From IMG/VR virus record IMGVR_UViG_3300011416_000023, positions 1 through 37,773 of that record: 37,773 bases of DNA. One strand, given 5' to 3'. Both the position numbers and the translations under genes were made by a program. The first letter of the stretch is position 1. Each line of letters opens with the position of its first letter. This stretch comes from a virus. The notes under the pieces were generated by a model, which was not told where the DNA came from, ran no database searches, and saw only the letters and a program-made list of their open reading frames with translations. Shown one piece after another: positions 1 through 37,773 of this stretch.

Positions 1-74
1 CCCACGCGCAGGAATTGTCAGTTTCAAAGAGTTTTCAGAATCCTTGAGTGATTCTTTCAGAAGGCAGGAGACTA
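1..74. other. A+T-richer leader before packaging genes; cos-like candidate
   Basis: This leader is clearly richer in A and T than the rest of the window. It contains the direct repeat TTTCAGAA at 33-40 and 55-62 and the inverted repeat AGAATC (37-42) / GATTCT (50-55) with a 7-base loop. A purine-rich ribosome site (GGCAGGAG, 63-70) precedes the first gene. Phage cos or pac sites commonly lie just upstream of the small terminase gene, so a packaging-site role is possible, but this is inference from position only. Confidence 0.3.
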
Positions 75-314
75 ATGCAGCCATTGAGTGATGCGTTACT
101 GACCGAACTCGAAGATGAGGCACGCGCTTGGGTGTCCGAGTTGCGGGCCCTTCGGACATACCAAGGGAAGGACCAGCGTTACTACCAGAAGGGCAAGCTC
201 GCCGTCGGCATCATCAGTGGCCTTGCTCGGATGAGGGCCAGCGAATCCAACAGGATGGCCATCGAGCTTGCCGCGGGCCGTGCGATCGGCAGCCTTCCGC
301 CCAAGGAGGGGTGA
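75..314 (+). CDS. Small hypothetical protein upstream of terminase
   Basis: Encodes 79 residues, mostly helical in appearance and charged, with no membrane segment. ATG 75 is chosen because GGCAGGAG at 63-70 sits just upstream; an earlier in-frame start would lack a good site. Its last codons contain AAGGAGG (303-309), which serves as ribosome site for the next gene, so the two are translated as a pair. I do not recognise the family. Position before the terminase genes suggests a packaging accessory or the last gene of the early region; this is inferred from context. Confidence 0.6.
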   Translation: MQPLSDALLTELEDEARAWVSELRALRTYQGKDQRYYQKGKLAVGIISGLARMRASESNRMAIELAAGRAIGSLPPKEG

Positions 315-318
315 GGGC

Positions 319-843
319 GTGCCGCGTGGGGGGTGGCGGCCAGGTGCCGGGCGGAAGAAGAAGGTCGACTTGGTCGTGCCGTCGATCGGAGGCGCCCCAG
401 CGCAAGTCGAGCGTAGAGGGCGTCCGCCCGGCGGCCAGTCGCCCTGGTGGATCTTGCAAGCCGAGCAGGCTGGCCTCGTCGACGGCCGTGGGTTGCGATT
501 CTGCCGCGCCTGTCGGCGCTTCTTCCCAGTCGATGGTCACGTCGCCGCTCACGTTCGCAGCTGTCCGCAGTGCATGACCTGCCAGCACTGCGAAGGACCC
601 ATCTCCTCCACGGTCAGGCAGGGCACCACAACCTCGATCGACCACGCGGGACGCGGTGGGGCTAGGTGTGGAGCGGGCCGTACACCGGTTTACTGCAGCG
701 AGTCGTGCCGGCGCGAGGCGGACTGGTTGAACACCGTTCGCGTGAGGTTCGGCGGCCAACTCCCGGACGACCAGCTCCTTGAGTTGATGCAGTGGGCGCG
801 CGAGATGCAGCGCGACCTGCGTAGTCGCGGGAAGGGGAGCTAG
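319..843 (+). CDS. Zinc-finger protein next to terminase
   Basis: Encodes 174 residues from GTG 319, with AAGGAGG nine bases upstream. The N-terminus reads PRGGWRPGAGRKKK, almost the same tag that opens the small terminase two genes on. The middle has several cysteine pairs (CRACRRFF, CPQCMTCQHC) and a late CSESCRREAD, typical of treble-clef or zinc-ribbon folds. Many phages carry an HNH nuclease at this place, but I see no clear HNH triad, so a nuclease role is not claimed. A DNA-binding helper of packaging is the best guess. The C-terminus is a charged helix. Confidence 0.65.
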   Translation: MPRGGWRPGAGRKKKVDLVVPSIGGAPAQVERRGRPPGGQSPWWILQAEQAGLVDGRGLRFCRACRRFFPVDGHVAAHVRSCPQCMTCQHCEGPISSTVRQGTTTSIDHAGRGGARCGAGRTPVYCSESCRREADWLNTVRVRFGGQLPDDQLLELMQWAREMQRDLRSRGKGS

Positions 844-847
844 ACAG

Positions 848-1336
848 ATGCCACGAGGAGGCGCTCGTCCTGGCGCAGGCCGAAAGAAGAAGCCCGTCGA
901 ACTGAAGGTGCTGGAGGGTACCTGGAGGAAGGACCGCGATGGCGACAGGCCACCGTCGGTGGCGCCGGATGGCTTGGTGGAGTTCCCCGAGCCACCCAAG
1001 CACCTCACGCCCGCGCAGCGTGATCTCTGGAACGACCTGCGCCGCCACTGCGGCGGCTGGGTGAAGCCAGGCGATTGGCTGGCGGTCAACGGCGTCGTGT
1101 CGATCTTCGAGCGCCTCTGCCTGACACAGCGGACGTACGAGGCCAGGCGTGGCAAGAAGAATCCGATGTCGCTCGACGCGGTAGTCAATCTCGAGGTGAA
1201 GCTCTGGCGCGAACTCCGCGGCTACCTGGCCATCCTGGGCCTCTCTCCGGCCGATCGCGCGAAGGTGGCCCCGAAGGCGCCTGCCGCGGCCAAGAAGGCC
1301 AGTAAGTGGGACGGCATCATCTCGGGGGTCCGGTGA
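848..1336 (+). CDS. terS: Phage terminase small subunit, P27 family
   Basis: Encodes 162 residues. It opens with PRGGARPGAGRKKKP, the usual start of P27-type small terminases, followed by the LTPAQRDLWNDL segment and a helical body (VFERLCLTQRTYEA) typical of the family. The small subunit recognises the packaging site and loads the large subunit on DNA. A purine-rich site near 830-840 precedes ATG 848. The stop overlaps the GTG of the large terminase (GTGA), as expected for a coupled pair. Length is normal for the family. Confidence 0.88.
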   Translation: MPRGGARPGAGRKKKPVELKVLEGTWRKDRDGDRPPSVAPDGLVEFPEPPKHLTPAQRDLWNDLRRHCGGWVKPGDWLAVNGVVSIFERLCLTQRTYEARRGKKNPMSLDAVVNLEVKLWRELRGYLAILGLSPADRAKVAPKAPAAAKKASKWDGIISGVR

Positions 1337-2892
1337 GAGTTCACCCGGGCGAGTTCTCCGAGACGCGAGCCACGCGGGCGGCGCGGCTCCTGGAAAACCT
1401 GACGCACACAAAGGACCAGTGGGCGGGACGGCAGTTTCAGTTGCGGCCCTGGCAGCTGGCGGGCGTGCGCGAGATGTACGGCCGCCTCAGCACATCAGAT
1501 CCGACGCGTCGCGCTTACCGGACCGCCTTCTGGGCGATCCCGCGCAAGAACGGCAAGACCGAAGTGGCCGCGGGCTTCGCCATCAACGGACTGATCGGCG
1601 AGGACATCATCGGCGCTGAGGTCTACTGCGCGGCGGCCGAGAAGTATCAGGCGAGCTTGGTCTATGAGGCCGCCGCCACGATGATCCGCAACGATGAGGA
1701 GCTCAGCGATCGCATCAAGCTCATTCCGAGCACGAAGCGCATGGTCGACCGGGAGACCATGAGTTTCTGCCAGGTGCTGAGCGCCGAGGCGTACAGCAAG
1801 CACGGATTCAACGCGTCCACCATCATCTACGACGAACTGCACGCGGCGCCCAATCGCGATCTGTATGACGTGCTGCGGACCAGCCAGGGCACCCGTCGCG
1901 AGCCGATCATCATCGTCATCACGACAGCCGGGTTCGACCGATCCACGATCTGTTGGGAGATGTGGGACTACGCCCGCAAAGTGCGCGACGGCATCATCGA
2001 CGACCCGGCGTTCTTCCCGTTGATCTACGAGGCCCCCGAGGACGCCGACTGGCAGGACGAGGCGGTCTGGCACGCGGCTAATCCGGCGCTGGGCGACTTC
2101 CGAGATATCGAGGAAATGCGCGCCCTGGCTCGCGAAGCGATCCATAAACCGGACCTGCGCAATACCTTCCGACGCTTGTACCTGAACCAGTGGACCGAGC
2201 AGGAGACGGCCTGGCTCGACATGCACCGCTGGCGCGCATGCCGTACGGCCGTTGAGGAAGAAGCCAAGGGCTTGCCGACGTATGCCGGTCTCGACTTGGG
2301 CTTGAAGAGTGACTTCTCTGCATTCGTGGGTGCCACGCCTCTCCCTGACGGACGAGTCCTGGTGCGCTGCCAGTTCTGGATTCCGTCCAGTGCGAAGGAG
2401 CAGTACCACGGTCGACCCTACGAGGCGTGGCAGGACGCGGGCGGACTCGCCATTACAGCCGGTGACATCACTGACTTCGGTCGTCTACGGCGTGACCTGG
2501 AGGACCTCTGTCGCCGGTGGGGCGTGGTTGAGGTTGCCTACGACGAGCGATTCGCAGAGGCGGTCGTTCAAGAGGTGCAGCTGCCGCATGTGACGCTCGT
2601 AAACCAGCCCCAGGGCTTCGGACTGAACATCGGCCTTCGGGCGCTCTCCGATCTGTCCGTCTCTGGTGACTTGTGCCACAACGGCCAGCCCGTTCTGCAA
2701 TGGATGGCCAGCAATGCAGTCGTTGAAGAAGGTCGCCGCGGGGACATCGCGGTGAACAAGCGGAAGGTGCGCGACAAGATTGACGGCGTAGTGGCCCTCG
2801 CGATGGCCCTGCAGCGCCTGCAGCTCCGCACACAGAAGAAGAAGAGCCGATACAGCGACCCGACCGCTCGGGTGGAGGCAGTGCAGTGGTAG
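1333..2892 (+). CDS. terL: Phage terminase large subunit, HK97-like
   Basis: Encodes 519 residues from GTG 1333, which overlaps the small terminase stop. It is the DNA-packaging motor: an N-terminal ATPase and a C-terminal nuclease. Walker A is PRKNGKT (residues 70-76), Walker B IIYDE (D167, E168), and ITTAG near 196-200 is the coupling motif. The RNase H-like nuclease has acids in GLDLGLKSDF (D321, D327), VAYDERF (D404) and KIDGVVALAM (D484). All key motifs are present, so the gene looks intact. It matches the Terminase_1 group found with P27 small subunits and HK97-type portals. Confidence 0.95.
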   Translation: MRVHPGEFSETRATRAARLLENLTHTKDQWAGRQFQLRPWQLAGVREMYGRLSTSDPTRRAYRTAFWAIPRKNGKTEVAAGFAINGLIGEDIIGAEVYCAAAEKYQASLVYEAAATMIRNDEELSDRIKLIPSTKRMVDRETMSFCQVLSAEAYSKHGFNASTIIYDELHAAPNRDLYDVLRTSQGTRREPIIIVITTAGFDRSTICWEMWDYARKVRDGIIDDPAFFPLIYEAPEDADWQDEAVWHAANPALGDFRDIEEMRALAREAIHKPDLRNTFRRLYLNQWTEQETAWLDMHRWRACRTAVEEEAKGLPTYAGLDLGLKSDFSAFVGATPLPDGRVLVRCQFWIPSSAKEQYHGRPYEAWQDAGGLAITAGDITDFGRLRRDLEDLCRRWGVVEVAYDERFAEAVVQEVQLPHVTLVNQPQGFGLNIGLRALSDLSVSGDLCHNGQPVLQWMASNAVVEEGRRGDIAVNKRKVRDKIDGVVALAMALQRLQLRTQKKKSRYSDPTARVEAVQW

Positions 2893-3179
2893 ACCTAGCG
2901 TGGGGGATCGTGGCCGTGTTGAGCATCGGCTGGGGCGTGCTGGCCTACGAGTGGTGGGGGCTCCCCCGGCGGCGCACCCGGGTGATTGTGACCTTCCGAG
3001 ATGAGAAGGCGCCGAGCCTGGAGGCCATTCTCTGGCAGCGCCGCGGGCGGTGGTTGGTGTTCCGTGACTGCTATCTGCTCGAGGCCGCGAAGCAGGCGCC
3101 CACGCGGCTCGATGGCGAGGTCACGCTCGACCGCGCCCAGGTGTTGTTTCTTCAAATGCCCGGTGACGCCAAGCGTTGA
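2886..3179 (+). CDS. Small membrane-anchored hypothetical protein
   Basis: Encodes 97 residues from GTG 2886, overlapping the end of the large terminase by seven bases. Residues about 5-25 (AWGIVAVLSIGWGVLAYEWW) form one hydrophobic segment, followed by a basic PRRRTR stretch that suggests a cytoplasmic C-terminus. The remaining part is soluble, with alternating strands (RVIVTFRD, RWLVFRD). Family not recognised. Placement between terminase and portal is a common spot for small non-essential genes. Confidence 0.6.
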   Translation: MVDLAWGIVAVLSIGWGVLAYEWWGLPRRRTRVIVTFRDEKAPSLEAILWQRRGRWLVFRDCYLLEAAKQAPTRLDGEVTLDRAQVLFLQMPGDAKR

Positions 3180-3193
3180 TGAAGGAGGACCCG

Positions 3194-3376
3194 ATGGACC
3201 GACCTGTGACGGTGAAGGAGGCAGCCAAGATCACCGGGCTGGGCAGCCGGACGATCTATCGCTACGTCGAGAAGGGCGCCGTGCGCGCGTACGAGACACC
3301 CGGCGGGCGTCTCCGTGTCGTGCCCCGCGATTGCCTGCCGCAGACACGTGGCACGTCGCGGCGTAGTGCGCCGTAA
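3194..3376 (+). CDS. Excisionase-like helix-turn-helix protein
   Basis: Encodes 60 residues. VTVKEAAKITGLGSRTIYRY followed by VEKGAVRAYETPGGRLRV is the usual layout of the MerR/excisionase (HTH_17) DNA-binding fold. ATG 3194 is chosen because GAAGGAGG lies just upstream; a start at 3176 would give six extra residues without such a site. Its place inside the late operon, far from the integrase, argues against a classical excisionase. A local regulator or packaging-site binding role is more likely, but unproven. Confidence 0.7.
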   Translation: MDRPVTVKEAAKITGLGSRTIYRYVEKGAVRAYETPGGRLRVVPRDCLPQTRGTSRRSAP

Positions 3377-3470
3377 CGTGCCGCCGCGTGCCATGGTGTG
3401 ACACAACGCGCCACACCACCAAGTAGACCCTTCCGTCGTGCCGCTCTGCCGTGCAGGCTGACTCTGCGCG

Positions 3471-4775
3471 ATGCCCATCGTCAGGTCCAACGGTCGTCTG
3501 CTCGGCGTCGGTTCCGGCGGGGTGAATACCCGCATGGGCCTCCTGCCATCGCCGGGCTTCGTGCCGATGTCGGCCGACGCATCCTACGCGCTCGGCACGC
3601 ATGGCACCGAGGGCAACGGCTACCGCAGCATCGGCGGCAGCTACGCCACCCTCTACCGCACCCAGCCGGCCCTGCGGACCGTCATCGACGCGGGCGCTCG
3701 CAACATCGCGCAGCTCGGCCTGCATGTCTTCGAGCGTGTCAACGACACCGACCGGCGGCGTGACACCAGCTCCCCGCTCGCGCAGCTGCTCGCGTACCCG
3801 AACCCCTACACGACGCCGTACCGGCTCTGGGAACACGCCCTTATCGACTTCGGTGTGTTTGGGAACGCCTATCTCCTGAAGCTCCGCCGCGAGGACGGCG
3901 AGGCGCCCGATGAGCTGTGGCGGATGCCCGCGGCGCGCGTCGGTGTGTGCGGCGACGTCTTCCCGACGGCCTACAGCTTCTACGGTTTCGACGGCCGCTG
4001 GTTCGAGATCCCCGCGAGTGAAGTGATCCACTTCCGCGAAGCGAACGTCGAGGGTGACTGCCCGCTCGGCACGTCGCGGATCGAGACGCTCCGGAAGAAG
4101 TTGATCGCGGAGACCTTGGCGCAGGACTACCGCATCAACTACTGGCGGCAGGGCGCTCGCATTCCCGGCGTGATTCATCGGCCCGTGGACGCGCCCGACT
4201 GGGACCCCGTGACGCGGCAGGCGTTCCGGCAGCAGTTCGCCGAAGTGTACGGCGGCACACAGGGCGCGGGCCTGGTGCCGGTGCTCGACGAGGGCATGAC
4301 CTACCACGAGGCGGGGCACAGCGCCGAAGAGCAGCAGCTGGCCGAAGCCCGCGAACTCCACGATGAGGAGGTCGCACGGGCGTATCACATGCCGCTGCCC
4401 GTCGTCGGCCTCCTGCGTCGCGCGACCTTCAGCAACGTCAAGGAACAGCACAAGATGTTGTACCAGGACGCGCTCGGCCCCACGATCCAGATGGCCGAGC
4501 AGGAGATCGAAGGCGGCCTCGTCAACGAGTTCGCGCTGCGCGGCACGCGGTACGTGGAGTTCAACGTGCGCGAGAAGCTGCGCGGCTCCTTCGAAGAGCA
4601 GGCCGCCTCGCTCAGCACCGCGCTCGGTGGTCACCCCTGGTTGTCGGTCAACGAAGCCCGCGCGATTCAGAACCTGCCGCGCAGCCTCGACCCCGCCCAC
4701 GACGAAGTCCCCTCGCCGCTGAACATGTCGAGCGGCGCCGACGCCGCGGCGGCAGCCGAAGGAGTGCCCGCATGA
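3471..4775 (+). CDS. Phage portal protein, HK97 gp3-like
   Basis: Encodes 434 residues. The portal forms the dodecameric ring at the head vertex through which DNA enters and leaves. Typical segments are LRTVIDAGARNIAQLGLHVF, LLAYPNPYTTPYRLWEH, VFGNAYLLKLR, HFREANVEGDCPLGTSRIE and VARAYHMPLPVVG, in the order seen in the Phage_portal family. Length is in the normal range. The end overlaps the protease start (ATGA at 4772). The C-terminal tail rich in Ala (GADAAAAAEG) is variable in the family. Confidence 0.93.
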   Translation: MPIVRSNGRLLGVGSGGVNTRMGLLPSPGFVPMSADASYALGTHGTEGNGYRSIGGSYATLYRTQPALRTVIDAGARNIAQLGLHVFERVNDTDRRRDTSSPLAQLLAYPNPYTTPYRLWEHALIDFGVFGNAYLLKLRREDGEAPDELWRMPAARVGVCGDVFPTAYSFYGFDGRWFEIPASEVIHFREANVEGDCPLGTSRIETLRKKLIAETLAQDYRINYWRQGARIPGVIHRPVDAPDWDPVTRQAFRQQFAEVYGGTQGAGLVPVLDEGMTYHEAGHSAEEQQLAEARELHDEEVARAYHMPLPVVGLLRRATFSNVKEQHKMLYQDALGPTIQMAEQEIEGGLVNEFALRGTRYVEFNVREKLRGSFEEQAASLSTALGGHPWLSVNEARAIQNLPRSLDPAHDEVPSPLNMSSGADAAAAAEGVPA

Positions 4776-5659
4776 ACGTGACGATGCTGATGCGTGATCG
4801 CGTGATGGCGATCCACGAGGAGGCGTGGGCCGCGTATCGCGAGGCCTACCTCGAGGCAAAGGCACACCCACCGGCGGGCTACGACCCGACCGCCCGCATC
4901 GAGCGGCCGGCGCCAAAGCCGCAAGGCGGGATCGCGGTGGTGCCGATTATGGGCGCCCTGAGCCGGCGCGGCGACTTCTTCACCGACATCCTCGGCTGGG
5001 CGACCTACGAGGGCATTGCCGAGACGATGGCGCAGTTGTCGGCCGACCGCAGCATCGCCCGCATCGTGCTGCGCATCGACAGCCCTGGCGGCACCGTGTT
5101 CGGCGTCGAGGATGCGGCGCAGGCCGTCGCCGATGCGGCCAAGCGCAAGCCGGTGATCGCGATCGCGGATGGCCTGATGGCCTCGGCCGCGTACTGGGTC
5201 GCCAGCGGCGCGACCGAGATCATCGCGACGCCTGGCTCTGAGCTGGGCAGCATCGGCGTCATCGGCCTGCACGTCGACCAATCGGGAGCGCTCGAGAAAG
5301 AAGGCCTCGTGGCCACCGAGATCAAGGCCGGCAAGCACAAAGGCGAGGGGAGCCCGCTGCGCCCGCTATCGGACGACGACCGCGCCGCCATCGAGGACCG
5401 CATCGCCGCGCAGTACAGCCTCTTCACCGCGCGCGTGGCCCGTGGCCGCAAAGTCAGCGTCGAGGACGTCCGCGCCGGGTTCGGCGAGGGGCGCGTGCTC
5501 CCAGCGACGGCCGCCGTGAAAGCGGGGCTCGCCGATCGGATCGCCCGGATGGGCGATGTCATCGAGGCGACCCTCGAAGAACTCACCACGAAGTCCCGTG
5601 CGTCGGCCGTGGATGCCGACCTGCGGCTAAAGGCGCGCCTGCTGGCGCTGTGCGGCTAG
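4772..5659 (+). CDS. Head maturation protease, S49 (SppA/ClpP-like)
   Basis: Encodes 295 residues. It cleaves capsid and scaffold parts during head maturation. The ClpP/crotonase fold is seen in IDSPGGTVFGVEDAAQAV, then ADGLMASAAYWVASG, where S138 is the expected nucleophile. The lysine of the Ser-Lys dyad lies in IKAGKHKGEGSP (residues 184-194). The C-terminal part (FTARVARGRKVSVEDVRAG) is usual for phage S49 proteases. Its place between portal and major capsid protein is the standard HK97 order. No scaffold gene is visible next to it; the capsid N-terminus probably plays that role. Confidence 0.92.
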   Translation: MNVTMLMRDRVMAIHEEAWAAYREAYLEAKAHPPAGYDPTARIERPAPKPQGGIAVVPIMGALSRRGDFFTDILGWATYEGIAETMAQLSADRSIARIVLRIDSPGGTVFGVEDAAQAVADAAKRKPVIAIADGLMASAAYWVASGATEIIATPGSELGSIGVIGLHVDQSGALEKEGLVATEIKAGKHKGEGSPLRPLSDDDRAAIEDRIAAQYSLFTARVARGRKVSVEDVRAGFGEGRVLPATAAVKAGLADRIARMGDVIEATLEELTTKSRASAVDADLRLKARLLALCG

Positions 5660-5680
5660 GGGCCGCAGGAGACACCGACC

Positions 5681-6934
5681 ATGTTGCTTGCACAGATCGA
5701 AACCGAGAAGAAGCAGGCCGTCGCCAAGGCCGACGAGATCATGAAGGCGGCGGAGAAGGACAACCGCCAGATGACCGACGAGGAGCGTGCGTCGGTGCAG
5801 GCTCACCTCACCACGGCCGACGAGCTCGACGCCAAGCTGAAGACCGGCAAGGCCGACACGTCGCTGCGCGAGCGCCTCGAGGCCTACCGCACCGCGCAGC
5901 TGCCGGCAGGCAAGACGACCGAAGCCGTGATCGACGCCGGGCGCCGCGTCGTCGCGCGCACCTGGGGGCAGCAGATCGTCACGAGCGCCATCGGCGAGGC
6001 GATCCGCGCCGGGCACTTCCGCGGGCGGTTCAATTCGCCGGTGATCGAGCTCAGCGCCGAGACACTGACGACGAGCACCGATCCGGCCTCGGGCGGCGCG
6101 CTCATCACCCCGGACTACCGGCCCGGCATCTACCCGATCCTGACGCAGTTGCCGACGGTGCGCGGCCTCATCGCGCCCGGCACGACCGACAGCAATCAGA
6201 TCGTGTACTTCGTCGAAACCCTGGCAACCAATGCCGCGGCGGCCGTCGAGGAAGAAGGCGAGAAGCCCGAATCGGCGCTGCGCTTCGGACAGGTCACGGA
6301 CAGCGTGAGGAAGATCGCGACGTGGCTGCCCATCACCACGGAGATGCTCGAGGACTTCAAGCAGACGGCGTCCTACATCGACGGCCGGCTGCGCATCTTC
6401 ATCCGTGACGAGGTCGACGATCAGCTCCTGAACGGTGACGGCCTCAACGGCGAGATCCTCGGTCTCCGCAATCGCGCCAACCTGACGCCGCTCCTCCTGG
6501 CGAGCGGGATGGACAACGTCATGGACGCGATCCACAAGCAGATCACACAAATCATCATCGGCTCGTTCGTGATGCCCGATGCGATCGTGATGAATCCGGT
6601 CGATTGGGAAACCGCTGCGCTCACCAAGGAAACCGGCACGGGCGCGTACGTCGGCGCGAATCCGTTCTCACCGCTCCAGTCGCGGACGATGTGGGGGTTG
6701 CCGGTCGTCATCACGCAGAAGATGACGGCGGGCCGCGCGTTCATCGGCGCGTACGGCTCCATGGCGCAGTTCTTCTCCAAGGGTGGCGTGTCGGTCGACA
6801 TGTCCAACAGCCACGAGGATTTCTTCACGACCAACAAGGTGGCGGTGCGCGCAGAGGAACGCGGCGCGCTCGCGGTCTACCGACCGGCAGCGTTCGGCGA
6901 GGTCTACCTCACCGGCGCCGGCGAGAGCCTGTAG
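5681..6934 (+). CDS. Major capsid protein, HK97 fold
   Basis: Encodes 417 residues. The first 85 or so form a charged coiled-coil (EIMKAAEKDNRQMTDEERAS), the delta/scaffold domain that the upstream protease would remove. The HK97-like body follows: TDPASGGALITPDY, KIATWLPITTEMLEDF, DEVDDQLLNGDGLNGEILGL, and near the end GVSVDMSNSHEDFFTTNKVA with AVYRPAAFGEV. These are hallmark segments of Phage_capsid proteins. AGGAG at about 5668 precedes ATG 5681. It would be the most abundant product of the late operon. Confidence 0.95.
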   Translation: MLLAQIETEKKQAVAKADEIMKAAEKDNRQMTDEERASVQAHLTTADELDAKLKTGKADTSLRERLEAYRTAQLPAGKTTEAVIDAGRRVVARTWGQQIVTSAIGEAIRAGHFRGRFNSPVIELSAETLTTSTDPASGGALITPDYRPGIYPILTQLPTVRGLIAPGTTDSNQIVYFVETLATNAAAAVEEEGEKPESALRFGQVTDSVRKIATWLPITTEMLEDFKQTASYIDGRLRIFIRDEVDDQLLNGDGLNGEILGLRNRANLTPLLLASGMDNVMDAIHKQITQIIIGSFVMPDAIVMNPVDWETAALTKETGTGAYVGANPFSPLQSRTMWGLPVVITQKMTAGRAFIGAYGSMAQFFSKGGVSVDMSNSHEDFFTTNKVAVRAEERGALAVYRPAAFGEVYLTGAGESL

Positions 6935-6956
6935 GGGCCGCCCAGTGAGTACGAAG

Positions 6957-6985
6957 GGCCCGGCGCCGTTTCCACGGCCCGGGCC
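6957..6985 (+). terminator. Strong GC hairpin after the capsid gene
   Basis: Arms GGCCCGG (6957-6963) and CCGGGCC (6979-6985) pair over 7 bp. After one bulged C, four more pairs form (GCCG/CGGC), closing on a TTTCCA loop. No T-run follows, so it is not a classical intrinsic terminator. It could act as a partial terminator, an RNase block that stabilises the capsid message, or a transcript-processing site, which would fit the need to make more capsid than connector protein. Confidence 0.45.
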
Positions 6986-7044
6986 AGTCATGCCACGCCA
7001 GGCGTCGCGGATCGTCGTGACGCCACACACCCAGGGGCTACGGA

Positions 7045-7611
7045 GTGTTGCTGCCGCCTTTGTTCGCCGACCGGTCGACGACGCTGCGCCTCCCGCTCGG
7101 CGAGAGCGAGAGTGCGCCGCCGGAGCCCATCACCGAGGCGGAGATCCGCGAGGAACTGCGGATCGCGCTGCCGGACGAGGCGCACCGGATCGAGACGAAC
7201 GCGATCGCGGCGCGCGAGTGGATCGAGCAGCAGTACGGCCTGGCGCTGATCCCGGGATCGCACCGGTGCACCGTGACGGCGACGACGGGCGGACGTCTCG
7301 ATCTGCCGGTGCATCCGGTGCTGTCGGTGACAGCGGTGAGTCGCCGAAACCGCGCCGGCGAACTCGAGGACCTCGACGAGGATGACGACTGGTGGGCGGA
7401 TCTGGACTACCGGCCGGCGCGGGTGTGGGCCAAGTCGTGCGGGGTGTACGTCGTGACGTGCTCGACGGGCTGGACGCGGACCACGATCCCGCAGGCGCTG
7501 AAGGAAGCCATCGCCTACCGGGTGTGGGGCAATCTCGACGGCATTGCGCCGGCTGACTGGCAGCGGGCCGTTGCAGTCCGCGTGCGGCCGTTCGCGGTGA
7601 GGGGCCTGTGA
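7045..7611 (+). CDS. Head-tail connector protein (gp6-like)
   Basis: Encodes 188 residues. The helical pattern (ITEAEIREELRIALPDEAHR, AAREWIEQQYGLALIPG), a central beta region, and the C-terminal ALKEAIAYRVWGNL match the phage gp6-like / QLRG connector group that binds below the portal. Start is GTG 7045 or the adjacent TTG 7048; the ribosome site is weak. It ends with a GTGA overlap into the next connector gene. Confidence 0.75.
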   Translation: MLLPPLFADRSTTLRLPLGESESAPPEPITEAEIREELRIALPDEAHRIETNAIAAREWIEQQYGLALIPGSHRCTVTATTGGRLDLPVHPVLSVTAVSRRNRAGELEDLDEDDDWWADLDYRPARVWAKSCGVYVVTCSTGWTRTTIPQALKEAIAYRVWGNLDGIAPADWQRAVAVRVRPFAVRGL

Positions 7612-7949
7612 GCGTCGGCCTCCTGAGCGACCGCATCACGTTTCAGCGTCGCGTCGTGGCCAACGTTGGCGGCGTCGGCGAGGAAACGTGGCCACCGTTG
7701 CCGGCGCCGCGCTATCCCGCACATGTGGTCAGCACGTCCGGCAGGCAGGAGTCGGTGATCGACGGATCGGTGCAGACGCAGACGGCTCGCCGCTACCAGG
7801 TGCGCGCCCGCTACCGCGGCGACGTCGAAACCAAGGATCGGATCGTCTTCCACCATCCTGCCGGCGACCGCGTGCTGCAGATCCTCGGGCTGGCCGAATC
7901 GGACGATGGCCGCTGGCTCCATGTCGACGCGCTCGAGGTGCGGGCGTGA
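7608..7949 (+). CDS. Head closure / head-tail adaptor protein
   Basis: Encodes 113 residues. The pattern SDRITFQRRVV, then YPAHVVSTSGRQESVIDGS and YQVRARYRGDVETKDRIVF, ending in a short beta barrel, fits the Phage_H_T_join (SPP1 gp16 / HK97 gp7) family. It plugs the connector after DNA is packed. GTG 7608 overlaps the preceding stop, and the end overlaps the gp10-like gene. Confidence 0.82.
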   Translation: MSVGLLSDRITFQRRVVANVGGVGEETWPPLPAPRYPAHVVSTSGRQESVIDGSVQTQTARRYQVRARYRGDVETKDRIVFHHPAGDRVLQILGLAESDDGRWLHVDALEVRA

Positions 7950-8359
7950 AGATCGGGCTCACCGTCGACATCGCGGCGGCGATGGCCGACCTCGCCACGA
8001 TCGACAGCGTCGTGCCGGCGCAGGCGCAGCGAATCATCGCGAAGGCCGCGCAGGAGTACGAGGCCGCAGGGCGCGCGACCACACCTGTCGGCCAAGAGAA
8101 GAAGCGCGCGGGCCAGCGGCTGTCGACCGGCTGGCAGCGGCGCGTCGTCGGTCCACTCAAGGTGCACGTGGCGAACATCCGCCCGCATGCGCACCTGGCC
8201 GCGGAGGGCTGGCATCACGTCGGCGGCAAACAGATCGGGCCCTTCGTCCCGTGGATCAAGCAGGCGATCCGCGAGCGCGATGAGATGGTCGACGAGCTCG
8301 GGAACGTCGTGCAGAGCGGATTCCCAGCGCCGCTGCGCGCCCTCGAGGTGTCGCAGTGA
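7946..8359 (+). CDS. HK97 gp10-like tail-completion protein
   Basis: Encodes 137 residues from GTG 7946, which overlaps the previous stop. The helix VVPAQAQRIIAKAAQEYEAA, the TPVGQEKKRAGQRLSTGWQ loop and the late HHVGGKQIGPFVPW segment match the HK97-gp10_like family of head-tail joining proteins. A C-terminal amphipathic segment ends in EVSQ. Neighbours on both sides are the expected partners. Confidence 0.8.
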   Translation: MKIGLTVDIAAAMADLATIDSVVPAQAQRIIAKAAQEYEAAGRATTPVGQEKKRAGQRLSTGWQRRVVGPLKVHVANIRPHAHLAAEGWHHVGGKQIGPFVPWIKQAIRERDEMVDELGNVVQSGFPAPLRALEVSQ

Positions 8360-8796
8360 GCCTGACGCCATCGCAGGGCCTGGTCGACGCGCTCAACGAA
8401 GACACGACGGTGCAGTCGGCCGTCCCGGGCGGCGTCTGGTGGGGCATCGCCGATCAGGAGGCTGAGCATCCGTTCGCCGTCCTGGCGCTGTCGGACGGGG
8501 CCAACGAGAACGTGTGTCAGGGCGCCCAGGTCGGCACGTTGGACCTGACCTATGTGCTGGTCGCCTACGCGCCGCTGAAGTCGGTCACGGCGGGCGCACT
8601 GCAGGATGCGGCGACCGCGGTGCACAACGCGGTGCTCGCGCTGGCGATGGGCCAGGAGTTTGACGGCTGGGCGCTGCGTCGGCGTCGCTGGCAGCGCGTC
8701 ATCGAGCGCCCGATTCCGACCGAAGGCGAGGACCGGTGGCAGGCGGTCGGCGGGCAGTACCTGTTGTCATTCGTGCCGAGTGACGGCGAGAGCTAA
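8356..8796 (+). CDS. Tail terminator / completion protein (DUF3168-like)
   Basis: Encodes 146 residues from GTG 8356. The first helix (GLVDALNEDTTVQSAVPGGV) followed by YVLVAYAPLKSVTAGALQ and the C-terminal strands (RWQAVGGQYLLSFV) match small tail-terminator proteins of the DUF3168 type, which cap the tail tube and join it to the head. It overlaps the previous gene (GTGA) and is followed closely by the tail tube gene with AAGGAG at 8795-8800. Confidence 0.72.
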   Translation: MSLTPSQGLVDALNEDTTVQSAVPGGVWWGIADQEAEHPFAVLALSDGANENVCQGAQVGTLDLTYVLVAYAPLKSVTAGALQDAATAVHNAVLALAMGQEFDGWALRRRRWQRVIERPIPTEGEDRWQAVGGQYLLSFVPSDGES

Positions 8797-8808
8797 GGAG
8801 AACGGACC

Positions 8809-9222
8809 ATGGCTGGATATTTCGGAGATTTTGCCGCCCTCGAGATCGGGATCGACGGCGAGACGGCGGAGTTCGAGCGGCTGCTCTGCTCCACGGCAAT
8901 TCGGCTCAACCAGTCGCGCGACAAAGCGCGCGTCGACTGCCAGGGCAGCCTCAACAAGCAGTACGCCGCTGGCAAGCCGGACTTTCAGTTCAGCGCGGAA
9001 GGGATGTACGACCCGGCGAACACCGCGCTGTTCACCGCGCTCGACAGCAACGACGCGGTGCCGGTGCGCATCACGCCCTACGACGACACCGGCCACGTGC
9101 AGTACGTCGGCCCCGTCGTGCTCGAGCAGTTCGAGATCGAGGCGCGCCAGGACCAGATCATCACGCTCTCCCTGAGCGGTGGCGCGGCCGCCGACATGGA
9201 GCGCTCGTTCATCGGGGCCTGA
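8809..9222 (+). CDS. Major tail (tube) protein
   Basis: Encodes 137 residues, beta-rich. It starts with GYFGDFAALEIGIDGETAEF and has QGSLNKQYAAGKPDFQFSAE and LEQFEIEARQDQIITLSLSG, a pattern seen in short siphophage tail-tube proteins. The gene follows the tail terminator and precedes the chaperone, the normal place for the tube gene. A strong ribosome site (AAGGAG) lies upstream, in keeping with high expression. I see no extra Ig-like domain. Confidence 0.75.
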   Translation: MAGYFGDFAALEIGIDGETAEFERLLCSTAIRLNQSRDKARVDCQGSLNKQYAAGKPDFQFSAEGMYDPANTALFTALDSNDAVPVRITPYDDTGHVQYVGPVVLEQFEIEARQDQIITLSLSGGAAADMERSFIGA

Positions 9223-9228
9223 CGTCTC

Positions 9229-9564
9229 GTGATCCGCGCCGCGGCAGACCGTCGATCCAAGTGCACGAGCCTGCACTTCCCGTGCGAGCGGGCGACGGTC
9301 TACCTCCGGCGCCAGGTGATGGGCGAGATCCGCGGCTGCGACAAGGCCGGCGGTCATCTCGTGTTCGAACCGACGCGGGCGACGTTGCGACCGTCGCTCG
9401 CCCTCGCGGGTCGCCCAACGCATGTCCAAGTGTGGACACGCGTGCAAGGCGGGGTGACGTGCATCTACGACGTCATCGGTGGGTCGCTGTTCGAAGGTCG
9501 GCTGCAGATTCGCACGCCGGCGCGGTCGGCACGACGCGTGCGGCGCGATGAGGTGCGTACGTGA
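9229..9564 (+). CDS. Hypothetical protein between tail tube and chaperone
   Basis: Encodes 111 residues from GTG 9229. It appears beta-rich (ATVYLRRQVMGEIRG, HLVFEPTRATLRPS, TCIYDVIGGSLF) with a basic C-terminus (RSARRVRRDEVR). Family not recognised. The frame continues to an overlap with the chaperone start (GTGA at 9561), so it belongs to the tail operon. A minor tail or assembly role is inferred from position. Confidence 0.6.
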   Translation: MIRAAADRRSKCTSLHFPCERATVYLRRQVMGEIRGCDKAGGHLVFEPTRATLRPSLALAGRPTHVQVWTRVQGGVTCIYDVIGGSLFEGRLQIRTPARSARRVRRDEVRT

Positions 9565-9998
9565 GTGCAGCGGGGGGAGCGGTCAAGGGCATTGCCAACG
9601 GGATCGATGTCGAGCGCCTCGAGTTCGAGATTCTCGGCACGTCCTACTGGATCGAGATTCTGAAGGACCCGCCGTCGAGGGTGTGGAACGAACTCAAGAC
9701 GGTCAAGACAGGGGAGAGCAAGTTCGACGAGGACACGCGCGTCCTCGAGACGGCGCTGCAGGACTGGGACCTCGGCATCGAGATCAAGCGTGAGGCGATC
9801 GAGGACCTGCAGGAGCCGGTACGCCTGGCCATGGTGCACGTGACGGTCGAGTACTACCGGGGCCTGCAGAAGCAGTATTCCGACATCCTCGCGCATATCT
9901 ACCGTCCTGGCGGTGACGGCCCTACGGACCCTACGTCTGGCAGCGTAACTGCATCCGGCTCGCCCGGTCGATCCAAGGCATCGCGCCGCACACGGTAG
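9561..9998 (+). CDS. Tail assembly chaperone (gpG-like)
   Basis: Encodes 145 residues from GTG 9561. The helical core (LEFEILGTSYWIEILKDPPS, EVAWNELKTV-like region, REAIEDLQEPVRLAMVHV) lies directly before the tape measure gene, where tail chaperones coat the tape measure during tail assembly. The last 25 residues are Ser/Gly/Pro-rich and low in character, while the -1 frame over the same bases reads as good protein. That suggests the zero-frame end is the short product and a frameshift makes the longer one. Confidence 0.72.
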   Translation: MSAAGGAVKGIANGIDVERLEFEILGTSYWIEILKDPPSRVWNELKTVKTGESKFDEDTRVLETALQDWDLGIEIKREAIEDLQEPVRLAMVHVTVEYYRGLQKQYSDILAHIYRPGGDGPTDPTSGSVTASGSPGRSKASRRTR

Positions 9999-10102
9999 AG
10001 GACTGGCCCATCACCTGGGTGTGGCTCACGCTCGACGAGCTGCACCGCGAGGAGCAGGACCGACGACAACAGCAGCGCATCTCTGCGCTGAAGCGACGCT
10101 GA
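9917..10102 (+). CDS. Probable -1 frameshift extension of tail chaperone (gpT-like)
   Basis: The -1 frame opens right after a TGA at 9914-9916 and runs to TGA 10100-10102, four bases before the tape measure ATG. It reads YVWQRNCIRLARSIQGIAPH, then WPITWVWLTLDELHREEQD, a Trp-rich helical text typical of second chaperone frames. There is no ATG, GTG or TTG before about 10018, so it cannot be made whole by its own start. Two C-CCT slips (CCCTACG repeated at 9920 and 9930) lie where the shift must happen. This is inference; the exact slip site is not proven. Confidence 0.55.
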   Translation, partial: RPYGPYVWQRNCIRLARSIQGIAPHTVEDWPITWVWLTLDELHREEQDRRQQQRISALKRR

Positions 10103-10106
10103 CCCG

Positions 10107-13100
10107 ATGCCGATCAAAGCCACCTTCACGGGAGATGTCACCGACCTGCGACGCGGGACGCAGCAGGCGCGTGACGAATTTCGGAAGGTCGGCACGGAAG
10201 CCGAGGGCGCGGCGCGGCAGCTGCGGGCGGTCGGCAGCAGTTTCGACGGCAGCCGCCTCGAGGGGCAGGCCCGGCGCGTCGCGAGCGGCATCGAGCGGAT
10301 CGGCGGCGCCTCCCGCCTGACCGACAGCGAGCTCACGCGCAACAGCCGCACGATCAGCGAGGTCCTCCAGAAGTACCAGCGGATGGGCGTCGAGGCGCCG
10401 ACCCACATCCGCCGGCTCTCCGCCGAACTCCAGCAGGCGCAGGTCGCCGCGAAACAACTCGCGACGACGACATCAGGCATCGGCGCGACGCTGTCCCGTG
10501 GCGGCGGGGCATTGCTGGGCGGCCTGGGCCTGGGTCTCGGTGCCGGCGCTGGTCTCGGCGCGATCACGGCCATCGGCGCCGCCATCAGCGACATCGCCGC
10601 CGACGGCGCGCGCATGGCGCCGTTGCAGCAGTCCTTCGAGAAACTGCAGGGCGGGGCCGTGGCCGCGAACCGTGAACTACAGCGGCTGCGCGGCGAGACA
10701 CGTGGTCTGGTCAGCGATACCGACTTGATGCGGCAGTCGAATCAGGCGTCGCAGCTCCAGCTCACGAAGATGGGCGTCGACATGGGCGAGCTCGCCGGCG
10801 CGGCGGTGACCCTGGGTCGAGCAGTGGGCAATGACGCGACCGCGTCGATCGACGATTTGATCGGCGCCCTCGGCCGCGGCAGTACGGAGGTGCTCGACAA
10901 CCTCGGGATCACGCTGAAGGTGGCTGAGGCGCAGGAGATCTACGCCGACCGCATTAACAAGACGGTCGCCGAGCTCACCGACCAAGAGAAGAAGCAGGCC
11001 TTCGTCACTATCGGCCTCGAGCGCGCCCTCGAGGCCGCGGAGCGTCTCGGCGAGCAGCAGCTCACCGTGATGGAGCAGGCAACGCGTATCACGACCGCGC
11101 TCGGTGACATGGGCGCGGGTATGGTGTCAGCCGGCAATCAGTCCGTCACGCTGGCCGGTCAACTCGGCGGAGTCGCCGATGCGATCGAGCGCATCCGCAA
11201 CGCGCAGCCCGGAGAAGTCGGCGACCTCCTCGCTGGCATGTTGAGCCGGGCTGGGCAGCGCGCCGTCGCTGAGGGTGATGAGGCCTTCCGCAACGCCCCT
11301 TGGTACAAGAAGCCCTTCGTCGGCCTGCTGTACGAGCCGAAGCAGGCGTCAGGATGGCTCGCGCAGACCGTCGCCCCTTGGCTCGGCGACCCGAACTATG
11401 GCGCCTCAGAGCGCCGTACGAGCGACATCGCCCTGCCGACGATGCCGGGGGCCGCGGCCGCCATTGGCGGCGCCGGCGCGGTGGCTGAACTCAACGCCGC
11501 GCGTGAGGCGCTCGCACGACTAACATCGGCCCAGCGCGAGGCGATCCGGTCCGCGAAGGAACTCGGACAGTCGAACAAGGAGGCGGCACAGGCCGCCGGT
11601 ACGTCCGATGCGGTCGTACGGCTGCTGTTGGCGCAGGATGCGGCGGCGAAGAAGGCGACCGGGTCCCAGCGCGAGCTCAACGCCGAACTCGCCAAACTGA
11701 CCGGCGCCGACATCGTCACGAACGCGATCACGCTGGCGCAGAACCTCGACAAGGTCGGCACGGCGAACGTGCTGCCGGCGAGCATGCCGGTCCTCATCGA
11801 TCAGCTGACGACGGCACGGAACCGCGCGAGTGAGCTCGGCCCGGAGTTCGCCGGCGCGGTCGCTCAACTCGATCGCAAGCTGCGCGACCTCGTTACGTCT
11901 CCGGCCTATCGCGAGATCTTCCAGAAGTCCCTGCAGAACCCGACGATCGGCGTCAACCGCAACCTCGAGAACCCAGGATTCGAGCGCACCGGCGTCGCTG
12001 GGGCCATCTTCCCGGGGTTGTTTCCAGAAGCGCCGCGCAGCACGTTGCCGCAGGCGATCGAGGACGTCGATCTGAATCGCGCCCGCAACTCCATCGCCGG
12101 CATCACGGTCGACTTCGGGAAGGGCCTGCAGGCGGCGCGCAACACGCGCCTCGAGGTGCGCAACCTCGCCCAGTCCTTTGCGCAGCTGGCGCAGATCGCC
12201 GGGCCGGCGTTCGGCGACGTCACCCGTGGCATCGGGACGACGATCGCGTCGCTGGATACCGCGGGGCAACTGGTCGACTCCCTCGCGTCGGCGCTGCCAA
12301 AGCTCGGCCTGACGAAGGTCAACGCGGCCGGTCAGACGGTGCTCAGTGGTCGCGGGCAGGCGCTCGCTGGCGGGCTCGGCGCGTTGTCCACAGGTGCGGC
12401 GCTCGGGTCCATGACGAGCAACCCTGTGCTCGGCGGAGCCCTCGGTGCCGGAGGCGGATTGGCGACCGGCGCGATGCTGGGCCTGACTGGGGCGACGCTG
12501 GGAGCGACCGCCGGCATCGGCGCCGCCGCGGCGATCTACATGGCGTGGCGCAACCGCCAGGCGGAGAAGAAGGCGCTCAGCGAGCAGCGCGCCCAGGTCA
12601 TCGCGGCGGCTGGCGGCTATGAGCAGTTCAAGGAAGCGGTCGAAGACGCGGGCTTCTCGTTCGACTACTTCCTGACGCTCTTCAACAGCAACGACGCCGA
12701 CACGTTTACCGACGCGATGAACCGGCTCAACGTGTCGATCGCCGAGCAGCAGACGCGCGCGTCGACACTGGCGAAGGGCCTCGCGGAAGTGGCCCGCGTG
12801 CAGGGCGTCATCTCTCGGCAGCAGTGGGCGCAAATTCGTAACACGGAAGGTGATGACGCGGGCGCCGAAGAAATCGTCGCCTTCGCCGCACAGCAGCGCG
12901 CACAGGCCGAGCAGGGACTCGCCAATGCCATCGCGGCGATCACGCCGTCCCTGACCGACGCTGAGATCGAGGAACTGACGCGTGGCATCAGCGACGTCAG
13001 CGAGCGCGCCCGCGTGATCGAAGCCGAACTGGTGCGCCGCTCAAAGGACACGCTCGAACGGTTCGGTAGCGGCGCGAAGGCCGCGGCGGCTGGACTCTTC

Positions 13101-14648
13101 GTCGCCTTCAGCGAAGCGGTCGCACAAGGCGAGAGCGCGATCGACGTCCTGCGACGGATGCAGAAGCCGATTCAGGATCTGCAGCAATTGTACGCGCGCG
13201 CCGGGCAGACACCAGGTGCCGGCTTCCAACAGTTGCAGGTCGACTCCGAGATCGCCACGAATCCGCAGACCGCGCCGGCGGTGCAGTTGGCGCAAGGGCT
13301 CGGTCAGGCGCTGGCCGGCTTCGCCAATAGCGGATTGCTCTCGCCGGAGTTGTTCGGCGACCTCGCCAACGGCATCGGCGAGGCCTATCACCAACTGGAG
13401 CTATTCGGCCGCGGTGGTCTCGAAGCGGCGCGCCTGATGCAGCCGTCGTTGCAGGCCATCTGGCAAATGCTTCAGGACACCCCGACGTTGAGAGACGAGC
13501 TCGATGACACGACGCTTGCGCTCCTCGACTTCGCGGAGCAGGAAGGACTCATCGGCGACGCCTTCCGGCCGGCGATCGACAGAATGCTCGACGCGATGGA
13601 CCGGCTCATCGACAAGCTGGACGATCTGGTCGACGCGATCAACGACGTACCTGGCATCAATATCCCGGTCACGTATACGCCAGGGCCGTTCCCGGCGGGG
13701 CCCGGGAACGGCAACGAGGGTGGTGACGGTAGCAACGGTGACGGTAGTAACGGTGACGGCACATACGGCGGTGGCGCGGATGGCGACCCCACGACGCCGT
13801 TCAAGCTGGGCGGCATCGTCACGCGCCCGACGAGGGCGCTGATCGGCGAGGCAGGGCCAGAGGCGGTCATTTCGCTCGAGGAGTATCGCAACCTCCTGCG
13901 GGCACAGACGCAGATGAACTCGGCGCGGGCGTACATCGGTGCGTCCGCGAATCATAACGACGTGTCCCGCGTCATTGGCCGCATCGAGCCACTCATCGCG
14001 GCCACCTCGACACGCCTCCTGTCCGCGCTCGACGAGACCGCGACGACGTTGCGGGCGTGGGCGGGTCAGCTTCCCGCGCCCGCATCGACCACGTTTGGCG
14101 GCGTCACGAGGCCGCTCCCGTCCATCGCACCTGATGAATCCTTCACGCGACTGGTTCCGCCAGGGACTCGGGAACCGGCGCCACCGGTCGACTGGTTCGG
14201 CCCTGACGGGTGGGGCGGTCGCGCGATCCGGCCTGACGATCCCGACGCGCGGCCGTCGCTGCCAGGGACTCGTGAGCGCGAGCGCCTTGATCCGTTTGGG
14301 CCTGATGGCTGGGGCGGGCGCGCGATCAAGACCGACGAGCAAGCGGAAGCGGAACGGCAGGCGTTGATCGCCGCCACGGGTGGACGATGGACGGGGCAGC
14401 CAGGCCTCCGTGAGCGACTCTTTGACGCGAACGAGGGCATTCATCGCCCGATGTCCTTGGGTGACAGCACCGCGCACCCGGGCCTGCTCGGCGGGGCCAG
14501 CCCTGACGCGATGGTGCCGCTCTCACGCAGTGGGGCGTCCAGCGCGCCTATCCAGATCACGGTCATCTCACAGATCGACGGCTACGAGGCGGCCCGCGCC
14601 ATCACACGTCATCAGCCGGATGTCTACCGGACGTACGGGGCCGCCTGA
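10107..14648 (+). CDS. Tail tape measure protein
   Basis: Encodes 1513 residues. It sets tail length and is ejected with the DNA. Helical coils fill most of it; two Gly/Ala hydrophobic stretches (residues about 131-165 and 755-812) would insert in the host membrane. A Gly/Asn/Asp linker around 1206-1225 is followed by GGIVTRPTRALIGEAGPEAV, a classic tape measure signature. The C-terminus holds two 34-residue repeats with FGPDGWGGRAI. At roughly 0.15 nm per residue the tail would be near 225 nm (a rule-of-thumb estimate). The end overlaps the next gene by one base. Confidence 0.95.
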   Translation: MPIKATFTGDVTDLRRGTQQARDEFRKVGTEAEGAARQLRAVGSSFDGSRLEGQARRVASGIERIGGASRLTDSELTRNSRTISEVLQKYQRMGVEAPTHIRRLSAELQQAQVAAKQLATTTSGIGATLSRGGGALLGGLGLGLGAGAGLGAITAIGAAISDIAADGARMAPLQQSFEKLQGGAVAANRELQRLRGETRGLVSDTDLMRQSNQASQLQLTKMGVDMGELAGAAVTLGRAVGNDATASIDDLIGALGRGSTEVLDNLGITLKVAEAQEIYADRINKTVAELTDQEKKQAFVTIGLERALEAAERLGEQQLTVMEQATRITTALGDMGAGMVSAGNQSVTLAGQLGGVADAIERIRNAQPGEVGDLLAGMLSRAGQRAVAEGDEAFRNAPWYKKPFVGLLYEPKQASGWLAQTVAPWLGDPNYGASERRTSDIALPTMPGAAAAIGGAGAVAELNAAREALARLTSAQREAIRSAKELGQSNKEAAQAAGTSDAVVRLLLAQDAAAKKATGSQRELNAELAKLTGADIVTNAITLAQNLDKVGTANVLPASMPVLIDQLTTARNRASELGPEFAGAVAQLDRKLRDLVTSPAYREIFQKSLQNPTIGVNRNLENPGFERTGVAGAIFPGLFPEAPRSTLPQAIEDVDLNRARNSIAGITVDFGKGLQAARNTRLEVRNLAQSFAQLAQIAGPAFGDVTRGIGTTIASLDTAGQLVDSLASALPKLGLTKVNAAGQTVLSGRGQALAGGLGALSTGAALGSMTSNPVLGGALGAGGGLATGAMLGLTGATLGATAGIGAAAAIYMAWRNRQAEKKALSEQRAQVIAAAGGYEQFKEAVEDAGFSFDYFLTLFNSNDADTFTDAMNRLNVSIAEQQTRASTLAKGLAEVARVQGVISRQQWAQIRNTEGDDAGAEEIVAFAAQQRAQAEQGLANAIAAITPSLTDAEIEELTRGISDVSERARVIEAELVRRSKDTLERFGSGAKAAAAGLFVAFSEAVAQGESAIDVLRRMQKPIQDLQQLYARAGQTPGAGFQQLQVDSEIATNPQTAPAVQLAQGLGQALAGFANSGLLSPELFGDLANGIGEAYHQLELFGRGGLEAARLMQPSLQAIWQMLQDTPTLRDELDDTTLALLDFAEQEGLIGDAFRPAIDRMLDAMDRLIDKLDDLVDAINDVPGINIPVTYTPGPFPAGPGNGNEGGDGSNGDGSNGDGTYGGGADGDPTTPFKLGGIVTRPTRALIGEAGPEAVISLEEYRNLLRAQTQMNSARAYIGASANHNDVSRVIGRIEPLIAATSTRLLSALDETATTLRAWAGQLPAPASTTFGGVTRPLPSIAPDESFTRLVPPGTREPAPPVDWFGPDGWGGRAIRPDDPDARPSLPGTRERERLDPFGPDGWGGRAIKTDEQAEAERQALIAATGGRWTGQPGLRERLFDANEGIHRPMSLGDSTAHPGLLGGASPDAMVPLSRSGASSAPIQITVISQIDGYEAARAITRHQPDVYRTYGAA
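13725..13754 (+). repeat. 15-bp tandem repeat coding the tape measure linker
   Basis: Two 15-base units (GACGGTAGYAACGGT) lie back to back and a third starts but diverges. They code GDGSNGDGSN-type linker between the coil body and the C-terminal domain. Such short repeats can change number by slippage, so linker length may vary among relatives. Confidence 0.7.
14160..14327 (+). repeat. Two 34-residue repeats at the tape measure C-terminus
   Basis: Unit 1 begins with PGTRE at 14160 and has FGPDGWGGRAI at 14196-14228. Unit 2 begins at 14262 and has FGPDGWGGRAI at 14295-14327. The eleven-residue core is identical while several codons differ, so the duplication is old and the protein text has been kept. 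Function unknown; perhaps binding of the tail-tip complex. Confidence 0.75.
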
Positions 14649-17056
14649 TGACGCCGCTCAAGCTGCTCATCGCGGGCGTCGACCGCACGGCCTGGCTCGC
14701 CAACGGCTACAGCATCGACATCGAGAAGGTGCTCTCGACTGAGACGTTCCACCTCGCGATCCTCGACCTCGATAGCACGGCTGGCGCGTACCGGCCGAGC
14801 GTGGGCGACGACATCCTGCTCACACGAACCGATGAACTCGGCGACGACATCGAGCTGCTCTTCGGCGGCGAGATCGCCAACGTCATCGACGAGCCCATCG
14901 TTGACGACCTGGGCACGGTGACGCGCATCCGCTGCCGCGATCGGATGGTCCTGGCCGATCAGGTCTTCCTGCCGCCTCGCACGTACGCGGCGGCACCGGC
15001 CCGCGAGGTCTTCACCGCCATCGTCGAGGAGTACCTCGGGCCGAAGGGCGTAACCGTCATCAGCGACCCGACCGGCGGCCCGGCCCTGCCGGAACTGCGC
15101 ATCGCCGATCCGGTGACGACGATCCGCCAGGTCCTCGACCGCATCACGCTGCAGTGTGGCTGGCCCTGGCGCATCAACGGTGAGAAGGCGGCCGCGCTCG
15201 ATAACCCAGGCGACCTCCCAGGGCCGGCCACGCTGTCTGATGACGGGCAGTCCGTCCTGACCGATCCGCCGTTGCGGTGGGAGAAGCAGGTCCTCACGCA
15301 GGCGACCCGCGTCTTCATGCAGACGGCCGCCCCTGAATCCGGCCCGGGTCCCGTCGAGTACATCGAGGACACCACACCCGCCTCTGGCACAGCCGTCGTC
15401 CCGGTGCACGTGCTCCCGACCGAGATCCGCGGCTCGACCACGACCGACGCGGTCCTCGGCGCCACGTCGCTGGACGTTGACAGCCTGCCGAAGGACGCGT
15501 CGATCCGCATCGGGGCGCGGTTCTCAGTCGACGGACAGACCGAGATCTACGAGCTCACCGGTGCGACCACGACCGACGCTGACGGCGCCGCGACGGTGGC
15601 CTTCAGTGATGGGCTCGTCGCGGACGTACCAGAAGGTACGGCGGTGACGTTCCTCCCCGGCGCCTTCGTGCAGCTCGAGCTCGATGGCGTGGTGACGCCA
15701 ATGGATGGAACGTACGTGTGGGAGCCGATCGAGAACGCGATCGTCTATCCCGGCGGCGACTTGGGCGGCGTCGAGGTGCGCTACCGGACCTGGGTGATGC
15801 ATCCCACGTTCGTACGTGAGTGGGACGCCGTGGCCCAGGACGCGGTCGGGTGGTTCGACTATGCCGCCGTGATCGACCAGCGCATCACCGAGGAGGAAGG
15901 GCACACCGACCTCCCTGGCGCGCGCGCGTTTGCGTCGGCTGAACTCGCGAAGCGGCTCACCCCGCCCAAACGCGTCACCTGCACGACGCGCATTCCAGGA
16001 CATTACCCGCTCCTCCTGGTGCCGATGAACTTTCCCGACCGCCAGGTCGTGGGGAACTATCTCGTCACCGAAACGCGGATTCGCCATTCCACGATCGACG
16101 AGAACGGCGACCAGCAACCGCTCTTTTACGAGCTCGTGCTGTGGGAAGGCGACTCGCTCGGAGAGTCGTGGGTGCAGCACTTCCGCGGGCGCAACCCGTC
16201 GCAGGGGATTCGCTGGGGCGCGGTGCCTCCCGTCACACAGATGCAGTGGACGACGAACCGGCAGTTTGTCGAACCCGCAGCAGGGCAGGGGCTCGCCGTC
16301 ACACCGAGTGGGGGCTTCTACACCGATTCGGCCTATGTCGAACTCGTCGCCTCGACGGCCGAGGCTTGGGTCCTCACGGGTGCCGTCGTCACGGACCTGT
16401 ACGCCTACTTCTTCTCTGGGACCCTTGGGCACTTCGCACTCGACATCGCGGTCGGTGCGGCTGCGTCCGAGGTCGTCATCGCGACCGTGAGGGGGTCGAA
16501 TCTCGGACAGGGGACGGGACGCGGGATCATGCAGATTCCGATTCCGGTGGCCGCGATTCCGGCCGGGTCGCGGATCGCGCTGCGGATGCGCAAGTACGGC
16601 ACCGACACGACCCCGTGGCGGTTCGCGATTACCTACTACAAGGCACCGATTGTCGGGAACCTTCAGACGACCACGTCGGCCCTGAAGTTCGAGCCTAACG
16701 GCGCACATATCGACGTGAACGCGAACGCGACCCCGTGGGCGAACGGCACCTGGACGACCATCATCGCCTCGGCAGCAGCGGATCTCACCATCGCCGGGGT
16801 TCAGTTGCCCGGGTCGTCGGCAAGTCGTGATTGGGAGATAGACATCGGCGTCGGTGCGGCTGCGTCCGAGGTCGTCATCGCGACCCTCAAAGGCTACTCG
16901 AACGCTGGGGGGTTGGCCGACGGGGTGAACTGGTATCCCTTCCCGACTCCGCTCGACATCGTCCCCGCTGGTGAACGTGTCTCGGCTCGGTTCCGGAAGT
17001 CGGACACGGGCAGCGGTTGTCCTATCGCCCTCGCCTATTACGAGAACCCGCTGTGA
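14648..17056 (+). CDS. Tail-tip / baseplate hub protein with two C-terminal repeat domains
   Basis: Encodes 802 residues. The first 500 or so resemble siphophage tail-tip proteins: an N-terminal domain (LKLLIAGVDRTAWLANGYSI, then TVTRIRCRDRMVLADQVF), a hub-like region (PATLSDDGQSVLTDPPLRWE) and LVTETRIRHSTIDENG close to the end of this part. From about residue 540 two beta-rich domains of some 133 residues follow, each with GAAASEVVIAT. They continue as two more copies in the next gene. The start ATG overlaps the tape measure stop. A host-binding role for the repeats is inferred. Confidence 0.75.
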   Translation: MTPLKLLIAGVDRTAWLANGYSIDIEKVLSTETFHLAILDLDSTAGAYRPSVGDDILLTRTDELGDDIELLFGGEIANVIDEPIVDDLGTVTRIRCRDRMVLADQVFLPPRTYAAAPAREVFTAIVEEYLGPKGVTVISDPTGGPALPELRIADPVTTIRQVLDRITLQCGWPWRINGEKAAALDNPGDLPGPATLSDDGQSVLTDPPLRWEKQVLTQATRVFMQTAAPESGPGPVEYIEDTTPASGTAVVPVHVLPTEIRGSTTTDAVLGATSLDVDSLPKDASIRIGARFSVDGQTEIYELTGATTTDADGAATVAFSDGLVADVPEGTAVTFLPGAFVQLELDGVVTPMDGTYVWEPIENAIVYPGGDLGGVEVRYRTWVMHPTFVREWDAVAQDAVGWFDYAAVIDQRITEEEGHTDLPGARAFASAELAKRLTPPKRVTCTTRIPGHYPLLLVPMNFPDRQVVGNYLVTETRIRHSTIDENGDQQPLFYELVLWEGDSLGESWVQHFRGRNPSQGIRWGAVPPVTQMQWTTNRQFVEPAAGQGLAVTPSGGFYTDSAYVELVASTAEAWVLTGAVVTDLYAYFFSGTLGHFALDIAVGAAASEVVIATVRGSNLGQGTGRGIMQIPIPVAAIPAGSRIALRMRKYGTDTTPWRFAITYYKAPIVGNLQTTTSALKFEPNGAHIDVNANATPWANGTWTTIIASAAADLTIAGVQLPGSSASRDWEIDIGVGAAASEVVIATLKGYSNAGGLADGVNWYPFPTPLDIVPAGERVSARFRKSDTGSGCPIALAYYENPL

Positions 17057-17859
17057 CCGACACACGCACGACAACGAAGGTGCTCAAGGTCTATCCCACG
17101 AACGGGACGTCTCACGTCACGGTGACCAGTGGTGGCAGTTGGACGTTCGGGTCCTGGACGGAGATTATCGCGAGCCTGTCGGCCGACTCGGTCATCGCTG
17201 GCATTTCGGCCGGGGTGAACGCGTTCGGGGGCATCCTGGAGTACGACATCGGTGTCGGTGGGGCAGGCGCGGAAGTGTCAACGCACGTGTGGCGCACGAA
17301 CGGCCAGGCGTCGAACATCAGCATCCCGATGTATTTCTTCCCGGTGCCACTCGGGCCGTACTCGGCCGGTGACCGTATCTCGGTGCGACTCCGGGGGGAC
17401 TCGGGGGGACAGAGTATTCCGACCGCTCTGTTTTACTTCGAGGACTACGACGGGACACACGTTGCCAGTGACGCCGAGCCGATGACCGGGACACACATCG
17501 GGTCGTCTATGGTGTCGGTGACTCCGAACGCGACCCCGTGGGCGAACTCGTCCTGGTACGAACTCACGTCCGGGGTCGGCAATGAGATTGCCATTCTCGG
17601 CCTCACGGTGACGTCGCCGGTCACGTCCGACTGTGAGTGGGAACTCGGCGTCGGTGCGGCTGCGTCCGAGGTCGTGTTGACGACCATTCGCACGGCACCT
17701 CTCGGCATCAACCACGGTTTGCCACAGACGTTGTGGCTCCCTGCGGCTCTCCCTCTCGCGTCGAGTACCCGTGTCGCGGTACGGATGCGAAAGTCGGGAA
17801 CGAGTACGCCCCCGCACAGCGCCGACCTCTGTTACCACGACACGACTGGCTTGTTATGA
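16268..17859 (+). repeat. Four tandem ~400-bp domain repeats spanning two genes
   Basis: The marker GTCGGTG(C/G)GG...GAGGT occurs at 16451, 16850, 17253 and 17650, a steady period of 397-403 bases. Copies 1 and 2 share 36 identical bases there, copy 4 shares 26 with them, and copy 3 is diverged. A further 23-base identity lies at 16722 and 17525. Each unit codes about 133 residues, ending in a Y-rich strand (ITYYKAP, LAYYENP, LFYFEDY, LCYHDTT). The gene boundary at 17053 falls in the linker between units 2 and 3. Confidence 0.85.
17053..17859 (+). CDS. Tail fibre-like protein made of two repeat domains
   Basis: Encodes 268 residues from GTG 17053, overlapping the previous stop (GTGA); earlier in-frame ATG 17017 would lie inside the upstream gene and has no ribosome site. 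It consists of two beta-rich domains, the third and fourth members of the array started in the upstream gene (DIGVGGAGAEV and ELGVGAAASEVVLTT). The conserved TTTKVLKVYPTNG opening equals the TTTSALKFEPNG linker between domains 1 and 2. Likely a host-recognition part of the tail tip; the family name is not known to me. Confidence 0.75.
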   Translation: MTDTRTTTKVLKVYPTNGTSHVTVTSGGSWTFGSWTEIIASLSADSVIAGISAGVNAFGGILEYDIGVGGAGAEVSTHVWRTNGQASNISIPMYFFPVPLGPYSAGDRISVRLRGDSGGQSIPTALFYFEDYDGTHVASDAEPMTGTHIGSSMVSVTPNATPWANSSWYELTSGVGNEIAILGLTVTSPVTSDCEWELGVGAAASEVVLTTIRTAPLGINHGLPQTLWLPAALPLASSTRVAVRMRKSGTSTPPHSADLCYHDTTGLL

Positions 17860-18005
17860 CCTGGCAGCGGGTGCGGATTCTCGTGTGGGCATCACTCCTG
17901 CTGTGGGTCTGCGGGATCGCATTCGGGTGCTCCGACGACGAGGTAACCGGCGGGAACAATCAGCGAGATCGACGGGCAGAGGTCGGGGCCAAGGTCACGA
18001 CGTGA
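17856..18005 (+). CDS. Small predicted lipoprotein
   Basis: Encodes 49 residues from ATG 17856, overlapping the preceding stop (ATGA). A short basic start (MTWQRVR), a hydrophobic core (ILVWASLLLWVCGIAF) and GC form a lipobox-like signal (IAFGC), followed by a polar tail. Small phage lipoproteins in the lysis region often act as outer-membrane spanins (Rz1-like), so an o-spanin is possible, and would imply a diderm host. It lacks the Pro-rich tail of classical Rz1, so this stays a guess. Confidence 0.55.
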   Translation: MTWQRVRILVWASLLLWVCGIAFGCSDDEVTGGNNQRDRRAEVGAKVTT

Positions 18006-18008
18006 TGC

Positions 18009-18248
18009 ATGGAACTGAAGCCGCTGCTCGAGATGATCGTCTCCCATGGGCTCGTGGGCGGTGTGGCCTGTATGACGATCTTCATCCTCGGCCTACACCG
18101 AGAGTGGTGGGTGATGGGCGCGCACTTTCGCGCCGCCGTGAAGGACAAGGAAGAATACAAGGGATTACTCCGCACTGCGGAGGACTCAGCGAAGGAGACA
18201 CGTCAAGTCCTCGCCGAGCTGTTGCGGAAGTTGGAGGGCCGGTCGTGA
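18009..18248 (+). CDS. Small one-TM protein with coiled-coil tail (spanin or holin candidate)
   Basis: Encodes 79 residues. One membrane segment (LVGGVACMTIFILGL, about residues 14-28) is followed by a long charged helix (VKDKEEYKGLLRTAEDSAKE). This layout fits inner-membrane spanins and some holin-associated proteins. It comes directly after the lipoprotein gene, which supports a spanin pair in reversed order. Its stop overlaps the next GTG. Not recognised by family. Confidence 0.6.
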   Translation: MELKPLLEMIVSHGLVGGVACMTIFILGLHREWWVMGAHFRAAVKDKEEYKGLLRTAEDSAKETRQVLAELLRKLEGRS

Positions 18249-18457
18249 TTCGAGATCGCATCGCTCTGCTCGTCGAACGGGCGCGCGGCGTCATCGAGTT
18301 CTTGTCGCAGGCTGCCGCACGACACCTACAACCACGGATTGCGCGTCAACTTTTGGATGTGCGACCAGAGGTCCACGCCGACAGACAACGGGTGCATTAC
18401 CTCGTCGTTCTGACGGAACTCGCGAAACTACGGCGCTTCCCAGAGGAGCATCAATAG
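18245..18457 (+). CDS. Small helical hypothetical protein
   Basis: Encodes 70 residues from GTG 18245 (GTGA overlap). It is basic and probably all helix (RIALLVERARGVIEFLSQAA, VHYLVVLTELAKLRRFPEEH), with no clear membrane segment. Family not recognised. Tight overlap on the left and zero spacing to the next ATG on the right support real translation within the putative lysis block. Confidence 0.5.
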   Translation: MIRDRIALLVERARGVIEFLSQAAARHLQPRIARQLLDVRPEVHADRQRVHYLVVLTELAKLRRFPEEHQ

Positions 18458-18826
18458 ATGACGCTCGAGATGAGCCTCTTTGTCGTGGCGCTGGTGGCGG
18501 CGGCCGTTAGCACCTTTGGCATCCTGGACGCGGTCGCGACGATGCGAGCCCTGATGGACTCGAAGCGGTCATGGGATATCAACGCGCGGGTTCTTGCGCG
18601 CGCTGGGATTCGCTCAGCGTTTCTGCGCGCGTTGCAGATGTTCGGTCTCCTGCACGTTGCGCACATCGCGATCACTAAGGCCCCGCTCGTGGGGGCTCCA
18701 CTGCGCGCCGCGTGTTGGGCATTAGTCGGAGTCTGTTGCCTCTCCGCGACCACGGAGATCCTCGCGATGTGGGATCGCCGGCATATCGTCGAGACGGTGA
18801 CGCCACCGGAGGGTTGGGCGGAATGA
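18458..18826 (+). CDS. Multi-TM membrane protein
   Basis: Encodes 122 residues with about three to four hydrophobic segments: residues 5-25 (MSLFVVALVAAAVSTFGILD), about 53-72 (LQMFGLLHVAHIAITKAPLV) and about 78-102 (LRAACWALVGVCCLSATTEI). Phage membrane proteins of this size in late operons are often holins or holin-like. The end overlaps an ATG at 18823. A holin is one option, but the two-TM protein at 20379 is the better candidate. Confidence 0.6.
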   Translation: MTLEMSLFVVALVAAAVSTFGILDAVATMRALMDSKRSWDINARVLARAGIRSAFLRALQMFGLLHVAHIAITKAPLVGAPLRAACWALVGVCCLSATTEILAMWDRRHIVETVTPPEGWAE

Positions 18827-18936
18827 CGCCGGCACGTTTCCTCGGCGCCCTGGCAAGCCGCACGACCACACATGGCAGGACCAGTGGACATCCGCGTGGG
18901 CCATTGTCCGCGCACATGCATGAAGGGATTCAGACG

Positions 18937-19341
18937 ATGCAGACACTACGCTTTGCGGTTCTCACCGGCCTACTTCTGGCGCTCTCGGCGCTGACCGCCC
19001 ACGCGCAACAGGGGCAGCTGCAGACCGGCTCCGAGCTGTTCTTCGACCACCCCTCGGTGGACGCACTGGACACCGACCACTATCAGCTCTGCGTGGACGG
19101 CGTCACTGACCCCACGTGCAGCAACCTGGCCGTCCTGAAGACCACCACGTCGGCCGGCATGGACACATTCACGTTCACTTTGCCTAGCACGGTGCCCCGA
19201 GGAAACCATTCGCTCCAAGTCCGAGCGGTCGGCTTCGGCGAGGTGGGCGCATCACCCGGGAGCAACACGCTCGCCGTTCGCATCATCGGCAAGCCCGGCC
19301 CGCCCGTGCTGCTGCGACTCCAGTCGGCGGTTACGCCGTGA
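18937..19341 (+). CDS. Secreted beta-sandwich protein with signal peptide
   Basis: Encodes 134 residues. MQTLRFAVLTGLLLALSALT followed by AHAQ is a textbook Sec signal peptide with an AHA cleavage site. ATG 18937 is chosen because of this signal and a GAAGGGA site near 18922; the frame is open back to ATG 18823, which overlaps the previous stop, so an N-terminally longer form cannot be excluded. The mature part, with CVDGVTDPTCSNL and a late GNHSLQVRAVGFGE, looks like a small fibronectin-III-type domain. Export from the infected or lysogenic cell is unusual for a virion gene. Confidence 0.6.
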   Translation: MQTLRFAVLTGLLLALSALTAHAQQGQLQTGSELFFDHPSVDALDTDHYQLCVDGVTDPTCSNLAVLKTTTSAGMDTFTFTLPSTVPRGNHSLQVRAVGFGEVGASPGSNTLAVRIIGKPGPPVLLRLQSAVTP

Positions 19342-19721
19342 GTCGTCGGTTCGGCCCGTGCACGGTCGAGGACATCGTTGAGGCGATGACCGCCACGAGC
19401 GGAAACGTCGCGTTGGCGGCGGCTCGGATGGGGACCTCTGCCTGCAACCTGCGTGTGCTCGCCAAACGGCGTGGCTTGAGCCTGGCGCATCTGCGCGTGC
19501 AGGTCCGCTCACGCGTGGCGCCGGTACCGGCCGTGTCCGGTGACGCGTTGCCGTCCGCGCGGCACGTGCTCGCCGCGGCGCTAGTCGACGTCGCGCAGAT
19601 GGGGGTGGCCCTGCACGACATGCAAGCCGCCCTCGAACACGAACGGCGCATCACTGCATCACTGGTGGCGAGTCTGCACGCCGTCGGCGCACACCTAGAA
19701 AGGACACAACCTCATGGCTGA
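19338..19721 (+). CDS. Fis-like helix-turn-helix DNA-binding protein
   Basis: Encodes 127 residues from GTG 19338 (overlaps previous stop). VEAMTATSGNVALAAARMGT followed by SACNLRVLAKRRGL has the spacing of Fis/NtrC-type HTH domains. The C-terminal half is a helix (ALHDMQAALEHERRITASLV) that could form a dimer. A regulator within the late operon could control late transcription or host genes, but targets are unknown. The end overlaps the next start by eight bases. Confidence 0.55.
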   Translation: MSRRFGPCTVEDIVEAMTATSGNVALAAARMGTSACNLRVLAKRRGLSLAHLRVQVRSRVAPVPAVSGDALPSARHVLAAALVDVAQMGVALHDMQAALEHERRITASLVASLHAVGAHLERTQPHG

Positions 19722-20382
19722 TCCATGGATCGCCCCAAACCGGCTCGACGTGGTCCAGCGTGTCAACGCGGAGCGGCCAGGCCTCATTCACAACGCGCAT
19801 GCATTCACGGCAGCCGTCGTCTGCGAACTGCGCAAGGACGACATCAAGTGGGGTCGCAACGGCAAGCGCGGTAACGCAAACGACCTGAGTGACGACGTGG
19901 CGGCGTGGCGCAATCCCGCCGTGCCGTGGGGCTGCTCGATTGTCGACATCATCGGCGGTGCCGGCGGCCCGAATCCGTCGCCCGCATGGATCGACCAGAC
20001 GCACGCGACCGCGAACGTCGGTACGGTTGGCGTATGGGTCGACGTGGACTGTGCGTCGTCGCCCGTGCCGGTGCCGCCAGACCCCGAGGTGCCGCCCGTC
20101 GCCCCGCCCGACAACGACGAGGTGTGGCTCCGCGTGTTGGATGCGAAGCTCGATGCCGTGCTCGTCGCGCTCGACGACGCGAAGCACCAGCAGGCCGCCG
20201 ACACCGACCAGATCGGGAAGTGGATGGTCGAGCAGGCGCAGGGCGTCATCGATGCCATCAACGGCACCCTCGGCCCGAAGATCGACGGGATCGACCGCTG
20301 CCGCTTCCGGCTGTCGCTGCGCGGCGAGGCGTCCTCGACGGTGGGCCTGCCAGGCGACGACGCGCCAGAGGAACGTGCATGA
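19714..20382 (+). CDS. Hypothetical protein with Pro-rich hinge
   Basis: Encodes 222 residues. The N-terminal 115 residues form one compact domain (VCELRKDDIKWGRNGKRGNA, VPWGCSIVDIIGGAGGPNPS). A proline hinge (VPVPPDPEVPPVAPP) leads to a C-terminal helical part (VLDAKLDAVLVALDDAKHQQ). Domain-hinge-helix layout and the place just before the holin suggest a lysis enzyme or virion protein, but I see no hallmark of amidase, glycosidase or peptidase. It overlaps the holin start (ATGA). Confidence 0.55.
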   Translation: MADPWIAPNRLDVVQRVNAERPGLIHNAHAFTAAVVCELRKDDIKWGRNGKRGNANDLSDDVAAWRNPAVPWGCSIVDIIGGAGGPNPSPAWIDQTHATANVGTVGVWVDVDCASSPVPVPPDPEVPPVAPPDNDEVWLRVLDAKLDAVLVALDDAKHQQAADTDQIGKWMVEQAQGVIDAINGTLGPKIDGIDRCRFRLSLRGEASSTVGLPGDDAPEERA

Positions 20383-20663
20383 AGGGCTTCCGAGCAGAAC
20401 CAGTCGCGGTGATCGCGTTGATCAACACGGGCCTCGCGCTGCTGGTCGTCTTCGGCGTGGACGTGACCGATGCGCAGCAGGCCGCGATCATCGCGTTCGT
20501 GAACGCGGTCTGCGCCGTCTTCCTGCGCAGCCAGGTCACGAGCTCGTCGACCCTCGAGGCGGCGGGTACCTCAAGGGAGGAAATGAAGAACATCGCGGCG
20601 AACCCAGACGCACAGATGGTCGCGGTGATCGCCGGGCGCATGCAGGGAGGCCAGGAGAAGTGA
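20379..20663 (+). CDS. Phage holin, two-TM type
   Basis: Encodes 94 residues from ATG 20379 (overlaps previous stop). Two hydrophobic segments (about residues 8-26, VAVIALINTGLALLVVFGV, and 33-50, AAIIAFVNAVCAVFLRSQV) are joined by a short DVTDAQQ turn, a pattern common among phage holins that open the inner membrane for the endolysin. The C-terminal tail is polar. A further 20-codon frame begins with GTG 20660 in its stop codon; it is too short to support. Confidence 0.72.
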   Translation: MKGFRAEPVAVIALINTGLALLVVFGVDVTDAQQAAIIAFVNAVCAVFLRSQVTSSSTLEAAGTSREEMKNIAANPDAQMVAVIAGRMQGGQEK

Positions 20664-20924
20664 CGGACACGACCGCGCCGGCCATCCCGGGTGCGTTTGT
20701 GCAGTGGAGGCGGCAGGACTAACAGAGGAGGCGGTCATGTAACCGCCACACGCCGCGCAGGACGAGGGACGCGCGGCAACGTATCGGGTCACTCACCGGG
20801 TGAGGGCCGCCTGGACTCCCTCCCTTGGCGCTCCCGGTGCTCTCGGATCGCAGGCTGGGCGCAGGCGGTTCGAGAGTCCTCACTGTTTCAACGGTTTCAC
20901 AGACGGAACGAAGGAGTACACGCG
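20664..20924 (+). other. Hairpin-rich intergenic region with a start-stop element
   Basis: No convincing gene. GAGGAGG (20725-20731) is followed, five bases on, by ATG-TAA (20737-20742), a minimal start-stop unit. It lies in a hairpin GGCGGT (20730-20735) / ACCGCC (20742-20747) whose loop holds most of the ATG. A second hairpin is GCCGCGC (20752-20758) / GCGCGGC (20771-20777), and CTCACC-G-GGTGAG lies at about 20792-20804. CACCGGG (20794) could also pair with CCCGGTG (20833). It may end the lysis transcript, or be a structured leader for the fibre block. Confidence 0.5.
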
Positions 20925-21338
20925 ATGGCTTCACTGATGACGAATGCAGGGGCCGACGGCCTGACCGCCGGCGGCGGGATGACGTGGGCGAGCGACACGT
21001 TCAAGGCGCGGCTGTGCACGTCGGGCACGTTCGACAAGGACGATACGGTCATGACCGGCAAGGTGGCTGCGACCGGGTCCACCGATATCACGCTCGGCAG
21101 CAAGACGAAGACGAAGAACACGACGACGGACCGGATCGAGTTCGACTTCGCGGACCTGTCGTTTACCGGGCTCGTCGATACGAACTCGGCGGTGCAGATC
21201 GCGATCTACAAGTTCGTGACGAACGATGCGGACTCGATCCCGGTCGCCTACATCGACATCACGGATCAGCCGTTGACCGGCGCGACGGTGGCCAACTACA
21301 CCGTGCCGACGACCGGCGGCTTCTACCTGCAGCAGTAG
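20925..21338 (+). CDS. Phage structural-type protein (fibre block)
   Basis: Encodes 137 residues. ATG 20925 has AAGGAG at 20911-20916; the longer frame upstream crosses the hairpin region and is not protein-like. The text (ASDTFKARLCTSGTFDKDD, TDRIEFDFADLSFTGLVD, VQIAIYKFVTNDADSIPVAY) is beta-rich and resembles small virion proteins seen with tail fibre genes in siphophages. First gene of a new group of adsorption or decoration proteins. Confidence 0.7.
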   Translation: MASLMTNAGADGLTAGGGMTWASDTFKARLCTSGTFDKDDTVMTGKVAATGSTDITLGSKTKTKNTTTDRIEFDFADLSFTGLVDTNSAVQIAIYKFVTNDADSIPVAYIDITDQPLTGATVANYTVPTTGGFYLQQ

Positions 21339-21347
21339 GGAGACGCC

Positions 21348-21590
21348 ATGGCCGAACTGACGACGGAGCAGCGTCGCGCCCTCTGGGCCGACTTCATGCG
21401 GGTGAACACCGAGGCCATCGGGATCACAAAAGTCGATCTGCGCGCCGCGGTGGACGCCATCGACACATGGATCGACGCAAACGCCGCGTCGCTGAACTCG
21501 GCGATTCCCCAGCCGGCCCGTGGGGCACTGTCCACCGCGCAGAAGGCGCGACTCTTGGCGCTTGTCGCGCTCAAGCGATACGGAGGGTAA
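21348..21590 (+). CDS. Small helical phage protein
   Basis: Encodes 80 residues with three helices (EQRRALWADFMRVNTEAIGI, KVDLRAAVDAIDTWIDANAA, STAQKARLLALVALKRYGG). Similar small helical proteins often accompany fibre-block genes in phages; a defined role is not known to me. GGGAG precedes ATG 21348, and the next gene starts three bases after its stop. Confidence 0.68.
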   Translation: MAELTTEQRRALWADFMRVNTEAIGITKVDLRAAVDAIDTWIDANAASLNSAIPQPARGALSTAQKARLLALVALKRYGG

Positions 21591-21593
21591 GCC

Positions 21594-22088
21594 ATGGCGA
21601 CCGGAGACGCACTCCTCGAATTTCACCCGACTGCGAACGAACCGCCGGCAAGCAACTATGCGGCGCTCGGCTTTCGGAACGCCCAGGCGCACCTGGCCTT
21701 CGATGCGGACACCAACGAGTCGGCCGTCTTCGCCGGCATCCTGCCGAACCACTACGCGGCCGGCGGGATCAACGTCGTCCTCGTGTGGCGAGCCACGTCC
21801 GCCACGACCGGGAATGTCCGCTGGCAGGTGGCCGTTGAACGCCAGAATGACGAAGGGCTCGACACGGACAGCGACAGTTTCGCGACGGCGATCGAAGCTA
21901 CCGCAGCGGCTCCTGGCACGGCCGGCATGGTGCAGTACACGACGGTCGCGCTGAGCAACAGCGAGATCGACGGGTTGGTCGTCAACGAGCGGTTCCGGCT
22001 CAAGGTCACGCGGGAGGCCAACGACGGCACCAACGACACGATGACCGGAGACGCCGAACTCGTCCACGTCTACATCCGCGAGCAGTAG
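21594..22088 (+). CDS. Jelly-roll-like virion protein
   Basis: Encodes 164 residues, nearly all beta in appearance (ALLEFHPTANEPPAS, GINVVLVWRATSATTGNVRW, VQYTTVALSNSEIDGLVVNE, LVHVYIREQ), as in carbohydrate-binding or capsid-decoration jelly rolls. No signal peptide. The group 20925-22088 is tightly spaced and likely made together. Receptor binding or head decoration are both possible. Confidence 0.65.
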   Translation: MATGDALLEFHPTANEPPASNYAALGFRNAQAHLAFDADTNESAVFAGILPNHYAAGGINVVLVWRATSATTGNVRWQVAVERQNDEGLDTDSDSFATAIEATAAAPGTAGMVQYTTVALSNSEIDGLVVNERFRLKVTREANDGTNDTMTGDAELVHVYIREQ

Positions 22089-22091
22089 ACC

Positions 22092-23015
22092 GTGGCTCGC
22101 GCCTTCGATCCCGCCAACCCCGACGACCTCGCCTACGGGCATGTGTCCGCACTCGACGGCGCGACACAAGTCGCCGTGTCGATGATGATTTATCCCATCA
22201 CTCCGGCTGGTGGGAGCGGGTATGAAACCTATTATTCGCAGATCGGCGCGAACGGCACCGGCCCTGGGAACGGCTGTGGGATCGCCCTCCTCAAAGACGC
22301 GCTCTCGCACAAGATCCACGCGCTGTGTCGGAATAACACCGCGGCGTCGAGTATCTCCGTCGAGGCCCTGACGCCCGACACCTGGCAGCACCTCTTCTTC
22401 CAGTACGACGGCACGCAGAGCGCGGGGAGTCGCGTGGCGGCCTATATCAACGCGACGGCGCTGACGTGGGCGGCGAATGTGGCCGACGCCAGCCTCGGCA
22501 CCGGCGATCAAGCGTTCCGCCTCGGGGCCTACCCGACGCTCGCCTGGAAAGGCCGCCTCGCGGAGGTCTATACGTGGGTCGGCGCGGTCCTCAGTGCCGA
22601 CGAGCGCGCGGCCTTGGCGGCGGGCGCCCCGGCCGCGTTGATCCGCCCCGCGTCGTTGGTCTTCGACGCGCCGCTCGTCACCGACGCCAACGACCGCCTG
22701 GGGCGCGCGGCGACCGTGACGGGCACCACCGTCGTCGAGCACCCGCGGGTCTATCGGGCGCGCGGCAGCGCTTCCCGTCAGTTCTTCGCGCCCCCGGTTG
22801 GGCAGATCGCCGTTCCGATCTCCGACATCAGCGAAGGCACGTGGACGCCGAGCAGCGGCAGCGATCTCTATCCAATGCTCGCCGACGCCGACGACGCCAC
22901 GTACATTCGGAGCTCGAGCGGCGCGACGGCGGATGTCGCCGAAGTGGCGCTCAGCCCACTCGTCACGCCGGCGGCCGGCACCGTGACCCTGCACGTGAGG
23001 CATCGAGCGGTCTAA
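22092..23015 (+). CDS. LamG / concanavalin-like domain protein
   Basis: Encodes 307 residues from GTG 22092. Residues 1-190 read as a LamG-type lectin fold: TQVAVSMMIYPITP, a middle TPDTWQHLFFQYDGTQSAG (the usual W-x-H-v segment), then FRLGAYPTLAWKGRLAEVYT with VLSADERAALAAGA. A second, smaller beta domain follows from about 240 (EGTWTPSSGSDLYPMLADAD). Such proteins bind surface glycans and are found in phage tails and decoration. It is likely part of host attachment. Confidence 0.75.
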   Translation: MARAFDPANPDDLAYGHVSALDGATQVAVSMMIYPITPAGGSGYETYYSQIGANGTGPGNGCGIALLKDALSHKIHALCRNNTAASSISVEALTPDTWQHLFFQYDGTQSAGSRVAAYINATALTWAANVADASLGTGDQAFRLGAYPTLAWKGRLAEVYTWVGAVLSADERAALAAGAPAALIRPASLVFDAPLVTDANDRLGRAATVTGTTVVEHPRVYRARGSASRQFFAPPVGQIAVPISDISEGTWTPSSGSDLYPMLADADDATYIRSSSGATADVAEVALSPLVTPAAGTVTLHVRHRAV

Positions 23016-23018
23016 GCC

Positions 23019-25010
23019 ATGGCGCATACCTTCGGCAACGCCAGCACACGGGCGAACTCGACCGCGACCACGATCACGTCGGCCACGTACACGCCGACGA
23101 CGGATTCGACCGCGCTCGTGCTCGTGCTCTGGGTCCAGGGCGGCACGAACCGCGCAGGCGGGAATCCGACCTTCGCGGGCAATGCGCTGACGCAAGCCAA
23201 CTCGACGCAGAAGGCGGCCTCGTCGCCGGAGAGTAGTTGCGAGATTTGGTACATGGTGGGATCGCCCACCGTCCCGGCCAGTGGCACCGCCTCGATTCCG
23301 AACTCGGGCGGCCTGACGATCCATTACACCCTAGCCTCGTGCATTGCCGGCGCGGGCATGACGTCGCTCTTTGACGTCGCCGCCGGCAGCAACGGCACGA
23401 GCACCAACCCGACCGCGACCGCCTTCTCGGTCGCCGCCAACTCGTTCCAATTCGCGGCGGTGGCGAGCGGCGCGCAGACATTCGCGCCGAGTGGGCGCAC
23501 CGGCACCTCGATCGAGGAAGCAGACATCGGCTCGACAGGCATCGGCATCCAACGCCTAGCGACGGCCGGGGCCGGTTCTGTGACGATGTCGTGGACGTTC
23601 GGCACCTCGGACGATTGGGGCGCGGTCGCCGTCTCGTTCAAGGAAACGGCCGCACCGCTCACGCTGACCGGGTCCGCGGCGGTCGCGACGTGGAGCACGG
23701 CGGCCGGCACGGTGGCGACCACCGTCGCGCTCTCTGGGGCATCAGCGGCGCCGGCGTGGTCGGTGGCAGGCGGCGCGCTCGTCATTCCGGCGGCCCTGCT
23801 CGTGGAGCTCTTCGAGGGCGCGAGCCTGATCGCCTCCTGGCCCCTCTCGCCAACGACGCTGGCGCAGTCCGATCTCGATCTGTCGACACCGGAGCGCGAC
23901 AGCATTACCGACTGGACCGATCTCAGCGTCCGGTACACGAAGACGGGCGCCCAGGTCGACGTGCTGCAGACGTCGCTCGAGGCGCCGGACGGCGATAGCA
24001 GCGTCGTCACGTTGTCAGGCGCCGCGGCCGTCGCGACGTGGGTTGTCGCCGATGGTGCCTTAACCCTGACGGTCGCGCTGAGCGGCGTCGCAGCCGTCAG
24101 TACCTGGGCGGTCGCCGCCGGTGCCGTAGCCACAACGGTGCCGCTGGTCGGTGCCGGGGCCATCGCGACATGGGCCGTCGCTGGCGGCGCGCTCGAGATC
24201 GTCGTGCCGCTGGTGGGCGATGCGGCGGTGTCGACGTGGAGTGTCGCAGCCGGCGAGGTCACGATCACAATCGGCCTGGCCGGCGCCGCCGCGGTCGGCA
24301 CGTGGACGGTGGCCGCCGGCGCGCTCGAGGTGCAGGTAAGCCTCGCCGGCGCATCGGCTACCACCACGTGGGCGATCGCGGCCGGAGCGCTCGAGCTCGT
24401 CACGCCGCTATCTGGCGCTGCCGCCGTGGCCTCGTGGAGCGTCGCAGGGGGCGCACTGACGACGACGGTCGCGCTGAGCGGCGCGGCAGCCGTGGCGACG
24501 TGGGATGTCGCGGCAGGCACGCTCTCAGTGGCCGGCACGGTGGCCCTGGTGGGCGACGCCGCGGTTGCGAGTTGGGCCGTCGCCGCCGGCAGCCTGACGA
24601 CCACCGTTGATCTCGCCGGCGCCGCCGCGGTCGGCACGTGGGCCGTCGCCGCTGGCGATCTCACACTGACCGTGCCGATCACCGGGGCGAGCGCGGCAGC
24701 GTCGTGGATTGTGCCGACGGCGACCCTTGAGCTCGGCGTCGCCCTGAGCGGTCCGGCGGCCTCGGCAGCCTGGGCCGTCGCCGGCGGGACGATCGAGCAG
24801 ACGGTCGAGGCCATCGGTGCGTCGGCCGTGGCGACATGGGCCGTCCCGCTCGGCGTGATGGATTACGAGGGGCTCGCCTCCTACGCTGTCATCGTCCTGC
24901 GCAGCGCCAGGGCCGGCACGGCACAGACAACGACCCGCGCAGGCCAGGCGGCCACGACCGCACGCGCCGGCCGCGCGTCGACCACGGTCCGGACCCATCT
25001 CTCGGAGTAA
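23019..25010 (+). CDS. Large repeat protein with fifteen 22-residue units
   Basis: Encodes 663 residues. Residues 1-213 form a beta-rich N-terminal domain (SATYTPTTDSTALVLVLWVQ). From residue 214, units of the form V-x-L-x-G-x-A-A-V-A-T-W-x-V-A-x-G-A-L-x-x-x are repeated 15 times, each exactly 22 residues save unit 10 (24). Units 2 and 3 are parted by a 72-residue insert with LVELFEGASLIASWPLS, a motif found in phage virion beta domains. The C-terminus has three RAG-x-A-x-TT repeats. The alternating hydrophobic pattern suggests a beta-solenoid fibre. Confidence 0.78.
   Translation: MAHTFGNASTRANSTATTITSATYTPTTDSTALVLVLWVQGGTNRAGGNPTFAGNALTQANSTQKAASSPESSCEIWYMVGSPTVPASGTASIPNSGGLTIHYTLASCIAGAGMTSLFDVAAGSNGTSTNPTATAFSVAANSFQFAAVASGAQTFAPSGRTGTSIEEADIGSTGIGIQRLATAGAGSVTMSWTFGTSDDWGAVAVSFKETAAPLTLTGSAAVATWSTAAGTVATTVALSGASAAPAWSVAGGALVIPAALLVELFEGASLIASWPLSPTTLAQSDLDLSTPERDSITDWTDLSVRYTKTGAQVDVLQTSLEAPDGDSSVVTLSGAAAVATWVVADGALTLTVALSGVAAVSTWAVAAGAVATTVPLVGAGAIATWAVAGGALEIVVPLVGDAAVSTWSVAAGEVTITIGLAGAAAVGTWTVAAGALEVQVSLAGASATTTWAIAAGALELVTPLSGAAAVASWSVAGGALTTTVALSGAAAVATWDVAAGTLSVAGTVALVGDAAVASWAVAAGSLTTTVDLAGAAAVGTWAVAAGDLTLTVPITGASAAASWIVPTATLELGVALSGPAASAAWAVAGGTIEQTVEAIGASAVATWAVPLGVMDYEGLASYAVIVLRSARAGTAQTTTRAGQAATTARAGRASTTVRTHLSE
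23658..24869 (+). repeat. 66-bp tandem repeat array (15 units, one 216-bp insert)
   Basis: Units 1-2 occupy 23658-23789, the insert 23790-24005, and units 3-15 24006-24869. DNA of the units differs far more than the protein text, so the array is old and held by selection on protein. The conserved Trp and two Gly per unit mark the register. Confidence 0.85.
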
Positions 25011-25016
25011 CCGACC

Positions 25017-25406
25017 ATGAGCACCAGCAGCGGCGGCGTCACCGCGATCCCTGACGTCCTCACCGAAGGCACAGACGGGCAGTTCATTGCCGTCACGCTC
25101 GCCGACCCGGCCACCGACGAGACGATCGACACCACGGCGATCACGGCGATTCTGGCGACGCTGCGGAGCCTCGACACCGAAGAGGCGCTCTTCGAGGATG
25201 TGTCCGTGTTCCCTGGCGGCGAGAGCCGCGGCAGCTATTCCGTGGACGACGAGATCGTAGTGACGTTCACCGCGACGGACATGGCGAGCAAGGGCACGCG
25301 GGAGATGCAGCGGCGCCTCCTCACGCTCGAGGTGACGCACTCCGGCGGGAAGGTCTTCAACTGCGCGGTGGAGTTCGGGCTGCGCAACCTGAGGGACGTG
25401 GGGTAG
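25017..25406 (+). CDS. Baseplate/upper-fibre-like small protein
   Basis: Encodes 129 residues. A beta-rich single domain with ATDETIDTTAITAILATLRS and a final HSGGKVFNCAVEFGLRNL recalls N-terminal domains of phage baseplate-upper or fibre-attachment proteins, though the match is loose. It is the last gene of the late operon, six bases after the repeat protein, and is followed by a 350-base gap. Role inferred from position. Confidence 0.6.
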   Translation: MSTSSGGVTAIPDVLTEGTDGQFIAVTLADPATDETIDTTAITAILATLRSLDTEEALFEDVSVFPGGESRGSYSVDDEIVVTFTATDMASKGTREMQRRLLTLEVTHSGGKVFNCAVEFGLRNLRDVG

Positions 25407-25517
25407 AGGGTGAGGCACGGTAAAGCTGTTGGCCCCATGCGGTGAATGCTGGTGATTTTCGGCGTCTTATCGGCCGTTCAAGCCGTTGGTCTGGACGGCG
25501 CCGGGGCAATGCCGCGC

Positions 25518-25743
25518 CGTGACTCAGGCGTGACAACGGCAACGCATCACACGCGAAACATGGCGCATTTTCGAGGAAGCCCCATGCAGAGGTAGGCCCT
25601 ATGCGGTGCCTACGTGACCCTTTAGTTTCAGCGAATTACGGGCGAACTGTGGGGAGTCTCGCCCCGACCAACATCCCCTCCAGAAATACCGGTATTTTCG
25701 CCAGTTTCGCGTGACGTGACGTTCCACGTGACGGAGGCGTGAC
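25518..25743 (+). repeat. Cluster of seven CGTGAC hexamers
   Basis: CGTGAC begins at 25518, 25529, 25613, 25710, 25715, 25727 and 25738, all on the plus strand. A given hexamer is expected far less than once in 226 bases. The last four lie within 34 bases just before the first accessory gene, which fits binding sites for a regulator or replication-type iterons. Confidence 0.6.
25684..25697. promoter_or_regulatory. 14-bp perfect palindrome, operator candidate
   Basis: AAATACCGGTATTT is its own reverse complement. It sits some 65 bases before the start of the accessory gene at 25763, a fitting place for a dimeric repressor. It differs from the TGTTGA-type sites at 31339-31442, so a different protein would bind it. 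Confidence 0.45.
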
Positions 25744-25762
25744 AAGTGTCTGGTGGGCCACA

Positions 25763-26434
25763 ATGACGAAATTCAAGGCCCGGGGCTTGCCACAGCAGCC
25801 TGCTGAGGCCATCAAGCAGGTTGGCGCGCTGCGTCTCGACATGGCCGGGCAATCCTTGGCGGTTGATCTCGGAAAGCTCGACCCTCCTGAGCGCGCCTAT
25901 GACGCCGATGTGGCCTTCATCGATCACCGGGTGGGCAGTGTCACACTGCTCTTCGGCAAGATCGACCGCGATGCGCCAGAGGAACGCCTCCGCAACCGGC
26001 TTGAGATTCGATATCCCCCGGAAGATTTTTTGACGACGTTCTGGGGCCCGTCACTCAAATTTACGCGCAGCTTGGCCCGACTCGTCGAGACGTGGCCTTT
26101 ACCTGTCGAATCGGGCGAGGCCGCGCTGCGCTTGCCCGCATCCCAGTCGCATTCGGAGTGGGCGAGCTTTACCTACATGTCGCATTCGGGGACGGACGCG
26201 GCGATCGATTTCTATCACGTCTCATCATCTGCCCTCGCGCGGTGGCAGCAGGCACGTGAGACAACGCATCTGAAATTGAGGCCCATCCTTCGCGTGCAAG
26301 TGTCCATCTTTACGCTACACGCCTTGCTCGTGCAGGCCGAGGTGGTGGACAAGGCGATTCGGCAGTATCTACCCACGGCGTTGCGGAGAGATCTGCCGGC
26401 TGCACCGGAGACGGATTCGGAGACAGAAGCGTGA
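25763..26434 (+). CDS. Accessory gene A: hypothetical protein
   Basis: Encodes 223 residues. ATG 25763 is preferred (TKFKARGLPQQP); an earlier start at 25739 would lie within the CGTGAC repeats. The N-terminal half has strands (DVAFIDHRVGSVTLLFGKID) and a PPEDFLTTFWGPSLKFTRSL helix, a layout loosely like DUF3467-type proteins but not a sure match. The C-terminal half is mixed and ends in an acidic tail. First of three overlapping genes between the late operon and the integrase, so a lysogenic-conversion or defence gene is possible. Confidence 0.55.
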   Translation: MTKFKARGLPQQPAEAIKQVGALRLDMAGQSLAVDLGKLDPPERAYDADVAFIDHRVGSVTLLFGKIDRDAPEERLRNRLEIRYPPEDFLTTFWGPSLKFTRSLARLVETWPLPVESGEAALRLPASQSHSEWASFTYMSHSGTDAAIDFYHVSSSALARWQQARETTHLKLRPILRVQVSIFTLHALLVQAEVVDKAIRQYLPTALRRDLPAAPETDSETEA

Positions 26435-26853
26435 TCACCGAGCACGCTGGAACGACGAGCCACTACGTATTCGAGCCGGCTGTCGAATTCGCGCCCATTG
26501 ATGTGCCCGCGCCGGATGTCCTCAAGGGCACGGAAGCCGTGTGGGGCGGGAAACTGCTGCAGGCCGCGGCGACGGCAACTGCAGCGATGCTGACCCTGGT
26601 TCCGATATACTCGGCGATGGATGCGGGTGGCAGCGACCCAGTCGTCAAGGTGATCACGCGCGAGCACAGCGCCAGGCCGAAGGGCCGCCCTGCGGTGCCT
26701 CGTCCAGCCACGAGCGTCGCCGAAGTGGAGCTCCGTAACGTCACGGCGACGCCGGCGCCTCGGCTCGTCAAAGCCTATCGGGTACGCGCCGTGAGGACGA
26801 CGGCTGCTGTTCCGACACGCAGCCATGATCCCCTCGACGACGACGCCGAGTAG
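26431..26853 (+). CDS. Accessory gene B: small membrane-anchored protein
   Basis: Encodes 140 residues from GTG 26431 (GTGA overlap with gene A). One hydrophobic segment (residues about 42-60, LLQAAATATAAMLTLVPIYS) is followed by a basic, Pro/Arg-rich tail. Its last 29 bases overlap gene C in another frame. Family unknown. An anchor that links A or C to the membrane would fit. Confidence 0.5.
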   Translation: MITEHAGTTSHYVFEPAVEFAPIDVPAPDVLKGTEAVWGGKLLQAAATATAAMLTLVPIYSAMDAGGSDPVVKVITREHSARPKGRPAVPRPATSVAEVELRNVTATPAPRLVKAYRVRAVRTTAAVPTRSHDPLDDDAE

Positions 26854-27367
26854 CGTTTCGACCGCTCAGTACCCGTGGTATGCCGAGGTCCTGAACAACT
26901 CGCTTGAGCAGGGCGATGTGCTGAAGGACTGCCTGGAGCCCTTGCCTCCCTCCATCGGTGGCCCGATTCAGGTCGACAAGACTCCGGCCCACACCGTGGT
27001 TGTGCTGACGCAGTCGTGCGATCTCGCCCGTGACGGCGTGCCCCTGGTCATGGTGTGCCCGGTCTACACGTTCTCAACGTGGGTGAAGGTGCAGAAGGGA
27101 AGCACCAAGGACAACTGGCAGAAGCTGAAGAACGGCGCCTTGGTGCACCATCACCTTCTGAATCGCTGCACGGTGGCAGGCTTGGAGGAGGAGCATCTGG
27201 TAACCGACTTCCGCCAGGCCTTCAGCATCCCATGGAGCTACGCGCGCGAACTGGCCACGCAACCGTCGCGCGTGCGACTCTTGCCGCCTTATCGCGAGCA
27301 ACTGTCGCAGGCATTTGCCCGTTGCTACATGCGCGTCGGGCTGCCCAGCGAAGTCGATCCGATCTAG
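26825..27367 (+). CDS. Accessory gene C: conserved QSCDLA-motif protein
   Basis: Encodes 180 residues. The core HTVVVLTQSCDLARDGVPLV, followed by VMVCPVYTFSTW, resembles a motif I associate with small soluble proteins of unknown activity; the single Cys and Asp could be catalytic or metal-binding, but I cannot name the reaction. A SIPWSYARELATQPSRVRLL segment and an amphipathic helix (YREQLSQAFARCYMRVGL) end it. It overlaps gene B, and its stop region overlaps the integrase fragment on the other strand. Confidence 0.55.
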   Translation: MIPSTTTPSSVSTAQYPWYAEVLNNSLEQGDVLKDCLEPLPPSIGGPIQVDKTPAHTVVVLTQSCDLARDGVPLVMVCPVYTFSTWVKVQKGSTKDNWQKLKNGALVHHHLLNRCTVAGLEEEHLVTDFRQAFSIPWSYARELATQPSRVRLLPPYREQLSQAFARCYMRVGLPSEVDPI

Positions 27368-27446
27368 AAAGTCATCGCTGACAGGTCGGCCGCCTCGGGA
27401 TGCGTGTAGCGCGTCAGTTGCCGTAGGTTCTTCCACGCGCCGATCG
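27364..27446 (-). pseudogene. Fragment of an integrase C-terminus
   Basis: On minus, 27444 to 27364 reads IGAWKNLRQLTRYTHPEAAD, then LSAMTF and a TAG stop. It matches the end of the intact integrase (IGGWKSLRQLTRYTHPEAAD) and holds the catalytic Tyr. DNA at 27383-27446 is identical to 28194-28257 at 57 of 64 bases, with most changes silent. So it comes from a diverged integrase gene, not from a recent copy of this one. No upstream integrase body is left. Confidence 0.85.
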
Positions 27447-27469
27447 GCCCTAGACGGTGCTTCCGACGC

Positions 27470-28153
27470 TCAGTCCTGGTCTGCGTCCCAGTCAGCCGGT
27501 CGTCGTCGCCATTGCTCCCATCGCTTCCACGCGGCGAGGTGGCCGACGACGTAACCGGCGACTTCCCCGGGGGGTACAGAGTTGACGATGCCTTCCACCA
27601 TCGCTAGTGCGGAAATGCATGCCCAATCCGCCAGGGCTGGAGTACTGACAATGCGGAGCCAGTCATGAATGGCCGCGGGTGGCGCCGGAGCAAGGCACTG
27701 CTGCGGCAGACGAGTCAGAACCTTGCTGTGATTGAGTTCTACAACGCCTGGTTCCACCGACTCGAAGGTGGTGGACCGATGATGGACAATCGCGTTGCGT
27801 GCCTCTAGTAGGCGCTTGAAGTCTTGAAACGGGGCAGTCCCCTCGTCGAACGGTTCTCCTGCTATCGCGATCCGCGCCAGCTGCACCCTCCTCGTCAACG
27901 GATCTCGGTCGGCGCTTGCGAGCAGCGCGCTCAGCCGTCGCGAAATTGCCGAATCCGGGGCTGACGCCGCGAGGGATGGTAGTTCTGACAGGTAGCACTC
28001 AAGCGCTACCGCCGCGAACGTAATCGAGATAACCGGTTCCAATGAGCGTGAATCGAGTGGATTCCCCTTTGATGCCTCCATGGCACGCCGCTGCGCCTCC
28101 GTGGCGATCCCGAAGAGCTGGGACGAGTTCAGAAAGGCGCCGCCTGGGTTCAC
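27470..28153 (-). CDS. HEPN-motif protein
   Basis: Encodes 227 residues from GTG 28153 (a TTG at 28156 is an alternative; GAAGAGGA at 28162-28169 is the ribosome site). The body is helical, and LLEARNAIVHHRS (R119-N-x3-H124) is the RX4-6H signature of HEPN domains, whose members are often RNases in toxin-antitoxin, abortive infection or CRISPR systems. It starts 15 bases after the integrase stop, so both may share a transcript. No nucleotidyltransferase partner is seen beside it. Role as an exclusion or addiction gene is inferred. Confidence 0.62.
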   Translation of the reverse strand: MNPGGAFLNSSQLFGIATEAQRRAMEASKGNPLDSRSLEPVISITFAAVALECYLSELPSLAASAPDSAISRRLSALLASADRDPLTRRVQLARIAIAGEPFDEGTAPFQDFKRLLEARNAIVHHRSTTFESVEPGVVELNHSKVLTRLPQQCLAPAPPAAIHDWLRIVSTPALADWACISALAMVEGIVNSVPPGEVAGYVVGHLAAWKRWEQWRRRPADWDADQD

Positions 28154-28163
28154 CAACGTTGGT
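28152..28163. promoter_or_regulatory. 12-bp palindrome over the HEPN gene start
   Basis: ACCAACGTTGGT is a perfect palindrome covering both possible start codons of the HEPN gene and lying just after the integrase stop. It may be an operator, or an RNA hairpin that limits translation of a possibly toxic product. Confidence 0.45.
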
Positions 28164-28168
28164 CCTCT

Positions 28169-29212
28169 TCAGATCAGGTCGACGGCCGACGTGAGGTCAG
28201 CCGCCTCGGGATGCGTGTAGCGTGTCAGCTGCCGCAGGCTCTTCCACCCACCGATCGCCTGGATGACGCGCAAGCTCACGCCCGCCTGCACGAGCCGCGT
28301 CGCACCGGTATGACGTGTCGCGCTGTGCCAGGTGACCCCGACACCCGCCCCGTAGGGGATGTCAGCCCTCCAGCAGGCGCGCTTGAAGCGCGAGTGGAGC
28401 AGCGCGATCTGGCCGCTGCGCGTCTCCGACGTCACGTGGGCCGCGAAGACGTGGCCGTTCGTCCGCGGCACGCTGGCCAGGGCCTGCTGGGCACGCATCG
28501 CCAGCGGGACCGCATGCGGGCCGGTCTTCGTCTTGACGTGCAGCACGGTGCCGCGCACGTCCTTCCATTCGAGGTCGAGCAGACTCGAGATGCGGAGGAG
28601 GGTGGACACCGCAACGATGAACAGCGGCCGGTCGATCCGGCGGAGCGTGGTCAGCAGGCGCGCTTCCTCCTCGCGCGACAACGTGCGCCCCTCACGTTCC
28701 ACCGCGCGCAGGGGGGGGAGCTTGGTGAAATCGACACCTAACTGCGAGACGTGATCGGGCACGGCCCGCCGGAGCATGCGGCCGACGAGGCGCTCTTCCT
28801 GGCGGACCGTCGAGGCCATGCGCCCGGCCGCCAGGCGGTCCTTCCGGTACGCCAGGATGTCCGCGGCGGTGATGAGGTCCAGCCGGACCTCACCGAAATG
28901 CATCCGGAGGTGCCCGAGCATCGACCGCTGGCGCGCGACGCTGGCCTGCGGCGCGAGGACGTGGGCGTCGTACCAGGTGGCGTAGCGGTCGAACGTGCTC
29001 GCGGCGCCGTACCGCGCGGGCAGCCCCGCGGCGTGGCGCGCCGCATCGGCCTGGGCCAAGGCATACACCGCCTCGGCATCGCGCTTCTGCTGGGCCCGCT
29101 GTGCGGGCGTAGGCGCATCGACAACCACGCCCGTGCTGCGGCGCACGCGCCCCCGGCCCGGGCGTTCGACGGACATCCACCAAAAGGGGGAATCGGTGCG
29201 CTTGTAGATCAC
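28169..29212 (-). CDS. int: Tyrosine recombinase (phage integrase)
   Basis: Encodes 347 residues from GTG 29212, which overlaps the preceding stop (GTGA). It joins attP to the host attB. An arm-binding start (VIYKRTDSPFWWMSVERPGR), a SAM-like core-binding domain (about 72-150) and the catalytic domain follow. Catalytic residues: R207 (LLRISSLLDLEW), K229 (HVKTKTGPHAVPL), H296 and R300 (WHSATRHTGATRL), W323 (IGGW) and Y332 (RYTHP). H296 to R300 is one residue longer than the usual HxxR. The gene otherwise looks intact. Confidence 0.93.
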   Translation of the reverse strand: MIYKRTDSPFWWMSVERPGRGRVRRSTGVVVDAPTPAQRAQQKRDAEAVYALAQADAARHAAGLPARYGAASTFDRYATWYDAHVLAPQASVARQRSMLGHLRMHFGEVRLDLITAADILAYRKDRLAAGRMASTVRQEERLVGRMLRRAVPDHVSQLGVDFTKLPPLRAVEREGRTLSREEEARLLTTLRRIDRPLFIVAVSTLLRISSLLDLEWKDVRGTVLHVKTKTGPHAVPLAMRAQQALASVPRTNGHVFAAHVTSETRSGQIALLHSRFKRACWRADIPYGAGVGVTWHSATRHTGATRLVQAGVSLRVIQAIGGWKSLRQLTRYTHPEAADLTSAVDLI

Positions 29213-29460
29213 GCCTGCGTCGCCCAGCCCTTCTCGATGAACTGATCCTCCAGGGCCGCCGCATGGATGTCGGCGTCGGCCTCCTGGCGATGCACCTGCG
29301 TGAGGCGCGTGTCGCCGTCGACGTCCACGCGCAGCTCGAAGCCGAGCGGGTGCGGCACGATCCGGCACTGCACCATGCGCCCGCCGTCCTTGTGCACGCT
29401 CCAGCGCACAGGGTTGACCTTCGGCGGCTGCGGGTCCCGCCCGCCCCACCCGTCGCTCAT
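29209..29460 (-). CDS. Small hypothetical protein upstream of integrase
   Basis: Encodes 83 residues from ATG 29460 (MSDGWGGRDPQPPKVNPVRW), overlapping the preceding stop. A beta-beta-alpha layout (GGRMVQCRIVPHPLGFELRV, then QEADADIHAAALEDQFIEKG) is seen. It might act as a recombination-directionality or DNA-binding helper, given its coupling to the integrase, but no HTH is clear. Confidence 0.55.
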   Translation of the reverse strand: MSDGWGGRDPQPPKVNPVRWSVHKDGGRMVQCRIVPHPLGFELRVDVDGDTRLTQVHRQEADADIHAAALEDQFIEKGWATQA

Positions 29461-29570
29461 GGTTGAATCGGACCGCTCGTGAGGTACACCCACGCCAGGA
29501 GGGCGGCGATAAGCGTCGCCGCCACCCAAAACACTCGCAGCAATAGCGTGAATTGGCGTTCTGCCCCCAT
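29457..29570 (-). CDS. 37-residue single-TM peptide
   Basis: ATG 29570 gives MGAERQFTLLLRVFWVAATL followed by IAALLAWVYLTSGPIQP, one clear membrane helix with an N-terminal positive charge. It overlaps the stop of a tiny upstream frame (TGATG) and its own stop overlaps the next ATG. Small one-TM phage peptides can block superinfection or tune host envelope enzymes. A longer form up to 29711 is open but reads as a shadow. Confidence 0.5.
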   Translation of the reverse strand: MGAERQFTLLLRVFWVAATLIAALLAWVYLTSGPIQP

Positions 29571-29622
29571 CACCCACACCCGTTCCTGTTCTCGGCGGCG
29601 AGCCCGCTCATTGCGCGAGCCA

Positions 29623-29724
29623 TCAATGCACGTCCCGGCGTTCCTCGGCCCGCTCGAGCAGGAGCGACCGGCGGAAGGTCGCGACCTCGGGGCCAGTAAG
29701 CGAGATCCCACGCGGCGGTGTCAT
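29623..29724 (-). CDS. 33-residue small protein in overlapping gene chain
   Basis: ATG 29724 overlaps the stop of the zinc-ribbon gene (ATGA). The text [20 protein letters not shown] then LLLERAEERRDVH ends at TGA 29623. A second frame of 17 codons (ATG 29623 to TGA 29570) bridges to the TM peptide with TGATG overlaps. The unbroken chain of couplings supports translation, but so short a frame may exist only to carry ribosomes onward. Confidence 0.35.
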   Translation of the reverse strand: MTPPRGISLTGPEVATFRRSLLLERAEERRDVH

Positions 29725-30224
29725 CAGCGCTCCTCGCTGATAGACCAAGTGACGTTGTCAGCCTTTGTGATCTCCACGGTGCCGCCTTGAATGAGGTGCA
29801 CGCCCTCATATGGGTTCTGTTCTCTCAGCACCGCGTTGACGATGCTCCGACCATTCACCAAGACGACGAAGTTGGACGCACCGGAGCCTGACCAGCGGCC
29901 GATAACACGCGCTCGAACCGGTCGCTTTGGCGCGTCGAACACGTAGGCCCCTTTCCCGGCCAACTCGAACGGCATGGACGCGCCTGCTGCGACGCTTGGT
30001 GTGCCTTTAGTGTCACGATCGGGCGTCGACCTGTGAGACATCTCGACCAGGGCGTTCAACGCCATGGCGACGAACGCCAAAGCGACGATCCCGACGGCAA
30101 CGCGAGCCAGCCATGGGGAATCAGACGCCGGCGGAGGTACTGTCACCAGCAAGCTGCGTCCGCACCATCGGCAGACGATGGCATCGTCCTGAATCTCCTC
30201 AGCGCAATAGGGGCACGCCTTCAT
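29724..30224 (-). CDS. Zinc-ribbon membrane protein
   Basis: Encodes 166 residues from ATG 30224, the start that places [20 protein letters not shown] at the N-terminus. This is a double-CxxC zinc ribbon as found in many membrane proteins. A hydrophobic helix (about 38-57, [20 protein letters not shown]) follows, then a soluble domain with strands ([33 protein letters not shown]). The zinc ribbon should be cytoplasmic and the rest periplasmic or outside. A lysogenic conversion role is possible. Confidence 0.65.
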
Positions 30225-30285
30225 GGCCTCAGCCTCTGGAAGGGCGAGCCGGGCAGGGGCGGCCACGCGATCCGCTCACGACGAT

Positions 30286-30630
30286 CTATTTCCCGCTGCG
30301 CTCGCGCTCGATGGCATCAAGCTCTCGCGCGCGTTGCAGGTCGCTCTCACGACTCGAAACGGGAAGGATGGGGACGGCAGCTAACACGAGCAGGACGCCC
30401 GCAACGATGACTCCGACGACGAGATACTGACTGGCTTTGCGGTCCGCGATGCCAGCCAGCTCAAGACCACGCGCGAGCACGTACGGCATGATCGCAAAGG
30501 CGCACGCCATGGCCATCCCGGCAGCCTCCTGTGGCGCGCTCTTGGCGGTCAGCAAAGTGGTCGCGATCATGAGTCCGGCGGCTAGGCTACCCAGGATCGG
30601 GAGTAGACCAATCACATTCATCGTCGCCAT
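30286..30630 (-). CDS. Multi-TM membrane protein beside repressor
   Basis: Encodes 114 residues with three to four hydrophobic segments: VIGLLPILGSLAAGLMIATT, AAGMAMACAFAIMPYVLARG and YLVVGVIVAGVLLVLAAVPI, then a charged tail (ESDLQRARELDAIERERSGK). It begins three bases after the repressor stop, so it is likely expressed in the lysogen together with it. Superinfection exclusion proteins are often of this type; inferred only. Confidence 0.6.
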   Translation of the reverse strand: MATMNVIGLLPILGSLAAGLMIATTLLTAKSAPQEAAGMAMACAFAIMPYVLARGLELAGIADRKASQYLVVGVIVAGVLLVLAAVPILPVSSRESDLQRARELDAIERERSGK

Positions 30631-30633
30631 CCG

Positions 30634-31335
30634 TTAGCCTTCTTTTCGTTTCGCCCACACCACGGGGTACATGACCTGGATGTCCTCGGCCTTCACGAAC
30701 CGCGGCGAATATGTTGGGTTCGCACTTTCTAACACGTAGCCGCCGTCGGCGCGATACGCGATCTTGATCAGGCGCTCGCCCGTGGTGAGTGCGACGAAGA
30801 CCTCGTCGCCTGGCGCGACTGGGATGTTCGGACTCACCACCACGTAGCGGCCCGGTCGGAACACCGGGACCATCGAGTCGCCCTTCACCATCACGGCGAA
30901 CGCGTTCTTGTCAGTCACGCCCTCGGGCCGCGACACGCGCCGCTCCGCGTAAGCCTCGATCGAGGCTGCGTCCTCGTACACGATCCGGCCCTCCCCGGCC
31001 TGGGCTTCTGTAATCAACGGGATGTCCACGGGCTTGTACCCGGCGTAGGTGTCGAGGTCCAGCTTTTCCACCTCGCTCGCCGTCTGGGGCCCATGCCCAG
31101 CGAAGTGAAGGACAGCGTGGTCTAGGAGTGCCAGGAGTTCGCCCGGCGGCACTCCGAACACGGGCGCGAGCGCGCGCAACGTCTCGGGGCTCGCCTCCAC
31201 GGCGCCGCGCTCAATACGGCTAATCGTCTCGCCCGTTGTACCGGCACGCTCCGCCAGCTCGTCCTGTGTGAGGCTCAGCCGCTTCCGATGCTCCCTGACG
31301 ACATGCCGCAGTCCAAACCTGACATCAAGAGACAT
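30634..31335 (-). CDS. cI: CI/LexA-like repressor with S24 peptidase domain
   Basis: Encodes 233 residues from ATG 31335, the start that leaves a clean HTH_3 domain (LTQDELAERAGTTGETISRI, residues 22-41). The C-terminal S24 domain has S154 (KGDSMVP) and K191 (ERLIKIAYR), with a probable self-cleavage site at A113-G114 (EAQAGEG). So the protein should hold lysogeny and be cut after RecA-dependent damage. It faces the Cro-like gene across TGTTGA half-sites. Longer frames up to 31431 run through the operator and are not used. Confidence 0.92.
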   Translation of the reverse strand: MSLDVRFGLRHVVREHRKRLSLTQDELAERAGTTGETISRIERGAVEASPETLRALAPVFGVPPGELLALLDHAVLHFAGHGPQTASEVEKLDLDTYAGYKPVDIPLITEAQAGEGRIVYEDAASIEAYAERRVSRPEGVTDKNAFAVMVKGDSMVPVFRPGRYVVVSPNIPVAPGDEVFVALTTGERLIKIAYRADGGYVLESANPTYSPRFVKAEDIQVMYPVVWAKRKEG

Positions 31336-31387
31336 CGCTGTTGAATTCTCAACATCTGTCGGGCAATGTGGAAGGACATGCATGTTG

Positions 31388-31393
31388 ATTATC
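31388..31393 (-). promoter_or_regulatory. Minus -10 box for the repressor promoter
   Basis: On minus the bases read GATAAT, a good -10 match, giving a start near 31381 and a 45-base leader to the repressor ATG. The -35 (GACTAT, 17 bases upstream) is poor, as is common for promoters that need activation. The box lies between two TGTTGA half-sites. Confidence 0.45.
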
Positions 31394-31396
31394 CTG

Positions 31397-31426
31397 TTGA
31401 CAAAGCTGGCATAGTCCGCGTAAAAC
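31397..31426 (+). promoter_or_regulatory. Promoter of the Cro-like gene, leaderless candidate
   Basis: TTGACA at 31397-31402 is a perfect -35. With an 18-base spacer the -10 is TAAAAC (31421-31426). A start about seven bases on would fall at or just before ATG 31434, and no ribosome site precedes that ATG, so the message may be leaderless. The -35 overlaps a TGTTGA half-site. Confidence 0.5.
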
Positions 31427-31433
31427 AACACAC

Positions 31434-31661
31434 ATGTTGTTTGAGCTGATGCGGCGCCGAAGGCTCGCTGGGCTTACCCAGCGTGAATTGGCCACGCGAG
31501 CGGGGGTTCACCCGGAAACCATTTCGCGCCTAGAGAGAGGGGCTGTTGCCGGCAGCCCCGAGGCCGAAACGCTGCGCAAGCTGGCGAATGCGCTCGCCCT
31601 TACGCCTGAGCAGCTGTTTCCGGAGTTGCTGGGCACATCGGAGTCATCGCCGGCCGCCTAG
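31434..31661 (+). CDS. Cro-like HTH regulator
   Basis: Encodes 75 residues, one HTH_3 domain (GLTQRELATRAGVHPETISR, residues 13-32) much like the repressor's (LTQDELAERAGTTGETISRI), so the two likely bind the same sites. Placed divergent to the repressor at the head of the early operon, as for Cro. The end is a Ser/Pro tail. The next 190 bases hold no sure gene; a 40-codon frame on minus (31658-31780) is noted but weak. Confidence 0.85.
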   Translation: MLFELMRRRRLAGLTQRELATRAGVHPETISRLERGAVAGSPEAETLRKLANALALTPEQLFPELLGTSESSPAA

Positions 31662-31852
31662 CTCGCCCACCGGCGGAACCACCGCCAGACGCGATAGGGC
31701 AGCCCGCGGAACGCGGCGCGGCGCCGGACGGTGTGACGCAGGGCAGTGATGCGGTCGGCGATGGATGAGCAATCGGGCATGCGCTGCAGGCTACGGACCA
31801 GTCGGCGCAAGGACTAGCGCAGCGAGTAGCGAAGGAAAGACGAGACGGGCAC

Positions 31853-32407
31853 ATGACCGAGAACCGATCAGGCTGTGTGTTGGGCACCCGCCGGTGCGAC
31901 CCGCAGAACCTGCGCGAGATCCAGCACTGCGCCGTCAACCACGGCAAGCACGCCTTCGGCGAGATGGCCGAGGCCCTCAAGATGCGGCGCGACGCGCTCT
32001 CGCGCGCCACCTCGCCGTACGAGAGCGCGGACGAACGTCAACACCACCAGCCGGGGCTGACGGTCGCTGATGTGATCCTCGTCACGAACCTCCAGGACGA
32101 CCACCGCATCATCGCGGAAGCCTGCCGACGCACCGGGGGCGTGTTCGTCCGCATGCCAGACGTCCACACCACCGACGAGGACGTGTACGACGCGCTGACC
32201 GCCGCGGTCGAGGAGCTTGGCCAGGACAGCGGCGTCATCCGGCGCATCCTCTCCGACAGCACCGTCACCCCTGAGGAAGCCGACCACGCCGACCGCGAGA
32301 TTGACGAGACGATCGCCGCGCTCGTGCGGCTCAAGGCGACCGTGCGCGCGAAGGTCGAAAAGCCGTGGCTCCGTCCTCCCACGACCCCGACGCGGGTGCG
32401 TGCGTGA
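31853..32407 (+). CDS. CII-like phage regulator (CP76 type)
   Basis: Encodes 184 residues. NLREIQHCAVNHGKHAFGEM, AEALKMRRDALSRATSPYES, then HHQPGLTVADVILVTNLQDD match the layout of Phage_CP76 (phage regulatory protein CII) proteins: an N-terminal HTH followed by a helical domain listing a likely oligomer surface. The C-terminal charged helix (EEADHADREIDETIAALVRL) may form a coiled coil. The CII type activates lysogeny promoters, probably those of the repressor or integrase here. Confidence 0.75.
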   Translation: MTENRSGCVLGTRRCDPQNLREIQHCAVNHGKHAFGEMAEALKMRRDALSRATSPYESADERQHHQPGLTVADVILVTNLQDDHRIIAEACRRTGGVFVRMPDVHTTDEDVYDALTAAVEELGQDSGVIRRILSDSTVTPEEADHADREIDETIAALVRLKATVRAKVEKPWLRPPTTPTRVRA

Positions 32408-32844
32408 CCGCGCCACGCTTCCGCCGCCCCGTGAGTCCCGCCGCCGATCCGTCACGATCGGGTGACGCGTCGGCCCCGTTGGTCCCCGCAGTCTCCGCTG
32501 CCGTCCTCGAGACGCCCGCGCCGGCCGAGGCCCCGGCCGGGCGCCCTGCCGTGCGCCTCACCGCCGCCGATGTCTACCGCCTGTACTCGCGGCCAGACGG
32601 GACGCTGATTCGCGAGGCCCTGCTGACGAGAGACGAGGCCTGCCTGGTCTTGCGGCTGACGACGGTGGACGGCGCCCCCAACGCGTCGCGGCTCTACCAA
32701 CTACGGCACGGTGCCGGCCTGCGGGCGAGCCGCCGCGGCACGACCCTCCTGTTTCGCCTGGGCGACCTATTGGACTTCTGCGCGCCTGAAGTGGAGGAGC
32801 CGTACCTCGCCAGCGTCCCTCACCGCGGGAGGGCCGGCCGATGA
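32404..32844 (+). CDS. Helix-turn-helix protein with disordered N-terminus
   Basis: Encodes 146 residues from GTG 32404 (GTGA overlap). The first 48 residues are Ala/Pro-rich and disordered. The rest (REALLTRDEACLVLRLTTVD, NASRLYQLRHGAGLRASRRG, TTLLFRLGDLLDFC) resembles excisionase-type winged HTH folds. As an early gene with this fold, it may be the excisionase or an early regulator. Ends with an ATGA overlap. Confidence 0.55.
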   Translation: MTAPRFRRPVSPAADPSRSGDASAPLVPAVSAAVLETPAPAEAPAGRPAVRLTAADVYRLYSRPDGTLIREALLTRDEACLVLRLTTVDGAPNASRLYQLRHGAGLRASRRGTTLLFRLGDLLDFCAPEVEEPYLASVPHRGRAGR

Positions 32845-33068
32845 GCTACCGCAATCACTGCGCGCAGCGGCGCCACGCCACCGCGGTCCGCACGGGCCGC
32901 CGCATGGATCGGTTCTTCGCCGCCGTCGCGGCGCAGCTGCAGACGCTCCACGTGGAACGTCGGCCCTCCGCGCAGCCAGAGCCGCACGCGCTGCGCATCA
33001 CGTTCTCGCGCGCTGGTGACCGCCTGAAGCTCGAAACGCCTCGCGCGTTGAAGGCGCGTGCCGCGTGA
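32841..33068 (+). CDS. Small basic early protein
   Basis: Encodes 75 residues, Arg/His-rich (MSYRNHCAQRRHATAVRTGR, RMDRFFAAVAAQLQTLHVER), with overlaps at both ends. Family not recognised. The high positive charge points to nucleic-acid contact. Confidence 0.5.
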   Translation: MSYRNHCAQRRHATAVRTGRRMDRFFAAVAAQLQTLHVERRPSAQPEPHALRITFSRAGDRLKLETPRALKARAA

Positions 33069-33319
33069 CACAGACCTGGAATACCGACGCCGACATAACG
33101 CCCGCCCAGGCGCAGGACGAGAAGGCCGCGCAGGAGGCGGTGCGCTGGGCCGTCCGTGATGCGCTGCTCGCGTCTCCCGACGGGATGACCAACACCGAGT
33201 TGTACACGCGGTTCGGCGCCTCGGCCGTCAAGCGCCTGAACGACCTGAAGCGGCACCACGGCTACGACTACCGCCGGCAGTTCGTCGGCCCTCGCACCTT
33301 GGCGCTACGTGCTGATTGA
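33065..33319 (+). CDS. Small winged-helix-like early protein
   Basis: Encodes 84 residues from GTG 33065. Helices (EKAAQEAVRWAVRDALLASP), a TNTELYTRFGASAVKRLNDL segment and a wing-like KRHHGYDYRRQFVGPRTLAL give a winged-helix pattern. It resembles the C-terminal part of the protein at 34771, which suggests related DNA-binding use in the early operon. Confidence 0.5.
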   Translation: MTQTWNTDADITPAQAQDEKAAQEAVRWAVRDALLASPDGMTNTELYTRFGASAVKRLNDLKRHHGYDYRRQFVGPRTLALRAD

Positions 33320-33479
33320 GCCCGGTGCTGTTTCCACACCCGTCACGCCACCAACGCCGTCGGTGACATCCCGCATGGTGTCGGAGGCCGCCCGCATCCT
33401 GGCGACCTACGGCCGGGCGCGCCGCGCCGTATCCCCCCGCCCTCTCACGCCAGAGCCCCACCAGGGCTCACTGCTGTAA
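33309..33479 (+). CDS. Small 56-residue early protein
   Basis: GTG 33309 to TAA 33477-33479 gives VLIEPGAVSTPVTPPTPSVT then a helix (MVSEAARILATYGRARRAVS). It overlaps the previous gene by 11 bases, like its neighbours. Without this frame a gap of about 180 bases would lie within an otherwise gapless operon. No family known. Confidence 0.4.
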   Translation: MLIEPGAVSTPVTPPTPSVTSRMVSEAARILATYGRARRAVSPRPLTPEPHQGSLL

Positions 33480-33505
33480 ACCGCCACACGACTGGAGCTG
33501 CTGTC

Positions 33506-33826
33506 ATGCGCACCGCCATGATCCTGACTGCTGTCGCTCTCCTCATCTTCGCCATCTCCCTGCTGGTGGCGTTCTTCCGCGGGCTCCCGCTCGACGAGTC
33601 CGCGCCCACGCCGCGCGCGGATTCGCCGCGCCGCCTCGCGCTCAACGGCACGCCGCCGTCCTTGCGCGAGCGCCTGAAGAACCGACTCAGCGTGTGCCCG
33701 CGCCTGGGGCATCAGTGGGGCATCTCGTACCCGTTGCCGGGGAGCCACCGCATCCGCCAGTGCCGCCGCTGCGGCAAGGTCGAAGAGCCAGTGGTCGTCA
33801 AGAGCTACCGCACGGAGCGTGCGTGA
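33506..33826 (+). CDS. One-TM protein with zinc-binding C-terminus
   Basis: Encodes 106 residues. An N-terminal membrane helix (MILTAVALLIFAISLLVAFF) is followed by a Pro/Arg linker and a C-terminal metal-binding knot (VCPRLGHQWG, then HRIRQCRRCGKVEEP). Such small Cys/His domains are common in early phage proteins. It ends in a TGATG overlap with the interrupted gene. Function unknown. Confidence 0.58.
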   Translation: MRTAMILTAVALLIFAISLLVAFFRGLPLDESAPTPRADSPRRLALNGTPPSLRERLKNRLSVCPRLGHQWGISYPLPGSHRIRQCRRCGKVEEPVVVKSYRTERA

Positions 33827-34194
33827 TGTCGCCGACCAACGTGCAGACCGAGATCGTCGCGCTGCTGCGCCGTGTGCGCGCGCGTCTAGCGTCGCCTGGC
33901 GCGTGGCTGCAGGGCGACTTCGCGGGCACGCGCGAGGGCCACTGTTAGGTCGCCGACCCGAACGCCTCCTGCTGGTGTGTCGAGGGGGCCATTCTCGCGG
34001 AGATCGGGCCGGCACCTGACCTCGACGTGCAGCGCGGCGCGCAGCTCGCGCTGATGGACACGCTCGGCCTGCGTGCCGGCGGCCTGACGCTCGCGGGCTG
34101 GAACGACTGGCCCGGCCGAACCCAGGCCGACGTCCTCGGTGTGCTGGACCTCACCATTGCGCACCTCGAGCGCGAGCTGGGAGCCGCTGCGTGA
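33826..34194 (+). pseudogene. DUF6197-like gene interrupted by in-frame TAG
   Basis: ATG 33826 (TGATG overlap) reads VQTEIVALLRRVRARLASPG, AWLQGDFAGTREGHC, then TAG at 33946-33948. The same frame goes on as VADPNASCWCVEGAILAEIG and ends with GLTLAGWNDWPGRTQADVLG and LERELGAAA before TGA 34192. Both halves together match the DUF6197 layout (GxWxQGxFA, then xCWCxxGAI, then WND-pgRT-xxVL). Other genes here end in TAG, so the code is not changed. Nonsense mutation, readthrough or a base-call error are the options. Confidence 0.75.
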
Positions 34195-34475
34195 ACGAGC
34201 CGATCGAGGACTTCGCCGCGACGGTGACCGCCTATCAGGACCACGCCGCCTATGGCGTGTACTCGGGCAGCGCCTACTCGGCAACCGGCCAGGTCGACGC
34301 GCCGTGGACCGTCAGCCTCCGACATGGGCACCACGCGGACCCGCTGCGCCTGGGCTACGACACCGACGGCACGTTGCACGTGCGGACCGTCGCCAGCCGA
34401 CGCCACGCGCAGTACCTGCTCGACGCGTGGGTCGATGCGCGGATCGCCCCGGAGCCGATGGAGGTCCCGCAGTGA
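34191..34475 (+). CDS. Small hypothetical early protein
   Basis: Encodes 94 residues from GTG 34191 (overlaps the stop of the interrupted gene). Strands (APWTVSLRHGHHADPLRLGY, GTLHVRTVASRRHAQYLLDA) and a final helix suggest a compact alpha-beta fold. Family unknown. It overlaps the next gene (GTGA at 34472). Confidence 0.5.
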   Translation: MNEPIEDFAATVTAYQDHAAYGVYSGSAYSATGQVDAPWTVSLRHGHHADPLRLGYDTDGTLHVRTVASRRHAQYLLDAWVDARIAPEPMEVPQ

Positions 34476-34774
34476 CGCGCCCGCAGCCGTACGCCGAGGC
34501 GCTCCGCGGCATCCCGCGTGGGCGTCAGCTCGATGCGGACGACCGCGGCGATGTCCAAGCGCTCGCGATTCGCCTGACCACCGACCGCACGGGCGCCGCG
34601 TTCGGCACGGCCCGCCAGCTCGCGCTGCTCGCGTGCGAGCTCGGCGCCGAGCGTGAGGCGCTGCGGGCCAAGGTCAACGCCTTCCTCGAGCAGTGGGACC
34701 GGCCAGACGTGAGCATCCGCGGGTGGGGCGCGGATCTCGATCAGGCCGTCACGGCGCTGCGAGGTGAGGCGTGA
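34472..34774 (+). CDS. Small helical early protein
   Basis: Encodes 100 residues from GTG 34472. Mostly helical (DRGDVQALAIRLTTDRTGAA, ARQLALLACELGAEREALRA, VNAFLEQWDRPDVSIRGWGA). Not recognised. GTGA overlaps on both sides tie it to the early operon. Confidence 0.5.
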   Translation: MTRPQPYAEALRGIPRGRQLDADDRGDVQALAIRLTTDRTGAAFGTARQLALLACELGAEREALRAKVNAFLEQWDRPDVSIRGWGADLDQAVTALRGEA

Positions 34775-35313
34775 GCGTCCCGCTACATATCCAGCAGACG
34801 CTCGCGGACCTGAGCGCCGTCATTGATCAACTCCAGGCGGCCAAACGCACGATCGTCACGCTGTACCCGGAGGCCGACCAGCCGGCACCAGCGTCAGTGG
34901 CGCGCACCGTGCCGTGCGTCGTGGACGTCCCAGAGGTCGCGCGCACGCTTACGCGCGGCCACCGCAGGCGCCAGGTGCGCCGCGGCCCGCGACTGGAACC
35001 GATGGCCACGGTCGAACCGCCACCGCCAGACGAGACCGCTGAGGAGGAGCCGGCGCTGCGCACCCGTCGAGGCCCTGCGCTTGGTGGCGGCAAGTACGAC
35101 GAGCGGCTCCTGTCGGCGCTGAAGCAGGAGCAGGCGCAGTTCGGCATGACGTCGTCGGACCTGTGTCGCGTGTTCACTGGCCCGGGCAAGCCGAAGGAGG
35201 TCCAGCGCATCAGCGGCGGCGTGTCCATCGCCCTGCAGTCGCTCCAACGGCGAGGGCTCGTGCGCAAGGACGGGCGTCATTGGCACATCGTGCGGGAGGG
35301 CCGCCGTGGCTGA
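34771..35313 (+). CDS. Coiled-coil plus winged-helix early protein
   Basis: Encodes 180 residues from GTG 34771. A helix (QTLADLSAVIDQLQAAKRTI), a basic region (RGHRRRQVRRGPRLEPMATV) and acidic linker are followed by a C-terminal winged-helix pattern (DERLLSALKQEQAQFGMTSS, QSLQRRGLVRKDGRHWHIVR). The last part indicates DNA binding. It lies two genes before the replication initiator, so a role in replication or early control is likely. Confidence 0.55.
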   Translation: MSVPLHIQQTLADLSAVIDQLQAAKRTIVTLYPEADQPAPASVARTVPCVVDVPEVARTLTRGHRRRQVRRGPRLEPMATVEPPPPDETAEEEPALRTRRGPALGGGKYDERLLSALKQEQAQFGMTSSDLCRVFTGPGKPKEVQRISGGVSIALQSLQRRGLVRKDGRHWHIVREGRRG

Positions 35314-35758
35314 CGCCGTGTTCCCGTGGGAGAAGGCGCGGCCGACCGGCAAGCGCATGGGTCGGGCCGCCGTCGTGCCGCCAGGCGTGCTGCTGCCGTT
35401 CCCAGTCGCCCAGGAGATCCGCACGCGCCAGTACTTGTGGCTGCGCCGGTGCCCCGCCTGCGGCCGCGCGAAGTTGTACAGCGCTCGCGCCCGCACGTGC
35501 TCGAAGTCCTGCGGCAACACGATGGGCCACTTCCGCGCCGAGAGGGCGCTGAAGCTGCGCCGAATGCTGCCGAAGATGCAACGCCTGGCGACCAAGGCCC
35601 GCGTGGCCAACCAAGAGCGCCGCATCGCGGCGCGCATCGCCGGCAGGACACCAGAGGAGGTCTACCGCCTCGCGTACAGCCTCGGGTACACCGCGGGCCA
35701 CGCCGCCGGTCGCCTCGGCTTCAACCGCCTGCGTGACAAAACGCGAGGTGCCGCGTGA
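35306..35758 (+). CDS. Zinc-finger early protein
   Basis: Encodes 150 residues from GTG 35306, overlapping the previous gene by eight bases. YLWLRRCPACGRAKLYSARA, with the following TCSKSCGNTM, gives CxxC plus CxxxC, a zinc-binding site. A basic helical tail (LRRMLPKMQRLATKARVANQ) and GYTAGHAAGRLGFNRLRDKT follow. It may help the next gene's replication protein; inferred by position. Confidence 0.55.
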   Translation: MADAVFPWEKARPTGKRMGRAAVVPPGVLLPFPVAQEIRTRQYLWLRRCPACGRAKLYSARARTCSKSCGNTMGHFRAERALKLRRMLPKMQRLATKARVANQERRIAARIAGRTPEEVYRLAYSLGYTAGHAAGRLGFNRLRDKTRGAA

Positions 35759-36885
35759 GTCTCTACCGCCAGACCGAAGTGAAGACGTGGGGTGACGAGA
35801 AGTTCCGCCGCCTCAGCCCGCTGCCCCCGTCAGGACAGAGTCTCTGGCTCTGGCTCCTGACGGGCCCGCGTACGACGAACCTGCCGGGCCTGCTGGCCGC
35901 GGGCAGGGCGGCGAGCGCCGAGGAGCTGGGCTGGGACCAGAACGACTTCGATCGCTGCTACGCCGAGCTCGAGGCGGCGGGCATGGCGCGCGCCGACTGG
36001 CGGGCGCGGTTGATCTGGCTGCCCAATGCGGTCCGACACAACCCGCCCACGAACCCGTCGATCGTCGTCGCCTGGCGCCGTCAGTTCGACCTGTTGCCGG
36101 AGTGCGCGCTGAAGTCGCAGGCGGAACAGCACATCGTGCAGTTCCTGGAGCAGAAGAAGGGTGCCGCGTATGTGGCCGCCTTCGCTCGTCCCTCGACGTC
36201 GGCGCCAGCCAGCCCTCAGCCCACTGACCCTACACCACACAGTGAGGGACACGGTGTCGGACATAGTGGCACTGACGGTGTCACACACGGTGTCGACCAC
36301 CGTGCGGCACATCAGGATCAGGAACAGGATCAGGATCAGGAGAAAGAGACACCGCGCGCCCGCGAGGCCGCCGCTCGACCGACGCTGGTAGCGCCGCGCC
36401 GGCTGCACTGCGCCTGGGAGTCGGCGATCGGGCTCGACGTCCCGAACGACCTGCACCGCGAGTTCACGCGCAAGCTGGTGAGCGCCGGCTACGGCGAGGC
36501 CAGTGCCGACGCGACGCTGTTCGCGTGGTACCGCGAGACCGAGACCGCCTGGTCGCAGCCCGACCAGGTCGTCGGGGATGGCTCGTACCCGTTTTGGCGG
36601 GCGCGCTTCCGCGAGAAGTACGGCACCACCGTGCGACCAGCGGCCGCGCCCAAGGTCGCTGGCTTGGCCGGCGGTGGCGTGGCGCCGCGCGCCCCCCGTC
36701 CCGCATGGATATGCCGGCACGAGCCGTACTGCGGCCATCGGCCGGCCTGCGAGATCGTCACGGCCCGCGATGTGCGCGAAGGGCGGCTGGCGCTCGCGGA
36801 CGTGCAGCCGGCCCTGGCCGACGCCGTCCGTGAGCTGGTGGAGATCCACGAAGAGCTGAACGCGCGCGAGGCGGTGCAGGCATGA
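35755..36885 (+). CDS. Phage replication initiator (O-like)
   Basis: Encodes 376 residues from GTG 35755. LYRQTEVKTWGDEKFRRLSP and LWLWLLTGPRTTNLPGLLAA form the winged-helix domain common in phage replisome organisers. A His/Gly/Asp/Gln-rich linker (residues about 162-200) carries the iteron-like array. The C-terminal part (ADATLFAWYRETETAWSQPD, SYPFWRARFREKYG) would contact the host helicase loader, and CRHEPYCGHRPAC looks like a small zinc knuckle. It binds the origin and recruits host replication proteins. Confidence 0.78.
   Translation: MSLYRQTEVKTWGDEKFRRLSPLPPSGQSLWLWLLTGPRTTNLPGLLAAGRAASAEELGWDQNDFDRCYAELEAAGMARADWRARLIWLPNAVRHNPPTNPSIVVAWRRQFDLLPECALKSQAEQHIVQFLEQKKGAAYVAAFARPSTSAPASPQPTDPTPHSEGHGVGHSGTDGVTHGVDHRAAHQDQEQDQDQEKETPRAREAAARPTLVAPRRLHCAWESAIGLDVPNDLHREFTRKLVSAGYGEASADATLFAWYRETETAWSQPDQVVGDGSYPFWRARFREKYGTTVRPAAAPKVAGLAGGGVAPRAPRPAWICRHEPYCGHRPACEIVTARDVREGRLALADVQPALADAVRELVEIHEELNAREAVQA
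36238..36310 (+). repeat. Six 12-bp iteron-like repeats, origin candidate
   Basis: Units begin at 36239, 36251, 36263, 36275, 36287 and 36299, with consensus ACGGTGTCGGAC; three (36251, 36275, 36287) share ACGGTGTC fully. They code four-residue repeats (HGVG, DGVT, HGVD). A purine-rich run of AGGATC-type repeats with few pyrimidines on plus (36311-36350) follows. Lambda has its origin, iterons then A-rich, inside gene O, so this is a fitting site for replication start. Confidence 0.6.
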
Positions 36886-36901
36886 CAGCACGGAGGGTGG
36901 C

Positions 36902-37294
36902 GTGAGACACATCGCGTTCTCGCTCACCACGCCCCAGGTGCTCGGCCGATCGAAGACGGTCACGCGCCGCGCCGGCTACGGCTGGATGACCCTGCGCCGC
37001 GGACAGCTCCTGCAGGCCATCGAGAAGGGCCAGGGCCTCAAGAAGGGCGAGCAGGTCAACAAGCTCGCCGTCATCCGCGTGCGCAACGTCCGCCTCGAGA
37101 CGCTCGCGGCCATCACGCCTGACGACGTCCGCGCGGAAGGGTTCGGAGATCTGGCACCTCACGACTTCGTGGCGTTCTTCTGCCGCACCCACAAGGGCAT
37201 CCATCCGACCAGTGAGGTCGTGCGCATGGAATTCGAGTATGTCGATGGCGTCGAGGACACCGCCGCGCCACGGAAAGGACGGGCCCGTCGGTGA
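36902..37294 (+). CDS. ASCH-like domain protein
   Basis: Encodes 130 residues from GTG 36902. FSLTTPQVLGRSKTVTRRAG, YGWMTLRRGQLLQAIEKGQG, KLAVIRVRNVRLETLAAITP and EGFGDLAPHDFVAFFCRTHK match the phage type of ASCH (PUA-related) proteins, thought to bind RNA or modified bases. A seven-codon frame at 36882 just before may couple it to the replication gene. Overlaps the next gene. Confidence 0.75.
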   Translation: MRHIAFSLTTPQVLGRSKTVTRRAGYGWMTLRRGQLLQAIEKGQGLKKGEQVNKLAVIRVRNVRLETLAAITPDDVRAEGFGDLAPHDFVAFFCRTHKGIHPTSEVVRMEFEYVDGVEDTAAPRKGRARR

Positions 37295-37683
37295 AGGTCT
37301 ATCTATGCGCCGCGTGGAAGCGGCAGAAACAGTTGCGCGGGTATCGGGATCTGCTCTCGGCCGCCGGCATCGAGGTCACGTCGCGCTGGCTGGATCAGGA
37401 CGGCCCGCCACCCATGACGCAGGACGACGAGTGCGCCGCGGCGTTGATGGACCTGCGCGACCTCGATCGGGCCGACGAGGTGATCGCCTTCACCGAGGGA
37501 CCCGAGGCCGGGTATCTCACCGGTGGCCGTCACGTGGAGGTGGGGTACGCGCTCGCGATGGGCAAGACGATCAGGCTGGTAGGGCGGCCTGAGAACGTCT
37601 TCCACGCACACCCGCTCGTGCACCACTCGGCGCAGTTCGACACGGTGCTCCTCGAGTACGCCAGGCGGGTGGACGCGGCATGA
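37291..37683 (+). CDS. Nucleoside 2-deoxyribosyltransferase-like protein
   Basis: Encodes 130 residues from GTG 37291. A Rossmann-like start (VKVYLCAAWKRQKQLRGYRD), then DLRDLDRADEVIAFTEGPEA and GGRHVEVGYALAMGKTIRLV match the nucleoside deoxyribosyltransferase family; the Glu in HVEVGYALAMGK is where the catalytic Glu is expected. It would act on nucleosides or nucleotides for DNA synthesis or base modification. A close pairing with the ASCH protein supports a role in nucleotide handling. Confidence 0.75.
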   Translation: MKVYLCAAWKRQKQLRGYRDLLSAAGIEVTSRWLDQDGPPPMTQDDECAAALMDLRDLDRADEVIAFTEGPEAGYLTGGRHVEVGYALAMGKTIRLVGRPENVFHAHPLVHHSAQFDTVLLEYARRVDAA

Positions 37684-37773
37684 GGCGTTCCCAGAAGGCC
37701 AGTGAACTCCGAGAGCAGATCCGCACCGACATCCGGGAGAGCGGGGAACGCGCGGCGGAGGCCGTCACCGACG
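37680..37773 (+). CDS. Partial small early protein, cut by window end
   Basis: ATG 37680 overlaps the previous stop (ATGA). The 31 visible codons (MRRSQKASELREQIRTDIRE, SGERAAEAVTD) form a charged helix. If the sequence is circular, the frame goes on at position 1 as AHAQELSVSKSFQNP and ends at TGA 45-47, giving 46 residues. Family unknown. Confidence 0.5.
   Translation, partial: MRRSQKASELREQIRTDIRESGERAAEAVTD

Follow-up and report, generated by a model that had tools for sequence, protein, structure and literature searches.

Organization of the phage genome

The analyzed window is the whole of IMG/VR virus record IMGVR_UViG_3300011416_000023 (37,773 bases), which originates from an environmental metagenome. 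The record is a temperate tailed-phage genome, and no terminal repeat was detected across its 37,773 bases. The terminase and structural genes run rightward from the left end of the record, accessory genes occupy 25.7 to 27.4 kb, a leftward block spans from a cI-type repressor gene (positions 30634 to 31335) to position 27470, and the rightward early genes begin at 31434, where the first encodes a Cro-like HTH protein. Toward the end of the structural genes, a 663-amino-acid open reading frame (ORF; 23019 to 25010, plus strand) contains alanine/valine-rich repeats (GAAAVATWAVAAGALTTTVALSG...) and probably encodes a repetitive protein of the tail or surface. Other samples contributed two short IMG/VR contigs with a terminase stretch that is 100% identical to that of the record, and neither extends to the integrase region; these matching stretches indicate that the phage occurred in several samples.

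Three close-packed rightward accessory genes (25739 to 27367, plus strand; 231, 140, and 180 amino acids) separate the tail genes from the integrase remnant described below. None of them matched a Pfam, NCBIfam, or PADLOC family, and the defense libraries likewise returned no match for these neighbors. Two of the three gave weak PHROG matches only (function unknown), and in two of the three the G+C content is below that of the structural genes.

The leftward block starts with the repressor gene (30634 to 31335, minus strand), identified by its HTH and S24 peptidase domains in Pfam and PHROG searches; its ORF extends to 31431. Between the repressor and the integrase, the ORF list places two leftward genes of unknown function (29724 to 30266 and 30286 to 30630; gaps of 19 and 3 nt), followed by a small gene directly before the integrase (29209 to 29460, minus strand; 83 amino acids), for which library searches found no family. 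The intact tyrosine integrase gene (28169 to 29212, minus strand; stop codon at 28169 to 28171) has a PF00589 catalytic domain (64 bits against a cutoff of 27.1; E value, 1.9e-17) and matches phrog_1 (E value, 2e-39). Inspection of its start points to a probable GTG codon that shares bases with the stop codon of its upstream neighbor (GTGA), and its composition is 71% G+C, with a GC3 of 0.90. All genes from the repressor through the integrase to a HEPN-motif gene are closely packed on one strand, and, because of this arrangement and the GTGA overlap, the natural reading is a single lysogeny operon that ends in the HEPN-motif gene and is presumably transcribed jointly. Consensus scans returned no promoter or terminator. 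A palindrome, TGTTGAATTCTCAACA, in the stretch that separates the repressor from the Cro-like gene (31339 to 31433) could be an operator.

A direct repeat marks the probable remnant of a second integrase gene

The longest direct repeat found by a repeat search within 25.5 to 30.5 kb consists of positions 27383 to 27446 and 28194 to 28257 (spacing, 811), which are identical at 57 of 64 bases (89%) in the same orientation, exactly as the first-pass annotation had reported. The left copy stays in frame past the catalytic Tyr as far as a stop codon of its own (TAG; 27364 to 27366), which was also correctly read from the start. The annotation had further placed the HEPN ORF between the two copies; this placement holds (27470 to 28156), with the correction that the right copy, given the integrase stop at 28169 to 28171, is internal to the integrase gene (minus strand), within the catalytic Tyr region of its 3' end. 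Reading frames are intact on both sides of the repeat.

The left copy is part of a segment (27364 to 27446, minus strand) that, judged from the repeat, a search of the record, and a base-by-base comparison, represents what is left of an older, related integrase gene, namely its final ~27 codons. In translation it reads RRKHRLGP and then IGAWKNLRQLTRYTHPEAADLSAMTF up to its stop, and the intact integrase ends in VIQA and then IGGWKSLRQLTRYTHPEAADLTSAVDLI. Upstream, similarity to the integrase breaks off abruptly at the codon that corresponds to residue 326 in the integrase translation used here (IGGWK...); at the other end, the C-terminal residues of the two copies differ, and one codon is missing. 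The TAG of the remnant overlaps the TAG of the last accessory gene (26825 to 27367, plus strand), which converges on it (CTAG). When the integrase was used as a query against the whole record, only two places were hit (i.e., its own gene and 27376 to 27450 [E value, 1.2e-8]), so that no other fragments of the older integrase are present in the record.

The seven differences between the 64-base copies fall at codon positions 3, 2, 2, 3, 3, 3, and 3, and five are synonymous and two nonsynonymous. The longest exact match is 23 bases and codes for the conserved RYTHPEA catalytic motif. Among the 20 best-aligned residues, 18 match the resident integrase, compared with at most 10 of 20 for the tails of other relatives (about 24 to 32% identical overall); because of this difference, the remnant appears to be the 3' end of a second integrase that was a very close relative of the resident one. 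We also simulated seven random substitutions in 20 codons of the intact gene, with a transition bias of 1 to 8, and obtained two or fewer amino acid changes in only 1.4 to 4% of the simulations. This result favors a separately evolved, functional integrase that was recently truncated over a decayed internal duplicate, and the preference for divergence under coding constraint over neutral drift is suggestive, not overwhelming. The earlier observation that the changes are mostly silent was borne out, and the proposed origin of the left copy in another integrase is supported.

A HEPN-motif gene follows the integrase

The HEPN-motif gene (27470 to 28156, minus strand; TTG start at 28156 or GTG start at 28153) encodes 227 to 228 amino acids and was delineated from the ORF list, its motif, and library searches. 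A gap of 12 nt, which contains an RBS-like AAGAGG, separates its start from the integrase stop. Its composition (62% G+C; GC3, 0.67) is lower than that of the integrase, and, because of this difference in G+C content (71% versus 62%), the two genes may have arrived separately.

HEPN proteins are defined by an Rx4-6H motif with a polar residue after the R (PMC3710099), and the protein contains RNAIVH (Rx4H), in which N follows R. The best Pfam model, PF18735, scored 11.2 bits against a cutoff of 28.4, and PADLOC RTasHEPN gave an E value of 0.017 over 18 residues; both subthreshold matches fall on the RNAIVH motif. A protein of about the same length, encoded on a Vibrio plasmid, shares 23% identity and retains the motif as RNELVH. 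Given the motif and this one distant homolog family, the gene product is a probable HEPN protein. The HEPN call of the first-pass annotation therefore stands as probable on the motif, whereas library matches are weak and no curated model reaches its cutoff. A single-sequence structure model was helical, with a mean pLDDT of 40, and carries no confidence. By analogy with other members of the superfamily, the protein may be an RNase acting in abortive infection.

The only detectable homologs are encoded on large Vibrio plasmids, beside genes for DUF2971, YiiX-like hydrolase, and DUF4365 proteins (3998 to 4660 for the homolog in the examined Vibrio parahaemolyticus plasmid sequence, NZ_CP114188.1), in a neighborhood that is perhaps a defense or conflict island. 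An integron cassette was considered for this homolog and rejected, because no repeated sites of at least 25 bases lie between the genes of the neighborhood.

Relatives in sequence collections

Relatives of the integrase in IMG/VR and in GTDB genomes were only ~30% identical. IMG/VR searches with the HEPN protein, the product of the gene at 26825, and the repressor returned nothing useful, and a comparison of the HEPN protein with 398 GTDB genomes gave one chance match, in a flagellar gene. The exact 23-base repeat core was absent from IMG/VR, and a degenerate-codon pattern for RYTHPEA had 12 matches there, none of which were integrases. Screening of the terminase relatives for integrases yielded two above the cutoff among 18 mostly short, distant records, and the stretches around these two showed no arrangement usable for comparison. 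The collections searched thus contained no close relatives of the integrase, the HEPN protein, or the neighboring gene, and we found no host or prophage copy. By these comparisons, the phage appears to represent a lineage without close described relatives.

Origin of the integrase remnant

The explanation that we favor, and which we regard as reasonably probable, is that replacement of the integrase left a scar and that the putative abortive-infection HEPN RNase is distal cargo of a repressor-integrase operon. In the lysogeny operon of this temperate phage, the repressor (about 31335) would come first, followed leftward by small genes, the integrase, and finally the HEPN-motif cargo gene. Recombination would have put the integrase end of this operon in the place of an older, closely related integrase, whether or not the HEPN gene arrived in that event, and the left junction would have fallen inside the old integrase gene, leaving its last 27 codons beside their former convergent partner. 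In a lysogen, the HEPN protein would then be made from the repressor operon and, as an RNase, might abort infections with other phages. One of two routes suggested in the first-pass annotation, a swap in which the end of an old integrase stayed behind, is supported by the very close source of the remnant, the abrupt break in similarity, the purifying pattern of substitutions, and the overlapping stop codons. The pre-swap state was seen in none of the relatives found.

Aberrant excision is a close rival to simple replacement, although we consider it the less probable course: the phage would have resided beside an element with a related integrase and left carrying the HEPN gene and the integrase tail of its neighbor. 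There is precedent in TP-778L, in which a complete prophage integrase recombined with the truncated integrase of a neighboring phage remnant (PMC3952083), and the lower G+C content and GC3 of the HEPN gene relative to the integrase agree with such an origin. The overlapping stops of the remnant and the gene at 26825 speak for old neighbors instead (this overlap could be chance), and the searches for a host or prophage copy came back empty. It is rather improbable that the left copy is a decayed internal duplication of the 3' end of the resident integrase gene or the product of two strains joined in assembly. The region is present in one record only, the identical terminase contigs from the two other samples ending short of it, which leaves room for such an artifact. 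Nevertheless, so few amino acid changes for seven substitutions are improbable under drift (1.4 to 4%), and the differing terminal residues and missing codon argue against an internal duplication; for an assembly joint, a longest exact match of 23 bases is short, and the frames are intact on both sides.

The other suggested route was integration at an att core within int, with the HEPN gene as a mobile module linked to the integration site. The integrase 3' end would contain an att core, as it does in phage Mx8, and the HEPN segment of 811 bp would be a cassette that the integrase mobilizes and that can be inserted or lost. Such sites have precedents, attP being inside int in Mx8 (PMC6070905) and overlapping the int 3' end in Streptococcus thermophilus prophages (PMC3952083), and the two direct copies flanking the HEPN gene share 23 identical bases in a row. 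This identity is nonetheless accounted for by protein constraint, because the stretch encodes the conserved RYTHPEA catalytic motif. Scored for inverted repeats with a short spacer, neither copy exceeds shuffled sequence (the left copy is below the shuffle mean), no tRNA or other Rfam feature lies near the integrase region, and a relative with an empty site was not found in the collections searched. The evidence thus fails to support either an att core or a module tied to the integration site, and we consider this reading very unlikely. Its fullest form, to which we assign the slightest probability of all, is that the 811-bp unit, made up of the HEPN gene and a single integrase tail, constitutes a nonautonomous cassette that the phage integrase moves by way of an att core in the 3' end of its own gene, such that one recombination step gains or loses a defense gene and swaps the integrase C terminus; if true, this would be a new way of trading defense genes between phages. 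A cassette of the integron type was rejected, since the repeat is integrase coding sequence rather than an attC recombination site.

With no sign of a new mobile cassette, the locus resembles the ordinary scar that module swapping leaves in phages (i.e., mosaicism), with a putative defense cargo gene. If integrase replacement is the right explanation, this is one more temperate phage in which a putative HEPN abortive-infection gene ends the repressor-integrase operon, and the remnant is a small fossil of how the integrase end of such an operon is exchanged and gains cargo.

Comparison with known systems

The tail-activated HEPN RNase Tha is encoded in the cI operon of Staphylococcus aureus phages 80alpha and PhiNM2 (PMC11087260), and it shares with the gene described here a prophage location in a leftward repressor operon, near the integrase, and the RNxxxH motif. 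A comparison of Tha (80alpha gp03) with the HEPN protein aligned the nine-residue motif alone, and the gene order differs, being cI-tha-int plus an antisense inhibitor gene (ith) in 80alpha and cI-int-HEPN here. The position of the HEPN gene thus seems analogous to that of Tha, with proteins that are not detectably homologous beyond the motif. The lactococcal abortive-infection HEPN proteins AbiD, AbiF, AbiJ, and AbiU2 (PMC3710099) have in common with this protein the Rx4-6H motif, an all-helical expectation, and a phage-linked location, but no Pfam, NCBIfam, or PADLOC model for these proteins reaches its cutoff on the HEPN-motif protein.

Regarding the integrase, S. thermophilus TP-778L underwent recombination between complete and truncated related integrase genes (PMC3952083), and both cases involve a truncated related integrase gene in recombination at an integrase end. 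TP-778L lost its complete integrase, whereas in the present phage the cargo gene lies between an integrase that is intact and a separate remnant. As for Myxococcus phage Mx8, both readings turn on an exchanged integrase 3' end; the location of attP within int is established for Mx8 (PMC6070905), whereas no core-like structure was seen in the repeat copies of this phage.
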